From positions 1 through 61,860 of the forward strand of contig CAIRNJ010000072.1 in the NCBI GenBank assembly GCA_903879915.1: a DNA stretch of 61,860 nucleotides, read 5' to 3'. Shown in pieces: positions 1 through 61,860 of this stretch. A model generated the notes under the pieces. The model was not told where the DNA came from. It worked only from the letters and a program-made list of their open reading frames with translations, and did not search any database. The translations under genes were made by a program, and so were the position numbers. The DNA is from an uncultured Elusimicrobia bacterium. GTDB taxonomy: Bacteria > Elusimicrobiota > Elusimicrobia > Elusimicrobiales > UBA9959. How positions within the stretch are numbered: position 1 is the first letter of the stretch; each line of letters starts with the position of its first letter.

Positions 1-1
1 C

Positions 2-76
2 AATAAGTGGCAAGAATATCTATTAGAACAAAGACTGTTTAAAGATTGGGTGAATGAATTAAACATTGCACACTAA
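2..76 (+). CDS. 3' end of an unknown gene (partial)
   Basis: An open frame enters from the window edge and stops at TAA (74-76). The visible tail is 24 residues, rich in charged and aromatic residues, and ends in ELNIAH. Its composition is AT-rich like the rest of the left end. No family can be assigned from so short a tail, and it could be a chance open frame. The 190 bp between it and the insertion sequence hold no gene I can support. Confidence 0.3.
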   Translation, partial: NKWQEYLLEQRLFKDWVNELNIAH

Positions 77-286
77 AAGATGTTCTGATTAAGAATGACG
101 GGCATGACGGCATAGTTAATAGATATCGGAGTTCATTAAATGGCTGACGCGGGTTCAGAACACAGGCTGGCGGAGTGGAGTACCGGGCGGGACACCGGAG
201 GTTTACCGGGAAATCACCGGGGATTATGGACTGCGCCCTGTTTGGGAGACAGTCTGAGCCCATTTTTGTGTAGGGCTTGACCGGTC

Positions 287-1075
287 TCATTTCCTACCGC
301 CATTTTCCTCAAAGTCATCGGGGCTCAGGTAGCCCAAAGATGAATGTCTCCGCTTCTTGTTGTAGACCGCCTCGATAAACCTTGGCAGCCCTTCCACCAC
401 GTCTTCGTACGTCTCGTAATCTCCCAGGAACACTTCCTCGTACTTCAGCGTCTTCATGAAACTTTCAAGCGCGGCGTTGTCGTACGGATTCCCTTTGCGC
501 GACATGCTCGGCTTAAACCCGGCATCCTCCAGGACCTCCACATACTCGTCGCAGGCGTACTGCACGCCCTGATCCGAATGGTGGATGCAACCCGGCGGCG
601 GCTGCCGCTCCTGCAGCGCCTGCTCCAGCGCGCCCACCACCAGTTTCGCGTCGATCCTCTTGGATATCGACCAACCCACCACCTTGCGAGAATACAGGTC
701 CAGGATCACCGCCAGGTACACGAACCCGCTCACGATGCGGATATACGTGATGTCGGAGCCCCAGACCGTGTTCGGCTCCGTGATCTCCGCCAGAGGCGGC
801 AGCAGGTTCTCGTACCGGTGGAACTTGTGCCGCGAATCCGTTGTCGGCCTGAACGCCCGCGGCAGTATCGGGAACAGCCCGTATTGCCGCATTACGCGCC
901 TTATCCGCTTCCAGTTATATTTGCCGCCTTCCGCCTCAAGCTCGGGCTTTATTCGCCTGTAACCGTAGCCGGGAAAGTCCACGTGGATTTCGTCTATGAG
1001 GCCCTTCAGTTCCATATCCGCCTTCAGACGCTTCCCACCGGGTTTCTTGTAGAACGTGGCGCGAGCCACGCCCAT
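287..1075 (-). CDS. IS3 transposase OrfB (DDE catalytic part)
   Basis: 262 residues with an N-terminal HTH_21-like region and an rve integrase core. The catalytic triad is visible: D108 in WGSDITYI, D168 in HHSDQGVQY and E204 in NAALESFMK, with 35 residues between the last two as expected for IS3. The ATG shown overlaps the orfA stop (TAATG), but the preceding -1 frame is open back into orfA and reads VSQGCEV before it. That resembles the usual start of this domain. The active enzyme is therefore probably the OrfAB fusion made by frameshifting, not this product alone. Identification is firm; the translation start is inferred. Confidence 0.93.
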   Translation of the reverse strand: MGVARATFYKKPGGKRLKADMELKGLIDEIHVDFPGYGYRRIKPELEAEGGKYNWKRIRRVMRQYGLFPILPRAFRPTTDSRHKFHRYENLLPPLAEITEPNTVWGSDITYIRIVSGFVYLAVILDLYSRKVVGWSISKRIDAKLVVGALEQALQERQPPPGCIHHSDQGVQYACDEYVEVLEDAGFKPSMSRKGNPYDNAALESFMKTLKYEEVFLGDYETYEDVVEGLPRFIEAVYNKKRRHSSLGYLSPDDFEENGGRK

Positions 1076-1446
1076 TACCTCGCACCCTTGCGAAACTGTC
1101 CCCAGTTCAGCCCGGTGATCATGGAGGAATCCAGCTTTTTCAGCCGCAGTCCGTATGCCTCGACTTTTTTTAAAAGATCTATCTGCATCGTCAGGTCGCC
1201 CACTTTCTCTTTGAGCTCCCTGACTTCTTTTTCCAGGGCTTTCTCGGTGGCCGACGGCTTCCCTGTAAGGCTCCCGGCCCTGGATTTCTCCCGCCAGCGG
1301 ATTATCGCGGTTGCCGACACCTCGTACTGCCTGGACGCTCCGCTCAACGATAATTCACCTGTTTCTATCTGACGAACGATATGCTGCTTCAGCTCTATCG
1401 GGAATGAACGCCTTTTCTTTGACATATCCGGCTCCTTGGTATTCAT
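1075..1446 (-). CDS. IS3 OrfA, helix-turn-helix DNA-binding protein
   Basis: 123 residues. The N-terminal half (about 10-60, FPIELKQHIVRQIETGELSL) is the transposase_8-type helix-turn-helix that binds the IS ends. Residues about 65-100 form a leucine-rich coiled coil (KALEKEVRELKEKVGDL) used for multimerisation. It ends at TAA, overlapping the orfB start by one base. It probably acts alone as a repressor or regulator and, fused to OrfB, as transposase. Confidence 0.9.
   Translation of the reverse strand: MNTKEPDMSKKRRSFPIELKQHIVRQIETGELSLSGASRQYEVSATAIIRWREKSRAGSLTGKPSATEKALEKEVRELKEKVGDLTMQIDLLKKVEAYGLRLKKLDSSMITGLNWGQFRKGAR
1164..1175 (-). promoter_or_regulatory. Programmed -1 frameshift site of the IS
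   Basis: On the minus strand the sequence reads TTTTAAAAAAAG. In the orfA frame the codons are CTT TTA AAA AAA, so both T TTA AAA and A AAA AAA fit the X XXY YYZ slippery rule. I read the -1 frame from here to the orfB ATG and found no stop, so one slip yields an OrfAB fusion. The site lies inside the coiled-coil end of orfA, where IS3 elements usually place it. No stimulatory hairpin was assessed. Confidence 0.7.
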
Positions 1447-1492
1447 ATTTTACCATGTCTCCTTTTCGGAGCCGGTCAAAGCCCTACACAAT

Positions 1493-2485
1493 TTAGTTCT
1501 CTAACTGTCTACCCGAAGGGGCGCACTCCACTTCCTGGTCCAGCATATCGATAACTTCAGTGTGTGGATGAGTATCCTTGGAACGTCCATGCCGTCCATT
1601 ATTGTGACTAATAATCGCAACCTCTGGGTTGATACTTTTAAGCACCTGGAGAGAAAGATTCATGCGACTTCCATGATGAGGAACTTTTAAATATTTTGCT
1701 GATATATCCACCTTCGAGGATATGAGACGGGCAAACACTGTCTCATCAATATCTCCAGTAAATAGCCACCGATTATTTTGTGGATGATTATAGATAAACG
1801 CAACACTTGACTGGTTTGAAGTTAATTCGATTTGCCTTTCGAGATAATAATTAATGCTCTCGCGAGGAACACCTTGAAGATATGTGCTCATTTTAATAAA
1901 AAACAGATGCACAAAGATTCTCGCGATACTACGATATTCCAAAGTCTGCTCAGATGTGTTTATGGGACTTTCATAATTAATGATTTCATCTTGCGGCAAG
2001 TCTATACCATAGTCTCTAAGAATATGTAAGGCACGTAGAATCGCCGCCGGAGAATCATCTTGAAACAAGTTACTAAAGCATTGGTATGGATTCTTGGGAG
2101 GATTAAGGACAGTAGTATGCTCTGGGCATAGAGAATCCCCCTCACCGACCAGTGTTGGATTTAGCTTATTTATACTGGCCCAATTCGGATTAGCGATGGA
2201 TATTCGAGTGTGCTTTGCGAGATAATAATTAATCCTGGTTATTTCCGGCAGATAGTATGGAATGAATAAACTTTTAACTTTTTTTTTCTTCAGAATAGCA
2301 GGGAGTCCGCCAATATGATCTTTATGTGAGTGAGTAAGCAGCACAAAAAGTTCATTCGGGATTTGTGCTGGAATTTTGTAGGAAGGGCCTGTATCGATTA
2401 ACAACGGGGAATCATCAAACGTACAACCAGAGTTAGGGCTAAGTAAAAAGCAATCCCCTTGTCCGACATTAAATACAGTCAACAT
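1493..2485 (-). CDS. MBL-fold hydrolase, ComEC-C-like, end cut by the IS
   Basis: 330 residues of the metallo-beta-lactamase superfamily. It begins with the FNVGQGD strand typical of the ComEC/Rec2 nuclease-like branch. Metal ligands are visible: THSHKDH (H52, H54, D56, H57), a later FTGDID aspartate, and PHHGS. Members of this branch hydrolyse phosphodiesters or similar bonds, but the substrate here is unknown. It has no membrane part, so it is a free cytoplasmic enzyme and not a DNA channel. The C-terminus after HPHTEVIDML is odd: the last residues (SGRQLEN) and the stop lie at the IS border, so a short natural tail was probably lost. It follows the nuclease gene by 39 bp and is presumably co-transcribed. 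No clear Shine-Dalgarno sequence precedes the ATG. Confidence 0.8.
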   Translation of the reverse strand: MLTVFNVGQGDCFLLSPNSGCTFDDSPLLIDTGPSYKIPAQIPNELFVLLTHSHKDHIGGLPAILKKKKVKSLFIPYYLPEITRINYYLAKHTRISIANPNWASINKLNPTLVGEGDSLCPEHTTVLNPPKNPYQCFSNLFQDDSPAAILRALHILRDYGIDLPQDEIINYESPINTSEQTLEYRSIARIFVHLFFIKMSTYLQGVPRESINYYLERQIELTSNQSSVAFIYNHPQNNRWLFTGDIDETVFARLISSKVDISAKYLKVPHHGSRMNLSLQVLKSINPEVAIISHNNGRHGRSKDTHPHTEVIDMLDQEVECAPSGRQLEN

Positions 2486-2524
2486 CGCAGATCCATTAGA
2501 CTATCTATTTTCAACAACATACCA

Positions 2525-3085
2525 TCAATTACCCATGCCTGTTATAAAGTTTGATTCCTCAGCAAAAGGGATATGCTCTATCGGCATATGTACAACAGTA
2601 AATTTAACTCTATCAAGCTCGACTATGTTATTATAAACTGCCTTGGTATTAACAACAATACTTTTGATTTCTCTCTTCGCAAACACAAGAAGAACATTAA
2701 CAGGAGTTATCTCCCCCAGTCTCTTGCGGATAAAACCTATGTTTTTTGCAAGGATAGACCCACTCGGGTGTTCTTTTTTCATAAATTTAACCACCTGCGC
2801 ATGGCGTCGGATTTGATTTGCGCCTAGACGGATTCGGCAGGTGTTTCTCTCATTTCTTTTTGCACTTAATGGCCACTTACTCTCGCCAAAATACGTTTTA
2901 CGCCCTATTTTGATTATAAAGTCGAATTCACCAATCCCGATATTTCTGCCAAAACTTGGACGATAGAAAATCTCAGTTGGTTCGGCAGCAGACTCGCCAA
3001 GATACCCAAGGAACTCAGACAGACCTTTAGTTAAAGCCCATAAAGTTAAACTGTCTTCTCCATATCCTAAAATAGAGTTAACCAT
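2525..3085 (-). CDS. Probable PD-(D/E)XK nuclease
   Basis: 186 residues with no membrane segment. The centre carries a restriction-endonuclease-like core: FDFII (D55), then a turn, then YFGESKW (E68, K70). This is the D...ExK pattern of PD-(D/E)XK enzymes. The N-terminus reads YGEDSLTLWAL, which could be a helical cap or target-binding part. The ATG at 3085 has a strong AAGGAG site that overlaps the stop of the MazG-like gene (TAAGGAG), indicating translational coupling. The neighbours, a nucleotide pyrophosphohydrolase and an MBL hydrolase, suggest a nucleic-acid or nucleotide-targeting cassette. The fold is inferred from one motif; specificity and function are unknown. Confidence 0.55.
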   Translation of the reverse strand: MVNSILGYGEDSLTLWALTKGLSEFLGYLGESAAEPTEIFYRPSFGRNIGIGEFDFIIKIGRKTYFGESKWPLSAKRNERNTCRIRLGANQIRRHAQVVKFMKKEHPSGSILAKNIGFIRKRLGEITPVNVLLVFAKREIKSIVVNTKAVYNNIVELDRVKFTVVHMPIEHIPFAEESNFITGMGN

Positions 3086-3092
3086 AATCTCC

Positions 3093-3437
3093 TTAGGTAT
3101 GACGGCCTTTGGCTTTCGATACGGGGTATTTTATGGCGTTCTTCTTGAGCTTTTTGTCTAGGGCTGCGAGCGGGTCTATCTTAAGGTCATAACTGAGCAG
3201 CAGCACCCAGTAGAGCACGTCGGCCAACTCTTCGGATACTTCGGTCTTGCTGGTCTTTATGTGCTTTTCAATTTCTTTGGGGGTTTTCCACTGGAAGTGT
3301 TCCAGCAGTTCGGCGGCTTCCAGGGCCAGGGAGATGGCTACGTCTTTGGGGTTATGGAACTGTTTCCAGTCGCGCGCGTCACGGAAAGTTATGATCTTCC
3401 TGGTCAAGGATTTAATAGTTGGAGTTGTGGTGTCCAT
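3093..3437 (-). CDS. MazG-like nucleotide pyrophosphohydrolase
   Basis: 114 residues, the length of the compact MazG-like (RS21-C6 / dCTPase) family. The all-alpha metal site is visible as E40xxE43 in LALEAAELLEHF and E70xxD73 in EELADVLYW. These enzymes hydrolyse (d)NTPs to NMP and pyrophosphate, for house-cleaning or to limit nucleotide pools. It is the first gene of a three-gene operon: its stop forms part of the ribosome site of the nuclease gene 7 bp on. The start ATG follows a purine-rich GGGGAA. Alone it would be a routine enzyme; coupling to a nuclease and an MBL hydrolase is the unusual part. Confidence 0.85.
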   Translation of the reverse strand: MDTTTPTIKSLTRKIITFRDARDWKQFHNPKDVAISLALEAAELLEHFQWKTPKEIEKHIKTSKTEVSEELADVLYWVLLLSYDLKIDPLAALDKKLKKNAIKYPVSKAKGRHT

Positions 3438-3500
3438 GAAGCATTCCCCGCCTAACCTCCTATTATTCTATATATTAGTATTTGCACTGGCAATTTATAT

Positions 3501-3671
3501 TTATATGTATTTTGCTTTGTTTAGATGGCAAAATCCCGGGAGTGATCCTTGGTGGCTCTTTGGTGTCCAACTTGGTGGCTTCTTGGTGTCCAATTTGGTG
3601 GCTAAAATAGGACAAAACAGGGCTAAATAGGTCAAAGTCGGCAAAATGAATATCAAGACAAAACCAAACAC
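3501..3671 (-). CDS. Possible small membrane peptide in repeat copy A
   Basis: A 56-codon frame starting at GTG. A hydrophobic stretch (FGFVLIFILPTLTYLALF) is followed by ATKLDTKK. The homologous frame in repeat copy B (5210-5404) aligns without gaps over about 31 residues (LAxKLDTKK is shared). I see no convincing ribosome site. Many differences between the copies change the amino acid, so conservation may simply reflect the DNA repeat. Reported because the same frame is open in both copies. Confidence 0.2.
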   Translation of the reverse strand: MFGFVLIFILPTLTYLALFCPILATKLDTKKPPSWTPKSHQGSLPGFCHLNKAKYI

Positions 3672-3800
3672 AACAAAGTGGCGGCTCTCATTGGGAGAAC
3701 TGGAACAAAGTGTGTATTGGGAATAGCGGCTTTTTCAGGGGCTTTTGAGGGGTTTAATTCGCTTACGAATTTGGTTCTATTAGGTTCTATTCGGTTTTAG
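3551..3800. repeat. Long direct repeat, copy A
   Basis: By eye it matches 5284-5524 at roughly 75-85% with few gaps. Shared blocks include TTGGTGTCCAA (twice in each copy, 23 bp apart here), TCTCATTGGGAGA, CGGCTTTTTCAG and GGCTTTTGAGGGGTTTA. The block TTCGCTTACGAATTTGG is also common to both. Copy A lies between the MazG-like operon and the 3' end of the ATPase gene, in the 584 bp without a supported gene (3438-4021). Relative to copy B it has about 10 extra bases near 3780 and is separated from its hairpin by about 77 bp. Confidence 0.8.
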
Positions 3801-3877
3801 TATTTCAAGCACTAACATAAATATACACATATAAATACAACATAATTCAACAAAACAGCGCTGAGCAATAAAGCGAT

Positions 3878-3896
3878 ATTCGCTTCTTAAGCGAAT
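3878..3896. repeat. Hairpin A (8-bp perfect stem)
   Basis: ATTCGCTT, loop CTT, AAGCGAAT. The equivalent hairpin in copy B has the same loop and a stem that differs at one pair (T-A here, C-G there), so pairing is kept. It is not followed by a clear T tract on the minus strand and is not a standard intrinsic terminator. Confidence 0.65.
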
Positions 3897-4021
3897 GCTG
3901 TCCCAGTTCTGACAACAAGACAAGACTACCACAACACATCCCGATACTCCAGCAGGAAACGTAAAACATTACGGATCGGAGCGCTTTCACTATCACGTTC
4001 CTGTGGGACAAATAGGCCAAA

Positions 4022-5200
4022 CTAAGCGGATAACTTGCCAGCCAGGCGCAGCCCGAAGGTGCGCCAGTCAGCAACTTCTCCGGAAGTTCTTTTTTGACTT
4101 TCTTTGCCTGCGTAAACAAGCAGACTGTCTACCGACTTCTTCCCGGCAAGTTCCTTGAAGTATTTCAGACCTTTGAACTGCTCCTCATAAAGAGTGACAG
4201 AGGACTTTATTTCTATAGCGGTTATGCTCTGCCCGTTATCTACAAGGCAGTCCACTTCATGTCCCACATGATCTCTCCAGAAATACAGGTTGCTGCTCCG
4301 GCCGCTGCTGAAACGATTTTTAAGCAGTTCACCCAGCACCCAGGCCTCAAAAATATAGCCCCTCATTGGATGAACGGAAAGTTCCGCCGCCTTTTGTATG
4401 CCGAGCAGGTGGCAGAGCAGGCCTGTATCGTAAAAATACAGTTTCGGACTTTTCATCAGCCGTTTGCCCATGTTCTCGAAATGCGGCGGCAGCAAGTGCA
4501 CTATATAGCAAGTCTGGAGAAGCGAGAGCCAGGCCTTTGCTGTGCCGTGATTGATCCCGCAATCGTTACCGAGAGAGGACAGGTTTATAAGCTGCCCGCA
4601 GCGGGCCGCGCACATTTTAAGGAATACCTGGAATTTGTGTAGGTCAGTAACCTTGAGGATCTGCCGTATATCCCGCTCGACGTAAGTGGCGACATAGCCC
4701 GAAAAGAATTCCTCGGAGGTAAGCTTTTTATCATAAAGGCGCGGATAGCCTCCCTTAAACAGGTTCTCTTCCAGCTTAGGGGACAGCTTCCGCCCTGCGG
4801 CAAGTTCTCCGGAGGAAAATGGAAGAAGGTTCAAGAGCGCCACGCGGCCGGCCAGTGACTGGGAAACACTCTCCAGCAGCATGAGGTTATTCGAGCCGGT
4901 AAGAATATACATCCCGCTGCTGCCCGTTTCGTCCACAATAGTCTGAATATAGGACAAAAGCGAAGGCACCCGCTGAATTTCATCAAAGATGGCCGGGGCA
5001 GGATATTTGGCCAGAAATAAACGGGGGTCGGCCAAGGCGAACTCCCGCGTGTCGAGGTTCTCCAAAGACACATATTTATAAGAGGGAAACGCTGCGCGCA
5101 CAAGCGTAGTTTTTCCGGATTGTCTCGGGCCGGTAACGGCGATAACCGGGGATTTCCTGGCCATCGCTTTCAGCTTTACTTCCAGGGTGCGTTTGATCAT
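4022..5200 (-). CDS. AAA_14 / DUF4143 ATP-binding protein
   Basis: 392 residues, full length for this family. The N-terminal P-loop ATPase has Walker A GPRQSGKT (24-31), Walker B AIFDE (D73, E74), a sensor-like LTGSNN near 103 and the family signature YVERDIRQI. The C-terminal DUF4143 part ends with VDCLVDNG...AIEIKSS, a degenerate restriction-enzyme-like fold. These proteins are common, often horizontally spread, and of unknown function. The gene stands alone between two copies of a long direct repeat, one upstream (5284-5524) and one downstream (3551-3800), so gene and repeat may move as one unit. No strong ribosome site precedes the ATG. Confidence 0.88.
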   Translation of the reverse strand: MIKRTLEVKLKAMARKSPVIAVTGPRQSGKTTLVRAAFPSYKYVSLENLDTREFALADPRLFLAKYPAPAIFDEIQRVPSLLSYIQTIVDETGSSGMYILTGSNNLMLLESVSQSLAGRVALLNLLPFSSGELAAGRKLSPKLEENLFKGGYPRLYDKKLTSEEFFSGYVATYVERDIRQILKVTDLHKFQVFLKMCAARCGQLINLSSLGNDCGINHGTAKAWLSLLQTCYIVHLLPPHFENMGKRLMKSPKLYFYDTGLLCHLLGIQKAAELSVHPMRGYIFEAWVLGELLKNRFSSGRSSNLYFWRDHVGHEVDCLVDNGQSITAIEIKSSVTLYEEQFKGLKYFKELAGKKSVDSLLVYAGKESQKRTSGEVADWRTFGLRLAGKLSA

Positions 5201-5209
5201 GCATAAATA

Positions 5210-5404
5210 TTACAAATTGCGAATCTCTTTGGCAAATCGTAAGAATAATCCGCCATGAGCCGTGTGGTACGCGCGAGGGTATGGTGGCTTCTTGGTGTCC
5301 AACCTGGAGGCTTTTTTGGTGTCCAATTTGGCGGCTAAAGTAGCGCAAGATAGGGCTAAATACAACAAGATAAAAAAAATAAACATCAAGATAAAATCAA
5401 ACAC
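5210..5404 (-). CDS. Possible small membrane peptide in repeat copy B
   Basis: A 64-codon frame with a GTG start. It has one predicted transmembrane stretch (FDFILMFIFFILLYLALS), then KLDTKK twice, 24 bp apart at DNA level so that the frame is kept. It ends 10 bp before the ATPase start, so it could be a leader peptide of that gene. The counterpart in copy A shares the membrane stretch and one KLDTKK. No clear ribosome site; coding status is uncertain. Confidence 0.25.
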   Translation of the reverse strand: MFDFILMFIFFILLYLALSCATLAAKLDTKKASRLDTKKPPYPRAYHTAHGGLFLRFAKEIRNL

Positions 5405-5524
5405 AACAAAATGGCGGTTCTCATTGGGAGAAACAGAACAAAGTCATGGCTGGAAATAACGGCTTTTTCAGTGGCTTTTGAGGGGTTTATTTCGCTTACG
5501 AATTTGGTTCTATTCGGTTTTATT
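5284..5524. repeat. Long direct repeat, copy B
   Basis: Second copy of the repeat described at 3551-3800, same orientation. It occupies most of the 379 bp between the ATPase start and the end of the DUF1016-type gene (5201-5579). Here TTGGTGTCCAA recurs with a 24-bp period, against 23 in copy A. The copy runs almost directly into its hairpin at 5532. Apart from the possible leader peptide I see no gene in this stretch. Confidence 0.8.
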
Positions 5525-5531
5525 TGGTTTT

Positions 5532-5550
5532 ATTCGCCTCTTAGGCGAAT
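5532..5550. repeat. Hairpin B (8-bp perfect stem)
   Basis: ATTCGCCT, loop CTT, AGGCGAAT. It sits just downstream of the DUF1016-type gene. Compared with hairpin A, one base pair has changed on both sides, which keeps the stem intact. Confidence 0.65.
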
Positions 5551-5579
5551 GGGCTACACCCAAAACCTACCACCCTCCA

Positions 5580-6656
5580 TCAATTAATGACCAGATACCT
5601 ACCCCGTGTTTCTTTCGCGCCTGACGCGCCGCCGCTGCCGAAGCCTTCTTCCAGCAGCAGGGAGACCTGGGCCGGGGACGGCAGTTCTTTCTTTAAGTTA
5701 TCCGGCAGCGTTTTGAATACTTTATAGGTAGAAACGCCTATTGGCTTTTTAGATTCGCGCAGGGAATACTCAACGATCATTCTTTTCTTGCTCCTGCAGA
5801 TAACTATCCCAATGGACGGATTTTCCTCCGGGGTTTTAACAAGGTCGTCCAGCGCGGCCAGGTAGAACTGCATCTTGCCGATGTATTCCGGCATGAACTC
5901 GCCCACTTTAAGCTCAACCGCAACAAGACACTTTAAATGTCGGTGGTACAGGAGGATATCAATGAAGTATTCCTGTCCGTCCACCTCAAGCCGGTACTGG
6001 CTGCCGGCAAAAGTAAAAACCCCGCCCATTTCTGTCAGGAACCTGTTCACTTTTGAGATAACGGCGCGCTCCAATTCTTTTTCACTATGCTCTTCACCCA
6101 GTTCCATTAAATCAAAACTGTATTCATCCTTTATAGCCAGCTTGGCCTGGCTGCGCACTTTTTCCGGCACAGTGGAATCAAAATTGATCTGGTTGTTTAG
6201 ATATTTGTGGCAGGCGCCTGTGTCTATATTGAGAATAAGCACAGCTTTTGTCCATCCGTATTTGCGTGTAGCACGCAGATAAAATTCGCGCTCAAGATCG
6301 TCCTTGCATTTTTCAAGGATCAGTATATTTTGAGTCCAGGCTATTTCTCGCACCAATGGTGCGAGTTTTTCCTTTTTTGAATAAATTGCATATAAAACCC
6401 TCATTCTCCAAAGGTTGGAAACTGAAAATCCTCGAACACCCGGGAATTCTCTTCGCAGATCTACGGAGAGTTGTTCTACAACAGCCTTTCCCCATGTATC
6501 GCCCTCCTGTCGTGAAAGTATCATTCGACCAATATCCCAGTACAAACTAACCACTGTTGTGTTAGCGGCCTTAAGCGCAACGTACTGCGCCTCGCGCACG
6601 CGTTGCTTGATATCCGCCAGTAATATACCGTAACCAGGAACAATTTCTTTAGCCAT
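5580..6656 (-). CDS. DUF1016 / YhcG-type PDDEXK nuclease-domain protein
   Basis: 358 residues from the chosen start. The N-terminal DUF1016 region (LYWDIGRMI, WGKAVVEQLS, GFSVSNLWRMR) is followed by a C-terminal nuclease-like fold with YFIDILLYHR and CLVAVELK, the D...ExK core. The family, typified by YhcG, is frequent near restriction-modification genes and in mobile regions; its role is not established. I chose ATG 6656 over the frame's upstream codon at 6701 because AAGGGGGG sits three bases before it. The 99-residue gene upstream may be its partner. Repeat copy B and its hairpin follow it. Confidence 0.9.
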   Translation of the reverse strand: MAKEIVPGYGILLADIKQRVREAQYVALKAANTTVVSLYWDIGRMILSRQEGDTWGKAVVEQLSVDLRREFPGVRGFSVSNLWRMRVLYAIYSKKEKLAPLVREIAWTQNILILEKCKDDLEREFYLRATRKYGWTKAVLILNIDTGACHKYLNNQINFDSTVPEKVRSQAKLAIKDEYSFDLMELGEEHSEKELERAVISKVNRFLTEMGGVFTFAGSQYRLEVDGQEYFIDILLYHRHLKCLVAVELKVGEFMPEYIGKMQFYLAALDDLVKTPEENPSIGIVICRSKKRMIVEYSLRESKKPIGVSTYKVFKTLPDNLKKELPSPAQVSLLLEEGFGSGGASGAKETRGRYLVIN

Positions 6657-6764
6657 AATCCCCCCTTGCCGTAGAAATAGCATAGCAGACCAACCCGTCA
6701 ATGGTCTGTCGGGATGATTTAAGTAATTTGTGAATTTAAAACACGAACAGGAACGCCGGGAAGA

Positions 6765-7064
6765 TTATTGCTTTTTCCGCCAGGAAGCGCATTTGTTGGA
6801 CTGCCTGAAAATATCGGAGCTCAATACTTCGCCGTCGTAGGTTATCAGATGGCTGAAATCGTTCAGATGTTTAGCCAGGCGCCCGTGGGCTATTTCGAAC
6901 GGGTCTTTCTCCCGATACGAGTTCAGCAGATCGATGTACAGCGCCTGGTGCTTTTTTGCGAAAGCCAGAATAAACTCATGGCTGGTAAATTTAGGCGGCA
7001 GTTGTTTTATTATCTCGGTAAGTCTTTCATCGAACCAGGCATCGAATTCAAATTTAGGCGCCAT
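6765..7064 (-). CDS. Small conserved-looking protein of unknown function
   Basis: 99 residues, starting at ATG with AGGGAAC upstream. It is basic at the end (SWRKKQ) and likely all helical. The middle (PPKFTSHEFILAFAKKHQALYIDLL) could be a winged-helix or similar DNA-binding region, but I do not recognise the family. It precedes the DUF1016-type gene by 108 bp on the same strand and is the right-hand edge of the AT-rich island. A TATAAT (minus strand, 7099-7104) lies upstream. Confidence 0.6.
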   Translation of the reverse strand: MAPKFEFDAWFDERLTEIIKQLPPKFTSHEFILAFAKKHQALYIDLLNSYREKDPFEIAHGRLAKHLNDFSHLITYDGEVLSSDIFRQSNKCASWRKKQ

Positions 7065-7098
7065 ATTTGTTCCCTATTATTGTCGTAAGCTACAGTCG

Positions 7099-7104
7099 AT
7101 TATA
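7099..7104 (-). promoter_or_regulatory. -10 box for the 99-residue gene
   Basis: Consensus TATAAT on the minus strand, 35 bp before the ATG at 7064. The -35 region at 17 bp spacing (GGTGAG) is poor. Together with 7168-7173 it makes a divergent promoter region at the island edge. Confidence 0.4.
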
Positions 7105-7167
7105 GTAAGTATGCAGGAAAGCTCACCAGTTATGTTATCGGGTTACCGTGCAGCGTCCCCAAAGCGG

Positions 7168-7173
7168 TATAAT
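7168..7173 (+). promoter_or_regulatory. -10 box implying a leaderless start at 7180
   Basis: TATAAT with only six bases before the ATG at 7180, so transcription would begin at or next to the start codon. No ribosome site precedes that ATG. The -35 (TTACCG or nearby) is weak. Confidence 0.45.
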
Positions 7174-7179
7174 TCAACT

Positions 7180-8067
7180 ATGCACCGCAGAAAGATCGTG
7201 GATCGGCTTATCTTCTGCGCCGGGCTGGCCGCCCTGGCCGCGCCGTTGCGCGCCGGCGAGGCGGCGTGGCTACGGTCGGCGGACAACAAACATGTTATCC
7301 AGGTTCCGGCGGATTGGGCCGCCGTGGCCGCCGTGCCGGGGCTTATGCCTAAGGGCATTCCGCACGCGTTCTCCCTGGCGCCCGGGGGGCGCGCGTTCGT
7401 GCTGGATATCGCGGCCGAGAATTCGCTGGACCCGAAGAGCGTTTACGCCGAGGACCATTTCGCCAGGGCCCGGAAGCTGGCCGGGAACCCGCGGCCGCAG
7501 CGCGAACAGTTGCCGGACAACTCCCTGTTCGAATATTTCAAGACCGCCGGGGACGTTAAGGGGCGCGCCGGCTGCCGCGTGCAGGGCGTGCTGCACAAAT
7601 ACGTGCAGCGCTATTACCTTACTTTTAATTCTGCACGGGACTGCCCCGGCGACAAAGACTGGAAGGAAGCCCTGCGGGTGCTTGCCAGCCTGGACCCCGA
7701 CGAACCTACGGTAGGCGCCTGGAAAGACGATTATTTAAAAAAGATCTCGAACGAACCCGGCCTTGACCCCAGCGCCGCGGCCGCCGGCGGCAGTCTGAAG
7801 TTCAACACCGCTTCCCGCGCCGACGGCACGGGCGTGAGCATGGAGGAGATAGCGATCTTCGGCTGCAAGAACTTCGTCGGCAACCTGTATCTGTTCAACG
7901 AAAGCCGGACGGCCCATTGCTGGATAGCGACCCTGGAGGACTATAGAACCGTCCTCGCTAAGCTGAACGAGAGATATTGGCAGGACAGCCACCCGTCTTT
8001 CCAGGATTGCCCCCAGGCCATGCGGCAGGAGCGGGCCTGCGACCCTGAAAAATTAAGGAAATTCTGA
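7180..8067 (+). CDS. Exported protein of unknown function
   Basis: 295 residues. A Sec signal peptide is clear: basic MHRRK, a hydrophobic core, and a likely cut after APLRA. The mature part has paired cysteines (GCR, DCP, FGCKNF, HCW, DCP, RACD), consistent with disulphides in the periplasm. I recognise no domain. I chose ATG 7180 because it begins the signal peptide and follows TATAAT by six bases; a longer open frame upstream overlaps the divergent gene. It converges on the lipoprotein gene at 8111. Confidence 0.75.
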   Translation: MHRRKIVDRLIFCAGLAALAAPLRAGEAAWLRSADNKHVIQVPADWAAVAAVPGLMPKGIPHAFSLAPGGRAFVLDIAAENSLDPKSVYAEDHFARARKLAGNPRPQREQLPDNSLFEYFKTAGDVKGRAGCRVQGVLHKYVQRYYLTFNSARDCPGDKDWKEALRVLASLDPDEPTVGAWKDDYLKKISNEPGLDPSAAAAGGSLKFNTASRADGTGVSMEEIAIFGCKNFVGNLYLFNESRTAHCWIATLEDYRTVLAKLNERYWQDSHPSFQDCPQAMRQERACDPEKLRKF

Positions 8068-8110
8068 GGCAGGCCGCGGGGCGGTTCAGCCCCGGGCCGG
8101 CGTCATTTGT

Positions 8111-8293
8111 TCAAGGAATGGACCGCAGCGCTTCCGGCGTGGCCGGCATATCGCGGTCGGCGGCGGCGGCGCGGGCGCGGATGGCGTCCACTTCATCCTG
8201 CGTAATGGTGCGCTGCGCGGCTTTAGGCCCGGCGCAGGCGGCAAAAGAAACGGCTATAAGACAGACCAGCAGGCACTTTGTTTTGGCGGACAT
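8111..8293 (-). CDS. Small lipoprotein
   Basis: 60 residues: a short signal peptide, then a lipobox SFAAC, giving a mature lipoprotein of about 43 residues. The rest is charged and alanine-rich (DEVDAIRARAAAADRD), probably one helix. ATG 8293 is chosen because AAGGGGGG lies three bases upstream, the same spacing as at 6656; a second ATG at 8296 abuts the site. A TATAAT on the minus strand at 8335-8340 is a plausible -10. No function can be given. Confidence 0.65.
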   Translation of the reverse strand: MSAKTKCLLVCLIAVSFAACAGPKAAQRTITQDEVDAIRARAAAADRDMPATPEALRSIP

Positions 8294-8334
8294 CATCCCC
8301 CCTTGCTGAACTTTCCGGGAATTCACCTGTGTAA

Positions 8335-8340
8335 ATTATA
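8335..8340 (-). promoter_or_regulatory. -10 box of the small lipoprotein gene
   Basis: TATAAT on the minus strand 42 bp before the start codon, within the short gap after the helicase gene. No good -35 match was found at 17 bp. Confidence 0.4.
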
Positions 8341-8401
8341 CCACTTGGGCCGCGCGGCACGGCGGCCGGCAATAATCGGGATATCGTGCAGCGTCTCCTG
8401 G

Positions 8402-9562
8402 TCAGCCGAAAAGGTAGAGCTCCTCTTCGGCGCGGGTGACTCCGGTGTACAGCCAGCGGCGCCACATTTCGTCGTCCATTTGGGCGAAGCGCTCTTCGAA
8501 CATGATCACCCGCCGGGCCTGGCTGCCCTGGGCTTTGTGCACGGTCAGCGCGTAGCCGAAATCGAAAAGGTCGCCCGTCATGGCCAGCTTGCGGTCCTTG
8601 GTGAAATTCACGCCGGTCTTCGCGCCGAACTGCGGGGCGTAGATAAGCCCCTCGTAAAGCTTCTCGCGGTCGTCCAGCTGTATTTCCGCGTTGTACCAGT
8701 CCTTGTGCGCCGGGCTTATGTTCTCTATGGTGCCCAGCATGCCGTTATAAATTCCTTTTTTATGGTTGTTGCGCAGGCAGATAACCCTGTCGCCGCTGGC
8801 GGGGGCGGGCGTTTCGAAGCCGCGGTTGGCGCGGATGAACTGGTTTATCCTGTTGCGGGTGTTGTTGTAGCCGCACAAGATCAGCGTGTCCGGCGAATAG
8901 CTCTCCAGTAGTTCCCCCGTCTTTTCCTGGGCGTCGGGATCTTCTTTTAAATATTTCACCACCCCCGGGCCGTACCGCTGCGGCGGCACCAGCCCGGTGG
9001 AGCGGGCGTGTTCCGAAACCGTTATGATGGGGTTGCCCCTGGCCTGCCGGTGTATCCGCGTAAGCAGGATCTCCGGGGCCTGCATCAGGTTGAAACTGCC
9101 CGAGATGGGCGGCAGCTGCCCGTGGTCGCCCACCGCTATTATGGGGATGTTATAGGAAAGCAGGTCATTCCAGATAAGCCCGTCCACCATGGAGGCTTCG
9201 TCGACTATTATCAGGTGCCGCTCCAGCGCGTCCTTGCGGTCCCAGCCCGCTATCTGGCCGCCGGAGTCTTCCCTGGGCGTGTAAATAAGCCCGTGGATGG
9301 TGCTGACCGAATCTTTTGCGCTCAGCGCGCCGGCTTCCTTAAGTTTGGTCTTAAGGCCCTGCGCGGCCTTGCCGGTGTAGCTGCAGAAAGCTATCTTAAG
9401 GTTCTTGTCCAGCCTTACCAGTTCGTTCTTAAAAATAGCGATGAGCGTGGTTTTGCCGGTGCCGGCGTAGCCGCCCAGCGTAATAAAGCGGCCGCGCCCA
9501 GGGTCTTTATACCAGGCCAGGAGTTTTGCAAGCGCCTGCTGCTGATCTGTGGATAATTCCAT
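8402..9562 (-). CDS. RecD/Dda-like superfamily 1 helicase
   Basis: 386 residues. Motif I is GYAGTGKTTL (31-40), motif II IVDEASM (D121, E122), motif III VGDHGQLPP, and near the C-terminus ALTVHKAQGSQ and YTGVTRAEEEL (motifs V-VI). This is the compact SF1B layout seen in phage Dda and in short bacterial RecD-like proteins: 5'-3' DNA unwinding driven by ATP. It lacks the long N-terminal region of RecD2. The gene follows the unknown 286-residue gene by 37 bp and may be co-transcribed with it. Function in repair or replication is inferred from family only. Confidence 0.88.
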   Translation of the reverse strand: MELSTDQQQALAKLLAWYKDPGRGRFITLGGYAGTGKTTLIAIFKNELVRLDKNLKIAFCSYTGKAAQGLKTKLKEAGALSAKDSVSTIHGLIYTPREDSGGQIAGWDRKDALERHLIIVDEASMVDGLIWNDLLSYNIPIIAVGDHGQLPPISGSFNLMQAPEILLTRIHRQARGNPIITVSEHARSTGLVPPQRYGPGVVKYLKEDPDAQEKTGELLESYSPDTLILCGYNNTRNRINQFIRANRGFETPAPASGDRVICLRNNHKKGIYNGMLGTIENISPAHKDWYNAEIQLDDREKLYEGLIYAPQFGAKTGVNFTKDRKLAMTGDLFDFGYALTVHKAQGSQARRVIMFEERFAQMDDEMWRRWLYTGVTRAEEELYLFG

Positions 9563-9599
9563 GCGAAAAGTTACCTGAAGCTTCCCGCATAGCCCATGC

Positions 9600-10460
9600 T
9601 CACGCGTGCAGGCTGTTAACGGCGGCCCGGTAGATGGAGACCGCGGCTTCGGCGCATTCCGCCAGCTCGGCCTTGCCCATTTTTCCGATGGGGATAACGC
9701 TGTGGTTGCCTCCGGCGAAGAACTCTTTGTCGCCTTTCTCGGGGAAGTAGGGCCTGGCCGCGTCGGAGATCCAGGTAAGGTCTTTTACGAACGCGTGCAG
9801 CTCGGGCCGGGCGTTGTCGTTGGTAAGCTCGAAGAAGCAGATCATATTGGCCTGCAGGTCGGCCGGGTGCTCGGGCGGGGCGTTCAGGGTTGGCGCGGGG
9901 CCGTAGATGGTGCGCAGCCTGGCGCCCCAGTTAACGCCCGGCCTGTCGCCCAGCAGTTCCATTATCTTGGTCCAGAACACTTCGAACTTCGGCACCGTGT
10001 CCGCCAGGCCCGCTGCGGCCCACTCGTTCTTGGTCTTCGCCAGCCGCGCTATATATTCCTCCGCCGTATGGCGGCGGCTCAATTTGAATAAAAACGTTTC
10101 CTGTTCTTCGGCGGACACCGTTCTTATGTCCGTTACGTTGAACCAGCCGCCCTCGGCGTACCTGGCGCCTTTTGGGTAGCAATTCCCGTCAGCGCACAGC
10201 ATGGTGAATTTACCGTCTATCACTTTAAGGAGCTTGCCTATAAGCTCTTTTTTGCCGGATTTTACGAACTGGCCGAATTTCAGGGCCGCGGTGAGCGGCG
10301 GCGGCTCATAAGGGGCCAGTTCGGCCAGGGGCCCGCGCCAGGTTTGTTTATGGGCGTGAACTATCTTCGCCTCGGCGGTTCCGGGATCGATATCCGTAAC
10401 AACGCCGAATTTCCCGGAAACGCTGTGAACGGCGATATCGCCTATTTTGAGGGGTTCCAT
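9600..10460 (-). CDS. Unknown cytoplasmic protein upstream of the helicase
   Basis: 286 residues, no signal peptide or membrane segment. The first 60 residues look like a small beta barrel (KIGDIAVHSVSGKFGVVTDI), of the CarD/Tudor or KOW kind. The rest is mainly helical, with HTAEEYIARLAKTKNEW and a conserved-looking end. I do not recognise the family. ATG 10460 has a good AAGGAG site. Its position just before the helicase gene suggests a shared transcript, not necessarily a shared function. Confidence 0.65.
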   Translation of the reverse strand: MEPLKIGDIAVHSVSGKFGVVTDIDPGTAEAKIVHAHKQTWRGPLAELAPYEPPPLTAALKFGQFVKSGKKELIGKLLKVIDGKFTMLCADGNCYPKGARYAEGGWFNVTDIRTVSAEEQETFLFKLSRRHTAEEYIARLAKTKNEWAAAGLADTVPKFEVFWTKIMELLGDRPGVNWGARLRTIYGPAPTLNAPPEHPADLQANMICFFELTNDNARPELHAFVKDLTWISDAARPYFPEKGDKEFFAGGNHSVIPIGKMGKAELAECAEAAVSIYRAAVNSLHA

Positions 10461-10553
10461 ACCGCTTCTCCTTGTACCGCCCGGGAAAGCTTCACGACCA
10501 TTCTACCACACCAGCCGCGCCCCGGGGGCTCCGGCCGGAACTTCCGGCCCGGT

Positions 10554-11693
10554 TCAGCGCTTGCGCTTCAGGTCGCGTATGTGTTTGAGGATCTTCGCGC
10601 GGCGCGCGCTCTCGTCGGTCAATTGCGCCGCCTTTTCATAATTCTTTATGGCCGAGCGCAGGTCCTTGCCTATCTCCAGGCAGAACGCCAGCCCGTGATA
10701 GGCGTTGAAAAGGTCCTTGCCGCCGGTGGCGCCGCGGTCCTTTGCCAGTTCTACGGCCTGCAGGAAAAAAACCCTGGCGTCGGCGTATTGCTTCTGCCGC
10801 AGCAGCGCCGCGCCTATGCGCTCGGAAAGGTAGACGCCGCGCGCGTCCACGTCGGAGATAAGCTCGTACGCGGCCGAGTACTCCTCCTCGGCGTCCAGGG
10901 GACTGTCCAGCCGCATCAACGCGTCGGCCAGCCCCATATGCGCCCCGGGGTCGTCCGTTCTAAGCTCCAGCGCTTTCTGGTAATCACCTACGGCGGCCGA
11001 ATAGCTGCCGCGGGCCGCGCTCTGCGCCGCCGCCGCCACCAGCTGCTCGTAGCCGGGCGAGGCCGCGCCGCCCGGCGTTGCCGCGGCAGCCGCCGGCTCC
11101 AGCGCCGCTATTCTTTTAAAGCTGTCGCTCACCATGCCTATCGAGTCCACTTCCCACTTCGAAACCTTCCCTTTCGTAGCGGCGGTCCGGGTTATCCATT
11201 TCCAGGCGAGGGTCTCCGTATCGAAACAGCCGATGTGCAGGCGTACCGGGGCGCCGCTGTCGAACTCGGCTTTCCCGCCGGAGACGATGGCGAGGGCGAT
11301 GTCATAATTGCCGAGCTTCGCGGTAAGGGCGGCCAGCAGGGCCCGCAGCTCCGGGGTCTGGCGCTGCGGCCTGATGGCGCGGGTATTGCCCAGCGTTTGT
11401 ATAAGGTCAAGGAAGGCGCCGCTGCCGGCCAGCGCGGCCGCCGCGGGCCCGGCGGGGACCAGGTTCTTGGCGCCGTAGAGGCCGCCCCATTTGGCGCGCA
11501 GCGTGAGCTCCAGGTCTTCCGCGTTAGCCGGCCTGCCGCCGGTAAAATCCAGCAGCGGCAGCAGGATCACCCTGGCAGTCCGCGCGGGCGCGCCGGCCCT
11601 GGAATAGACGTCCATCGGGCGCTTGGGCGACAGCATCGAACAGCCGGCGCTGAGAACCGCTATGCCCGCTATCGCCAATAACGATCTTTTCAT
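10554..11693 (-). CDS. TPR lipoprotein
   Basis: 379 residues. The signal peptide MKRSLLAIAGIAVLSAGC ends in lipobox LSAGC. Residues about 35-200 (VILLPLLDFTG onward) resemble the CsgG/LpoB-type fold used by periplasmic lipoproteins, but the match is weak. Residues about 230-370 hold three to four tetratricopeptide repeats (GSYSAAVGDYQKALEL, AHMGLADALMRL, IKNYEKAAQL). It probably acts as an envelope scaffold. ATG 11693 was chosen because it begins the signal peptide. Confidence 0.7.
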   Translation of the reverse strand: MKRSLLAIAGIAVLSAGCSMLSPKRPMDVYSRAGAPARTARVILLPLLDFTGGRPANAEDLELTLRAKWGGLYGAKNLVPAGPAAAALAGSGAFLDLIQTLGNTRAIRPQRQTPELRALLAALTAKLGNYDIALAIVSGGKAEFDSGAPVRLHIGCFDTETLAWKWITRTAATKGKVSKWEVDSIGMVSDSFKRIAALEPAAAAATPGGAASPGYEQLVAAAAQSAARGSYSAAVGDYQKALELRTDDPGAHMGLADALMRLDSPLDAEEEYSAAYELISDVDARGVYLSERIGAALLRQKQYADARVFFLQAVELAKDRGATGGKDLFNAYHGLAFCLEIGKDLRSAIKNYEKAAQLTDESARRAKILKHIRDLKRKR

Positions 11694-11749
11694 TCTATTC
11701 CCGGTCATACCGCAGGTTCAATTTTAGCACAGAAAGCGGGCAAGCGGCG

Positions 11750-12793
11750 CTAGCCGGGCCTGCCGGCGAGCATGGCGGCCAGCGCCAGCTCGGCCCGGCG
11801 GCGGGCGTAACTGGCGTGCGGCACGGAGGGCGGGTTAGCCAGATGCGCGCGCACCACGGCCGGCAGGTAGTCTTCGGGGCCGCGCGTACGGAACCCCGCC
11901 GCGAAAGCGGCCGCGGGGTCGGGCCGCGAGCACCAGCGGCCCCAGTAAGGCGCGCAGGCGGCCAGCCCGGCTTCTTCCAGCGCGGCGCCCTTCACCGGCA
12001 CGAACCGCGGGTTGAGCCGCGCGCAGTCGGCCGCCAAGGTAAGGAAGTCCAGCAGCGTGCACTCGCCGGGCTGCGCCAGGTTCAGCGCGGGCCCGGCCGG
12101 CCAGCCCCCGCCGGCGGCCAGCTGCAGCAGCGCCTGCGCCGCGTCGCCGGCGTACACGAACCGCACCAGCTGCGCGCCGCCGTCCGGCAGCAGCACGGGG
12201 CCGCCGTCGCGCATGCGCTCCAGCCACGCCCACAGGCGCCGGGAGGCCTGTCCGTCGCGTTCGCCCTGCACTACGGGGAGGCGCAGGGCCAGCACGGGCA
12301 CGCCGCGCGCCGCGCCTTCGCGCGCCAGGGCGGCTTCGGCCGCCCGCTTGCCCATGCCGTACAGCCATTCGCGCCGGTCGTCGGTGCCGGGCGCGGGCTC
12401 GGGCGTAACGGGCGCGCCGGAGTCGGCCTCCTTGAACGGCGGGCGCCGGCCCGCGGTTACCAGGTACACCTGCCCGCTGGAGATCATTACCAGGCGCCCG
12501 GGGCTGAACTCCGGCGCCGCGAACAGGCGCTCCACGTCGCCGGCGTCGTAGGCCAGGAAATCGGCGGTAAAGTCGAAACGCCCGCCGCGCAGGGCCGCCG
12601 CCAGCGCCGCGGGGTCGCGGCGGTCGGCGCGCAGCGCGCGCAGGCGCGGCTGCTGCGGCAGCGCCTGGCTGCCGCGCGTGAGCACCGTAACTTCGTGGCC
12701 GGCGGCCAGGAAAGCTTCGCGCGCCGCGCCGCTCAACAGCCCCGAGCCGCCCAGCAGCAGGATCCGGAGCGGGTTCGTATTCAATGGCGTCAT
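11750..12793 (-). CDS. NAD-dependent epimerase/dehydratase-like protein
   Basis: 347 residues of the extended short-chain dehydrogenase class. The Rossmann nucleotide site is LLLGGSGLLSG near residue 12, and YGMGKRAAE supplies the active-site YxxxK. The closest style is the isoflavone-reductase/epimerase group acting on sugar nucleotides or similar. Substrate unknown. ATG 12793 has AGGGG eight bases upstream; a TTG two codons earlier is an alternative. Extremely GC-rich. It stands alone between the TPR lipoprotein and a divergent gene. Confidence 0.8.
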   Translation of the reverse strand: MTPLNTNPLRILLLGGSGLLSGAAREAFLAAGHEVTVLTRGSQALPQQPRLRALRADRRDPAALAAALRGGRFDFTADFLAYDAGDVERLFAAPEFSPGRLVMISSGQVYLVTAGRRPPFKEADSGAPVTPEPAPGTDDRREWLYGMGKRAAEAALAREGAARGVPVLALRLPVVQGERDGQASRRLWAWLERMRDGGPVLLPDGGAQLVRFVYAGDAAQALLQLAAGGGWPAGPALNLAQPGECTLLDFLTLAADCARLNPRFVPVKGAALEEAGLAACAPYWGRWCSRPDPAAAFAAGFRTRGPEDYLPAVVRAHLANPPSVPHASYARRRAELALAAMLAGRPG

Positions 12794-12931
12794 ATCCAAC
12801 CCCTATATTAACATTTCAGGCGCCGCGCCGCCCTCCCCGGCACGCGGGTTAACTAAAGTCATATGGATATTTTCCGGCATTTGATATCCTTTTATAAGCG
12901 CAGAGCGAGCAATAGCTTCAAGGAGTTTCCA

Positions 12932-13651
12932 ATGAAAAGAACGTTAGCACTCAGCCTTTTAACCGCAATAGCCCTTGCGGGCCCGGCTTTCGCCGGCGAA
13001 CTGGAGAACGGCGCGCTGTCGGCGCAGTTCGGCCCCCTGAATTTCACGGCCGCCAAAGCCCTGGCGCCGGCCGCGTCCGCCCCGAAACTGTCCGCCGCCC
13101 CCGGGGCGCAGGCCCCGCAAGCCTGGATAGCCGAGGTAAAGAAAGCCTACACGGGCTACCTGGACAACAGCGAGCTGTTCACGCTGCCCGAGGCGAAGAA
13201 GTCCGAACTCCCCCCCGCCGCTCTTGCGCAGCTGAAGAAGGACAACGCCGAGCAGCATTCCTGGAGCGCCCCTTATTCTTCCACGGCCTATAAGCTGGCG
13301 GTCAAAGGCCGCACCGCTTACGTGGTGCAGAACGAACGCGACGGCCACAGCATGACCGTGCACATCTACAGCGCGGCCGGCCAGCTGATAGCGGCGGGCA
13401 GCGCCGACGAAGCCACCCCGCTGCACTGGGAGCAGCTCAATATCTCTTCGGGCGGCTCCTCCTCCGGCGGCGGCTCCGGCTACGACGGCCCGGGCTACGG
13501 CCCCGGCAGCGGCCCCGACGCCATAGACGACGGCTCCGGCAGCGGCCCGTCCGACGACGGCCCCGACAGCGTTAACTCCGGCGGCTGCGGCGGCACCGGT
13601 TCGGGCGGCGGGTCCGATCCCGACGGCTCCGGCGGCGGCGTGCTGTTCTGA
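12932..13651 (+). CDS. Exported protein with Gly/Ser/Asp-rich tail
   Basis: 239 residues. The signal peptide MKRTLALSLLTAIALAGPAFA is followed by an alanine/proline-rich linker. Next is a small globular part (about 80-180, KAYTGYLDNSELFTLPEAKK) that may bind ligand or protein. The last 60 residues are a low-complexity tail of Gly, Ser, Asp and Pro with a single GGCGG cysteine. The Asp/Gly pattern could bind calcium but lacks a true RTX nonapeptide. AAGGAG precedes the ATG. A strong terminator follows 20 bp after the stop. No family recognised. Confidence 0.75.
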   Translation: MKRTLALSLLTAIALAGPAFAGELENGALSAQFGPLNFTAAKALAPAASAPKLSAAPGAQAPQAWIAEVKKAYTGYLDNSELFTLPEAKKSELPPAALAQLKKDNAEQHSWSAPYSSTAYKLAVKGRTAYVVQNERDGHSMTVHIYSAAGQLIAAGSADEATPLHWEQLNISSGGSSSGGGSGYDGPGYGPGSGPDAIDDGSGSGPSDDGPDSVNSGGCGGTGSGGGSDPDGSGGGVLF

Positions 13652-13672
13652 GACTTCAGCCAAAGCAAGCAT

Positions 13673-13707
13673 AAAGGCCCGGGCATTGCCCGGGTCTTTA
13701 TTTTTTA
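13673..13707 (+). terminator. Intrinsic terminator
   Basis: AAAG-G-CCCGGGCA, tight loop, TGCCCGGG-T-CTTT, then TATTTTTT. A long GC stem followed by a T tract ends the transcript of the gene stopping at 13651. The reverse direction lacks a good T run but may still help to stop the converging barstar-like gene. Confidence 0.9.
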
Positions 13708-13737
13708 CGCTCAGCGCGGGCCCTGCCCGCCGCCGTT

Positions 13738-14304
13738 CTACGGGATGAACACGAACTTAATTACCGCCGTGCTGCGGCTCCATTCGCGCGCGTTCTCGCA
13801 GGCCAGCCCCGCGGCGTCGCGCAGGCCGGCGTACAGAGCGGCGTCGGCAGTAAGGATAGCGGCGGAGTTGCGCACCAGGATAAGGATCCTGTCGTTGTGC
13901 TGAAAATCGGGCATCTCGCCGAGATAGTCTATCAGGGCGTCCCAGTTGCGGCCGAAGTCGCCGGGGAAGCCCAGCGCCCGCGCCGCGTGCGTCATCAGCT
14001 CCGGCTTGGTCTTCATCTGAGCGCCGTCCAGCTCGAACACGGCTATGCCGGCCGCCCGGGCGGCCAGCGCCAGCGCCGCGGCCTGCCCGGCGTTAAGATC
14101 GGCCAGGTCGGCCGGGACGGCGGCTTTCAGCAGGCCGCCGGCAACAGCGCCGGCCGCGGGCTGCGCGGCGGGTACGGCGGGCAGGGCCGGCGTTATACCG
14201 GCCGCCGCGTACCGCAGCGCGGCCAGGCTGCCGCCCTGCTGCGCGTAAGCGGGGCAGACCAGCGCTGCCGATACAATAGAAACGAACATAACGAGCTTTT
14301 TCAT
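13738..14304 (-). CDS. Exported barstar-like protein
   Basis: 188 residues. A signal peptide (MKKLVMFVSIVSAALVCPAYA) is followed by an Ala-rich linker and a barstar-type domain over the last 100 residues. The hallmark GFPGDFGRNWDALIDYL is present, preceded by the FELDGAQ strand and helix. Barstar inhibits barnase-type RNases inside the cell; here the domain is apparently exported, which is unusual. No barnase-like gene is adjacent. ATG 14304 is preferred to the GTG at 14310 because GGAGGAA is at the right distance. The 266-bp gap upstream holds a TATAAT (minus strand, 14510-14515) and a closer TATAAA, so the promoter is uncertain. Confidence 0.72.
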   Translation of the reverse strand: MKKLVMFVSIVSAALVCPAYAQQGGSLAALRYAAAGITPALPAVPAAQPAAGAVAGGLLKAAVPADLADLNAGQAAALALAARAAGIAVFELDGAQMKTKPELMTHAARALGFPGDFGRNWDALIDYLGEMPDFQHNDRILILVRNSAAILTADAALYAGLRDAAGLACENAREWSRSTAVIKFVFIP

Positions 14305-14570
14305 AAGCACATTCCTCCGAAATATAATTTTTTTATACTCCCGATACTTTGTGCTAAGTTCCGGTTTTAGGTGGGTGAAACTTAACGCGCCTTCCGGATA
14401 CGAACTGGGAAGGACATCACTGCCGGGGGTAGTTTTAGGGATTTAATGATACCCGGGCAGCTTGTAAGGTACGGTAACACAACAAAGAACAGACCGCGGC
14501 TACGGAGTAATTATAGCAGATCCGCCCTTCGCGGCGCAAAAGCGGGAACGGCCTCGGTTCCCCTCCGGCG

Positions 14571-15806
14571 CTAGTCGCAGAACTCGTACTGCCGCTTTTC
14601 AAAATCGATACGCCACAGGTAGTTCTTATACCAGGCGTGGCCCAGCAGCCCGTGTATGCGGACCCCGCCGAAATCGGATTCGACATTGGCCAGCGGCGAA
14701 TGGATGACGAGCAGGCCCGGCTGCGCGAGCTCCCCGAGCCCGATATCGGCTTTCGGGTCGAATATTTTCTCGGGCGCCTGTATGCCCCAGGCCAGCAGGT
14801 CTTCCGTGGCCACTTTAACGGCGGCCTGCCGCATATCCCTGCCCACCGCCACCAGCCCGGTATCCACGAAGAAATTAAGGTCCCGCCGCCCGCCGAACCG
14901 CCCTTTCGCGAACATGTAATGGTCGGCCCACATATAGAAAGGCACCTGCCTGCAGGTTTTAGACGTCGGCGGGAAGGCGCCGGCGGCCGGGTAAAGGACG
15001 AGCTGCTTTCCCGGATAATCGATCTCGGTTTTGAACCGTTCCAGCACGTTCGTCCCCAGGATAGGCTGGAAACCGGCGGGAAGGGAATAGATGACCACCA
15101 CCGGGATATTCCGGCCCACTATGTCCCCCAGCCGGAGGTCTACCTGCGACCAGCAGGTGCGCGTCGAATTTTCCGCCTGCATGCCCTGCTGGCAGGCTGC
15201 CAGTTCAAGGCCGAGCTCCTCGGCCCGCGCGCCCGAAACATGCAGGAACTCCCCCCCGGTATCCAGCCGGATGGGCCCCTCGTACACTTTCCCGGCGGCG
15301 CTGGTCAGCCTGCCTTCGACGGCCGGCATATACGGGTCCAGCGAGGAGCCTTCCGTGAATTTAAGGACCTGCGGCGCGGCGGCGGCCAGGTCCACGGGTT
15401 TCTTTATCAGCTTTTTCAGTACCGGCCGGTACCAGCTTTTTTTGAAGTCGTATTTATTCACGATACGCAAAGCTTCGGGATAGCGGCCAAGGTGAATAAG
15501 GCTGTCCACTACGGCCCGCTGCACGTCTTTCCGCAGTTTGGCGGCCTTAGGGAGGGCGCCGAACTTTTGATACGCGCTTTCATATCTCCCCCGCACGTGG
15601 TCCAGCAGCAAAAGCAGGCTTTGGGTTGCGCCGCTCTGCGGCCCGGTCTTCGCTTCAGCCTCCGCCAGTTCCTCTACCTGCGGGAAATCCCCCTGCTGCC
15701 ACGCAGCCAGGAGCCGGCCGGCTACCGGCTCAGTGCTGACCTCGGCGGCCTTCGCCGCGGAAACCGGAAGTACCGCCAGCGCAAGAACGATAAAGTATTT
15801 ATACAT
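14571..15806 (-). CDS. Exported retropepsin-like protein with TPR-like N-terminus
   Basis: 411 residues. Signal peptide MYKYFIVLALAVLPVSAAKA. Residues about 25-140 are helical repeats of TPR type. Then two clan-AA aspartic-protease-like lobes follow: RLDTGGEFLHVS and, about 150 residues later, FFVDTGLVAVGRD, each with the DTG motif. Two lobes in one chain suggest a pepsin-like pseudo-dimer in the periplasm. The C-terminus ends LLGHAWYKNYLWRIDFEK, typical of aspartyl-protease-like proteins. Substrate unknown. It follows the DUF4105 gene by 11 bp and is probably in one transcript with it. Confidence 0.75.
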   Translation of the reverse strand: MYKYFIVLALAVLPVSAAKAAEVSTEPVAGRLLAAWQQGDFPQVEELAEAEAKTGPQSGATQSLLLLLDHVRGRYESAYQKFGALPKAAKLRKDVQRAVVDSLIHLGRYPEALRIVNKYDFKKSWYRPVLKKLIKKPVDLAAAAPQVLKFTEGSSLDPYMPAVEGRLTSAAGKVYEGPIRLDTGGEFLHVSGARAEELGLELAACQQGMQAENSTRTCWSQVDLRLGDIVGRNIPVVVIYSLPAGFQPILGTNVLERFKTEIDYPGKQLVLYPAAGAFPPTSKTCRQVPFYMWADHYMFAKGRFGGRRDLNFFVDTGLVAVGRDMRQAAVKVATEDLLAWGIQAPEKIFDPKADIGLGELAQPGLLVIHSPLANVESDFGGVRIHGLLGHAWYKNYLWRIDFEKRQYEFCD

Positions 15807-15817
15807 AGCTCCCTTTT

Positions 15818-16828
15818 TTAAAACCCCGGCAGGCCGCGGCGGATAACTTCGGAGTACTCCGGCCCCGTGCCGGCGGCCCGGCTGCGGGCGTTGATATGGC
15901 TGCGCCGCCTGAGTTCGGCCAGCGGCAGGGTGCGGTCCACCACGCCCAGCTCGTACACCATCTCGTCTATATGCCCGCTGGCCAGGATGCGCCAGTCGAA
16001 CTTCAGCTTCGGATAGTAGGGAAAGATATGCCTCCAGATGTCGGTGGTGCAGTTGGCGGTGAGGGCGTTGTACCACTGCGGCTTTTCCTTGAGCCTGTTC
16101 ATGCCGCGCAGGTAATCCAGGAACACCAGGCGGATAAGCTCCGGCCGCGCCTTGAGGTGGTAAAGATAGACCTCCTCGCCTTTGCGGTAATTGGCGCGCA
16201 GCCGCACCAGGTCGCGCTCGTCGCCAGCCACGTAGGTGAGCTCGTACTGCTTGAAAAAACCTTTCACGGCGGAATACTCCTCGCCTTTCTTCTTGCGGGT
16301 CTCTATGGAGAAGCAGACGTACCGGCCGCCGCCGAACCCGAAGCTGAGCATGGCGTGCGCGATATGGGGCAGCCCCCAGTCCACCAGGAACAGGTCCATG
16401 CTGCGCAGCGCCGCCAGCTTAAAAACGCCGTCGTAATGCCTTACCGTGTAATCCTTTTCGGTGCGGTAGTCGCAGTTGCGGAGATCGTGGATGGTGACGC
16501 TGCCGGGGCCCAGCTCGGCGTAGGGCAGCACAGCCACGTCGGCCCCCCAGTCCCGGGCGTTGCTGGGCGGCAGCGCCAGCCAGCCCGCCAGCAGCAGCGC
16601 GAACAGCGCCGCGAAACAGGCCGCCTTGCGGCCGCCGGCGCGCGGCACCAGCACGCTGGCCAGCGCCAGCGCCGTGAAAGCCGCCGCCGCCGCGTAGCGC
16701 GGGCCCGCCGGGAAGGCGGAGCAGACTATGGCCAGCACGCCCCAGCACGCGAGCGCCAGGAAGACCAGCCAGGCCAGGGCAGTTTTAAGCCGCGCGGAGT
16801 ACGGGTGTTTGTTGATCATGTAAATCAA
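15818..16828 (-). CDS. DUF4105 membrane protein (Lnb N-terminal domain type)
   Basis: 336 residues. Three hydrophobic helices in the first 95 residues are followed by a periplasmic DUF4105 domain. Family marks seen are FSIETRKKKGEEYSAVKGFF, YNALTANCTTDIWRHI (the likely catalytic Cys) and ILASGHIDEMVYELG. The domain resembles the N-terminal part of lacto-N-biosidase LnbX and may be a cysteine hydrolase. A TTG at 16828 has GGAG seven bases upstream; the ATG at 16819 is the alternative start. It lies between psuG and the retropepsin-like gene. Confidence 0.82.
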   Translation of the reverse strand: MIYMINKHPYSARLKTALAWLVFLALACWGVLAIVCSAFPAGPRYAAAAAFTALALASVLVPRAGGRKAACFAALFALLLAGWLALPPSNARDWGADVAVLPYAELGPGSVTIHDLRNCDYRTEKDYTVRHYDGVFKLAALRSMDLFLVDWGLPHIAHAMLSFGFGGGRYVCFSIETRKKKGEEYSAVKGFFKQYELTYVAGDERDLVRLRANYRKGEEVYLYHLKARPELIRLVFLDYLRGMNRLKEKPQWYNALTANCTTDIWRHIFPYYPKLKFDWRILASGHIDEMVYELGVVDRTLPLAELRRRSHINARSRAAGTGPEYSEVIRRGLPGF

Positions 16829-16846
16829 GGCTTTGCTCCGGACTGC

Positions 16847-17764
16847 CTAGCGCCGCAGGGCGCAGGCTATGGCGGCCGCCAGCGCGGCGTTGTTCTTGAT
16901 AAGGGCGATATTGGTCTCCAGCGACCGGCCGCCGGTAACGTGGGCTATCTTCTCCAGCAGGTACGGCGTTATGCGCTTGCCGGTTACGCCCAGTTTCGCG
17001 GCTTCGGCCAGCGCCAGGGCGATGGCGTCGTTTATCAGCTTCGGGTCCGCCTCGAATTCGGCCGGCACGGGGTTGGCTATCACCGCGCCGCCGGCCAGTC
17101 CCAGGTCCCACTTGGCCCTGAGCGCCAGCGCTATCTCCGCCGGGGTGTCGCAGCGGCATTCGGCCCTGAAGCCGGAGCCCCGCGCGTAAAAAGCCGGGAA
17201 CTCGTCGGCGCCGTAGGTGAGAACCGGCACGCCCAGCGTTTCCAGCAGCTCCAGCGTAAGCCCGATGTCAAGGATGGCCTTCACGCCGGCGCAGACCACC
17301 GCCACGCTGGTGCGCGCGAGCTCAGAAAGGTCGGCCGAAATATCGAAACTGGCCTGCGCGCCGCGGTGCGCGCCGCCTATGCCGCCGGTGGCGAAAACCT
17401 CTATGCCGGCCAACTGCGCGGCTATCATGGTGCCCGCCACCGTAGTGGCGCCTGTCGTCCGCTTCGCCAGCGCGGCGGGCAGGTCCCGGCGCGAAACTTT
17501 CAGCGCGCCCTGCCCTTTCCTGCCCAGGTCGTCTATCTGCGCCCGGGCGAGGCCGATATTTATTTTGCCGTCCAGGATGGCTATGGTGGCGGGAACGGCG
17601 CCGCCGGCGCGCACCACGTCCTCCACCGCCAGCGCCGTCCTGACGTTCTCCGGGTACGGCATGCCGTGGCTGATTATGGTGGACTCCAGCGCCACCAGCG
17701 GCCGGCCGTTTTGACGGGCGGAGCCGGCTTCGGCGCTGAAAACCACGTATTTTTCAAGGTCCAT
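16847..17764 (-). CDS. psuG: Pseudouridine-5'-phosphate glycosidase
   Basis: 305 residues, full length for the IndA/PsuG family. It breaks the C-C bond of pseudouridine 5'-phosphate, giving uracil and ribose 5-phosphate, and needs a divalent metal. Visible family blocks: ALESTIISHGMPYPEN, KVSRRDL, TTVAGTMIAA, VFATGGIGGAHRG, and CDTPAEIA near 180. The preceding gene is a PfkB kinase of the PsuK type and the one before that is BtpA-like, so the operon degrades pseudouridine. It ends 18 bp before the DUF4105 gene start. Confidence 0.95.
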   Translation of the reverse strand: MDLEKYVVFSAEAGSARQNGRPLVALESTIISHGMPYPENVRTALAVEDVVRAGGAVPATIAILDGKINIGLARAQIDDLGRKGQGALKVSRRDLPAALAKRTTGATTVAGTMIAAQLAGIEVFATGGIGGAHRGAQASFDISADLSELARTSVAVVCAGVKAILDIGLTLELLETLGVPVLTYGADEFPAFYARGSGFRAECRCDTPAEIALALRAKWDLGLAGGAVIANPVPAEFEADPKLINDAIALALAEAAKLGVTGKRITPYLLEKIAHVTGGRSLETNIALIKNNAALAAAIACALRR

Positions 17765-17789
17765 GAAATTCTCCTTACCCGCCGGGCGC

Positions 17790-18683
17790 TCAGGCTTTAA
17801 AAACCGCGGCCGAAACGGCTTCGCTCACGGAGGCCGCGCTGCGGCAGGTGAGGGCCGCGGCGGCCAGGCCCGCGCGCGCGCAGCGCCCGGGCTCCAGGCC
17901 TTTGAGCAGGCCCAGGTAGAACGCCGCGAACAGCGCGTCCCCCGCCCCGGTCACGTTGGCGGCCTTCACTTTCGGCGCCGGGAAATGGCCTTCGAAGCCG
18001 GGCGCCAGCACGTAGACGCCGCCGGAACCCAGCGATACCAGCACATTGCGGGCGCCGCGCCGCGCTATGCGCCGGGCGCAGGTTTTTACGTCGGCCAGGG
18101 ACGCGCAGCGGCGCCCGGCCAGCAGCCCGGCCTCGGTCATATTGGGCTTGATAAGATCGCACCCGGCCAGCGCGCCGGCCAGCCGCAGCGACTTCTCGTC
18201 CGAGACCGGCTCCAGCGCGTACCTTAACCCGGCGCGCGCGCACAGCCGGGCCAGGTGCTTTATCGCGGCGGCGCTGAAATTGGCGTCTATCACCGCGGCG
18301 TCGAAGGCCGCCAGGTCCAGGCGCAGGGCGTCAATTTGCGCGGGCTTCACTTTTTCCGCGGCCATGTCGCAGTAGCCGGTAAGCAGGGCGCCGTCGGGCT
18401 CCAGCGCCGCCACGTAAACGCCGGTGCCGGGCGTAGCGATGGGCCTGGCGGCCACGCCGCGCCGCCGCAGGTTGGCCTTAAGGTAAGCGCCCCACTGGTC
18501 GTCGGCCAGCGGCGCCGCCAGCGTTACGCGGCAGCCCAGCCCGGCGAGGTTCACCGCGATGTTGGCCCCCACGCCGCCGGCGCTGAACAGCACTTCGGCG
18601 TCCACGGAAGTGCGGGCGCGCGGCGCGCCGCGCGGGCGGGCGGTGATATCGAAGTTGCAGCCTCCGAAAACTACTATCTTCAT
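17790..18683 (-). CDS. psuK: PfkB-family kinase, probable pseudouridine kinase
   Basis: 297 residues. PfkB marks are the N-terminal FGGCNFDI, FSAGGVGANIAVNLAGLG (about 37-54), and the C-terminal VTGAGDALFAAF with the catalytic Asp. Its place beside psuG indicates that it phosphorylates pseudouridine at the 5' position. The ATG at 18683 overlaps the stop of the BtpA-like gene (ATGA), so the two are translationally coupled; 25 bp separate it from psuG. The substrate is inferred from context. Confidence 0.88.
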   Translation of the reverse strand: MKIVVFGGCNFDITARPRGAPRARTSVDAEVLFSAGGVGANIAVNLAGLGCRVTLAAPLADDQWGAYLKANLRRRGVAARPIATPGTGVYVAALEPDGALLTGYCDMAAEKVKPAQIDALRLDLAAFDAAVIDANFSAAAIKHLARLCARAGLRYALEPVSDEKSLRLAGALAGCDLIKPNMTEAGLLAGRRCASLADVKTCARRIARRGARNVLVSLGSGGVYVLAPGFEGHFPAPKVKAANVTGAGDALFAAFYLGLLKGLEPGRCARAGLAAAALTCRSAASVSEAVSAAVFKA

Positions 18684-19480
18684 TTTTTGAGGCCGGCCGC
18701 TTTTTTCATGAAAGCCGCCACGCGGGCGGGGTCCAGCGGGCTCTGCCAACGCCCGTCGGTCTTGAAATACGAGCCCACTATCAGCGCGTCGGCGGCCGCA
18801 AGGTAGCGGCCGAGGTTCGCCAAAGTAACGCCGGAGCCCACCAGCACCGGGATGGCTACGGCGGCCTTCACGGCGCGCACCTCGGCGGGCGAAGCCTCGG
18901 CGCCGGTATGGGCTCCGGTCACTATCACGCCGTCGCTCAGGAAGAATTCCGCGGCTTTGGCCGTTTCGGCTATGCTTACGTCGGCGGTCACGGCGTGGGA
19001 GGAATGTTTTTTCTTGATGTCGGTGAAAATATTTATGTGCCCGGCGCCTATCCGCTGGCGGTAGCGCAGCAGCGCCCCGGCGTCGGAGTTCATGGTGCCC
19101 TCGTCCGCCACGTGGGAGAAAACGAAGCCTTCGGCCCGGATGAAATCCAGCCCGGCGGCGGCGGCCGCCGCCAGCGCCTGCACGTTCGCGCCGGCCAGGA
19201 TCTGGATGCCGCAGGGCAGGCCGGAGACGCGCTTCACCTCGTGGCCCAGTACGGCCATGGCGGCGGTTATTTCGTGGCCGGCGTCGCGGTTGAGGTACGG
19301 CACGTCGTGCATGTTCTCTATGGCCAGCATGTCCGCGCCGGCGTCGCGGTAGACGCGCGCCTCCAGCAGGGCTTTTTTCTTCACCGCGGCGAAGCTCCCC
19401 CCGTAGCGCGGCGCGCCGGGCAGGGCCCCGACGTGGATCATGCCTATGATGGTTTTTTTGCCGCTCAGGATGTTGGGCAC
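18680..19480 (-). CDS. BtpA/SgcQ-family TIM-barrel protein
   Basis: 266 residues. The N-terminal IIGMIHVGALPGAP and later AIENMHDVPY, FIRAEGFVFSHVADEG and VLVGSGVTLANL are the BtpA blocks. The family is a TIM barrel named for a photosystem I assembly factor in cyanobacteria and also includes SgcQ of a sugar operon; the enzymatic activity is not known. Here it is the first gene of the psuK-psuG operon and overlaps psuK by 4 bp, so it probably acts on a pseudouridine-related or ribose-phosphate compound. Start is GTG at 19480 with AAGGAG seven bases upstream. Confidence 0.9.
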   Translation of the reverse strand: MPNILSGKKTIIGMIHVGALPGAPRYGGSFAAVKKKALLEARVYRDAGADMLAIENMHDVPYLNRDAGHEITAAMAVLGHEVKRVSGLPCGIQILAGANVQALAAAAAAGLDFIRAEGFVFSHVADEGTMNSDAGALLRYRQRIGAGHINIFTDIKKKHSSHAVTADVSIAETAKAAEFFLSDGVIVTGAHTGAEASPAEVRAVKAAVAIPVLVGSGVTLANLGRYLAAADALIVGSYFKTDGRWQSPLDPARVAAFMKKAAGLKK

Positions 19481-19538
19481 GGTGCGCTCCTTGTACCGGA
19501 TCGTTCAGCTCCGCGCGGCCGGGCCGCCGGGCGGCGGC

Positions 19539-19979
19539 TCAGGTGTGGCTGGCCGCCGAAAGGGAATACAGCCGCCGCCGGGCCATCTCTTCTATCCGGG
19601 CCTGAAGCTCGGAGTGTTTGGCCAGCAGCGCCTTGAAATCCTCCACCACTATGCGCGCCACTTCGCAGGGGCCCTCGGCCACGATGGACGCCGACCTGCG
19701 GGCGGTTACCAGGAAGCCGATCTCGCCGAACAGGTCGCCCGGCCCGAGCTGCGCCACCTCTTTGGACATGACGAGCCAGCGCGCCTGGCGCACCGACAGC
19801 TTGCCTTTCAGCGCCACGTAAACGTTCGTGCCGGTCTCGCCTTCCTTCATGAGCACCGCTTCGGGCTCGTACGCGCAGACGGTCAGCGACCGCAGCGTCT
19901 CCTCCACCTCGGAAGTAAGCAGCCCGAATGTTTTCGCGAGCACCTTCAGGTCCGCGTGTACGGCTTTTCGTTCAGTCAT
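19539..19979 (-). CDS. Stand-alone cyclic-nucleotide-binding-domain protein
   Basis: 146 residues made of one cNMP-binding beta barrel (about 25-125). GDLFGEIGFL with RRSASIVA is the phosphate-binding cassette, including the conserved Glu and Arg-Arg-Ser-Ala. There is no C-terminal helix-turn-helix, so it is not a CRP-type activator. It may sense cAMP/cGMP or act as a regulatory subunit. It stands alone, 58 bp downstream of BtpA in map order, and has the shared upstream motif at 20037-20054. Confidence 0.85.
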   Translation of the reverse strand: MTERKAVHADLKVLAKTFGLLTSEVEETLRSLTVCAYEPEAVLMKEGETGTNVYVALKGKLSVRQARWLVMSKEVAQLGPGDLFGEIGFLVTARRSASIVAEGPCEVARIVVEDFKALLAKHSELQARIEEMARRRLYSLSAASHT

Positions 19980-20036
19980 ATTATCCCCTCCCCCCTGTAC
20001 CCGACCCCCGCCCGCCGGCCCTAAAAGCCCGGCAGG

Positions 20037-20054
20037 CTTATAATATAATACTTT
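20037..20054 (-). promoter_or_regulatory. Shared 18-bp AT motif, copy 1 (probable promoter)
   Basis: Plus strand reads CTTATAATATAATACTTT. Near-identical copies occur at 31443-31460 and 47606-47622, each 32-57 bp upstream of a minus-strand gene. On the minus strand it offers a -10 such as TATTAT. It is an island of AT in very GC-rich DNA. Confidence 0.45.
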
Positions 20055-20087
20055 CCGGGCGCCCGGAAAGGCGCGCCGCGCGCGGGC

Positions 20088-20645
20088 CTAGAACTGCACC
20101 TGGGGCGCCTGCTGCGCCGCTTTGTCGCCCGCGAAGTAATTCTCGGCTTTCTTGAACCCGAACAGCCCGGCCACCAGGTTCGTCGGGAAGCCGCGCACGG
20201 TCACGTTGTAGGCGTTCACCGTTTCGTTGTAGCGCATCCTTTCCACCGAGATGCGGTTCTCGGTGCCGGCCAGCTCGTCCATCAGCCGTATGAAATTCTC
20301 GTTGGCTTTAAGCTGGGGATACTGCTCCACCACCACCATCAGGCGGCTCAGCGCCGACTCCAGGCCGCCGGCCGCGGCCATCTGCTGGCTCTGGGTCTTG
20401 GCCTCGCCCCACTGGCTGCGCAGGCGGGTGATCTCGGTGAGCACGTCTTTTTCATGCTTGGCGTAGCCTTTCACGGTGTTGACCAGGTTGGGGATGAGGT
20501 CGTAGCGCCGCTGCAGCACGGTCTGCACCTGGCTCCACGCCGCGGGCACGGCTTCGGAATAGTTTACCAGCCTGTTATAGACCGAACCCGCCCACAGCCC
20601 GACTATCAATACGACTCCGAGCGCTATCAGCAGACCTTTTTTCAT
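20088..20645 (-). CDS. lemA: LemA family protein
   Basis: 185 residues, usual length. A single N-terminal membrane helix (LLIALGVVLIVGLWAGSVYN) precedes the long helical bundle with the family block AWSQVQTVLQRRYDLIPNLV and later NENFIRLMDELAGTENRIS. The protein is anchored in the inner membrane; its role is unknown but it commonly pairs with TPM-domain proteins, as here. AAAGGAG precedes the ATG. It is the last gene of the run starting near 23189. Confidence 0.95.
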   Translation of the reverse strand: MKKGLLIALGVVLIVGLWAGSVYNRLVNYSEAVPAAWSQVQTVLQRRYDLIPNLVNTVKGYAKHEKDVLTEITRLRSQWGEAKTQSQQMAAAGGLESALSRLMVVVEQYPQLKANENFIRLMDELAGTENRISVERMRYNETVNAYNVTVRGFPTNLVAGLFGFKKAENYFAGDKAAQQAPQVQF

Positions 20646-20655
20646 AGTTTCTCCT

Positions 20656-21396
20656 TTAAGCAGCCGTTCCCGCCGTTCTGTTCTCCGCGCGCTGCAGCCA
20701 GGCGTCCACGGCGTCGGTAACGCCCTGCACCGCCGCCATGTAGCGGCCGAAGATCTGCAGCGAAGTAAGGCCGGCGCGTTTTTTGCCGCCTTTCAAATCC
20801 CAGACCACGGAGAAGATCTCCGTATCGAAGCCGATGTGTTTGGCGAGCGCCGGCAGCACGTCCATTTTTTTCACGGGCGGCGTTTCGCCGTAAAGCCGCA
20901 GCGCCGCCTTGAACAGCGTAAGGAAGGCCGACAAAGAAGAGGCCATGAGCCTGTCCATATCCCTGGGCGAGCCGTTGATCGTCAGGAAGTTCTCCCGCAG
21001 CAGGATAAGCTTGCTTTTCAGCTCGCGCTCCAGCTCCAGCCTGAGCAGGGCGGGGTCGATGGCCATCTCCGCGAAGGGATCGGCCCCGTGCAGCACCCTG
21101 TGCGTCTGTTTGATGTCCGAGAACTCCACCGGGAAGACGTCGGCCGACCGCAGCAGGTTCTCGCGGGCGAACATAAGCGGGGCGTGGTTGCCGTCCCGGC
21201 CCCAGCGCGAGCACACGCCGGTCAGGGCCAGCAGGTCCTCCATGGCCACGCGCTCCATCACCACCCGCACGTTATAGTCGGAGGTCTTCACCGCGTCGCC
21301 GGCCACCGAAGAGCCGTACAGCACCACCGAGTAAAGGTTGTCCCCGCAGATCTTCCTGAGCAGGTCCGTCAAAATTTCAGGTGTCATTTTAGCCAT
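20656..21396 (-). CDS. Nucleotidyltransferase-fold protein with altered active site
   Basis: 246 residues. The N-terminus carries the polymerase-beta-type signature VVLYGSSVAGDAVKTSDYN: the GSS...G motif is intact, but the second metal ligand is changed (D40-Y-N42 instead of DxD). A helical region with HEPN-like character follows (about 100-220). Loss of one catalytic Asp suggests weak or no transferase activity, perhaps a regulatory role. It sits between the TPM gene (8-bp gap; the TPM stop TAG overlaps the GTAGGAGG ribosome site) and lemA (10-bp gap), so coupling to the LemA/TPM pair is likely. Confidence 0.7.
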   Translation of the reverse strand: MAKMTPEILTDLLRKICGDNLYSVVLYGSSVAGDAVKTSDYNVRVVMERVAMEDLLALTGVCSRWGRDGNHAPLMFARENLLRSADVFPVEFSDIKQTHRVLHGADPFAEMAIDPALLRLELERELKSKLILLRENFLTINGSPRDMDRLMASSLSAFLTLFKAALRLYGETPPVKKMDVLPALAKHIGFDTEIFSVVWDLKGGKKRAGLTSLQIFGRYMAAVQGVTDAVDAWLQRAENRTAGTAA

Positions 21397-21404
21397 TTCG
21401 CCTC

Positions 21405-22151
21405 CTACCAGCTTCTCGAACTGCCGCCGCCGCCCGACATGCCCCCGCCGAAGCCCCCGAAACCGCCCCGGCCGAAGCCGCCGCCGCCCCGCGAGTTCAT
21501 GGTGTTAAGAAGGAAGAACATCAGGAACGGGTGGCGGATAAAAAGGATCACCACGAAACCTATCAACAGCAGGCTGAGCAGTTTCTGGCCGGGCGTAAGC
21601 GGCGGCAGGGGGTCCGTACGGCCCTGCGCGGGCCCGGCGGAAAGCTCCGCGCCGCTGTCTTGGGCTATCACCGAAGCGATGGCCAGCGCGCCCTGGGAAA
21701 CGCCGCCGGAATAGTCGCCTTTCCTGAAATAAGGCACCATGTACTTGTCCTGGATGCCTCCGGTCAGGCCGTCGGGCAGGATGCCCTCCAGCCCGTAGCC
21801 CACCTCTATGCGGGCCTTATGGTCCCGCACCGCCACCAGCAGCAGCACGCCGCGGTTGGTGCGCCTGTCCCCCACGCCCCATTTTTTATAGATAGCCGCG
21901 GCGTAGGTCTCGATATCCGCGCCGCCCAAAGTGTTCACCACCAGCACCGCCACCTGGGCCTTGGCCCGGGCGTCGAGCTCGGAGAGCACGCCGTTGAGCT
22001 CCCCGGCCGTCCGGGCGTCCATAACGCCGGCCTCGTCGTTCACGTAAGCCCGCGGGGCCGGCGCGGCCGCGCGCGAGCAGAGCGCGAAAGCGAAAAGGAC
22101 CGCCGCGGTAACGGTCAGCGGGAAAGCCGGGCGGCGCAAGGATTTGATCAT
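21405..22151 (-). CDS. TPM-domain protein (YgcG type)
   Basis: 248 residues. Signal peptide, then a TPM domain (about 38-160) with YVNDEAGVMDARTAGELN and KWGVGDRRTNRGVLLLVA, a membrane helix near residues 195-220 (LLIGFVVILFIRHPFLMFFLL), and a Gly-rich end GGGFGRGGFGGFGGG finishing SSRSW. This layout is the standard partner of LemA. The domain is extracytoplasmic and in some members is a phosphatase; function here is unknown. The start has no strong ribosome site and lies 38 bp after rnhA. Confidence 0.92.
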   Translation of the reverse strand: MIKSLRRPAFPLTVTAAVLFAFALCSRAAAPAPRAYVNDEAGVMDARTAGELNGVLSELDARAKAQVAVLVVNTLGGADIETYAAAIYKKWGVGDRRTNRGVLLLVAVRDHKARIEVGYGLEGILPDGLTGGIQDKYMVPYFRKGDYSGGVSQGALAIASVIAQDSGAELSAGPAQGRTDPLPPLTPGQKLLSLLLIGFVVILFIRHPFLMFFLLNTMNSRGGGGFGRGGFGGFGGGMSGGGGSSRSW

Positions 22152-22189
22152 TTGGTTGAGAGGCTGTACAGCTGCTGCGGCCGGGGGCC

Positions 22190-22915
22190 CTAGACGCCCC
22201 ACTGCTCCAGCAGCGCCCGCTCCTCTTCGGCGGACGCCACTTTCTTGAACCGCGCGCCGGAAACGCCGTGCACGCGCGCCTGGCATTGCGGCCAGGTTAC
22301 GTGGCGCTCCACGAGACCGCCCACGAAGCTGAGGTAGTAGCCGCCTTTTTTCGCGGCCGGCTTGGAAGAATGAGAGGCGCCGCGCGGCGCGGCCTTGTGC
22401 AGGTGATGCGCCTCCGGCTCCAGCAGCGAATAGCCGCAGCCTACGGCGGGGCCGTCGTACAGCGCTATACTCGCGTTGTGGGAGAAAGCCACCGCTATCA
22501 CGTCGCAGCGTTCGTTGAGCTCGTGGCCGGCGTGGCCTTTCACGTGGCCCCAGGCCAGCCGCCCTTTGCGGGCCTGGGCCAGCGCGTCCAGCCGCTCCCA
22601 GAGGTCGCGGTTCATAACGGGCTTCCCGCCGACCGTCAGCCAGTCCTTGCGCTTCCAGGCATGGATCCAGGAGGTGATGCCGTTGATGAGCAGGCCGGAA
22701 TCCGTGTAAAGCTTTACCCGCTCGGGGCGGTCGCGCACGGCCGAGAGCGCCGCTATGGCCCCCAGCATTTCCATGCGGTTGTTGGTGGTGGGCCGCTCGC
22801 CGCCGCCCAGCTCGCGCACCCGGCCTTCGGGGAATAAAATAACGGCGGACCAGCCGCCCGGCCCGGGATTGCCCGAGCAGGCGCCGTCGCTGTAGATGAA
22901 GATAGTCTTATCCAT
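22190..22915 (-). CDS. rnhA: Ribonuclease HI with C-terminal HBD/viroplasmin-like domain
   Basis: 241 residues, against about 155 for plain RNase HI. The catalytic residues are D10 (SDGACSGNPGPGG), E49 (NNRMEML), D72 (YTDSG) and D138 (HELNERCD), with H128 in GHVKGHAGH. It cuts RNA in RNA-DNA hybrids. After a linker of about 40 residues the C-terminus carries YYLSFVGGLVERHVTWPQC and GVSGARFKKV, the hybrid-binding (viroplasmin-like) motif that in most such enzymes is at the N-terminus. It overlaps nothing; the KTSC-like gene ends 19 bp upstream. Confidence 0.9.
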   Translation of the reverse strand: MDKTIFIYSDGACSGNPGPGGWSAVILFPEGRVRELGGGERPTTNNRMEMLGAIAALSAVRDRPERVKLYTDSGLLINGITSWIHAWKRKDWLTVGGKPVMNRDLWERLDALAQARKGRLAWGHVKGHAGHELNERCDVIAVAFSHNASIALYDGPAVGCGYSLLEPEAHHLHKAAPRGASHSSKPAAKKGGYYLSFVGGLVERHVTWPQCQARVHGVSGARFKKVASAEEERALLEQWGV

Positions 22916-22934
22916 CTCCGGAACGCGGAGGCTG

Positions 22935-23189
22935 TTAGCGGATCTTCCTGGCAAAACTTTCTTTAAGATTCGCCTCGATGAAAGTCCCAAGGCCCTTCCC
23001 GGCGATGGCGAGGTCCTTCATTTTCTTTATGTTAAGGGGGCCGGCGCTCTGGTTGGAATAGATATACTTCGCGTGCGAGGTGAACACGATGGTCACGGAA
23101 TCTTTTTCGATCTTATACGTCGCGACCGTGGATTTGCCGCTAAGGTTCTGATATTTTTCCGCCGGAACTTTCAAAGGTTTTTTAGCCAT
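22935..23189 (-). CDS. KTSC-like small protein
   Basis: 84 residues. The core reads VTIVFTSHAKYIYSN followed by MKDLAIAGKGLGTFIEANLK, which matches the shape of the KTSC domain (a short sheet and helices of unknown function, often near nucleic-acid enzymes). It is very basic. ATG 23189 has GAGGATC upstream, with TATAAG (minus, 23209-23214) as a possible -10. First gene of the run that includes rnhA, TPM and lemA. Confidence 0.6.
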   Translation of the reverse strand: MAKKPLKVPAEKYQNLSGKSTVATYKIEKDSVTIVFTSHAKYIYSNQSAGPLNIKKMKDLAIAGKGLGTFIEANLKESFARKIR

Positions 23190-23405
23190 ATTAGTGATCC
23201 TCGTTGTGCTTATACTGTAAAAATCCAAGCGTAAAAAGGTGTCTTGGACCTTTTCCCTGCAAAACCCGGCCAGTGGGTACGGGAGTTTCGGGCTGCACCT
23301 GCTGCCTATGCTATATCTTAACAAATACCGCCCCCCGCAGGGCATAAAAAACGCCAGCCTCGTCGTGGCGGCCGCCCCCCTCCGCACAGGGCATTTTTCC
23401 GCGGC

Positions 23406-24734
23406 CTAGGCGGCCGCGGCCGTTCCGGCTTCCGCTTCCTTGTGGTCCACCAGCAAGGAAGGCAGGAACGGGATGGCTATAAGCGCCAGCGCGGTGGTGC
23501 CGGCGTTCACCCACACCAGGGCTTTGAAGGTGAGATGATATTTCTCGTACAGCCCCGAGCCTATCAGGTCGGAGAAAAAAAGACCCCAGTTCCAGACGCT
23601 GATGATCACGGAATAGCCCACGGCCTCGCTGCCCTTGGGCGTGGCCCGGGCGGCCAGGTCGTACAGCGGCAGCTGCGCCAGGCTGAGGGCGAAGCAGTAG
23701 ACCGCTTCTATCAGCATGGCCGAATTCTTATCGTTATAGCCCAGGTACAGCAGCGACAGCGCGGCGGTCAGCGAAATGCTCCCGTACAGGAGCTGGCGCA
23801 GCGTAAGCCGCCGGCAGAAATAGACGTAAAAGAAAGCTCCCGCGGCGCCGGCGATAGCGTCTATGAAGGTAAGCAGGCCGATGAACTTCTCGCTGAAATG
23901 CAGCGTGTCGGTCTGGTAGAACATCAGCGGCGTCAGGAAGCCCGGCGCGAACTGCACCAGGAACAGCAGCCCGGCGGCGAACCAGAGGGTTTTCGCGCCC
24001 ACCGCTATTTTAAGCTGCGCCAGCACGCTTTTCCAGATCTTGGGGTCGCGCTTGGCCGTGGGTTTTTCTTTATATAAGAAAAGGGCTATCAGGAACAGCA
24101 GGAACAGCGGTATAGCGGCCACCATGGCCGAAACGCCCAGCGCGCGGGTGGCCAGCAGCGCGCCCAGCGGCACGCCCAGGCCGGCCACGTTCATGGCCAG
24201 CACGCGCACGGAGCTGAGTTTGCCGGTAACGCCGAAGGTCTGTCCCCCCTCCACCAGGATACCGCCGGTAATGGTGCTGACGAAGACCAGCGCGATGTTC
24301 ATGACGGTGGCCATGATCACCATGGGAATATACCTGGGGGGCACTATGCCCACGGCCAGCCACAGCAGCCCCGCGGCCAGGCTGCTGAAGATCAGGTAAT
24401 GCCGGCGCCGGGTACCGAAGATAGGGACAGCGTCGGAAAGGATGCCCGCGATTATCTTAAGGTTCCAGGGCATGGCGGCCAGCTGCATGAAAAGGGCTAT
24501 CCTGAGCGGGCCTTCGCCCAGCTTGTCCTTGAGCAGGAACCGCATCGGGTAAAGGCCGATCACGCCGGTCTGGCCGAAAGTGCTGACGAAAATACCGCAG
24601 CCCACGATCAGCGCCACGCTGAAATACGGAACGCCGATTATCCGGGAGAACCGCCCGCGCCGCTTGCCGTCGAAGGGCGGGGTTACATGCTCTCCGGCGG
24701 CGGCTATGGAAATGGCGTTGGCGGATTCGGTCAT
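23406..24734 (-). CDS. Folate-biopterin-transporter-like MFS protein
   Basis: 442 residues with about 12 membrane helices. The cytoplasmic loop between helices 2 and 3 reads PWNLKIIAGILSDAVPIFG then TRRRHY, the mark of the BT1/FBT branch of the major facilitator superfamily. Family members carry folates or pterins, but many bacterial ones have no known substrate. It overlaps the stop of the upstream esterase gene by 4 bp (ATGA), so the two are coupled. The 216 bp after the stop (23190-23405) hold no gene I can see. Confidence 0.8.
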   Translation of the reverse strand: MTESANAISIAAAGEHVTPPFDGKRRGRFSRIIGVPYFSVALIVGCGIFVSTFGQTGVIGLYPMRFLLKDKLGEGPLRIALFMQLAAMPWNLKIIAGILSDAVPIFGTRRRHYLIFSSLAAGLLWLAVGIVPPRYIPMVIMATVMNIALVFVSTITGGILVEGGQTFGVTGKLSSVRVLAMNVAGLGVPLGALLATRALGVSAMVAAIPLFLLFLIALFLYKEKPTAKRDPKIWKSVLAQLKIAVGAKTLWFAAGLLFLVQFAPGFLTPLMFYQTDTLHFSEKFIGLLTFIDAIAGAAGAFFYVYFCRRLTLRQLLYGSISLTAALSLLYLGYNDKNSAMLIEAVYCFALSLAQLPLYDLAARATPKGSEAVGYSVIISVWNWGLFFSDLIGSGLYEKYHLTFKALVWVNAGTTALALIAIPFLPSLLVDHKEAEAGTAAAA

Positions 24735-25444
24735 TTTATTTTCTCCTCTGCCAGTAAAGGCGCGAGCAGCCCGGACCAGAGCCGGTACCCTTTATCGGTC
24801 AGGTGCAGCCCGTCCGCCTGGTACAGGCCGGCCGCGGGTTTCCCGTCCGGGCCCAGCATCGCCGTTCCAACGTCGAGGAAACTGCAGCGGACCTGCTTCA
24901 GGCAGTACGCTTTTATCAGGCCGTTAGCTTCCCGGATCTTCGGCCAGAGCCGCCAGCGCGCAGGGCTGGGCTTAATGGAGATATAAATGACCGGGACCTG
25001 CGGCAGTTCTTCGCGCGCCGCCGCCACGAAAGCCCCGAGATCGGCCGCCAGCCGCGCCGGCGGCTTGCCGTCGGCGATATCGTTGTCGCCGGCGTAGAAC
25101 ACAATGAGCCGCGGCTTGCAGGGAGCCGTCAGCCTGCGGGCGTAATAGACCGAGTCGGAGATGTACGAGCCGCCGAAACCGCGGTTCACGGCGGGCAGGC
25201 CCGGAAAATACTTTTCAAGGTCCCACAGCCTTATGCTTGAAGACCCCACGAACAGCACCGCGTTCGCCGGGTGAGCGCCGGCGGCGTCCGCCCGCTCGAA
25301 GGCGGCTATTTCGCTCTGCCAGATCTCCGGCCCCCGCCAGGCGGCCGGAGCCGTTCCAGGCGCGCCGCGGCCGGGCCGCGCCGAGCAGGCCGCCGCGAGA
25401 ACGGCCGCAGAGAGAATGACCGCCGTCAGAAGTTGTTTGCGCAT
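24731..25444 (-). CDS. GDSL/SGNH-hydrolase lipoprotein
   Basis: 237 residues. Signal peptide with lipobox LAAAC. Block I FVGSSSIRLW supplies the nucleophile Ser, block III YAGDNDI the Asn, and DGLHLTDKGY near the end the Asp-His pair. It is a lipid-anchored esterase or lipase of the periplasm or outer membrane; substrate unknown. ATG 25444 has GGAGGGGAG upstream, overlapping the previous gene's stop. Coupled to the transporter gene downstream. Confidence 0.88.
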   Translation of the reverse strand: MRKQLLTAVILSAAVLAAACSARPGRGAPGTAPAAWRGPEIWQSEIAAFERADAAGAHPANAVLFVGSSSIRLWDLEKYFPGLPAVNRGFGGSYISDSVYYARRLTAPCKPRLIVFYAGDNDIADGKPPARLAADLGAFVAAAREELPQVPVIYISIKPSPARWRLWPKIREANGLIKAYCLKQVRCSFLDVGTAMLGPDGKPAAGLYQADGLHLTDKGYRLWSGLLAPLLAEEKIK

Positions 25445-25445
25445 C

Positions 25446-26021
25446 TTACTCCCCTCCGGGCACGGGCTGCCCGCAGAAAGCGCAGACCTTCATGGAAGCG
25501 TCCAGCTGCTGCCCGCATTTAGCGCAGCGGCCGAGCGCGGCCGCGGGCGGCGCTTCCGGTGCCGCCGCCTGTTCCGGCGGCGGGACATAGGCCAGGAAAG
25601 GCTCGGAAAGTTTCCAGACAACGTAGGAAGTATAGGCTATATAAACCACCGCGCAGAGCTTAACGAGCCCCAGCAGCCGGCTGTTCGGGAACAGCCCGCC
25701 GAGCGGCGGCAGCAGCAGCGCCGCGGCGCACAGATACCCGGCCGCCGACGCCGCCTTTTCAGTGAGTTCCAGCGTCTTCTCCCGCGGCTGCCCCCGCCCG
25801 CCCAGCCGCTCCGTCAGCTCACCGCGCAGCGGCGCTGCCAGCCCGAACAACAGGTACAGGATGGCGGCCCCGAGCGCGGCCTGGAGAATATCAGGGAAGG
25901 CCGACCCGCCGGCCGCGCCGGGCGCGTCCAGCCAGCGGCGCGCCAGCAGCGGCCCGGCGAAATAGCAGGCCAGCAGGAGCCCGGCCGGCCTCAGCTTGAT
26001 CTTCCATTCGTTCACGGTCAT
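25446..26021 (-). CDS. Membrane protein with C-terminal zinc ribbon
   Basis: 191 residues. Four or five hydrophobic helices (LRPAGLLLACYFAGPLLA, AALGAAILYLLFGLA, AAGYLCAAALLLPPL, LVKLCAVVYIAYTSYVVW), then a Pro/Ala linker and a double CxxC ribbon: CAKCGQQLDASMKVCAFCG. The ribbon faces the cytoplasm in similar proteins. Its start overlaps the M20 amidohydrolase stop by 4 bp. Function unknown. Confidence 0.78.
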   Translation of the reverse strand: MTVNEWKIKLRPAGLLLACYFAGPLLARRWLDAPGAAGGSAFPDILQAALGAAILYLLFGLAAPLRGELTERLGGRGQPREKTLELTEKAASAAGYLCAAALLLPPLGGLFPNSRLLGLVKLCAVVYIAYTSYVVWKLSEPFLAYVPPPEQAAAPEAPPAAALGRCAKCGQQLDASMKVCAFCGQPVPGGE

Positions 26022-27187
26022 GCGGCCGCCGGGAGCAGGTGCTCCGCCAGGGCGGCCCAGTAGGCGGCGCCCAGGGGCAGGATCCCGTCGTTGAAATCGT
26101 AGCGCGGGTTATGCAGCGCGGCGCCGTCCTTCAGCGGGCCGTTGCCGGCGAACACGTAGCAGCCGGGCTTCGCCCGCAGCATGAAGGAAAAATCCTCGGC
26201 GCCCATCGCCTGCGGCACCTTTATCACGTTCTCACCCCCCACCAGGCGTTTCAGCACGGCGGCGCAGACCTCCGTTTCGCGCTCGGCGTTGACCGTGGGC
26301 GGGTAGTTGCGCACGTAGCGCAGCGTGGCCCTGGCGCCGTAAGCCGCGGCTATGCCGGCGCAGATCTCGCCCATGCGCCGCTCTATCAGGTCCTGCACCG
26401 CCGGGCTGAAGGCGCGCGCGGTGCCGCGCAGCAGGGCCGTGCCGGGGATCACGTTGTAGGCGTCGCCGGCGTGCACCTGCGTTACGCTCACCACCGCCGG
26501 CTCTACGGGGTCAACGCTGCGGCTGCAGATGGTATGCAGCGTCTGCACCAGCGCCGCGGCGGCCGCCACCAGGTCGATGCCGGCATGCGGCATGGCCGCG
26601 TGGCAGCCGTGCCCGGCCAGCTCAATCTCGAAAACGTCGGACGAGGCCATTATCGGCCCGGGGCGCACGCCGAACTGCCCCGCCGGCAGCCCCGGCCAGT
26701 TGTGCAGCCCGTAGACGGAGTCGCAGGGGAATTTTTCGAACAGGCCCTGCTCGATCATCTCGCGCCCGCCGCCGCCGCCCTCCTCGGCCGGCTGGAAAAT
26801 AAAATGGACGGTGCCGGAGAAGCGGCCGGAGGCGGCCAGGTATTTGGCGGCCCCCAGCAGCATGGCCGTATGCCCGTCATGCCCGCAGGCGTGCATTTTG
26901 CCGTCGGCGCCCGACCGGTAGTCGAAATCGTTGAGCTCCTGTATGCGCAGCGCGTCCATGTCGGAGCGCAGGCCGATGGCCCCTTTGCCGGAGCCGGCCG
27001 ACAGCGTGCCCACCACGCCGGTGCGGCCCAGCCCCCTGTGCACGCGCAGGCCGAAGGAGGCGAGTTTTTCCGCCACGAAACCGGAGGTGCGCAGCTCCTC
27101 GAAAGCCGTTTCCGGGTGCGCGTGGAGCTCGCGGCGCCACGCGGTCATTTCGCCCTGCAGCTGCTGTATCTTCTCAGGTATCGCCAT
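26018..27187 (-). CDS. M20D amidohydrolase
   Basis: 389 residues, full length. Metal and catalytic residues are in RSDMDALR (Asp), HACGHDGHTAML and FQPAEEGGGG (Glu pair), with AEDFSFML and HNPRYDF near the end. Relatives are hippurate hydrolase and N-acyl-amino-acid / IAA-amino-acid amidohydrolases: they split N-acyl amino acids in the cytoplasm. Substrate cannot be told from sequence. AAAAGGAG precedes ATG 27187. It heads the run leading to the transporter at 23406. Confidence 0.9.
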   Translation of the reverse strand: MAIPEKIQQLQGEMTAWRRELHAHPETAFEELRTSGFVAEKLASFGLRVHRGLGRTGVVGTLSAGSGKGAIGLRSDMDALRIQELNDFDYRSGADGKMHACGHDGHTAMLLGAAKYLAASGRFSGTVHFIFQPAEEGGGGGREMIEQGLFEKFPCDSVYGLHNWPGLPAGQFGVRPGPIMASSDVFEIELAGHGCHAAMPHAGIDLVAAAAALVQTLHTICSRSVDPVEPAVVSVTQVHAGDAYNVIPGTALLRGTARAFSPAVQDLIERRMGEICAGIAAAYGARATLRYVRNYPPTVNAERETEVCAAVLKRLVGGENVIKVPQAMGAEDFSFMLRAKPGCYVFAGNGPLKDGAALHNPRYDFNDGILPLGAAYWAALAEHLLPAAA

Positions 27188-27248
27188 CTTCCGCTCCTTT
27201 TCTGCCGGCCGGCCTTTGGGGCACGGGACAGGAATAGTATATATAGTT

Positions 27249-27277
27249 TTGTCCCCGGCCGCGATTAGGGCTATAAT
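27249..27277 (+). promoter_or_regulatory. Promoter giving a leaderless rluB-type mRNA
   Basis: TTGTCC (27249-27254), 17-bp spacer, TATAAT (27272-27277). The ATG of the next gene is at 27284, six bases after the -10, so the transcript should begin at the start codon. There is no ribosome site between. Confidence 0.7.
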
Positions 27278-27283
27278 CTATGC

Positions 27284-28111
27284 ATGGCCGCTGATTTCGG
27301 AAAGGTACCGCTGGAACGCGCGCTCTCCAAGCTCGGGGCCGCGTCGCGCAGCCAGACGCGGGACTGGGTGCTTAAAGGCCGCCTGCAGGTGAACGGCCGG
27401 ACGGTGCGCGATCCCATGTTCATGGTGTCGCCCGAAAAGGACCGGTTCGCCGTGGACGGCAAGCCCGTGCAGGCCGACGGCTGGCTGGCCATAATGCTCA
27501 ACAAGCCCAAGGCCGTGGTGACCACCAGGAGCGACGAGAAAGGCCGCCGCACCGTCTTCGACCTGCTGCCCCCGGAGCTGCGCAACCTGCACCCCGTGGG
27601 CCGCCTGGACATGGCCACCACCGGCCTTTTGATACTCACCAACGACACGCGGCTTTCCTCCTACCTCACCGACCCCGCCAACGGGGTGCTGCGCGTTTAT
27701 GTGGTTACCGTGGCCGGCGAAGTCACGGACGCCGAACTGGCGGCCTCCGCCGCGGGCATAATGGACGACGGAGAACTGCTGAAGCCCGCGGGGATAACCC
27801 TGCGCAAGGCCAGCGGCCGGGAATCCCACCTGACGGTGCTGCTCAACGAGGGCAAGAACCGCGAGATACGCAGGTTCTTCGCGGCCCTGGGCCACGAAGT
27901 GACCAGCCTTAAACGCGTGTCCTTCGGCGGGCTCGAGCTGGGCGCGCTGGAACTCGGCCAGTACCGGCGCCTTACCAGGGAAGAGCTGCACCTGAGCCCG
28001 TCGTTCTTTCAAAAAGAGGCGCAGAGCTCGCCTGTAAAAAGAAGCGAGCCGCCCCCCCGGCACCGGGGACCCGGCGAGAAACGTTTTACCCCCCGCCGTC
28101 ATAAGCATTAA
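27284..28111 (+). CDS. rluB: RsuA/RluB-type pseudouridine synthase
   Basis: 275 residues. An N-terminal S4 RNA-binding domain (LERALSKLGAASRSQTRDW) is followed by the synthase core. The catalytic motif HPVGRLDMATTGLLILTND holds the active Asp, and GKNREIRRFF is the second family block. The tail after residue 240 is basic and Pro-rich. It makes pseudouridine in large-subunit rRNA if RluB-like; RsuA or RluE specificity cannot be excluded. Promoter and start indicate leaderless translation. Confidence 0.9.
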   Translation: MAADFGKVPLERALSKLGAASRSQTRDWVLKGRLQVNGRTVRDPMFMVSPEKDRFAVDGKPVQADGWLAIMLNKPKAVVTTRSDEKGRRTVFDLLPPELRNLHPVGRLDMATTGLLILTNDTRLSSYLTDPANGVLRVYVVTVAGEVTDAELAASAAGIMDDGELLKPAGITLRKASGRESHLTVLLNEGKNREIRRFFAALGHEVTSLKRVSFGGLELGALELGQYRRLTREELHLSPSFFQKEAQSSPVKRSEPPPRHRGPGEKRFTPRRHKH

Positions 28112-28142
28112 AGCTCAGCCAAAATAGGTGCAAGTGCCGGGC

Positions 28143-29264
28143 TTAAGTAACCGGCCGCGCCGCGTCGGCCTCCAGTTCGAACAGGAGATCCTCGCGGCAG
28201 ACAGCGCCGCCTACCGCCAGCACGGGGAAAGGCGCCGTGCCGGTCCTTTTCAGCCAGCGGGCGAAAGCGGGGATATCGGCCGGGCGCTTGAAATAAGCTA
28301 TCGCGCGGGTAATGTCGGCCCAGCGCATGCCGCGGGCCGCCAGCAGGGCGCCTACCACTTTCATCGTGAACGCCAGCTGCGCGTTCACGTCCCCGGCGTG
28401 GACGGTGCCGCCGCCGCGCCCGATGCTGGCCGTGCCGGAAACGAGGAGGCGGCCGCCCGGCGCGCCCGGCTCCATCGCCCGGCTGAACAGGCTGCCGTAG
28501 GCGGGCGCGGGGCCCTGCAGGGGCGAGGGCACGGGCCTGGCCGCGGCGCCGCGCGTTTTCGGCCGCACTGCCAGCGCGCTCAGCACCAGCGCGGTCCCCC
28601 CGGGGTTGGCCGCGCCGATGCCGGTGCTGGCGGGGGCCAGCGCGGCGCGGATCCCGTTCCGGCCGAAGAAGCCGCGGCGCACGGCGTTAAAATCGCCGTA
28701 CCAGTCTAAGATGTCGTCGAGGTAGAACCAGGTGCGCACCAGGTCGCGCGGGGTCATGCCGGCCAGGCCGAGCGTGCGCTCCAGGGCCGTCAGCGCGGCC
28801 AGGGCCTGCCGCGGGCGCGGCGCGCGGGCGTCCGGCGGCACGAGCCCGCCGGCGGCGCAGTAGCGGGCGCGGCTGTCCTCGTAAACGCGCGCGGCGGGCC
28901 GGCCGTCGAGGAAGATGGTCCGCACCGGCACGCCGGCCACGGCGTGCACCTGCAGGCCGGGCAGGCCGGCGCCGGTACCGGCCCCGTCCGTTACCCGGGT
29001 AAAGGGCCAGGCCGGGGCGCCGAACTCACTGCGCAGCCGGGCGCTGTAGGCGGCCAGCCGCCGCGGCGCGCCGAACGCGTCGAGCTTTACCACCGCGGCG
29101 CGGTACTGCCGGAGCAGCGCGGCCAGCCTGCGCACCACCGCGGCGGGACTTTCCGCGGGGCCCGCGTGGGTAAGCGTGGCATAGATCTCGGTGAGCTCCG
29201 GCCCGGCGAGGGTGGTGACGGTGAGGCCTTTCCCGGCCTGGCGGGTTATCTTAACGCGGCTCAT
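28143..29264 (-). CDS. Chorismatase/RidA-superfamily protein
   Basis: 373 residues, long for RidA (about 130). The N-terminal half is divergent; the second half has RTWFYLDDILDWYGDFNAVRR and LLVSGTASIG...THAGDV, then AIAYFKRPADIPAF. This is the arrangement of FkbO/Hyg5-type chorismatases, which hydrolyse chorismate. The key residues were not checked, so a RidA-type deaminase remains possible. It overlaps the DUF985 cupin gene by 14 bp, a strong sign of coupling. It converges on rluB. Confidence 0.65.
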   Translation of the reverse strand: MSRVKITRQAGKGLTVTTLAGPELTEIYATLTHAGPAESPAAVVRRLAALLRQYRAAVVKLDAFGAPRRLAAYSARLRSEFGAPAWPFTRVTDGAGTGAGLPGLQVHAVAGVPVRTIFLDGRPAARVYEDSRARYCAAGGLVPPDARAPRPRQALAALTALERTLGLAGMTPRDLVRTWFYLDDILDWYGDFNAVRRGFFGRNGIRAALAPASTGIGAANPGGTALVLSALAVRPKTRGAAARPVPSPLQGPAPAYGSLFSRAMEPGAPGGRLLVSGTASIGRGGGTVHAGDVNAQLAFTMKVVGALLAARGMRWADITRAIAYFKRPADIPAFARWLKRTGTAPFPVLAVGGAVCREDLLFELEADAARPVT

Positions 29265-29772
29265 TGCGGTCGGAAAGTTCCTCTATCAGCCCGGCGGCGT
29301 GCGGGAATTGCCGCAGCAGCGCCGCGCCGTCGGCCAGCTCGAAATCGGAGAACTCGAAGCCCGGCGCCACGGTACAGCCCGCGAAGGAGAAGTCCGTCCC
29401 CGCGCGGGGATAGGCGCCGAACCAGCAGCCGGCCGGCACCGCGTGCTGCAGTACCTGCCCGGCCCGGATGTCCCTCCCCAGCACCGCGCGCTCTATTTTT
29501 CCGTCGGGGAACAGCTGCGCTATCACCAGCGGGCCGCCCAGGTAGAAATGCCAGAGCTCGTCCGACTTTATCCGGTGCAGGCGGGAGCGGGCGCCGCTGG
29601 GCAGCAGGAAATAGATGGCGGTAGAGAAGTTCCGGGCCCCGGCCAGGCACTCCGGCGGCTCGGCGGCGGCAACCAGGCCGGCGGCCCGGTAGCTTTCCCG
29701 GAAATAGCCGCCCTCGGGATGGCGCTCCAGCCCGTAAAGCCGTATCAGTTCTTCCGCGGTCGGTTCTTCCAT
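29251..29772 (-). CDS. DUF985 cupin (Cupin_5)
   Basis: 173 residues. Starts LIRLYGLERHPEGGYFRESY, the family's opening block, followed by STAIYFLLPSGARSRLHRI and DELWHFYLGGPL (cupin metal or ligand site) and GFEFSDFELAD near the end. Members bind small ligands, possibly sugars, and are mostly uncharacterised. ATG 29772 starts the family block; longer frames upstream lack support. Confidence 0.9.
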   Translation of the reverse strand: MEEPTAEELIRLYGLERHPEGGYFRESYRAAGLVAAAEPPECLAGARNFSTAIYFLLPSGARSRLHRIKSDELWHFYLGGPLVIAQLFPDGKIERAVLGRDIRAGQVLQHAVPAGCWFGAYPRAGTDFSFAGCTVAPGFEFSDFELADGAALLRQFPHAAGLIEELSDRNEPR

Positions 29773-29823
29773 CGTTGATTTTTTAGCATATGGGCGCGGC
29801 CTTGGCAATATCCCGCCCGCCGG

Positions 29824-31410
29824 CTAAGCGGCGGCCGGCCCGTTCAGCGCCGCGTCCACGGCTTTCAGCGCGTCGATGGCCGAGCTGGTTATTCCCCCGC
29901 TGTACCCGGACCCCTCGCCGATAGGATAAAGGCCGGGCATCGTGACCGATTCAAAGTTTTTTCCGCGCAGTATCCTTACCGGCGAGGAGGTCCTTGTTTC
30001 CGGCCCCAGCAGGATGGCGTCGTCCCCGGTGAACGCGGGGCATTCCCGCGCCCAGAGGCCAAAAGCGCCGCGCAGCGTGTCCGTGATGAACGCCGGGAAA
30101 AGGGCGGCCAGGTCGGCGCTGCGCGTGCCCAGCCGGCAGGAGTTGGCGTTGAGGGCCGCGGAAAGCCTGCCGCCGAGGAAATCCCGGAGGTTCTGCGCCG
30201 GCGCCCGCCAGTCGCTCCCGCCCGCGAGAAAAGCCCTGCGCTCTATGGCCTTCTGGAACTCCACGCCGGCCAGCGGATGGGCCGTGCCGTAATCCGCCGC
30301 GGCGCAGGTTACCGTTATGGCCGAGTTGGAGAAAGCCGAAGCCCTGGCCGCGTAGCTCATGCCGTTAAGCGCCAGCGCGCCCTGCTCGGAGGACGCGTTG
30401 ACCACCTCGCCGCCGGGACACATGCAGAAGGTGTACGCGCCCCGGCCGGTGCGGCGGTCGGTATAGTTGAAGGAATACGTGGCGGCGCCGAGAGGGGCGA
30501 AATCACGGTACTTGGCGCCGTAACGGATAAGGTTGATGACGGCCGCCGGGTGCTCGATGCGCACGCCCACCGAAACGCCTTTGGCCTCCAGGGCGACGCC
30601 TTTTTTATGCAGCAGCTCGAAGGTGTCGCGCGCCGAATTGCCGATAGCCAGGTAAACGGCCGGGCTGAGATACTGCGCCGAGCCGTTTATCACCACGCCC
30701 GCGGCCCTGCCGCCGGCCACCAGCAGGTCGGTGAGCTTCGAGCCGAAATATATCCGGCCGCCCCGCTCCAGGATGTGGTTCCTGATATTGGCCACTATGC
30801 CGCGCAGCACGTCGGTGCCCAGGTGCGGCTTGCGGACGTACCCTATTTCCGGCGGCGCGCCGAACCTGATGAAAGTGTCCAGCACGCGGCCGGCGTGAAC
30901 GGAATTCCTGAGCCGCGAGAACAGTTTGCCGTCGGAATAGGCGCCCGCGCCCCCCTCGCCGAACTGGATATTGGAGCCGGGGTCCAGCGCGCGGCCGGTC
31001 AGGAACCGCTGCACGTCCAGGTGGCGTTCGTCCAGCGTACGGCCCCGCTCGAAGATCAGCGGCTTAAGCCCGCGCGCCGCCAGTTCGAGCGCGGCGAACA
31101 TGCCGGCCGGGCCGAAGCCGATTATTACCGGCGCGGGCCCGGCCGGCGCGGGCGCGGGCGGCCGGGCCGGCAGCGGCGCGTACAGCGGGAAGTTCTCCCG
31201 GTTTTCGTAGCCGGCCGGGACGCGCACCGCGAGCGTCAGCTCGTAATAGAACTGCGCGGGGTCGGAGGTGACCAGCGCTTTGGCGAGTATCCGGACGGTT
31301 TCGAGCTCCCGCGCCGGCGCCCCCAGCCGGAGCGCGGCCTGGGCCAGGCAGGCCTCCGGCCCGTCGCTCTCTACGGGAACGCGCAAACAGCTTAGGATAA
31401 GGTCGGGCAT
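29824..31410 (-). CDS. FAD-dependent dehydrogenase of the COG2509 type
   Basis: 528 residues. After an N-terminal alpha/beta domain of about 90 residues, the dinucleotide site is IIGFGPAGMFAALELA with ERG at the second strand. Family blocks: SNIQFGEGGAGAYSDGKLF, RKPHLGTD, YTFCMCPGGEVV and the C-terminal YPIGEGSGYSGGITSSA. Widespread flavoproteins, exact reaction unknown. No ribosome site is seen; TATGAT lies 5 bp from the ATG, so this mRNA may also be leaderless, or use the motif at 31443-31460. Confidence 0.9.
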   Translation of the reverse strand: MPDLILSCLRVPVESDGPEACLAQAALRLGAPARELETVRILAKALVTSDPAQFYYELTLAVRVPAGYENRENFPLYAPLPARPPAPAPAGPAPVIIGFGPAGMFAALELAARGLKPLIFERGRTLDERHLDVQRFLTGRALDPGSNIQFGEGGAGAYSDGKLFSRLRNSVHAGRVLDTFIRFGAPPEIGYVRKPHLGTDVLRGIVANIRNHILERGGRIYFGSKLTDLLVAGGRAAGVVINGSAQYLSPAVYLAIGNSARDTFELLHKKGVALEAKGVSVGVRIEHPAAVINLIRYGAKYRDFAPLGAATYSFNYTDRRTGRGAYTFCMCPGGEVVNASSEQGALALNGMSYAARASAFSNSAITVTCAAADYGTAHPLAGVEFQKAIERRAFLAGGSDWRAPAQNLRDFLGGRLSAALNANSCRLGTRSADLAALFPAFITDTLRGAFGLWARECPAFTGDDAILLGPETRTSSPVRILRGKNFESVTMPGLYPIGEGSGYSGGITSSAIDALKAVDAALNGPAAA

Positions 31411-31442
31411 GTTATATCATACGGGGAACCGCGGCTCCCCGC

Positions 31443-31460
31443 CTTATAATACAATACTTT
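31443..31460 (-). promoter_or_regulatory. Shared 18-bp AT motif, copy 2
   Basis: Plus strand CTTATAATACAATACTTT, 32 bp upstream of the flavoprotein gene on the minus strand. Differs from copy 1 by one base. It could also serve the plus-strand TonB receptor gene 96 bp away. Confidence 0.45.
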
Positions 31461-31499
31461 CGCGGCGGCTTTTCGGCGGGATCTCCGTGAATATTTTTG

Positions 31500-31528
31500 T
31501 TGCAAATCCGCCGGCTTTATATTATAGA
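31500..31528 (+). promoter_or_regulatory. Promoter of the TonB-receptor signalling operon
   Basis: TTGCAA (31500-31505), 17-bp spacer, TATAGA (31523-31528, continuing AT). Predicted start about 20 bp before the AGGGGGA ribosome site of the receptor gene. No Fur-box palindrome was recognised. Confidence 0.5.
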
Positions 31529-31555
31529 ATCATAGTTGAGTATTCAGGGGGAATA

Positions 31556-33511
31556 ATGAACCGCGTCCTGTTATGCCTGCCGCTTTTTGCCGTGCTCTGT
31601 TCAGCGCCGGCAAAAGCCGAAGTTTCCAGCGAATCCGACTTTTTTACTTTTGAGCGGGCCAGCCTTGAAGAGATACTTAACATCAAGACTTCGGTGGCCT
31701 CCCGCACCTCCATGAAGCTGCGCGAAACCCCCGGGCTGGTGACCGTGATGACCGAAGAGGACATACGCCTTTCGGGCGCCAGGGACCTGGTGGACCTGCT
31801 GCGGCTGGTGCCCGATTTCGAATTTTCCGTGGACGTGCAGGGCAACCTCGGCCTCGGCGTAAAAGGGAATTCCGGCAACGAGGGCAAAGTCCTTTTGCTC
31901 TGGGACGGGCAGCCCTACAACGAGCTCATGTATTCCACCGTGCAGTACGACAGGTTCCCGGTGGACCAGATAGAAAAAATAGAGATAATAAGGGGCCCGG
32001 GATCGGTGATGTACGGCGGCGTGGGAGAGCTGGCGGTAATAAATATAATGACAAAGACCGCCCGCTCCCTGAACGGCAGCAGGGCGTACGCCGGCTACGG
32101 GCAGATGCGCGGGGCGCCGGGCAGGCGCTTCGCCGGCTATCAGTTCGGCAAGGTGTACGGCGACACGAAGGTCACGGCCCTCGCGCATTTTTCGTCGGCC
32201 CAGCGCAGCGACAGGACCTACAGGGATTTTGCCGGCGGTTCCTACGACATGAACGGCGATTCGGACCTGAAAGAGAAAAATCTGAACCTGTCGCTCAAGA
32301 GGAAAGGCCTCAGCCTGCGGTTCATAGCGGACGACTACTCCCAGCTGGAGCGGGACCACTTCACCACGCTGCTCGCTACGGGCGCCACCAGGGTAGAATT
32401 CCCGGTCTATTCCTTCGAGATCAAAGATTCCTTCCAGGCCGCGGAGAACCTGAAGCTGGAGTCCAGATTCTCCTACCAGTATTCCACGCCCTGGAAGGAG
32501 CTGGACGAACATTTCCCTTACGACAAGACGGTCAAAAAAGATATCGCCGGGGTAACGGCGTTCTATGAACCTCCCGGCAAGGCCAGCCTTATAGGCGGCG
32601 CCGAATTCAGCCACGACGAGGTGGAAGTGGGCGCGCGGACCGGGGCCAGTTCTTCTTCCGGAACTCTCACCGGAGCCCAGTACGACAACCTGGCCTTTTT
32701 CGCCCAGGCGACGCTCAACCTCGACATCTTCAACATTATCGCCGGCGGCAGGTTCGACCGGCACTCCCACAGCGGCTCCTCCTTCGTGCCAAGGCTGGCG
32801 CTGACGAAGCTGGTGAACGATTTTAATTTCAAGGCCATTTACAGCGGGGCTTTCCGCGCCCCCTCCATAGAGAATATGCGCCTTAACCCGGCCATAGAGC
32901 CGGAGCGCACCACCACTGCGGAACTGGAGGCGGGCTATAAGGTAAGCGAATGGCTGTTCGTGTCCGCGAACGCCTTCGACATAACGATAAAAGACCCGAT
33001 CGTGTTCTATTATGACGGGACGGAACATTATGTAAATTATCCGAAGACCGGCACGCGCGGCTACGGGCTCGGCGTTAAATATAAAAAGGACGGCGATTAC
33101 CTGGAACTGGGCTATTCGGCGTATTCCGCGGACAAGAACCGGGTGGAGCAGTACAGGAACCTGAAGGACTCGTCGGCCATGCTGGCTTTTCCCAAGTATA
33201 AGGCCGTGCTGAATTCCCGCTATCAATTCGGCAAAAGGCTTACCGCGTCGCCGTCCGTGATCTATCTCTCCGAGCGCTACGCCTATAACGCGGCGGCCGA
33301 AACCAAAAGGTACGCCCCTATAACGCTGGCGAACATTTATTTTTCGGTGAAGGACTGCCTGGCGAAGGACCTGGAATTAGGGCTCGGCGTGTACGATCTG
33401 TTCGGCGCGAACTACAGTTATCTGCAGCCTTATTACACCGCCGGCTATGAACACCCGCCGCTGCCGGCGGCGTCCCGGGAAATTTTTGTAAAGGCGGCGT
33501 ATGAATTTTAA
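31556..33511 (+). CDS. TonB-dependent outer-membrane receptor
   Basis: 651 residues. Signal peptide MNRVLLCLPLFAVLCSAPAKA. Residues about 40-170 are the plug domain: RETPGLVTVMTEEDIRLSG, DLLRLVPDFEF, IEIIRGPGSVMYG and VINIMTK. The remainder is a beta barrel of alternating aromatic strands ending in YEF, the usual C-terminal insertion signal. It takes up a scarce ligand through energised transport. A periplasmic binding protein and kinases follow in the same transcript, so the ligand may also be a signal. No TonB box could be assigned with certainty. Confidence 0.92.
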   Translation: MNRVLLCLPLFAVLCSAPAKAEVSSESDFFTFERASLEEILNIKTSVASRTSMKLRETPGLVTVMTEEDIRLSGARDLVDLLRLVPDFEFSVDVQGNLGLGVKGNSGNEGKVLLLWDGQPYNELMYSTVQYDRFPVDQIEKIEIIRGPGSVMYGGVGELAVINIMTKTARSLNGSRAYAGYGQMRGAPGRRFAGYQFGKVYGDTKVTALAHFSSAQRSDRTYRDFAGGSYDMNGDSDLKEKNLNLSLKRKGLSLRFIADDYSQLERDHFTTLLATGATRVEFPVYSFEIKDSFQAAENLKLESRFSYQYSTPWKELDEHFPYDKTVKKDIAGVTAFYEPPGKASLIGGAEFSHDEVEVGARTGASSSSGTLTGAQYDNLAFFAQATLNLDIFNIIAGGRFDRHSHSGSSFVPRLALTKLVNDFNFKAIYSGAFRAPSIENMRLNPAIEPERTTTAELEAGYKVSEWLFVSANAFDITIKDPIVFYYDGTEHYVNYPKTGTRGYGLGVKYKKDGDYLELGYSAYSADKNRVEQYRNLKDSSAMLAFPKYKAVLNSRYQFGKRLTASPSVIYLSERYAYNAAAETKRYAPITLANIYFSVKDCLAKDLELGLGVYDLFGANYSYLQPYYTAGYEHPPLPAASREIFVKAAYEF

Positions 33512-34382
33512 GCTTCTCTGCTGCGCCTCGGCCGCCCTGCTGCCCTTCGCCCCCCCAGCCGGGGCGGCGGCGGACAGCGCCGCGGCGGTGCTTTCCTCCG
33601 GCGGCGGCGCCTACATGGAAGCGTTCTCCGCTTTCCAGGCGGCCTACGGCGCCAGCGTCAAATATTACGACGCGTCCAAAGAGCGGCCCGAGCTCCCGGC
33701 GGGCGTTAAGACCGTGGTCGCTTTCGGGGCCAAGGCCGCCAGCCAGGCTTACCCCGCGGGGATGAACGTGGTCTACTGCATGGCCCCGGGCTTCTTCCTC
33801 AACCCGAAGGGCCGGGAAGGCCGGACCGTGAAGATAAGCATGATACCCGGCTTCGGCAATACCCTCGCGAAATTCAAAGAGATACAGCCTTCCCTGAAAA
33901 GGCTGCGGGTTTTCTGGCTCCTGCCCGACTTCGCCGCCGACGCCGAGGAGCTGCGGGCGGCGGGCGCGGCCCGCGGCATAGAGATCTCCACGGTAAAGGT
34001 AGAGGCCATAGCGGAACTGCCGGGCCTGCTGCGCCGGGGCCTGGGCGAGATGGACGCTTTCTGGCTGCCGCCCGACCCCTTCCTGATCTCGCCCGAAAGC
34101 CTGATGATGCTGCGCGAGTTCTCCTGGGGCAATTCCATACCGTTCTACGCCTCCACCAAGGGCATAGCGCGCGAAGGCGCCGCCGCCGCCGTGGGGGCCA
34201 GTTTCGCCGAGATAGGGGCCGCCGCCGCGGCAGCCGCCAAAAGCCTGCAGGCCGGGGAAACTCCCGCGGCCACCATCTACCCGGGAAAGGAGGAGCTGAC
34301 GCTTAACGCCACGGCCGCGAAAAAGTGCGGGCTGGAGTTCACGCCGGAAATACTGCGCGAAGCCAGCTACCTGTTCCCATGA
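33501..34382 (+). CDS. ABC-type substrate-binding protein without permease
   Basis: 293 residues. Signal peptide (MNFKLLCCASAALLPFAPPAGA), then a two-lobed PF04392-like fold: KTVVAFGAKAASQA, YCMAPGFF and SMIPGFGNTLAKFKEI, with VFWLLPDFAADAEELRAAG and IPFYASTKGIAREGAAAAVG in the second lobe. Its gene overlaps the TonB receptor by 11 bp and the kinase by 4 bp. No permease or ATPase gene is near, so it more likely delivers ligand to the sensor kinase than to a transporter. Confidence 0.82.
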   Translation: MNFKLLCCASAALLPFAPPAGAAADSAAAVLSSGGGAYMEAFSAFQAAYGASVKYYDASKERPELPAGVKTVVAFGAKAASQAYPAGMNVVYCMAPGFFLNPKGREGRTVKISMIPGFGNTLAKFKEIQPSLKRLRVFWLLPDFAADAEELRAAGAARGIEISTVKVEAIAELPGLLRRGLGEMDAFWLPPDPFLISPESLMMLREFSWGNSIPFYASTKGIAREGAAAAVGASFAEIGAAAAAAAKSLQAGETPAATIYPGKEELTLNATAAKKCGLEFTPEILREASYLFP

Positions 34383-36226
34383 AACTCTATCTTAAGACGC
34401 TGCTTTTCATCCTGCTGCTGATCGGCGCGGCCTTCTGCGTGAATATTTATTTTTCCAGCGCGGCGGTCTCCGAGGCCATGGGCGGGCAGATAACCGACTC
34501 GGCGGCCTCGGCGGCGGCCGATCTTACCCTGGGTTTCCAGAAAGCTTTTCTTTCGGGCAGGGAGCTGGACGGCATCACGGCGCTGCACGCCTTCGCCCAG
34601 AAGACCGGGGCGGTGTACGCCGGGATGGTGACCGCGGAGGGAACGATAATCGCGCACACCAACGTGGCCCTGACCGGCACCAGGCTGGCCGACCCCCTGA
34701 TGCTCAGGGGCGCGCGCTCGGCGGCGCCGGTCTTCCGCCGGACCATTTACAACGGCACGGAGATAGTGGACGCGGTGATCCCCGTCACCCGCCACAAGCA
34801 TTCCTCAGCAGAGGACATCCTCTTTGAAGGGCTGGGAACGGCCGGGGAGATCTCCGGTTTCCTGCGGGCCGGCCTGCCGCTGACCTCCGCCCGCAAGGCC
34901 GAGCAGGACATAACCTTCAAGCTGCTCATCCTGGCCCTGTTCATCGCGTCCGCGGCCGCGCTGCTGTCGGCGCTTTTCGCCAGGGTTATCCTGCGGCAGG
35001 TCTCCCTGCTGGGCGAGGGCATACGCAAAGTGCGAGAAGGCGACTACGATTTTTCCGTGCCTGTCATCTCCCGGGACGAACTGGGCGACGTGGCGGAAAG
35101 CTTCAATAAGCTGAGCCGCGGCCTCTCCGAGACCACCGTTTCGAAACAATACCTGGACTCGGTGCTGGAGAGCATGCCGGACCCGCTGCTGATCACCGAC
35201 GTGGCCGGGAATATCCTGAAGGCCAACCGGGCCGCCGCGGAGTTCTCGGGCTACGACTTCCTTCCCCCGGGCGCGCAGAACCTCGGGGAACTGCTGCAGC
35301 CGCAGGCGGAAGGGGCGCAGCCGCCGTTCCCGCTGCTGGCCAAGAGCGGGCACATCAAGGAAATGGACCTCTGGCTGAAAGCGCGGGACGGCAAAAAGCT
35401 GCCGGTCATGCTTTCAGCGGCCTTTATCGGCGGCGAAGGCCGCAGGCAGATAGTGATGGTGCTCAAGGACACGTCCCAGCACAAAGAATCCGAAGCCCGG
35501 CTGGCGCAGTACCTGAAAGAAGTGGAGACGGTCAACAGCGAGCTGGACGCCTTCGCGCATACGGTCTCCCACGACCTGAAAGAGCCGCTGCGCGGCATCG
35601 AGATGTTCTCCGGCATGCTGCTTTCGGATTACGGCGCCAAGCTCGAGCCGCAGGCCGGTGACTACCTGCACCGGGTGCTGAAGGCCTCCGGCCGCATGCG
35701 CCGCCTCATCGACGACCTGCTGAGCTACGCGCGGGTGGCCAGGGTACGCAACCCTTACGAGCGCGCCTCCACGGCGATACTGGCCGCCGAGGCGGTGGCC
35801 GGGATCTCCGCCCTGGTGGAGGAACACAAGGCCGTGGTGAGGGTGTCGGAGAACCTGCCGGAGATCTTCTGCGACCCCGTCAAGATGCGGCAGGTTTTCC
35901 AGAACCTGGTCAGCAACGCCATAAAATACAATGACAAGCCCGTGCCGGAGATAGACATAAGCGCGGAAAAATTCGGGGACTATTACTGGAAATTCTCGGT
36001 GAAGGACAACGGCATAGGCATCCCCGCCCAGTATTTCGAGGAGATCTTTAAAATATTCAAGCGGCTGCACTCGCGCCAGGAATACGGCGGGGGCACCGGG
36101 GCGGGGCTGGCGATAGTCAAAAAGATAGTAGAGGAGCACAACGGCAGGATCTGGGTAGAATCGGCCGAAGGAAAAGGCTCCGTGTTCTACGCCCTTATCC
36201 CGGCGGACCTGCGCGCCAAGCCGTGA
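34379..36226 (+). CDS. Membrane sensor histidine kinase (HAMP-PAS)
   Basis: 615 residues. TM1 at about 6-24, a periplasmic sensor of about 150 residues, TM2 at about 181-203, HAMP to about 255, PAS at about 257-370, then HisKA with VSHDLKEPLRG (H398) and HATPase_c with NLVSNAIKY, DNGIGIP and GGGTGAGLAI. The type resembles bacteriophytochrome-like and Cph1-family kinases that partner Rcp1-type regulators, which follow. The start ATGA overlaps the preceding gene. The periplasmic sensor domain could receive the ligand-bound binding protein. Confidence 0.92.
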   Translation: MKLYLKTLLFILLLIGAAFCVNIYFSSAAVSEAMGGQITDSAASAAADLTLGFQKAFLSGRELDGITALHAFAQKTGAVYAGMVTAEGTIIAHTNVALTGTRLADPLMLRGARSAAPVFRRTIYNGTEIVDAVIPVTRHKHSSAEDILFEGLGTAGEISGFLRAGLPLTSARKAEQDITFKLLILALFIASAAALLSALFARVILRQVSLLGEGIRKVREGDYDFSVPVISRDELGDVAESFNKLSRGLSETTVSKQYLDSVLESMPDPLLITDVAGNILKANRAAAEFSGYDFLPPGAQNLGELLQPQAEGAQPPFPLLAKSGHIKEMDLWLKARDGKKLPVMLSAAFIGGEGRRQIVMVLKDTSQHKESEARLAQYLKEVETVNSELDAFAHTVSHDLKEPLRGIEMFSGMLLSDYGAKLEPQAGDYLHRVLKASGRMRRLIDDLLSYARVARVRNPYERASTAILAAEAVAGISALVEEHKAVVRVSENLPEIFCDPVKMRQVFQNLVSNAIKYNDKPVPEIDISAEKFGDYYWKFSVKDNGIGIPAQYFEEIFKIFKRLHSRQEYGGGTGAGLAIVKKIVEEHNGRIWVESAEGKGSVFYALIPADLRAKP

Positions 36227-36248
36227 CCGTACGCAGCCGCGGAGGCTT

Positions 36249-36692
36249 ATGACCAAAGAGAACGACAAGCTGAGCATCCTGCTGGTGGAGGACAACGAGG
36301 ACGACGTGATCATCGCCCGGCGCGCCTTCAGGGAATTCAAGTTCATCTCCGCCGTCCACATAGCGCGCGACGGGCAGGAAGCGCTGGACATGCTTTCAGG
36401 CGCCGGCGGCCGGGAAGGAGCGGCGCCGCTGCGCCCGTCCCTGATACTGCTGGACATCACCCTGCCGCTGATGGACGGGATAGCGGTGCTCAAGCAGCTC
36501 AAGGCCTCCCCCCGCCTGCGCGCGATACCGGTGGTGATGCTCACCACTTCCTCCAGGCACGAAGATATCGTGCGCAGCTACGAGAACGGCGCGGTCTCCT
36601 ACATCACCAAGCCCGCTTCGCTGGCCGAGTTCCTGGAGCTGGTGCGCAAGTTCGAAATTTACTGGGTATCCGTTTCAAAACTGCCGCTATAA
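36249..36692 (+). CDS. Single-domain response regulator (Rcp1 type)
   Basis: 147 residues, receiver only. Acidic pocket ILLVEDNEDD, phospho-acceptor D69 in LILLDITLPLMDG, TTS near 98 and K in YITKPAS. The insert before the Asp and the NEDDV motif fit the Rcp1 group that serves phytochrome-like kinases. GGAGG precedes the ATG. With no output domain it probably passes phosphate on or acts by binding. Confidence 0.93.
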   Translation: MTKENDKLSILLVEDNEDDVIIARRAFREFKFISAVHIARDGQEALDMLSGAGGREGAAPLRPSLILLDITLPLMDGIAVLKQLKASPRLRAIPVVMLTTSSRHEDIVRSYENGAVSYITKPASLAEFLELVRKFEIYWVSVSKLPL

Positions 36693-36700
36693 GAGGCCGA

Positions 36701-37381
36701 ATGTCAGACACACAAAAACTAAGCATCCCGGGCATCGCCATCGTGAAGTGGCGCAGCATCGCGAACATCCTGGCGCAGCTCGCCGGGATGCCCGCCGGCA
36801 TCTATGTGGTGGACGAGGACGACATCCGGGTGATAGGCACCAGCCAGGGCCCCGCCAAACCCTTCGCGCAGAGCGACCTGCTCAAGATAAAGCCGGGCAT
36901 CCGCGCCTACTCCGCGGAAGTCATACGGTCGCGGGAAAAGCTGATCGTGACCGACGCGGCAAAGAACCCCGCCTGGAAGAACAGGGCGGGCGCCAAAGCG
37001 GGCTACGTAGCCTACGCCGGGGTGCCGGTCTTCCGCCCGGACGGCGAGATCTTCGGCAGCATCTGCCTTTTCGACCGCAAGCCGAACAAGTTCGGCGGCG
37101 TGGTGGTCAGCCTGATGGAGGAATTCAGCGAGCTGATCACGGGGCACCTGGCCCTGATAACGAAGAACACCCAGCTGGAAGAAACGCTCAAGGAAGTGCG
37201 CACGCTGCAGGGCCTTATCCCTATCTGCGCGCAATGCAAGAAGATCCGCGACGACAAAGGCTTCTGGCAGAAGGTGGAGGTCTACCTGGAGGAGCGCTCC
37301 GACGTCAGGTTCACCCACGGCCTTTGCGACGACTGCATGCGCAAGCTCTATACCAAGGAAGAGCTGCCAGAGAGGAAGTAA
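36701..37381 (+). CDS. GAF-domain protein with C-terminal four-cysteine motif
   Basis: 226 residues. GAF domain at about 20-160 (GIYVVDEDDIRVIG, AGVPVFRPDGEIFGSICLFD). After a short helix the end reads LIPICAQCKKIRDDKGFWQK and FTHGLCDDCMRKLY. This paired C-x2-C plus C-x2-C tail is often found at the end of bacterial sensor proteins and may bind zinc or another metal; its role is not known. No kinase domain. It lies 8 bp after the regulator gene, so it is a partner in the same relay. Confidence 0.85.
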   Translation: MSDTQKLSIPGIAIVKWRSIANILAQLAGMPAGIYVVDEDDIRVIGTSQGPAKPFAQSDLLKIKPGIRAYSAEVIRSREKLIVTDAAKNPAWKNRAGAKAGYVAYAGVPVFRPDGEIFGSICLFDRKPNKFGGVVVSLMEEFSELITGHLALITKNTQLEETLKEVRTLQGLIPICAQCKKIRDDKGFWQKVEVYLEERSDVRFTHGLCDDCMRKLYTKEELPERK

Positions 37382-37440
37382 GGAGCACGCGGGACCGGCC
37401 GGCCTCTGGCCCGGCGCAGCCTGCCGCGGGAGGTTTTTAA

Positions 37441-39465
37441 ATGGCATTAGGACCCATACTGCTGGCGGAGGACGACCAGCAACAGACGGAGCTGGCGCTG
37501 GCCGCCCTGAAAGCGAACAATTTAGCGAACCCGGTGGTAACGGTAAAGGACGGCGAGGAAGCCCTGGCTTTCCTCCGCCGCGAGGGCAAATACCAGCTGC
37601 GCGGGCAGGAGGACCCCGCCGCGGTGCTGCTGGCCATAACAATGCCGCGCCTGGACGGCATAGAAACGCTGCGCGCCATCCGCGAGGACCCCGCGCTGAG
37701 GGCGCTGCCGGTGATCATGCTGGCCTCCTCCGCCGAAGAGCTGGCCCTGGCGAAGACCCGGAACCTGAGCGCCAACGCCTACCTGGTAAAACCGGTCGGC
37801 TTCGGGAATTTCAGCGCGGCGGCCCGTACCGCCGGCGTATTCTGGGCGCTGCTCGCCGCCCTCCCCCGCGCCGAAACGCGCCCGGAGCAGCCGCAGCCCG
37901 GCGCGCCGGCGCCGCTGCGGGTACTGTACCTGGAGGATTCGCCCGACGACGCCGAGATCATCCGCGCCCTGCTTACCACCGCCGTCCAAGACATCAGGCT
38001 GGACCACGCCGGAACGCGGGAAGAATACGGCGCCTTTCTGGGCAGCCGCGTCTACGACATCATCCTGACCGACTTCAACATCCCGGGCTTCGACGGGTTC
38101 GCCTCGCTGAAGCAGGCCGCGGACCTGGCGCCGGGCGTGCCGGTGATCTGCATCTCCGGCGCGATAGGCGAGGAGACCGCCGTAGCGCTGCTCAAGGCCG
38201 GGGCCGTGGATTACCTGCTCAAGGACAGGCGGGCGCGGCTCCCCTCTTCCATCGAGCGGGCGGTAGCCGAAGCGAAAGCAAAGACGGAGCGGCGCCTGGC
38301 CACCGAGGCGCTGCGCCGCAGCGAGACCAGGTTCCGCATGCTGTCTGAAAGCCTGCCGGGCTTCGTTTATACGCGCCTCGCCGGCCCGGTCTGCGCGCTG
38401 ACCTTCGCCAACAAGGCCGCCGAGACCATTACCGGCTACGCGCCGGAAGAGCTGCTGGCCGACAACGGCGTTTACGAGCGGGCCGTGCTGCCGGCCTTCC
38501 GCGGGGCGGTAGAGGCCGCCATGCGCGCCGCGCTGGCCGGCGGGCTGCCCTACCAGCTCCGCTACCGGCTGCGGCGCAAGGACGCCCGGGAGATCTGGGT
38601 GGAGGAGTTCGGCACCGGGATCTGCGACGAGAACGGCCGGGTGAACGGCCTGGCCGGGATAATCCTCGACATCGACGAGGAAACCCAGGCGCAGGAGCAG
38701 AAGCAGCGCCTGATGGACCAGCTGCAGGAGAAGAAGCAGGAGATGGAGAACTTCCTTTACATCACCACCCACGACCTGCGCTCGCCGCTGATAAATATCC
38801 AGGGCTTCAGCCATAACCTGCTCAAGGACTTCACGGAGCTGCGGGAAACGCTCAAAGCGGCCGCGCTGCCGGAAAGCGTCCGGGGCCCGGTGGACGCGAT
38901 CACCGCCAAGCGCATTCCTTCGGCCCTGAATTTCATCGGCGAAAGCGCCCGGAAGATGGACCACTTCATAGGCGCCCTGCTGAAAGTTTCGCGCCTGGGC
39001 CGGGTGGAAATGCGCCCGCAGGCGCTGGACGTGAACGCGATCCTGCGCGGCGCCCTGGACGTCCTGCGCTACCAGTTGGAGGAGACGGGCGCCGCGGTGA
39101 AGACCGGCGACCTGCCGCCCTGCAGGGCCGACGCCGACGCGCTGAACCATATCCTCAGCAACCTGCTGGCCAACGCCGTGAAGTACCGCGACAAGAACCG
39201 CAGGCTGGAAATAACGGTGCGCGGCGAAAAAAGCGGCCCCGCCACCGCGCTTTACGCGATCTCGGACAACGGCATCGGGATCAGCAAGCTGGACCTGCCC
39301 GATATCTGGCGCATTTTTTCCGGCAGCAGGAACGCCGGCGCGGAAAAGGGAGAGGGCATAGGCCTGGCTATGAGCCGGATGATGACGAAAAAGAACGGCG
39401 GCAGGATCTGGGCCGAGTCAAAAGAAGGCGAGGGCTCCGTTTTTTATATAGAACTGCCGGCTTAG
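37441..39465 (+). CDS. Hybrid response regulator-histidine kinase with degenerate first receiver
   Basis: 674 residues. REC1 (1-135) keeps the acidic E10-D11-D12 pocket and K117, but the phospho-acceptor position is A65 (LLAITMPRLDG), codon GCC where GAC is expected. REC2 (160-265) is intact with D211 in ILTDFNIPGFDG. A PAS domain (about 290-415), a coiled coil, HisKA with ITTHDLRSPL (H444) and HATPase_c (ANAVKYRDK, DNGIGISKLDLP) follow. Receivers at the N-terminus followed by a kinase indicate that it responds to upstream phosphorylation. GGGAGG precedes the ATG; last gene of the operon. Confidence 0.92.
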   Translation: MALGPILLAEDDQQQTELALAALKANNLANPVVTVKDGEEALAFLRREGKYQLRGQEDPAAVLLAITMPRLDGIETLRAIREDPALRALPVIMLASSAEELALAKTRNLSANAYLVKPVGFGNFSAAARTAGVFWALLAALPRAETRPEQPQPGAPAPLRVLYLEDSPDDAEIIRALLTTAVQDIRLDHAGTREEYGAFLGSRVYDIILTDFNIPGFDGFASLKQAADLAPGVPVICISGAIGEETAVALLKAGAVDYLLKDRRARLPSSIERAVAEAKAKTERRLATEALRRSETRFRMLSESLPGFVYTRLAGPVCALTFANKAAETITGYAPEELLADNGVYERAVLPAFRGAVEAAMRAALAGGLPYQLRYRLRRKDAREIWVEEFGTGICDENGRVNGLAGIILDIDEETQAQEQKQRLMDQLQEKKQEMENFLYITTHDLRSPLINIQGFSHNLLKDFTELRETLKAAALPESVRGPVDAITAKRIPSALNFIGESARKMDHFIGALLKVSRLGRVEMRPQALDVNAILRGALDVLRYQLEETGAAVKTGDLPPCRADADALNHILSNLLANAVKYRDKNRRLEITVRGEKSGPATALYAISDNGIGISKLDLPDIWRIFSGSRNAGAEKGEGIGLAMSRMMTKKNGGRIWAESKEGEGSVFYIELPA

Positions 39466-39481
39466 GCGGGGCGGGCGCGGC

Positions 39482-41044
39482 TCATTCCAGCTGCGCCATT
39501 TCCGCCTGGCTTTTTATGTGCCGGGTCCCCTTGAACAGCGAGATCAGCGGTATCGCCAACAGCGCGGTATACGCCAGCCACCTGAAACAATCCGTGAACG
39601 AAAGCATCACCGCCTGCATGACCACCGCCTTATAGGCCAGGCCGTAGGCCGCCATGGGATTGCCCAGCAGGTGGTTCACCTGCCCCGCCCAGAGCCGGAA
39701 CTGCTCCCCATACGGAGAGATGTTCGCCCCCAGCGCCGACTGGTGCACCTGCGCCATGCGCGTCTGCATGGTGAAGATGATGGAGATGCCTATGCTGGCC
39801 CCGATGTTCCTGAGCAGGCTGAAGATGCCGCTGGCCTGCTGGATATCCGACTGGCGCAGGTTCGCCATGGTCAGGGTGGTCAGCGGCACGAAAGTAAAGC
39901 CCATCATCAGCCCGTTGAAGAACAGCGGCGCCATGATGTTCGCCTTGGCTATGCTGAGGTTCAGGCCGGAGAACATGATCAGCGTCACGGCTATGCCGAG
40001 GAAGCCGCAGACTATCATCAGCCGGTTGCCGAACTTGGAGATCATTTTGCTTATTATTATCATGGACAGCATCGAGCCGATGCCGCGCGGCATCATGGAC
40101 ATGCCGCTCTGGAAGGCAGGATAGCCCAGCAGCTGCTGCATGAAGATGGGCAGTATGGCCGTCGAGCCCATCATCACGGCGCCCTGCACCGCCATCAGCG
40201 CGGTGCCCACCACCAGGTTGCGGCTTTTCAGCAGGCGCAGGTTCATGAACGGGTTCCTGCGCCGCAGTTCCCACCAGGCGAACAGCGGCAGCGACACGGC
40301 GAAAATAAAGGTGCCGAGGCGTATCCAGACGTCGGCGAACCAGTCCACCTCCTGGCCCTTGTCTATCACCAGCTGGAAAGCGCCCAGCCCGATGATCATC
40401 AGCGCCAGGCCGAAATAGTCCACCTTGGCCGACCTGTCGCGCTTGAGGTAAGGCGGGTCCTCCAGGAACATGTTCTGCATCAGCAGGCCGAAGATGCCTA
40501 TCGGCACGTTGATATAGAAGATCCACCGCCAGGAGTAATTGTCAGTTATCCAGCCGCCGAGGATGGGGCCGATTATAGGCGCCACGATTATGCCCATGCC
40601 GTACGCGGCCATGGCCTGGCCGCGCTTTTCCTGCGGGAAGCTTTCCAGCAGCACCGCCTGCGCCAGCGGCTGCAGCCCGCCGCCGCCGATGCCCTGCAGG
40701 ATGCGCGCGATGATGAGCTGCGGCAGGCTGTGGGCCATGCCGCACAGCATTGAGGAAATAGTGAACATTGCCACGGAGATGGCCATATACCGCTTGCGGC
40801 CGATGAAAACGCTCAGCCAGCTGGAGGCGGCCAGCGTTATAGCACCGGCCACCAGGTAGCTGGTAAGCACCCAGGAAACCTCGTGCGTGGAGGCGGAAAG
40901 GCCGCCGGCGATATGCGGCAGCGAAACGTTGGCCACCGAGGTGTCCAGCACCTGCATGAACGTGGTCAGCAGCACGGAAAAAGCGACCAGCCACGGGGAG
41001 TGGGTGGGCCGCCAGAAACCGGGCTGGTGACTTTTTCCCGTCAT
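39482..41044 (-). CDS. EmrB/QacA-type MFS drug exporter (DHA2)
   Basis: 520 residues with about 14 membrane helices. The DHA2 signature LDTSVANVSLPHIAG is at helix 1, GRKRYM at the first loop and RILQGIGGGGLQPLAQA at the antiporter motif. It pumps drugs or other hydrophobic compounds by proton exchange. The start overlaps the membrane-fusion gene stop by one base (TGATG). With EmrA-like and TolC-like proteins it forms a tripartite pump across both membranes. Confidence 0.94.
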   Translation of the reverse strand: MTGKSHQPGFWRPTHSPWLVAFSVLLTTFMQVLDTSVANVSLPHIAGGLSASTHEVSWVLTSYLVAGAITLAASSWLSVFIGRKRYMAISVAMFTISSMLCGMAHSLPQLIIARILQGIGGGGLQPLAQAVLLESFPQEKRGQAMAAYGMGIIVAPIIGPILGGWITDNYSWRWIFYINVPIGIFGLLMQNMFLEDPPYLKRDRSAKVDYFGLALMIIGLGAFQLVIDKGQEVDWFADVWIRLGTFIFAVSLPLFAWWELRRRNPFMNLRLLKSRNLVVGTALMAVQGAVMMGSTAILPIFMQQLLGYPAFQSGMSMMPRGIGSMLSMIIISKMISKFGNRLMIVCGFLGIAVTLIMFSGLNLSIAKANIMAPLFFNGLMMGFTFVPLTTLTMANLRQSDIQQASGIFSLLRNIGASIGISIIFTMQTRMAQVHQSALGANISPYGEQFRLWAGQVNHLLGNPMAAYGLAYKAVVMQAVMLSFTDCFRWLAYTALLAIPLISLFKGTRHIKSQAEMAQLE

Positions 41045-41931
41045 CAGTCCAGGTGCACGGTGGGCACCACGGACATGCCGGGCACCAGCATCATATTCTC
41101 TACGGCCTCGTCGAAAACTATCTTGACGGGCACGCGCTGCACTACTTTGACGAAATTGCCGGTGGCGTTCTCGGCCGGCAGCAGGCTGAAGCGGGCGCCG
41201 GTGCCCGACTGTATGCTGTCGATGTGGCCCTTAATTTCTTTGCCGGGGAACGCGTCCACCTCTATGGTGACCTGCTGGCCCGGGCGCATGCGCGTAAGCT
41301 GGGTTTCCTTGAAATTGGCCACCACCCAGACCTGGTCGGTAACGATGGCCATCAGCGCCTGCCCTACCTGCACGTAGGCGCGCTCTTCGGCGTTCTTCTT
41401 CGTGACCTTGCCGGCCTCCGGCGCGGTTATGCGCGTGTAGGAAAGGTCCAGCTCGGCGGCGGCCACTTTCCTTTCGGACAGCAGCGCGCGGGCCTTGAGC
41501 ACTTCGGCGTCGGCCACGGCCTTCTCGTAAGCCTGGCGGGACACGTCGTCCCGCTTGAAAAGCTGCTCCGAGCGCTCGGCGTCGGCCGCCGCGCGCCGCG
41601 CTTCGGCCCTGCCGGCGGAGAGCTCGGCGCGGGCCTGGTCCAGCTTCACCTGGTAGTCGCGCGGGTCGATCTCCACCAGCAGCGCGCCTTTTTCCACGTG
41701 CTGGTTGTCCTCCGCCATTACGGCCTGTATCTGGCCCGGGACCTTGGAGCTTATCGGGATGACGTGCATCTCTATGGCCGCGTCGTCGGTGCTTTCATGG
41801 GCGGAGGCGTAATGCCAGTAGGCGGCGCCCGCGGCCGCCAGCGCCGCGGCGGCTATGACCAGCACGCTCCAGTGCGGCTTTTTTACGCCGGGCCTGGGCG
41901 CGGCGTTCTTATTGTCGGTGTTGTCGGTCAT
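41044..41931 (-). CDS. EmrA/HlyD-type membrane-fusion protein
   Basis: 295 residues. One N-terminal helix (VLVIAAAALAAAGAAYWHY), a biotinyl-lipoyl-like barrel half (IPISSKVPGQIQAVMAEDNQ), a coiled-coil hairpin (about 95-160) and the second half (ITAPEAGKVTKKNAEERAYV). It links the inner-membrane pump to the TolC-like channel. Rather short, consistent with the compact EmrA branch. Confidence 0.93.
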   Translation of the reverse strand: MTDNTDNKNAAPRPGVKKPHWSVLVIAAAALAAAGAAYWHYASAHESTDDAAIEMHVIPISSKVPGQIQAVMAEDNQHVEKGALLVEIDPRDYQVKLDQARAELSAGRAEARRAAADAERSEQLFKRDDVSRQAYEKAVADAEVLKARALLSERKVAAAELDLSYTRITAPEAGKVTKKNAEERAYVQVGQALMAIVTDQVWVVANFKETQLTRMRPGQQVTIEVDAFPGKEIKGHIDSIQSGTGARFSLLPAENATGNFVKVVQRVPVKIVFDEAVENMMLVPGMSVVPTVHLD

Positions 41932-41944
41932 AAAGTTCCTTTTC

Positions 41945-43258
41945 TCAGAATTTCAGTTCTTTCATCCGGCCCAGGGCCAGCGTGAGGCGTATATTGGCGT
42001 CCTTGTGGCGCGACAGCGCGTCGATGCGGCTGTCCCGCGCCCTCGAGAGGGAGGTCTGGGCGTTGACCACCTCCACGTTGTCCCCCACCCCGGCGGAGAA
42101 GCGGTTGCGGGACATTTCCAGTTCCTGTTCCGCCAGCGTTACGGTCATGGAGGCGGTATCGACCTCCTCCGCGGAGGCTTTAAGCCGGTAAAGAGCGGTC
42201 CGCACTTCCTCCTCCACCTGCGCCGCGGCGTCGTCCAGACGGCTTTCGGCCTGGGCCTTCACGGCCGCGGCCTTATCGATGCCGGCGGCCAGGCGGCCGC
42301 CGGAGAAAAGCGGCAGCCGGGCGGCTATGCCCACGTCGCCCACCAGCTTGTCGTCGTGGTCGGGGTCGGCCCCGCTCAGCGCGGCGGAACCCGACAAGCC
42401 CACCGCGGGCAGGCGGGCGCCTTTCGCCGCTGCCAGCGCGTAGCTGCCGGCGGAAAGCTGCGTCTTCGCTATAGCTATTTCCAGCCTCCCCGCCAGCGCG
42501 TACAGCACGGCCTTGTCGGGGTCGTAGGGCTGGTCCAGCGAGAACGACAGGTCTTCGGTAAGGGTTACTTCGGCGGCCAGCGGCAGGCCGAGGATGTGCT
42601 TGAGGCGCAGGCGGGCCTCCTCCAGGACGGTCCTGGCGCGGATCACGCGCAGGCTTTCTTCCGCCTCGCGCGTTTTAGCCCTTACTACGTCCAGGCCCGT
42701 GGCCGTGCCGGCGGTATGCTTGTTCTCAGCCAGGGCCCGCAGGCTCCCGGCCAGTTCTTTGCCGGCCGAGGCGGAATTCTCCGCCGCCGCGGCGCGCAGC
42801 ACGTCCAGGTAAGCGAGGGCGGCGGCGGCCGTCACCTGTTCCTTTACCAGTTCCAGCCGGAGGGCGGCCGTTTTCTCCTCTTCCTTCTGGGACCTGGCCA
42901 GGCCGCGCGCCGAAAGGTCCAGGACGCTCGCCACCAGGCGCAGGCGCGCGTCGAAAGTATTGAACGGCCCCAGCACGGACGAGCCGCCCCCGGCAAAAGC
43001 CCCGAAACCCATAGCCGCCAGATTTTCCTTGAAAGTGCGCGACTGTGAGACCGAGAACTCCACCTGCGGCAGAAGCCGGGCCGCGGCCGTTAAAGCTTCG
43101 GCTTTCTGAAGCTCTCCCGAGGCGGCGGCCAGCTTGACGTACAGATTATTGCGCAGGGCCAGTTCCACGCTGCGCGTGATATCGAGTTCCGTGGCGGCGC
43201 GGGCCGGGACGCAGAACAGCAGCGGCACCAGGAGAGTTTTCAGCATGTTGTTTTTCAT
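41945..43258 (-). CDS. TolC-type outer-membrane efflux protein
   Basis: 437 residues. Signal peptide, then two OEP repeats of long amphipathic helices: the first contains SVELALRNNLYVKLAAASGE, the second GRLEIAIAKTQLSAGSYAL and FSAGVGDNVEVVNAQTSLSR. It forms a trimeric exit duct. The start overlaps the marR-type gene stop by 4 bp. Confidence 0.92.
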   Translation of the reverse strand: MKNNMLKTLLVPLLFCVPARAATELDITRSVELALRNNLYVKLAAASGELQKAEALTAAARLLPQVEFSVSQSRTFKENLAAMGFGAFAGGGSSVLGPFNTFDARLRLVASVLDLSARGLARSQKEEEKTAALRLELVKEQVTAAAALAYLDVLRAAAAENSASAGKELAGSLRALAENKHTAGTATGLDVVRAKTREAEESLRVIRARTVLEEARLRLKHILGLPLAAEVTLTEDLSFSLDQPYDPDKAVLYALAGRLEIAIAKTQLSAGSYALAAAKGARLPAVGLSGSAALSGADPDHDDKLVGDVGIAARLPLFSGGRLAAGIDKAAAVKAQAESRLDDAAAQVEEEVRTALYRLKASAEEVDTASMTVTLAEQELEMSRNRFSAGVGDNVEVVNAQTSLSRARDSRIDALSRHKDANIRLTLALGRMKELKF

Positions 43259-43776
43259 ATTTTCCTGAAGGCGGGCATGTTGGCGCTTATACGGTCGAGC
43301 AGCTCCGCCAGCTTATGTTTCTCGGCGGCGGACAGGCAGGCCATCAGCTCGGCGACGCGCCGCAGGCGCCCCGGGGCCACGGAATCTATGAAGCGCCGCC
43401 CCTTCGCGGTCAGCGTGACCATGATGGAACGCCGGTCCTCCTTGAACGGCAGGCGCTCGGCCAGCCCGTCGCGCTCCAGCCCGTCCACCAGGCCGGTCAC
43501 GGAAGCGCGTTCTATGAGCAGGTTCTCCGCCAGCTCGCGCGGATGCAGGCCCCCGGGCCCGGCACGGCGCAGGCGCAGCAGCAGGCGGAAGCGGGCCTGC
43601 GAGCAGCCGTGCCCGGCCAGCGCGGAATTTATCGAGGACAGCAGTTCGGCGGAGGTCCCCAGCAGCGAGATGAACACCTCCATGGCGGAGGGGTCGGTTT
43701 CCGGATAGATGGCCGCAAGGCCGTCCAGGCCGGAGCCGCGGGGCAGGTTCTTGAGGAGGAAAGTCTTAGGCGGCAT
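43255..43776 (-). CDS. MarR-family regulator of the efflux operon
   Basis: 173 residues. Winged helix: GLHPRELAENLLIERASVTG, then LVDGLERDGLAERLPFKEDR and RSIMVTLTAKG (wing). First gene of the regulator-channel-adaptor-pump operon, with a TATAAT (minus strand, 43794-43799) 17 bp upstream, so autoregulation by binding near the start is likely. The effector is unknown but should be a substrate of the pump. Confidence 0.92.
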   Translation of the reverse strand: MPPKTFLLKNLPRGSGLDGLAAIYPETDPSAMEVFISLLGTSAELLSSINSALAGHGCSQARFRLLLRLRRAGPGGLHPRELAENLLIERASVTGLVDGLERDGLAERLPFKEDRRSIMVTLTAKGRRFIDSVAPGRLRRVAELMACLSAAEKHKLAELLDRISANMPAFRKI

Positions 43777-43793
43777 AATTAGTTAGGAACCTT

Positions 43794-43799
43794 ATTATA
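43794..43799 (-). promoter_or_regulatory. -10 box of the efflux operon
   Basis: TATAAT on the minus strand, 17 bp before the marR-type start. The adjacent AGGTTCCTAACTAATT lies where a MarR operator would be but is not a clean palindrome. Confidence 0.45.
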
Positions 43800-43840
43800 T
43801 CATTTCCGGCTATCCCGGGGCAAAGCTCCCCCCTAAAACA

Positions 43841-43867
43841 GAACAGCCGGCCTGAAGCCGGCTGTTC
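43841..43867 (-). terminator. Intrinsic terminator of the exported-protein gene
   Basis: Perfect 11-bp stem GAACAGCCGGC with a 5-base loop. Reading the minus strand it is followed by TGTTTT. It lies 20 bp after the stop at 43887 and before the efflux operon. Confidence 0.8.
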
Positions 43868-43886
43868 CGCTGCGCTGAGCGCTGTC

Positions 43887-44579
43887 TTACCTGATTATGG
43901 TGATCAGCGGCGTGTTGGGCACCGAGGGCCGGCAGCCGTGGAACGGCATTTCCATGCCGGGGAAGGGCGGAGGGCCGAAGGAATTGGGCTTGGAGATGTA
44001 AGAGCCGTCCTTGCACTGGTAGATGCAGCTGTAGTTGGTGTCCATGGCCAGCAGGCAGTTCTCTACGGACGCGCTTTTAACGGCGGCGGCCTTTACCGCG
44101 GCCTGCGGGGTGATCTGGAAAACGTCCAGGAACTGGTTGACCGAGTACTTGTACACGGTGGAGAGCGGCTTCAGGCTCAGGAACGAGCCCCACAGGCAGA
44201 CTTCGAAAACTTCTTTCTGGTCGGGCTGCAGTTCGCGGGGCTGGGTAACCACTATCTGCGCCTCGGCCCGGTAGTTGCGGAACGAGGGGATGCAGATCTG
44301 GCCCACGGGGTAGCCCATGTTCTGGCAGTCCTGGCTGCTTTCGCGGCTGACCAGGGAGACCAGCGGCGAGGTGAGGGGATCGGCGGCGGTGAAAGTTATT
44401 TTTTTGCAGTCGCGGGTGATATCCGTGACCATGGGGAACTTGGCTTCGGGGATAACGGCTTCCGACGCCCTGGCGCTCGTGATGGCGCTCTTCACGTCAA
44501 CGCCCTTATCGAAATTTATCTGGGCTCCGGCGAGCTGAGCGAAAGCCAGGATGACCGCTAATGACGCAATTTTTTTCAT
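43887..44579 (-). CDS. Exported Cys-rich protein of unknown function
   Basis: 230 residues. Signal peptide MKKIASLAVILAFAQLAGA. The mature protein has several cysteines (DCKK, DCQNMGYPVGQICIP, VCLWG, NCLLAM, SCIYQCKDG, HGC), suggesting disulphides, and a Pro-rich C-terminus (GPPPFPGMEMP). No domain recognised. Good GGAG before the ATG and its own terminator make it a single-gene unit. Confidence 0.75.
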   Translation of the reverse strand: MKKIASLAVILAFAQLAGAQINFDKGVDVKSAITSARASEAVIPEAKFPMVTDITRDCKKITFTAADPLTSPLVSLVSRESSQDCQNMGYPVGQICIPSFRNYRAEAQIVVTQPRELQPDQKEVFEVCLWGSFLSLKPLSTVYKYSVNQFLDVFQITPQAAVKAAAVKSASVENCLLAMDTNYSCIYQCKDGSYISKPNSFGPPPFPGMEMPFHGCRPSVPNTPLITIIR

Positions 44580-44665
44580 TTCTGTTTCTCCATTATCTTC
44601 ATCAATTATTTTTGCTACGATGATATTTTACAAACTCGGACGGCGGCGGTACTAGAGGCTTTGGG

Positions 44666-44689
44666 CCTAAGGTCAAATACCCTAAGGTC
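44666..44689. repeat. CCTAAGGTC direct repeat between genes
   Basis: CCTAAGGTC occurs at 44666-44674 and 44681-44689, with GACC following soon after (GGTCCCATGACC is a short palindrome). It lies in the 122-bp gap between the DinG stop and the exported-protein start and could bind a dimeric protein or be part of a small repeat family. Confidence 0.35.
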
Positions 44690-44701
44690 CCATGACCCCG
44701 G

Positions 44702-46753
44702 TCAAGCCCGGCTTTCAGCCGCGGCTTTTTTTAAAAAAGCTTTCAGCTCCGGGATGCCCGCCACGTTCCTGCAGCGCGGAATGGAGCGCGTGAATTTAGA
44801 GCTGTAGCGCCGGGTCTGTATGCGGGGGTCCAGCACCACTACCGCGCCGAAATCCTTCTTCGTCCGGATCAGCCGGCCGAAGCCCTGCCGGAATCTAACC
44901 ACGGCCTTGGGCAGCGTGTAATCGTTGAAGAAACTCAGACCTTTGGCCGTCATCCATTCCTTGCGGGCCTCCTCCAGCGGCGAATCCGGGGAAACGAAAG
45001 GCAGCCGTGCTATGACCACGCAGGACAGCGCCTGCCCCGGCACATCCACGCCCTGCCAGAAAGTGTCGGTGGCGAACAGGACGCCGTTGCCGGCGCGCCT
45101 GAACTCGGAGAGCAGCTGCTGCGGCAGCCGGTCGCCGTGCTTGAACAAAGGCCGGCCGTGCAGCTTCTGCGCCAGCGCCTGGTAGGCCTTTTCGAGGGAC
45201 TGCCAGCTGGTGAACAGCAGGAAGACGCCCCCCTCCACGGCGGCGACCACCCTGAAGCAGGCCTCTGTCACCGCGGCGTCGTAGGCCGCCCCCTCGGCGG
45301 GGTCGGGGACGTTCTGCGGCACCAGCAGCGCCACCTTCCGGGCGTACTCGAAAGGAGAATCCAGCAGCAGCTCCAGGCTTTTATCCAGCCCGAGGCGGGC
45401 CCTGACCATCGCAAAAGAGCCGTCCACCGCCAGGGTGGCCGACGTCAATATCACCGGGAAGCCCTGCCCGAAAAGCGTTTTGCGCAGAGGCTCGGAAACG
45501 TCCACCGGGGCCATGTTCAGGGCTATCTCGGCGTGCCTTTTGGAACGGGAGACCTCCACCCAATAGGCGTTGGAGCTTTCCTTGCAAGCGAGGAAGGCGG
45601 CCAGCTGGGCGGCCAGGTCCAGGCACCGCTTCAGATGCCCCTTGATCTCCGCCTCCTCCAGGTCAGACTGGCTGTAGGCGAGGGCCTGGGAAAGCAGCAC
45701 GGTCAGCGCCAGCAGCGGCTGCTCCAGCGAATTCCTGATAATAGCCGGCTGCTGTACCCGTTTGGTCTTCGTATGGACCGTTTCGCCGTCCTCAAAGCCC
45801 AGCTTTTCGCGCAGTTCCTGGAAGAACGCTTTGGAGGCGAAATTAACTTCGCTGACGGCCTGCTGCACTTCTTCCAGCCAGTCGGCCGGCGGCCGCGTCA
45901 GCCGCCGCGCCAGCCCTTTGCCGGATTTGCGGTTAAAAATATCGTCCAGGAAACGTTTTATCTTCCGGTCGGTCAGGGAAAAGCCCATAAAGGCGGCCGC
46001 CACCTCTTCAAGGTTATGGGCTTCGTCGAAGACTACCGCGTCGAAGGCGGGCAGCGGCATGCCGGCGAAGTAAAGGTGCTGGTTGACCACTACGATGTCG
46101 GCCTTGGCGGCCAGCGCCACGTCCCTGCGGTAAAAGCACGCGCCTTTCAAATGGCACTTCCTGCCCAGGCAGCTGTCGGGGTCGCGGCAGACCTCGGCCC
46201 AGACCGGCTGCGGCACCGCGAAAGGAAGTTCCGGCCGGCAGCCGCTGGCGCCGGTGGCGGCCCAGGCATGCAGCTCTTCCAGCGGTTTTCCCGCCCCCTC
46301 GCTCTCGAACAGCTCGGGGCCCAGGCGGCGGCCGCGCTCCAGGCGCGAAAGGCAGAGGTAGTTGGACGAACCCATCAACAGGAAATACGAAAGCGGCAGG
46401 CCGCGCGCGGCCAGGATGTCCTTAACCGCCGGAAGGTCTTTTTTTACCAACTGGGCCTGCAGGGCCTTGGTGTGGGTGGCCACCACTACTTTCTTTTTAT
46501 TGCGGGCCGCCCAGAGGGCGGCCGGCAGCAGGTAGGCCAGGGATTTCCCTACCCCGGTGCCGGCCTCGACGATAAGGTGGCTGCGCCCGTTGACGGCCTG
46601 GTAAACGGCCTCCGCCATCCTGGCCTGCTGGGGACGCGGCTCGAAAGCGCTCAGGGCGCGCGAAATATCGCCGCCGGGCGCGAAAATGGCGGCTACCGCG
46701 GCGGCGTCATCGCCGGCGGAGGGTTCGAGCTGTTCGGGTTGATCTGCTGGCAT
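44702..46753 (-). CDS. dinG: DinG-type ATP-dependent helicase
   Basis: 683 residues. RPQQARM and the P-loop EAGTGVGKSLAYL, then the four Cys of the iron-sulphur cluster (CRDPDSCLGRKCHLKGAC), motif II VVFDEAHNLEE, and the C-terminal helicase part with FATDTFWQGVDVPG and RFRQGFGRLIRT. It unwinds DNA 5'-3', including D-loops and R-loops, in repair. The MBL protein gene ends 11 bp upstream on the same strand. No ribosome site is obvious, so it may be translationally coupled. Confidence 0.93.
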   Translation of the reverse strand: MPADQPEQLEPSAGDDAAAVAAIFAPGGDISRALSAFEPRPQQARMAEAVYQAVNGRSHLIVEAGTGVGKSLAYLLPAALWAARNKKKVVVATHTKALQAQLVKKDLPAVKDILAARGLPLSYFLLMGSSNYLCLSRLERGRRLGPELFESEGAGKPLEELHAWAATGASGCRPELPFAVPQPVWAEVCRDPDSCLGRKCHLKGACFYRRDVALAAKADIVVVNQHLYFAGMPLPAFDAVVFDEAHNLEEVAAAFMGFSLTDRKIKRFLDDIFNRKSGKGLARRLTRPPADWLEEVQQAVSEVNFASKAFFQELREKLGFEDGETVHTKTKRVQQPAIIRNSLEQPLLALTVLLSQALAYSQSDLEEAEIKGHLKRCLDLAAQLAAFLACKESSNAYWVEVSRSKRHAEIALNMAPVDVSEPLRKTLFGQGFPVILTSATLAVDGSFAMVRARLGLDKSLELLLDSPFEYARKVALLVPQNVPDPAEGAAYDAAVTEACFRVVAAVEGGVFLLFTSWQSLEKAYQALAQKLHGRPLFKHGDRLPQQLLSEFRRAGNGVLFATDTFWQGVDVPGQALSCVVIARLPFVSPDSPLEEARKEWMTAKGLSFFNDYTLPKAVVRFRQGFGRLIRTKKDFGAVVVLDPRIQTRRYSSKFTRSIPRCRNVAGIPELKAFLKKAAAESRA

Positions 46754-46764
46754 TTGGATACCGC

Positions 46765-47556
46765 TCAGACTATCGTGATAAGCCGGCCCGGCTCATAACG
46801 GTTCGCCACCTGGATCTTGAACTTCACGGGCAGCCCCTTTTCCCTGAAGAATTTTTCTATCGCTTCCTGCGGCAGATGCGGCTGGTTGCAGTCGGCGCTC
46901 AGATGCCCCAGTATTACGGCGCGCGGCTGCGCGGCGCCGGCGGCGCAGATAGCGTGCAGGAAGGCGGCCGTTTTATGGTTGGGGAGGTGGAATTCGGACC
47001 CGGGATGGCCGCAGCGCTTCAGCATCTCCGCGTCGTGGTTGGACTCGAGGAGGATCAGGTCGGAGTTCGCCGCGAGGCCGACATGCTCGCCGGTAAAGCC
47101 GTGCAGGTCGGTGAAGACCGAGGCCTTGTACGCGCGCCCGGGGCCCGAGGCGGTGATGATGAAAGCGGTAGTGTAATACCCGGGCGCGTGGTCCACCCGC
47201 GCCTGCCGCACCTCGAATTCGCCCACCGTCAGCGCGTCGCAGAACGGGCTGAGCACGGCCGCGTACTTCCCGCCGTGGCGCTGTCCGATCTGCCTGCAGA
47301 CCTCGGGATGGCAGCGCGCCTTCAGCCCTTCTTCGTGCAGCACCCGCAGCGAATTGGCGTTGATATGGTCGCCGTGCGCGTGCGTCACCAGCACCGCGTC
47401 CACCCGCCCGCAGAGCTTCCTGGCCGAGGCCAGCGCCGCCCGGCAGTCGCGCTGGCTGCCGGGCGCGAAATCCACCAGCAGCGCGGAAGCGCCGGTCCAG
47501 AGCAGCGCGGAATTCCCGCTGCTGCCGGAACATAAAGATTTGAATTTCAAGAACAT
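46765..47556 (-). CDS. YycJ/VicX-type MBL-fold hydrolase
   Basis: 263 residues. FKSLCSGSSGNSALL at the N-terminus and THAHGDHINANSL (metal site) are the family marks, with HAPGYYTTAFI, NHDAEML and ILGHLSADCNQP later. These MBL proteins are proposed nucleases in DNA repair or cell-wall regulation. Its position just before dinG supports a DNA-related role. ATG 47556 starts the family block; the frame continues upstream but overlaps the divergent gene. Confidence 0.88.
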   Translation of the reverse strand: MFLKFKSLCSGSSGNSALLWTGASALLVDFAPGSQRDCRAALASARKLCGRVDAVLVTHAHGDHINANSLRVLHEEGLKARCHPEVCRQIGQRHGGKYAAVLSPFCDALTVGEFEVRQARVDHAPGYYTTAFIITASGPGRAYKASVFTDLHGFTGEHVGLAANSDLILLESNHDAEMLKRCGHPGSEFHLPNHKTAAFLHAICAAGAAQPRAVILGHLSADCNQPHLPQEAIEKFFREKGLPVKFKIQVANRYEPGRLITIV

Positions 47557-47605
47557 TAAAAAATACGGCCGCCGGAACAAAAGTTGTAATGACGGGCTCC
47601 TACCG

Positions 47606-47622
47606 CTATGATACAATACTTG
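47606..47622 (-). promoter_or_regulatory. Shared AT motif, copy 3
   Basis: Plus strand CTATGATACAATACTTG, matching copies 1 and 2 over most positions. It is about 50 bp upstream of the YycJ-type gene on the minus strand and 58 bp upstream of the plus-strand gene at 47680. Confidence 0.45.
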
Positions 47623-47679
47623 AACGGGCGCCGTACCTGAGCCCGCCCGGAGCCCGCCGGTAAAGAAAAGGACCACGCC

Positions 47680-48573
47680 ATGAAACTGACCAATATCGCG
47701 CTGCTGACCCTCTCCTTGTTTTTCGCCTTCCCCAGCCCGCCCCGGGCGCTGGAGGCGGCCCGGACGCCGGCAATAGTTTTCCTGAGCGATTTCGGCACGG
47801 CGGACGATTCCGCGTCGCAGTGCAAGGGAGTTATGGAATCCGTGCTGCCCGGCGCCCGGGTAGTCGACATGACCCACGATATCCCGCCCTACGACATACA
47901 CCTGGCCGCGTTCTACCTGGCCGACTCGGCCCTGGTCTGGCCGGCCGGCACCGTGTTCGTAGCGGTGGTGGACCCCGGCGTGGGCACCGCGCGCAAAAGC
48001 GCCGCGCTGAGGACGAAGTCGGGCCATTACTTCGTGGGCCCGGACAACGGTATTTTTACGCTGGTCATGCGCAGCTTCGGCGTGGATAAAATAGTTTCGA
48101 TCGAGAACTCTTCCTTTACCCGCCAGGCGGTGACCACGACTTTCCACGGGCGCGACGTCTACGCGCCGGCGGCCGCGTGGCTGGCGCGCGACCCCTCGGT
48201 GCTGGAAGCCTTCGGACCGCCCCTGGCCGCGCCGGTAACGCTGGACTGGCCCGTGCCGGCCGCGGGGCCCGGCGCCGTGACCGGCTCGCTGCTGCGCGTT
48301 GAAACGCCCTACGGCAACGTCTGGACGGACATAGAAGGGCGGACGCTGCGCGCCGGCGGGCTCAAAGAGGGCGATACGCTGACCGTCGGGCTGGACGGCC
48401 GCGTGCTGCAGGTCCCGTTCGTGCGGACTTTCGGCGACGTGCCCAAAGGCGCGCCGCTGGCTTATATAAACTCGCGGGGACTTTTCTCTCTCGCGCTGAA
48501 CATGGAGAATTTTTCCGAAAAGTACGCGGCGGCGGCCGGCCAGCTCGTCAGCGTAAGCCCGGCCCGCCGGTGA
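47680..48573 (+). CDS. SAM hydroxide adenosyltransferase family (DUF62), apparently exported
   Basis: 297 residues. The SAM_HAT core is clear: VFLSDFGTADDSASQCKGVM, DMTHDIPPYDIHLAAF, VAVVDPGVGTARKSAAL, YFVGPDNGIFTL and TTFHGRDVYAPAAA. Such enzymes hydrolyse SAM to adenosine and methionine, or halogenate SAM in the fluorinase/chlorinase branch; the halogenase-specific loop was not identified. Unlike the usual form it starts with a signal-peptide-like segment (MKLTNIALLTLSLFFAFPSP). It overlaps the MATE gene by 4 bp. Confidence 0.88.
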   Translation: MKLTNIALLTLSLFFAFPSPPRALEAARTPAIVFLSDFGTADDSASQCKGVMESVLPGARVVDMTHDIPPYDIHLAAFYLADSALVWPAGTVFVAVVDPGVGTARKSAALRTKSGHYFVGPDNGIFTLVMRSFGVDKIVSIENSSFTRQAVTTTFHGRDVYAPAAAWLARDPSVLEAFGPPLAAPVTLDWPVPAAGPGAVTGSLLRVETPYGNVWTDIEGRTLRAGGLKEGDTLTVGLDGRVLQVPFVRTFGDVPKGAPLAYINSRGLFSLALNMENFSEKYAAAAGQLVSVSPARR

Positions 48574-49970
48574 AGGACCTCACCTCCGGCCCTGAAGGGC
48601 GCCTTATCTGGAACTTCACGCTGCCGATGCTCATCGGCAACGTGTTCCAGCAGTCCTATAACGTAGTGGACAGCGTCATCGTGGGCCGGGCCATCGGGAA
48701 ATCGGCGCTGGCGGCCGTGGGCGCCAGCTTTCCCATAGTGTTCCTGCTCATCGCGCTGATCATCGGCGCCACCATGGGCTTCTCCATCCTTATCTCCCAG
48801 TATTTCGGCGCGAAGGACATGGCGCGGGTGCGCCGCACGATAGATACCGCGTACATTTTCCTGTTCTTCGCGTCGCTGGCCGCCACGGCCGTAGGGCTGG
48901 CGGCGTCGGAACCGATACTGCGCCTGCTTAAGACACCGGAAGAGATCATGCCGCAGGCCCTTACTTTCCTGCGCATCATGTTCTCCGGCATACTTTTCCT
49001 GTTCGGCTATAATTCCATCAGCGCCGTGCTGCGCGGCCTGGGCGATTCCAAGACGCCGCTTTATTTCCTCATCATCTCCACCGTGCTGAACGTGCTGCTG
49101 GTGCTGCTGTTCGTGCTGGGCTTCAAGTGGGGCATAGCGGGTTCGGCCTGGGCCACGGTGCTGGCGCAGTCGGCCTCGTTCCTGATGGGCGTGGTCTACC
49201 TGAACCGGACGCATCCCGTGCTGACCTTCCGCCTGAAAGGCCTGGAGTTCGACGGGGCCATCTTCAGAAAAAGCCTGGCCATAGGCCTGCCGGCGGGCGT
49301 GCAGCAGGTGCTGGTGGCCGCCGGCATGATGGCGCTGTCGCGCATCGTCAACGGCTTCGGCACCGACGCCATCGCGGCCTTCACCGCGGCCGGGCGCATA
49401 GATACTTTCGCGGTGATGCCGGCCATGAACCTTTCCGCCGCCATCTCCACTTTCACGGCGCAGAACATAGGCGCGGGCCGCATGGACCGGGTGCGGCACG
49501 GCCTCTGGGCGGCGCTGAAGATCTCGGGCGCCATTTCGCTGGCAACGACGCTCGCGATCATTATCTTCAAATGGCACCTGATAGCCATGTTCAACTCCGA
49601 CCCCGCCGTTATAGCCATCGGGGCGCGCTACCTGCTAATAGTGGGCGGGTTCTACGTGGTCTTCTCGGGGATCTTCGTGCTTACGGGGGTGCTGCGCGGC
49701 GCCGGGGACGCCTTCGTACCGATGATAGTCACTATCCTGTCCCTCTGGGCCATCCGCATACCGGTTTCCGCCTGGCTGGCGCAGCGCATGGGCACCGACG
49801 GCATCTGGTGGGGCATTCCCATAGCCTGGACGGCCGGGCTGCTGCTGCTTACGGCGTACTACAGGACCGGCCGCTGGCAGCGCAAAGCGGCGGTAAAGGC
49901 CCCGGCTCCGGCCCCGGTGCCCCCTTCGCCCGACGAGGACGAGGCGGAATGGAACGTGTCCAAATTCTGA
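48570..49970 (+). CDS. MATE-family efflux transporter
   Basis: 466 residues with 12 helices. Start GTG 48570 inside the overlap GTGA with the previous stop. MATE blocks: FTLPMLIGNVFQQSYNVVDS, VGASFPIVFLLIALIIG, ISQYFGAKDMARVRR and, in the second half, LPAGVQQVLVAAGMMALS. It exchanges Na+ or H+ for drugs or other compounds. Translational coupling to the SAM-degrading protein is notable. The basic/Pro-rich tail is hydrophilic. Confidence 0.93.
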   Translation: MKDLTSGPEGRLIWNFTLPMLIGNVFQQSYNVVDSVIVGRAIGKSALAAVGASFPIVFLLIALIIGATMGFSILISQYFGAKDMARVRRTIDTAYIFLFFASLAATAVGLAASEPILRLLKTPEEIMPQALTFLRIMFSGILFLFGYNSISAVLRGLGDSKTPLYFLIISTVLNVLLVLLFVLGFKWGIAGSAWATVLAQSASFLMGVVYLNRTHPVLTFRLKGLEFDGAIFRKSLAIGLPAGVQQVLVAAGMMALSRIVNGFGTDAIAAFTAAGRIDTFAVMPAMNLSAAISTFTAQNIGAGRMDRVRHGLWAALKISGAISLATTLAIIIFKWHLIAMFNSDPAVIAIGARYLLIVGGFYVVFSGIFVLTGVLRGAGDAFVPMIVTILSLWAIRIPVSAWLAQRMGTDGIWWGIPIAWTAGLLLLTAYYRTGRWQRKAAVKAPAPAPVPPSPDEDEAEWNVSKF

Positions 49971-49972
49971 AG

Positions 49973-50605
49973 CTAATACCCGCTGACGGAAAAGTGCATG
50001 AAATCTTTCTGCCCGCCCTCTATTTCCCCGCCCCATTTGAAACCGGCGGCGCGCATGGCCCGCGTTATTTTTGAATCCTTGGTCAGCGCGCCCCTGCCGC
50101 CGGGTTTCCAGGCGCCGCCCTGTATCAGCCGGCAGCCGGGCCCGAACTTCGGGCAGTGGTCGTAAAGGCCGTTCTTCGAACGGTTGATGTCCACCGCCGC
50201 GCCATAGGCGTGGTTGCTGAAGCCGGTGCGGTTGCCGCCCACCAGCGGGTTCTTGGTGCGGCCCGGCCGGTAGCCGGTCACCTCCAGCACGGGCTCCCCT
50301 TCCTTCAGCAGGCGCTCCAGTACGGCCTGCAGTTTATCCGCTATCTTACTGCAGGCCAGGAACGGTTCCAGGCCGCCGGCTTTCACCAGCTTCTGGTCCT
50401 CGAGGCACACGGTGCAGCCGCTACCCGGGTCTTTTTCCTCGGCGGTAAGCCCGGAGTAAGGGTGGCTGACCTTCTTCTGGTTCACGGCCTGCTTTTTATG
50501 GACGTTCCAGTTGTAGACGTCGTAGGTGCAGGTTGCCGGCCTGGCCGGCTCTTCGGCGGCCAGCGGCGCGGAGCACGTCAACAGCAGCAGCAGTATTTTT
50601 TTCAT
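49973..50605 (-). CDS. Exported M15/extensin-like peptidase
   Basis: 210 residues. Signal peptide, then GNRTGFSNHAYGAAVDINRS, giving the His and Asp zinc ligands, and KDFMHFS with the final His. The family comprises VanY-type D-Ala-D-Ala carboxypeptidases and endolysin-like L,D-peptidases of peptidoglycan. Four to six cysteines suggest disulphides. The gene follows pbpC by 3 bp on the same strand, so it joins the peptidoglycan operon. It converges on the MATE gene with a 2-bp gap. Confidence 0.82.
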   Translation of the reverse strand: MKKILLLLLTCSAPLAAEEPARPATCTYDVYNWNVHKKQAVNQKKVSHPYSGLTAEEKDPGSGCTVCLEDQKLVKAGGLEPFLACSKIADKLQAVLERLLKEGEPVLEVTGYRPGRTKNPLVGGNRTGFSNHAYGAAVDINRSKNGLYDHCPKFGPGCRLIQGGAWKPGGRGALTKDSKITRAMRAAGFKWGGEIEGGQKDFMHFSVSGY

Positions 50606-50608
50606 AAA

Positions 50609-52753
50609 TTAACGCAGCACGGTGAAATGCACCGGCCTGGACCGCAGCGGGCGCCCGCCGCTCATTACGCTGAAACTGGCGCTGTGGCGGCCCGGCTCCA
50701 GCGGCCAGGCCGCCCTGGGGCCGCGCTCGGGCAGTTCCCTGGCGTCCACGCTCCAGACGGCTTCGGGGTCGTCCAGCGAAGCTTTCAGGAAAATAGCCTG
50801 CGCGGCCCGGGGCGTGTGGGGGTCTATGCGGAAAATATCCCCGTCTACCGGGTATTTCACCGCGGCTGCGCCGGCTGCCGCGGCGGCCGTACCGGCCGCG
50901 GCCGCGCCGTGCAGCGCGCAGACGCCGGAGGGCAGGTGCCCGGGCAGGAACAGCTCGTCGATGGACGAGGCGCAGGCCGGCCCGGGCAGCAGGCCGGATT
51001 CCGGGCAGATACGCGCGGTACGCAGCTGCGGCGGCGCCCTGAACGCGGTGGAACCATAAAGCTCTTTCATCCGCAGCGCCGCTTCGCGCAGCACCGGCGC
51101 CGCCCCGGTAATGCCGGAGATCTTGCGCATGGGCGAGCCGTCGAAATTCCCCACCCAGACGCCTATGGTCCATTGCGGGGTATAGCCCACGGCCCAGTTA
51201 TCCCGGTAATCCTTGGTGGTGCCGGTCTTGGCGGCGAAAGCGAAAGGCAGGTTGAACGGCGAATCCAGGCCGAAGGCGGCGGCGCGGGCGGAATTATCGC
51301 CCAGGATATCGGTGACCAGGTACGCCTCGCTGCGCCCTAAGATCCGGCGCGCGCCGCTCACGGGGCGCCCGGCTTCGAACACCGCCGGTAGCCAGATGCC
51401 GCCGCGGGCCAGCGCCGCGTAAGCGTTGGTGAGCTCCAGCAGCTTCACCTCGCCGTTGCCCAGCGCGAGGCCCGCCCCGTAATATTCCGCCGGCTTGTCC
51501 AGCGACCCGAACCCCGCCGACCGCAGTAAAGCCAGGAAAGCGCCGGTGCCGGTCTTTTCCGCCAGCCGCACGGCGGGGATGTTGTAGGAGCAGGCCAGGG
51601 CTTCCCGCAGGCGCACTTTGCCGTGATACTTGCGGTCGTAGTTCAGCGGCGTATAGCCGCCCGCCGCGTACAGCGGCTCGTCCTCTATCAGGTCGGAAGC
51701 CTTCGCGCCTTTCGAGAACGCCAGCCCGTAAAGAAATGGTTTAAGGGCCGAACCGGGCTGGCGCGGGGAGATCACGCCGTCGACCTGCCCGAAACCGCGC
51801 GCGTCGAAGAAATCATTGGAGCCCACCCAGGCCAGGATGCCGCCCGTGGCGTTATCGAGCACCAGCACCGCGCCGTTGCGCACGTTGTGGGTGCGGGCGA
51901 GCACCGCCAGCTGGTTGGACAGCGCGCCCGCCGCGGCCGCCTGCGCCGAAAGGTCCAGCGTGGTCCGTATAGCGCCCGCGCGCCCGCCGGAATTGGCCAG
52001 CACGAACGCACAAAAATGCGGGGCTTCGAACGGCTGTTTCTCCAGGTGTACGCCCGGCGGCTCTTTCAGCGCCAGGCGGTAGGTCTCGCCGTCCACATAG
52101 CCCAGCTCCAGCAGCTTGCGCAGTATGGCGCGCTGGCGCGCGGCGTACTCTTTGGGCCGCCGCACGGGGTCGTAAAGCACCGGCGACTTGGGAATGCCGG
52201 CCAGCCCCGCGGCCTGCGCCAGCGTCAGGTCGCGCGCCGGTATGCCGTAGTAGGCGCGCGCCGCCGCCTGCACGCCGGCGGTAAAGTTGCCGTAAGAGAC
52301 GCTGTTAAGATAGCCCTCGAGGATCTCGCCCTTGCTGTGCCCGCCCTCCAGGCGCAGGGCGGAGAACATCTCCGCCGCTTTGCCGAAGAAGCTTTTGGGG
52401 CGCGGCGCAAGCGCCCGCGCCAGCTGCTGGGTGATGGTGGAAGCCCCCGACACGGTGCGGCCGTTCTTAGTATTCTGCCACAGCGCGCGGCCCACCGCTT
52501 TCAGGTCCACGCCGGGGTGGGTAAAGAAACGGCGGTCCTCCGCGGCCACGGTGGCCAATATCAGCCACGGGGACATCTCTTCCAGCCCCACCGGCTCGGA
52601 GCGCGCAGCGCCGCCGGAAAGATAGGCCCGCAGCGGCCGGCCGCTGACGTCCGACAGGCGCACGGACGCGGCCGGCGAAAGGTCCGCGGCCCGCGCCGGG
52701 ACGGCCGCCAGCCAGAGCGCGGCGGTCATCGCCGCCGCCGTGCGAAGCCTCAT
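50609..52753 (-). CDS. pbpC: Penicillin-binding protein 1C
   Basis: 714 residues. Signal or anchor, glycosyltransferase domain (GT51, E72 in AEDRRFFTHPG, STITQQLAR), transpeptidase with SALK (S335, K338), SYN and KTGTTKD, and a C-terminal BiPBP_C beta domain of about 85 residues. It polymerises and cross-links peptidoglycan. It overlaps the alpha-2-macroglobulin gene by 4 bp (ATGA), the typical pbpC partnership. Confidence 0.95.
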   Translation of the reverse strand: MRLRTAAAMTAALWLAAVPARAADLSPAASVRLSDVSGRPLRAYLSGGAARSEPVGLEEMSPWLILATVAAEDRRFFTHPGVDLKAVGRALWQNTKNGRTVSGASTITQQLARALAPRPKSFFGKAAEMFSALRLEGGHSKGEILEGYLNSVSYGNFTAGVQAAARAYYGIPARDLTLAQAAGLAGIPKSPVLYDPVRRPKEYAARQRAILRKLLELGYVDGETYRLALKEPPGVHLEKQPFEAPHFCAFVLANSGGRAGAIRTTLDLSAQAAAAGALSNQLAVLARTHNVRNGAVLVLDNATGGILAWVGSNDFFDARGFGQVDGVISPRQPGSALKPFLYGLAFSKGAKASDLIEDEPLYAAGGYTPLNYDRKYHGKVRLREALACSYNIPAVRLAEKTGTGAFLALLRSAGFGSLDKPAEYYGAGLALGNGEVKLLELTNAYAALARGGIWLPAVFEAGRPVSGARRILGRSEAYLVTDILGDNSARAAAFGLDSPFNLPFAFAAKTGTTKDYRDNWAVGYTPQWTIGVWVGNFDGSPMRKISGITGAAPVLREAALRMKELYGSTAFRAPPQLRTARICPESGLLPGPACASSIDELFLPGHLPSGVCALHGAAAAGTAAAAAGAAAVKYPVDGDIFRIDPHTPRAAQAIFLKASLDDPEAVWSVDARELPERGPRAAWPLEPGRHSASFSVMSGGRPLRSRPVHFTVLR

Positions 52754-55700
52754 TTTTGTATCTCCACCTCGGTAGCCGCGGTGCGGCCGAACACTTCGGG
52801 CTCGTACATGCCTTCCACCAGCGTGGAAGGCCCGTAGAAGACGCCGGGCGTAGTAGCCTGCACGATGTAGGAATACTTATGCTCGCCCTTGGTCAGGTAA
52901 TCGGCGAAGATCAGCACGCGGTCGTCGTACTGCTCGCTGCGCTCGAATTCCCCCCACCAGCCGCCGCGGGCGCCGCTCTGCGCCAGGGCCGCGGCGTCGC
53001 TCGCGCTCTCCACCGCGAAGGCGGTATTGACCACCTCGAGCCCGGCGGGCACGGGGTCGTTGACCGCCACGAAAGTGCGGTCCTGCGCCGTCTTAACAGT
53101 GATGGTGACGATAGCGCGCGCTCCCGCCTTCAGTACGCCGGAACCGCCGGCCAGCGGCTTTATGGTACGGGAGATCTCGAACCCTTCGGCGGCGGGGGCA
53201 TCCCTCTTCTCCGGGGCAAAGCCCATGCGCGCCGTATAATAGAGCCGCCCCGTGCCGGCCTTGGAGAACGCGACGTTAACGGTGTCTCCCGCGTCGAAGA
53301 TATACTTGAAGTCCACCTTCGCGCCCTGCGAGGACAGGGTCCTGCCGCGGAACGTCCCGCTGTACAGCCGCGCGGCGGTCTTCGTCTTGACTATCTCGGC
53401 GGTGAAGTCGGGCACCGCGCTCTCGTAGCGGCGGTAGAAGCCCTGAAAAGCGCGCAGCCCGGCGGCGTTCTCCGCCGTGGTGCGCCAGCGGCCCCGGGCT
53501 TTGCGCTCCGAGGTCAGCCACTTAACCGCTTTCTCGTCGCCGGCGAAGCCGCCCTCCGCCTCGAGCAGAGCGTCCAGCATCACGGCCGTGGTCTGTACCG
53601 CCGTATTATGCAGCCAGGGCATGGCCTCCGCGTCCTCGAAATGCAGCTGGGTGGGCGTATAGCGGCCCTGGTTCATTATCTCCGACGCCAGCTGCTTCGC
53701 CGCCTTAGCGTCGAAACCTATGAGTCTGGCCGCCTTCAACATATAGGCTTTAGCCAGGTAAGGCAGCTGGTCGCGCCGCTGGTAAAGCTGGGTGAAGTAC
53801 GCCCGCATGGGGGCGCCGTTGAGCGCCAGCGCGTACACCGCGTAAGCCCGCGCGGCGTAATCCTCGCTCTGGCTGTAAGGATACGCCCAATCCCTTTTCG
53901 GATTTTCAAGGTAGGCTTTCAGCCAGTCCGCGGCCCGCGCAGTAGCGGCGGCGTCCGTCTTATAACCTTCCCTGGCCGCCAGCGCCGAAGCTTCCAGCGC
54001 GTAAGCGGTAAGGTAGGGGTCGGGGATATAACAATAATCCGTCCAGTAGCAGAACCCGCCGGAGGAGTGCTGGTAGTCGCCTATGCGCTCGAACACTTTC
54101 TGCGTTTCGGCTTTGAGCGTTCCCAGGCCGCCCAGTTTGAATTCCGTTATCAGCGCCGCCCCGGTAATGACCGGCATAGCGCGCGACAGCTTCTGTTCGA
54201 GACAGCCGTAGGGATATTCCAGCAGGTAGCGCGTCCCTTCCTCCAGCCCGCTCAGGGCCGACGGGGAAAGGGTAAAAGCCACCTGGCCGGCAGCGCCCTT
54301 GTAAGGGATCTGCAGCGCCTCCGCAGCGGTACTTTCGGTCACGCCGGAAGTGGCGGCGTATTCCACGGGTTCCCGCACGCGCACCGGCAGTTTCCATTCC
54401 AGCCCGTCGGTCTCGGGGCCGGCCTTCGCCCGGAATTTGAACACCGTGGTGCCCGGCTTCTCGGCTTTGCACTGCCAGACCAGCTCCGCGGCCTTGCCGC
54501 CGTCCACCGAGGCCTGGCGCCGGCGCTCGCCGGTCATGGAGACCGCGTCGCCGGTCAGCTCCACCGCCAGCGTAACGGAAGAGACCAGTTCGGAATAATT
54601 ATGCAGCACGGCGCCGCAGTCGAACGTATCGCCCGGGCGCGCCAGCCGCGGCAGGCTGGGCCTGAGCATCAAAGGCTTGGAAACGGTCAGAGAGGAATCG
54701 CCGGAGCCGAAGCGCCGGCCCGCGGACGCAGCGGCCATCAGGCGGAAGCGCGTAAGGTTGTCGGGCAGCTTGAACGACACGCGGGCGTAGCCGTCCGGGC
54801 CGGTGAGCACCGACGGGTTCCAGTAGGCGGTAGGCACGAATTTGGAGCGCAGGTCTATGCCGGCCAGCGCCGCGCCGCCGCCGCCGCCGCGCGCCTCGCC
54901 TTTTTCGCCGTAGCTGCGCTGCCCTATCACGTGCAGCCGCGAATCCACGGTCATCACGTTCAGCGGGCGAGGCCCGTAGAAAGGAGAGAAGAGGTCGGGC
55001 GTGGCGTAGCCGGTCAGGCTCAGCACGCCCTCGTCCACGGCGAACACCGTAGCCTCGGCCTGCACGGGGCGGCCGCTCTCGTCGGTGGCGCGCACTTCCA
55101 GCTCCACGGTATCGCCGGGCCGGTACTTGGGCCGCGCGCTTTTCACGGCCACTTTCAGCCGCCTGCCGCCGGGGTTCACGTTCAGGTTCACGTAGCCGAA
55201 CTTGGCCTGCGGCTTGGAGAGGTCGGAGTCCCCGTCGTCGGAATACTTCTGCTCGTCTGCGCGGCCTTTTACGAGTATCACGCTCACGTAGGCGTTGGGC
55301 AGGTATTTTTCCTTTATCGGCACCTGGATGAAATCCGAGCCGCCTTTGGTGACCACGGTCCAGCGGTCCAACACGCCTTCCCTTTCCACGGTAACCAGCG
55401 CCAGCGCCTCCGCGTACGGGGATTTGACCAGGATGCGCGCCGTATCGCCGGGCTTGTATTCCGTCTTCTCGGCCGCCAGTTCTATGATGTCGCTGTCTTC
55501 GCGCGCCCACCAGGAGTCCCCGCCGCCCAGCACGTAAAAGCTGAAAGAGGAAGCGCTGCTCCGCCCCTCCTCGTCTGCGCCGGAGACGGTGAAGATATAA
55601 TAACCGCCCTCGGCCGGCGTGCAGGTCCAGGTACCGGTTGAGCCGGAGGACACGAACGCCGAGCTTGAGACCACGGTGTCCTTGACTTCGCTGACCCATT

Positions 55701-58500
55701 CAAGGCGCCCGCCCAGCCCGGCCCGCCGGGAGCTCAGCCATTGGCGTTTGACAAGCTTAGCTTCGCCCTTTATGCCCGCCGCCGCGCCGCCGTCGGGCCG
55801 CACGGTCACTATTTCGGCGCTCCAGGGTTTGCCCGCGTCCAGGAACCCGCCGGAGGCCTTCAGCCCGAAATATACGTTGGCGCGGTGCACCCAGGCGCGC
55901 GCGCGGCCGAACAGCCGCTGGCGTTCGGGATCCGTAACGCCCGCCTCCAGCGTGGCGCTGACGGCGCCGGCCCCGGGCAGCGTTTTAGGCAGGTCCGTCT
56001 CGGCCAGGGCCTTGCCCTTCGCATCCAGCTCGGCGCCGCCGGCGCCCGCCTGCCTGCCGCTGAAACCCTGATGATCCTCGTAGCTGCCGAAGGTGAAATC
56101 GTCGCAGCCCGGCGGAGAATAATGACCGGGTTCGAGCCGCAGCGTCCAGTCGGTCCTGCTGCCCGACATGGGCGCGCCGAAAAGATACCAGCCCTCTATG
56201 GCGGCGCTGAACTTCTCGCCCAGCAGGTAGCTTTCTTTCAGCGCCTGGGCTTTCACCTCGAATACCGCCGGCTTGAAAGCCTCCACTCTGAAAGTTTCGG
56301 TAAAAAGAAAAGGGCGCTCTTTGCCCTGGTAGTCGCGGTAACTGCCCTCCTCGTCCTCTTCCACGGCCCGCGCCGTTGTTCTATCGTCCTCATAAGGCTC
56401 TGAAACCTCCACCGTCCAGACGCCGGTAGGCGCGCTCTCCGCCAGGGCGTAGGAATAATCGAAGGAGGAATAGAGCTGAGAGACCGGCGCGGTAGCCTTC
56501 AGCACGCGGTTGCCGCGCGAATCTGTGACGGAGATCTGCACGGTGTCCAGGTCCAGCGCTTCCCAGTCCCCGCCGGAAAGCTTCCGCCCTACGCCTTTAA
56601 GGTTAACGGTCTCGCCGGGCCGGTAGATGCCGCGCTCGGTGAACAGCGCCGCGCCGTAGCGGCGCGGGCGCGGATAGTAGTCGTAATTGATGGAGAAGCG
56701 CCAGGGTTCGATCCCGCGCGTCCAGCCGGAGTTCATCACCGCCGCCCCGTTGGGATGGCGCGCGAAAAGCCAGAGGTCGGGCCTGCGCCAGCGGGCCCAG
56801 TCGGTTATGCCGAGCTTCAGCCAGCCGGGCGCGTCGGCGAAGCCGGCTTTATCGGTGGTCACGGTCCAGAGCACCTTGTTGGCGTCGTCGCGGATCTCCA
56901 CCGGGGTATTGGCCGCCGGGCGGCCGGTCTTAAGGTAAGTGGTCCAGATAAAGCTGGAATCCGGAGAGGTCTTGAAGGTCAGAGCGAGGCGCGTGACGTT
57001 ATCCAGCGCCGAAATAGAATACTCGTGCTGCGTAGGCACACGGGCGAACAGCAGCCCCCCCTGGTCCTTGGCTATCACGTCGCCGTAATCCAGGAAGGTC
57101 CGCAGGCGGGCGTTCCGAAGCCCGGAGCTGGGCTCCCAGGATTTTTCCACCTTGTTCTTAAGGACGGAGTCGTTGACCATCCCGCCGCTGTAGAACGGTA
57201 TGAAATCCTCGGGCTGCACAAGGCCTTTCACGATATTCACCGGGGCGGCGTTGACCGCCTCGGCCGGGTGGCGCGGCGGCAGATACCCTTCCAGCACACC
57301 GAAGCCCCCGGGCATAACGAACGACGGGCAATAGTCCTGCGTTTTTATCTCGAATTCGCGGTCCGCGCCCAGCTTGTTGCCGAAGATATCGGCCAGTTCG
57401 CCGGAGATCTTGAAGCGGTAAAGCGTATCAGGCTTGAAATCTATATCCGGCAGATAGACGGAAGCGCTGTCCTCCCCCCCGTACTGGTCGCCCCCGGAAT
57501 ATTCGGAGTCGTCGCCGCGCGAGGGGAATTTAACCTGCGGCTCGACCGAAAGGCGCTTATAGAATTCCCCGTAGCGCACCGGGTTGGAGAAAGCGAGCGA
57601 ATAGCCGGCCGGCAGGCAATGGTCCTGGGGCATGGCGGTTATGCTGAAAGTCCTGTAGGCGCTGAAATTGACCTCGCGCGCCTGCGCCAGACCCAGCACC
57701 CCCTGGGCGGAGCGCAGCCCCTGCTTGAACTTAAGCGTGTAGACGAAATCCGCCTTCAGCCCGCCCGAGGGTTTGATGGCCAGCACGGTGGCGGTGGAAA
57801 TATTGTGGTAATAGGGCCAGAGTTTCTTTACTTCGTCTTCCTTGGCCCGCCGCACGCCGGCGGAGATCTGGACGGAAGCCCCGTCCGGGCCGCGGCCTGT
57901 AAGTTCCAGCGCCTGGCGGGCGCGCGAGGGGTCCATGGGCAGAGTGAAGGCCGCGTACAGCTGCGAATCCAGCGCTACCCAGCGCTGGTTATTGTACGGC
58001 GAGCTGTTGAAAAGCGCCGGACGCGGTGTTTCGAAGAACCAGACCTCGTCCTCCGCCAGTTGTCCGCCGGAGACCTCCGACTTAACCCCTTTGTTGATCC
58101 TCACCGCGTAGACCGAAGCCGGCTTCAGCGCGGCGGCGGGTTCGAAAGCCAGCACGTGCGTGCCCTGCCAGCGGCAGCGGCCTTTTACGGGTGAAAGTTT
58201 CTTGAAAGTATCCAGCAGCGCGTCGGCCGGGCCGGTGTAGTTCTCATCCGTTACGTCCTCTACCGAGAACACTTCCGCGGGGCATTTAAGGGCGGCTTTT
58301 TCGGCCGAGGTCAGCGGCGCCATGGGCTGATTGAAAGTGGCGGTTATGGCGGCGGCCGCGGAAATATCCTGCACCGCGCCGTAAGGCGCTTTGGCCACGA
58401 TCCTGACTTCGGGCAGGTCCCCCGCCGCCGCCCGGCCTGCAGCCAGGCCCGCCGCGATAATGGATCCGGTCAAAATATATAAAAAAGTTTTGGTTTTCAC
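52750..58500 (-). CDS. Bacterial alpha-2-macroglobulin (YfhM/MagD type)
   Basis: 1916 residues. Signal peptide (TFLYILTGSIIAAGLAAGRA) without a lipobox Cys, then many MG domains, a bait region around residues 1150-1200, and the thioester site YGCLEQKLSRAM (C1433, Gln two residues after Glu). The thioester helical domain and a C-terminal receptor-binding-like MG domain follow. It traps attacking proteases covalently in the periplasm and guards the cell wall with PbpC. I chose GTG 58500 because AGGGGGA lies five bases upstream, inside the longer frame that starts at GTG 58524. TATAAT lies about 30 bp before it. Confidence 0.95.
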   Translation of the reverse strand: MKTKTFLYILTGSIIAAGLAAGRAAAGDLPEVRIVAKAPYGAVQDISAAAAITATFNQPMAPLTSAEKAALKCPAEVFSVEDVTDENYTGPADALLDTFKKLSPVKGRCRWQGTHVLAFEPAAALKPASVYAVRINKGVKSEVSGGQLAEDEVWFFETPRPALFNSSPYNNQRWVALDSQLYAAFTLPMDPSRARQALELTGRGPDGASVQISAGVRRAKEDEVKKLWPYYHNISTATVLAIKPSGGLKADFVYTLKFKQGLRSAQGVLGLAQAREVNFSAYRTFSITAMPQDHCLPAGYSLAFSNPVRYGEFYKRLSVEPQVKFPSRGDDSEYSGGDQYGGEDSASVYLPDIDFKPDTLYRFKISGELADIFGNKLGADREFEIKTQDYCPSFVMPGGFGVLEGYLPPRHPAEAVNAAPVNIVKGLVQPEDFIPFYSGGMVNDSVLKNKVEKSWEPSSGLRNARLRTFLDYGDVIAKDQGGLLFARVPTQHEYSISALDNVTRLALTFKTSPDSSFIWTTYLKTGRPAANTPVEIRDDANKVLWTVTTDKAGFADAPGWLKLGITDWARWRRPDLWLFARHPNGAAVMNSGWTRGIEPWRFSINYDYYPRPRRYGAALFTERGIYRPGETVNLKGVGRKLSGGDWEALDLDTVQISVTDSRGNRVLKATAPVSQLYSSFDYSYALAESAPTGVWTVEVSEPYEDDRTTARAVEEDEEGSYRDYQGKERPFLFTETFRVEAFKPAVFEVKAQALKESYLLGEKFSAAIEGWYLFGAPMSGSRTDWTLRLEPGHYSPPGCDDFTFGSYEDHQGFSGRQAGAGGAELDAKGKALAETDLPKTLPGAGAVSATLEAGVTDPERQRLFGRARAWVHRANVYFGLKASGGFLDAGKPWSAEIVTVRPDGGAAAGIKGEAKLVKRQWLSSRRAGLGGRLEWVSEVKDTVVSSSAFVSSGSTGTWTCTPAEGGYYIFTVSGADEEGRSSASSFSFYVLGGGDSWWAREDSDIIELAAEKTEYKPGDTARILVKSPYAEALALVTVEREGVLDRWTVVTKGGSDFIQVPIKEKYLPNAYVSVILVKGRADEQKYSDDGDSDLSKPQAKFGYVNLNVNPGGRRLKVAVKSARPKYRPGDTVELEVRATDESGRPVQAEATVFAVDEGVLSLTGYATPDLFSPFYGPRPLNVMTVDSRLHVIGQRSYGEKGEARGGGGGAALAGIDLRSKFVPTAYWNPSVLTGPDGYARVSFKLPDNLTRFRLMAAASAGRRFGSGDSSLTVSKPLMLRPSLPRLARPGDTFDCGAVLHNYSELVSSVTLAVELTGDAVSMTGERRRQASVDGGKAAELVWQCKAEKPGTTVFKFRAKAGPETDGLEWKLPVRVREPVEYAATSGVTESTAAEALQIPYKGAAGQVAFTLSPSALSGLEEGTRYLLEYPYGCLEQKLSRAMPVITGAALITEFKLGGLGTLKAETQKVFERIGDYQHSSGGFCYWTDYCYIPDPYLTAYALEASALAAREGYKTDAAATARAADWLKAYLENPKRDWAYPYSQSEDYAARAYAVYALALNGAPMRAYFTQLYQRRDQLPYLAKAYMLKAARLIGFDAKAAKQLASEIMNQGRYTPTQLHFEDAEAMPWLHNTAVQTTAVMLDALLEAEGGFAGDEKAVKWLTSERKARGRWRTTAENAAGLRAFQGFYRRYESAVPDFTAEIVKTKTAARLYSGTFRGRTLSSQGAKVDFKYIFDAGDTVNVAFSKAGTGRLYYTARMGFAPEKRDAPAAEGFEISRTIKPLAGGSGVLKAGARAIVTITVKTAQDRTFVAVNDPVPAGLEVVNTAFAVESASDAAALAQSGARGGWWGEFERSEQYDDRVLIFADYLTKGEHKYSYIVQATTPGVFYGPSTLVEGMYEPEVFGRTAATEVEIQK

Positions 58501-58529
58501 TGTTCCCCCTGAATTTTCAGCCACACCTG

Positions 58530-58535
58530 ATTATA
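58530..58535 (-). promoter_or_regulatory. -10 box of the alpha-2-macroglobulin operon
   Basis: TATAAT on the minus strand, 29 bp before GTG 58500. The -35 at 17 bp (GCGTCC) is poor. Confidence 0.45.
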
Positions 58536-58573
58536 GTAATTTGCGGTCAGCCGGACGCATTATCCGAAAACTA

Positions 58574-58599
58574 ACAGCCGCCCGGTGTGCCCGGACGGC
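58574..58599 (-). terminator. Terminator of the Lcl/DUF1566 operon
   Basis: Stem of 11 bp with one C/A mismatch (CAGCCGCCCGG against CCGGACGGCTG, loop TGTGC). On the minus strand it is followed by TTAGTTTTC. It lies 50 bp after the stop at 58650. Confidence 0.6.
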
Positions 58600-58649
58600 T
58601 GCAATGAGTTAGCGTTGCGAAGTATAATTAGCTTTAATTAAGAATGTCT

Positions 58650-59363
58650 TCACGAACCGCCGCGAACACACCGAACATAGTGGTTGGAGCCCTTATCGTA
58701 GAATGAAACAGTTCCATCATTAAAGTTCACACCCCACGCGGTCGGAACGGAAAGATAAACAATCTCTTCATCAATCTTCATCTGGATTTGGTTCTTTACA
58801 TATGTCGTAGAAGTCCAATACACATCAGGAAACGTATCCGGAAAATATGCAGTGGTTATAAAAGGAGAGGGAGTCATACCAAAATTAATTATGCTCATAA
58901 GTTCACGAGCATTGGGCAGACGCCAATCTTCATACCCAGCATAATGTAAATCCTCACATGTTGATATAGCGACTTCCCAGGTCACAGGCTCAGTAAAACC
59001 CGCCCCACCGGCAGGGTTTGCCATCCACACAAGCCCCGTAACATTATCAGTAGAAACAGTAACGGATAAATCCGATGTGTAGTTGATTTGGGTTGCCACT
59101 GGGGTGTATGTCCCGTCCTGTGCTAATTCTTCATTGGGGTCGGGGCATGGGATTACACTACCACTATAGGATGTGTCATAACACAATGTTTGGCCTGTAT
59201 CTGGAAGTTTCCATACATCATGACAATTCATTCCTGAATTATAAGAGTGTATAGACTGTGCTTGAATTAAGACACAGGTACTCAACAACAGAAACGCTAT
59301 AAAAAATAGTTTCTGACAACAAGGGCAAAAAAGAATAAACAGAATAGATATGATTCGTTGCAT
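58650..59363 (-). CDS. Exported Lcl/DUF1566 protein, paralogue 1
   Basis: 237 residues. Two hydrophobic stretches at the N-terminus, the second a signal peptide with cut near LIQAQ. The first domain has PDTGQTLCYDT and ends TDNVTGLVWMAN. The Lcl C-terminal domain shows YEDWRLPNARELMSIINFG, VYWTSTTY and HYVRCVRGG. This is a C-type-lectin-like or FGE-like fold, found in adhesins. ATG 59363 is preferred over GTG 59372 as the signal-peptide start. It follows its paralogue by about 20 bp and is terminated at 58574. Confidence 0.85.
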   Translation of the reverse strand: MQRIISILFILFCPCCQKLFFIAFLLLSTCVLIQAQSIHSYNSGMNCHDVWKLPDTGQTLCYDTSYSGSVIPCPDPNEELAQDGTYTPVATQINYTSDLSVTVSTDNVTGLVWMANPAGGAGFTEPVTWEVAISTCEDLHYAGYEDWRLPNARELMSIINFGMTPSPFITTAYFPDTFPDVYWTSTTYVKNQIQMKIDEEIVYLSVPTAWGVNFNDGTVSFYDKGSNHYVRCVRGGS

Positions 59364-59382
59364 AACATGCACGTTTCCTTAA

Positions 59383-60015
59383 TCAGGGACCACCGCGAAC
59401 ACAACGGACAAAAGCGTTGATATCTGCGTGACGGGCACTTACCTCTCCAAAATCAAAATTCACTACAAATTTAAACTCATTATAGTCATACCCGGTAGGG
59501 TCCAATTGCGTGGTTGATGTCCAATATATATCGGAAAACGTGTCAGGAAAAGCTGTACTATTTATTGCTGGATGAAGATTCTGATAATTCACTATGCTCA
59601 TAAGTTCGCGTACATTAGGAACTCGCCAATCAGCATAACCGGCATAAGTTAAGGATTCGCAGTAATATATAGCGGAATCCCATAAATAAAGGTCATATTC
59701 AGAACCAGCGTTTGTTATCCACATCAACCCTGTGCGATCATCCACCGTGACCAATGAAGCATCAGCAAGTTTATATACCGTGTATTTTGGTTGAGTTGAG
59801 CTCGGCATATAGGTCGCGTCTTGGGAGAAAGCCATATTGCAGGAGGTAAGTGGAGTCGTTGAAGCGTTATAACATATTTTCTGCCCGGTATCGGGGAAAC
59901 CGCAGTTCGAGAAACTGTGCGTAGAAATATCTATCAGCGCGGTCGCCGGAACAACAAACAAACAAGCAACGAACAAAGGGGAGAACAAAACAAGAAAAAC
60001 TTTAATGTTGCGCAT
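59383..60015 (-). CDS. Exported Lcl/DUF1566 protein, paralogue 2
   Basis: 210 residues, same design: signal peptide (MRNIKVFLVLFSPLFVACLF), FPDTGQKICYN, DDRTGLMWITN, YADWRVPNVRELMSIVNY, DIYWTSTTQ and AFVRCVRGG. It lies 17 bp after the fibre gene and 19 bp before paralogue 1, so all three are presumably co-transcribed. The two paralogues differ mainly outside these blocks, as expected of surface-exposed variants. Confidence 0.85.
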   Translation of the reverse strand: MRNIKVFLVLFSPLFVACLFVVPATALIDISTHSFSNCGFPDTGQKICYNASTTPLTSCNMAFSQDATYMPSSTQPKYTVYKLADASLVTVDDRTGLMWITNAGSEYDLYLWDSAIYYCESLTYAGYADWRVPNVRELMSIVNYQNLHPAINSTAFPDTFSDIYWTSTTQLDPTGYDYNEFKFVVNFDFGEVSARHADINAFVRCVRGGP

Positions 60016-60032
60016 AACAAATATGCCTCGTC

Positions 60033-61860
60033 TTAATTAGTAACCCAGGCGCCGTCGCCGTAGAAGATCATCCACTGCGATCCAGAAACAACGCGGAGAG
60101 TAATAGTAGCAATAGCCGGAGCAATAGCATTGTTATAAATATTACCGCCGGAAGTGGAGTCAGCTATTTTATCACCATCCGCCGCATGAATTATCATCGG
60201 ACTCCTGCCAAGCTTGACAAAGATGAATTGCCCGCCCCAATCATCATCGTTGATTGCCGGAAGATTGTATGTAGTAGAATCGTTGTCATCCCGGGTAGAC
60301 ACATAGGTTTCCCCAAAAGTGAGAGTGCTGAGGGTAATTACGGCGGTAGTTCCCATCTGTGTGGTACTGAACTTACCCACAGGAGTGATAAGCCCGGAGC
60401 CGTCACCGACGAATCTACCGGAAAATGTTTTCGCCGTCATAATGCCGGTGGCGGACATAGTAGCCACTGTGATACCGCTGGAATTGCGCCAGAGCTGGGC
60501 CATATCGGCGTCGCTGTTCCCCCCCGCAGTAACGTCCAACCTACCGTGCGGCGTAGTTGTGCCGATCCCGATGTCGCCGTTGGCCAACACGGTCATGGTG
60601 CCGCCGCCGACCTGGAACAGCCCTGTCGGATCAATAATCCCGACGCCGACATTACCGGAGCCCAGCACGGTCAGGCTTCCGCCGCCGACCTGGAACAATC
60701 CTGTTGGATCTATCGTCCCGACGCCCACTTTGCCGGAACCCAGCACGGTCAGACTTCCGCCACCGACCTGGAACAATCCTGTTGGATCTATCGTCCCGAC
60801 ACCGACATTACCGGAACCCAGCACGGTCAGGCTTCCGCCGCCGACCTGGAACAGCCCTGTCGGATCGATCGTACCTATACCAACGTTGCCTCCGGGTTTG
60901 ATCACGAAGCGCTGGTTCCAGTTGCTGCTATCAAATTCCTCTATCACAAAATTATTACTAACAGCGCCGGTCTCCTTTCTTCTGTGCATGACCGTCCAAT
61001 ACTTACTCGAGTTCAAATCTGTCAGCTTAAGTGCGGCAAAATTGGAGTATGACTCATTCGCAGTAGTGCCAGAAAGCTCCAAATATGCTCCGGGATCTAT
61101 GATATTGGTTATTCTCACGCTCCCGATCACATCCAATTGCGTTACCGGCGCCGAAGTCCCGATGCCCACTTTGCCTTTTGTTGAAACAAATACAGTATTT
61201 GCTCCGCCAGCGGTATCCACACTGAAAACATTAGTGTCGGTGCTACTTACGCTCACAATATTTAATTTCCCTGTTGGGGATGTAGTCCCAATGCCGACTT
61301 TACTTCCTGCCATGGTAAAGGCGGGACCACCAATCGAGAAGTTGTTATTCTGGAACGTAGCGCTTGAGGCGAATGTCTGCGGAACGGTGAAAGTCTGCGT
61401 TGAATCCAGTTTCGCAATGTTCACAGACAATGCCGTATCGGCAACTTTACCGGAAGCGGATATCGTGGACAGCTTACTGTCCGGTATGGAACCAAGCAGT
61501 TTGTCGCTAGTCACGGCCAAATCACGTATAGCCGCGGGATAAACTGCGTCAACCGCTACTGAAGAAGCGATAATATTGGACGGCAGATTTCCACCGGATA
61601 TCTGCGTGGTGGTTATGTTGCCGGTCAGGTTTGAAGCGATGCCAGCGTTATCGGCGTACATCGATGACGATACTTTTACATCGTTCAGGTAGCTGCCGGC
61701 TTTGATCGCCTGGGCCACAACATTGACAGGAAGATTGCCGGCGGATATCTGCGTGGTGGCTATGCTGCCGGTTAAGTTCGCTGCCGTGACTGCGTTAGTA
61801 GCCGTGGCCGCATTGCCAGCATTATCGGCGTATATCGCCGATGATACTTTAACATCGTTC
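60033..61860 (-). CDS. Large secreted fibre-like protein (5' end beyond window)
   Basis: The frame is open from the stop at 60033 to the window edge, so at least 609 residues are visible and the start is missing. An ATG-like GTG at 61718 is internal. The N-terminal part repeats units such as YLNDVKVSSxxYADNAG and LTGxIxTTQISxGNLP. The middle contains GIGTTSPTGKLNIVS-type units, then four 26-residue repeats (60583-60894). The C-terminus (about 60033-60400) is a smaller beta-rich domain with GGQFIFVKLGRS. This is the style of trimeric tail-fibre or surface-adhesin proteins. No S74 peptidase chaperone is seen. Confidence 0.8.
   Translation of the reverse strand, partial: NDVKVSSAIYADNAGNAATATNAVTAANLTGSIATTQISAGNLPVNVVAQAIKAGSYLNDVKVSSSMYADNAGIASNLTGNITTTQISGGNLPSNIIASSVAVDAVYPAAIRDLAVTSDKLLGSIPDSKLSTISASGKVADTALSVNIAKLDSTQTFTVPQTFASSATFQNNNFSIGGPAFTMAGSKVGIGTTSPTGKLNIVSVSSTDTNVFSVDTAGGANTVFVSTKGKVGIGTSAPVTQLDVIGSVRITNIIDPGAYLELSGTTANESYSNFAALKLTDLNSSKYWTVMHRRKETGAVSNNFVIEEFDSSNWNQRFVIKPGGNVGIGTIDPTGLFQVGGGSLTVLGSGNVGVGTIDPTGLFQVGGGSLTVLGSGKVGVGTIDPTGLFQVGGGSLTVLGSGNVGVGIIDPTGLFQVGGGTMTVLANGDIGIGTTTPHGRLDVTAGGNSDADMAQLWRNSSGITVATMSATGIMTAKTFSGRFVGDGSGLITPVGKFSTTQMGTTAVITLSTLTFGETYVSTRDDNDSTTYNLPAINDDDWGGQFIFVKLGRSPMIIHAADGDKIADSTSGGNIYNNAIAPAIATITLRVVSGSQWMIFYGDGAWVTN
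60583..60894 (-). repeat. Four tandem 78-bp repeats in the fibre gene
   Basis: Units at 60583-60660, 60661-60738, 60739-60816 and 60817-60894, each 78 bp (26 residues, TIDPTGLFQVGGGSLTVLGS core). The inner units are nearly identical, differing mainly at synonymous positions; the edge units diverge. The exact period keeps the frame, so copy number can change by slippage or recombination without disrupting the protein. Confidence 0.92.

What the first reader, a model, noticed from the sequence alone, without database searches (positions are those of the whole stretch)
1493..3437. MazG-like, PD-(D/E)XK nuclease and MBL hydrolase as one coupled operon
Three cytoplasmic enzymes that could act on nucleotides or nucleic acids lie in one tight leftward operon in AT-rich accessory DNA. 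The MazG-like stop forms part of the nuclease ribosome site, and the MBL gene follows 39 bp later. I know of no described system with this trio. A nucleotide-depleting and nucleic-acid-cutting defence cassette is a reasonable inference.
Basis: partly seen in the sequence, partly recalled or inferred. Interest (0 to 1): 0.62.

Follow-up and report, generated by a model that had tools for sequence, protein, structure and literature searches.

The report
Patchwork defence-gene junction, not one operon
Three enzyme genes that look like one bacterial virus-defence operon are most likely a recent patchwork: a resident nucleotide-enzyme gene lost its last codons where an imported DNA-cutting-enzyme gene and a damaged hydrolase gene were joined on, so the trio is probably not a conserved system.

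Summary
The "trio" is not a conserved system. The MazG-like gene is widespread in this Elusimicrobiota genus (24 of 31 relatives). The 186-aa protein has one relative in 341 phylum genomes, alone there. No close MBL relative was found.

MazG-like is GC-rich at third positions (0.65), the other two AT-rich (0.35). Aligned MazG relatives continue with KYxxL; here the protein stops at HT, and DNA similarity ends at the same base. The stop-in-Shine-Dalgarno overlap is therefore a junction scar.

In relatives the MazG-like gene of this clade is often coupled instead to a Schlafen-group-3 helicase (PF09848), beside probable restriction genes. Other members carry HNH or DUF3800 genes. So this looks like partner exchange behind a defence-island mazG.

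The 186-aa protein carries an intact D-x12-ExK motif but matches no family, and its model failed. The MBL is ComEC-like, with a ~90-residue insertion like that of a Lamassu MBL. It lacks its last ~25 residues and any downstream partner; an IS3-family element sits at its stop.

Defence function is plausible for each gene; a joint three-enzyme mechanism is not supported. The MazG–SLFN-helicase pair is the more interesting lead.

The parts
3093..3437 (-). MazG-like nucleotide pyrophosphohydrolase (PF12643), resident gene, missing its last ~6 codons
   Evidence: PF12643 E 5.9e-16; homologs in 62/341 phylum genomes; aligned relatives continue past HT
3086..3098 (-). junction: mazG homology ends after ...CGTCATACC; new TAA stop plus GGAG Shine-Dalgarno of the nuclease
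   Evidence: DNA alignment with nine clade members, identity collapses at this base
2525..3085 (-). 186-aa predicted PD-(D/E)XK nuclease, orphan family (E10, D55, E68-x-K70, Q91)
   Evidence: motif conserved in the only relative; no library match; AF2 model unreliable, pLDDT 34
1493..2485 (-). cytoplasmic ComEC-type MBL hydrolase with ~90-residue insertion between HSHKDH and PHHGS; lacks the final ~25 residues
227..265 (+). left arm of an imperfect palindrome whose other arm is the 3' end of the MBL gene
   Evidence: I1; joined arms fold with z -5.4
1492..1530 (-). right arm of the palindrome, coding the last MBL codons; stop codon lies in the loop
266..1491 (-). IS3-family insertion element (orfA 1075-1446, orfB 287-1075), ends TTGTGTAGGGCTT, TTT target duplication
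   Evidence: PF01527, PF00665 and PF13276; ends; single copy in genome
3438..3560 (-). mazG upstream region, partly shared with relatives' mazG genes
   Evidence: alignment of ATATAGAAT / AAATTGCCAG region with L038, L039, L043

Best explanation
The three genes are a chimeric junction in a defence island. A resident mazG-like gene, which in its clade is often the first gene of a defence operon (usual partner: Schlafen-group-3 helicase), was joined at its 3' end to an imported AT-rich block carrying a small PD-(D/E)XK nuclease and a ComEC-type MBL hydrolase. The join cost mazG its last ~6 codons and placed its new stop in the nuclease ribosome site, so nuclease and MBL now ride on the mazG promoter (inferred). 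The most likely roles are separate: MazG-like hydrolyses NTPs/dNTPs; the nuclease cuts nucleic acid, probably as a restriction-type or abortive effector; the MBL is a pro-nuclease-like DNase whose active site is covered by an insertion, but it has lost its C-terminal strands and has no visible downstream activating partner, so it is probably non-functional or decaying. Shown: gene order, junction, family identities, missing ends, partner variability. Inferred: activities, transcription from the mazG promoter, defence role.
For: MazG is genus-widespread while the nuclease is nearly unique. GC3 is 0.65 for mazG and 0.35/0.36 for nuclease/MBL. Every one of the 28 aligned MazG relatives extends beyond the point (KGRHT) where the window protein stops, and DNA identity ends there. 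Seven phylum loci and one Priestia plasmid have MazG next to or near a PF09848 helicase; other members of the same clade have HNH_2 or DUF3800 genes instead, several with remnants of the helicase N-terminus (read by eye). The nuclease relative stands alone. The MBL lacks the terminal YRTD..G.I..DG region seen in most of 29 homologs, the rest keeping an equivalent C-terminal extension, and has 61 residues after HHGS against 87 in a Lamassu MBL. HxHxDH-to-HHGS spacing is 218 against 121-140 in 29 ordinary relatives and 205 in the Lamassu MBL.
Against: Tight spacing and a good ribosome site are also what a functional operon would show, and a recent join can be selected for. Only one nuclease relative is known, so a conserved nuclease+MBL pair in unsampled lineages cannot be excluded. 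The MazG island clade has modest support (0.69). The window's mazG could have been shortened by mutation followed by divergence rather than by a join.
Confidence: 0.7

Rival explanations
1. The three genes form one functional defence cassette: MazG depletes nucleotides, the PD-(D/E)XK enzyme and the MBL cut nucleic acid, all translated from one message.
For: Tight overlap and 39-bp gap; intact PD-(D/E)XK motif; MBL active-site motifs HSHKDH, GD and PHHGS intact; defence-candidate genes nearby: PDC-S01 4022-5200 and PDC-S02 5580-6701. On a Priestia plasmid a MazG-SLFN pair, a restriction endonuclease and a Lamassu MBL lie within 10 kb, though in separate units.
Against: No other occurrence of the trio; different composition of mazG; shortened mazG and MBL ends; nuclease relative solitary.
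Confidence: 0.12
2. Nuclease and MBL are a two-gene remnant of a larger imported system of the gated MBL pro-nuclease type (as in Lamassu, Avs1, Hachiman, DRT), whose downstream protease-fused sensor was lost; mazG is only a neighbour. (Compatible with the best explanation; it adds an origin for the imported block.)
For: Same base composition for the two genes; MBL insertion of the size found in a Lamassu MBL; PMC12799240 describes MBL pro-nucleases sitting immediately upstream of a protease fusion, with blocking insertions; the MBL 3' end and everything after it are missing here.
Against: LmuA and Avs1a profiles score the window MBL no better than ordinary MBLs (LmuA 78 against 68-86 bits) while the Lamassu MBL scores 375. 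No protease gene in the 265 bp beyond the IS; trypsin-like genes of the genome lie on other contigs. The systems described there do not have this small nuclease upstream.
Confidence: 0.3
3. Chance neighbours: mazG, nuclease and MBL arrived separately in a degenerating accessory region and have no joint role.
For: IS insertion, hairpin, missing gene ends and a duplicated 220-nt repeat nearby; the relative's nuclease is alone.
Against: Nuclease and MBL share composition and orientation and the nuclease keeps all catalytic residues, so at least the nuclease seems maintained until recently.
Confidence: 0.25

Closest known systems
MazG-like family PF12643 / nucleotide pyrophosphohydrolase beside SLFN-g3 helicase (PF09848, formerly DUF2075)
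   Same: The window MazG belongs to the clade often coupled to this helicase in Elusimicrobiota; the pair also occurs on a Priestia plasmid
   Different: Here the helicase is absent and mazG is cut short
Gated MBL pro-nucleases of Lamassu / Avs1 / Hachiman / DRT (PMC12799240)
   Same: ComEC-type MBL, no apparent signal peptide, large insertion between HxHxDH and HHGS
   Different: Family profiles do not single it out, no protease partner, C-terminus missing, small nuclease upstream
ComEC/Rec2 C-terminal MBL nuclease domain
   Same: Best PDB matches (9ic4, 30bt, 9vc6) and shared PHHGS block
   Different: Stand-alone and carries a ~90-residue insertion
PD-(D/E)XK nuclease superfamily
   Same: E...D-x12-E-x-K...Q signature and a compatible strand-strand-helix order in a low-confidence model
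   Different: No detectable sequence match to any described family; only two members known

Membership tests
PD-(D/E)XK nuclease superfamily | D-(x)n-(E/D)-x-K active site, conserved among relatives | tested here: met
   D55-x12-E68-x-K70 with E10 and Q91 identical in both members
PD-(D/E)XK nuclease superfamily | restriction-endonuclease-like fold | tested here: inconclusive
   AF2 pLDDT 34, secondary structure compatible only
PD-(D/E)XK nuclease superfamily | profile match to a described family | tested here: not met
   none in Pfam, PADLOC, NCBIfam, PDB
MazG-like PF12643 | profile match above cut-off | tested here: met
   58.9 bits, cut-off 27
Lamassu/Avs1/Hachiman MBL pro-nuclease | specific profile score above ordinary ComEC-like MBLs | tested here: not met
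   LmuA 78 bits against 68-86 for four control MBLs and 375 for the Lamassu MBL
Lamassu/Avs1/Hachiman MBL pro-nuclease | active-site-covering insertion(s) | tested here: met
   extra length only: spacing 218 against 121-140 (n=29) and 205 in the Lamassu MBL; that it covers the site, and the cleavage isoleucines, could not be tested
Lamassu/Avs1/Hachiman MBL pro-nuclease | protease-fused partner gene directly downstream | tested here: not met
   IS then 265 bp without an ORF of that kind, then contig end; trypsin-like genes only on other contigs
Conserved MazG-nuclease-MBL cassette | genes adjacent in other genomes | tested here: not met
   341 phylum genomes plus a pattern scan of 84,980 species genomes
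Conserved MazG-nuclease-MBL cassette | phage protection by the intact set | not testable with these tools
   needs experiment

The most novel reading that the evidence does not exclude
The MazG-like gene is the fixed first gene of an exchangeable two-part defence module: MazG plus a swappable nucleic-acid-acting partner (usually an SLFN-g3 helicase, sometimes with GIY-YIG; here a new PD-(D/E)XK family). The 3' end of mazG would be the exchange point, and the window a fresh swap bringing in an undescribed nuclease family with a gated MBL.
Probability: 0.2. Interest if true: 0.6.

Novelty: new variant of a known kind. Interest (0 to 1): 0.35.

Why it matters
It shows that a textbook sign of operon coupling (stop codon inside the next gene's ribosome site) can be a recombination scar, and it points to a MazG-like plus SLFN-g3 helicase pair found in two phyla beside probable restriction genes, for which no joint description was found in the searched library.

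Tried and rejected
A conserved trio: rejected by genome searches. MBL as a Lamassu/Avs1 member by profile: control MBLs scored equally. IS insertion as the cause of the shortened MBL: the TAA is present on the flank side and survives in the empty site, so the loss predates or is independent of the IS. Palindrome at the MBL 3' end as a dispersed repeat: its core occurs once in the genome; an integron attC reading was not supported by core-site motifs (inspection only). Structure models of nuclease and MBL were both too poor for fold searches. Viral, phage and plasmid searches gave no nuclease relative. No Rfam match near the locus. Papers on MazG with DUF2075 or nucleotide pyrophosphohydrolase with DUF2075: none held.

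Full report
What is there. The window is a whole contig (C72) of an Elusimicrobiota genome of 3.37 Mb. On the minus strand, MazG-like (3437-3093), a 186-aa protein (3085-2525) and an MBL hydrolase (2485-1493) follow one another, with gaps of 7 and 39 bp. An IS3-family element (266-1491) lies against the MBL stop codon, with TTT repeated on both sides.

Who the genes are. MazG-like matches PF12643. The 186-aa protein matches nothing, but one relative at 49% identity exists in another genus of the same family. Between the two, E10, D55, E68-x-K70 and Q91 are all identical, with the spacing of PD-(D/E)XK active sites. The AF2 model has pLDDT 34 and proves nothing; its strand-strand-helix order is merely compatible. 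The MBL starts directly at the first strand (no apparent signal peptide, by inspection), while many of its relatives in the phylum begin with hydrophobic, secretion-like leaders (inspection). Its nearest solved structures are ComEC MBL domains.

Is it one system? Three lines say no. (1) Distribution: MazG-like was found in 62 of 341 phylum genomes, 24 of the 31 same-genus relatives, 23 of these at 67-87% identity; the nuclease in 2 of 341, the window's own genome included; a pattern scan of 84,980 species genomes found only that same relative; plasmids, phages and viral contigs gave none. Where the nuclease occurs again it has a DUF5677 gene upstream and a convergent gene downstream, no MazG or MBL on that 11-kb contig, and that genome had no MazG-like match. 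MBL hits elsewhere are weak, mostly C-terminal, and not next to MazG. (2) Composition: GC3 is 0.65 for mazG, 0.35 for the nuclease and 0.36 for the MBL; the nuclease relative is also AT-rich, GC3 0.31. (3) Junction: relatives end ...KGRHTKYxxL(K) or close variants; the window ends KGRHT. In the DNA alignment identity with nine clade members is high up to CATACC and then collapses. So the foreign block begins at the base where mazG ends, and the stop/Shine-Dalgarno overlap is the seam.

What mazG normally sits beside. In the MazG subclade holding the window copy (10 sequences, support 0.69), a Schlafen-group-3 helicase (PF09848) or a piece of it follows within 1.5 kb in five of the nine other members (L037, L039-L042) and in none of fifteen other same-genus loci (L046-L059, L061; Fisher p 0.003; the sequences are related, so this is descriptive). 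Two further loci (L060 with a GIY-YIG domain, and L064) have the pair. Coupling is tight: overlaps of 4 or 1 bases or a gap of 2 in five loci. On a Priestia plasmid MazG lies between an MrcB_N gene and a PF09848 helicase, next to N-6 methylase and S-subunit genes. In L075 and L079 the operon appears to continue into restriction genes (read from ORF sequences only; HNH_2 in L079). In L043 and L044, HNH_2 or DUF3800 genes follow instead, and the DNA after mazG still reads like the helicase N-terminus in L043 and L045 (VIVY/MIVY...RFQQDV, by eye). The window fits this pattern as one more partner exchange.

State of the MBL. Among 29 relatives most end with a (Y/F)RTD..G.I..DG block and the others with an equivalent extension; the window MBL stops soon after HPHTEVIDMLDQE. 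It has 61 residues after HHGS against 87 in a Lamassu MBL. Its last codons form one arm of a palindrome whose other arm lies beyond the IS; the joined arms fold far better than shuffles (z -5.4). The stop codon is present on the flank, so the IS did not create it. Between HSHKDH and PHHGS the protein has 218 residues, against 121-140 in 29 ordinary relatives and 205 in the Lamassu-type MBL of the Priestia plasmid, which sits in an MBL / ABC-3C / middle component / AAA set. PMC12799240 reports that such defence MBLs are pro-nucleases gated by insertions and activated by a protease fused to the next gene. The size of the insertion is therefore suggestive. But LmuA and Avs1a profile scores do not separate the window MBL from ordinary MBLs (LmuA 78 against 68-86 bits; Lamassu-type MBL 375), and there is no protease next door. 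It may work like one; it is not shown to be one.

Mechanism, most likely. MazG-like would hydrolyse (d)NTPs; the nuclease would cut nucleic acid; the MBL, if it folds without its last strands, would be a latent DNase lacking its activator. Transcription of nuclease and MBL from the mazG promoter is inferred from gene order and from partly conserved upstream sequence. No result shows cooperation between the three.

Limits. One nuclease relative is too few for a fold or for neighbourhood statistics. Absence from other phyla rests on pattern-based scans that find close relatives only. The contig ends 265 bp beyond the IS. The literature library lacks most subscription papers, so the MazG-SLFN pair may be described elsewhere; DefensePredictor (PMC13092281) lists MazG among predicted defence domains.

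Noticed in passing
L042, L041, L064, L039, L060, L040, L073; L071 (Priestia plasmid): MazG-like gene coupled to or closely followed by a Schlafen-group-3 (PF09848) helicase, sometimes GIY-YIG-fused, beside probable type I restriction genes; no joint description found in the searched papers.
   Followed up: partly
3580-3799 and 5313-5532: A 220-nt direct repeat (83% identical) with short TTGGTGTCCAA-type tandem units flanks the AAA_14/DUF4143 gene 4022-5200; one more copy occurs in a same-genus genome (G002 C99).
   Followed up: partly
227-265 and 1492-1530: Strong imperfect palindrome at the MBL 3' end with the IS3-family element inserted in its loop; suggests hairpin-targeted insertion.
   Followed up: partly
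5580-6701: DUF1016/YhcG-type PD-(D/E)XK nuclease (PDC-S02), intact, next to a DUF4143 ATPase (PDC-S01) at 4022-5200.
   Followed up: no
60033-61859: AT-richer contig end with an open, repetitive surface-type protein containing repeated GNVGVGTIDPTGLFQVGGGSLTVLGSG units.
   Followed up: no
L083: In a very AT-rich relative (28% GC) the MazG-like gene is followed 2 bp later by a GIY-YIG plus SLFN-g3 helicase fusion.
   Followed up: no
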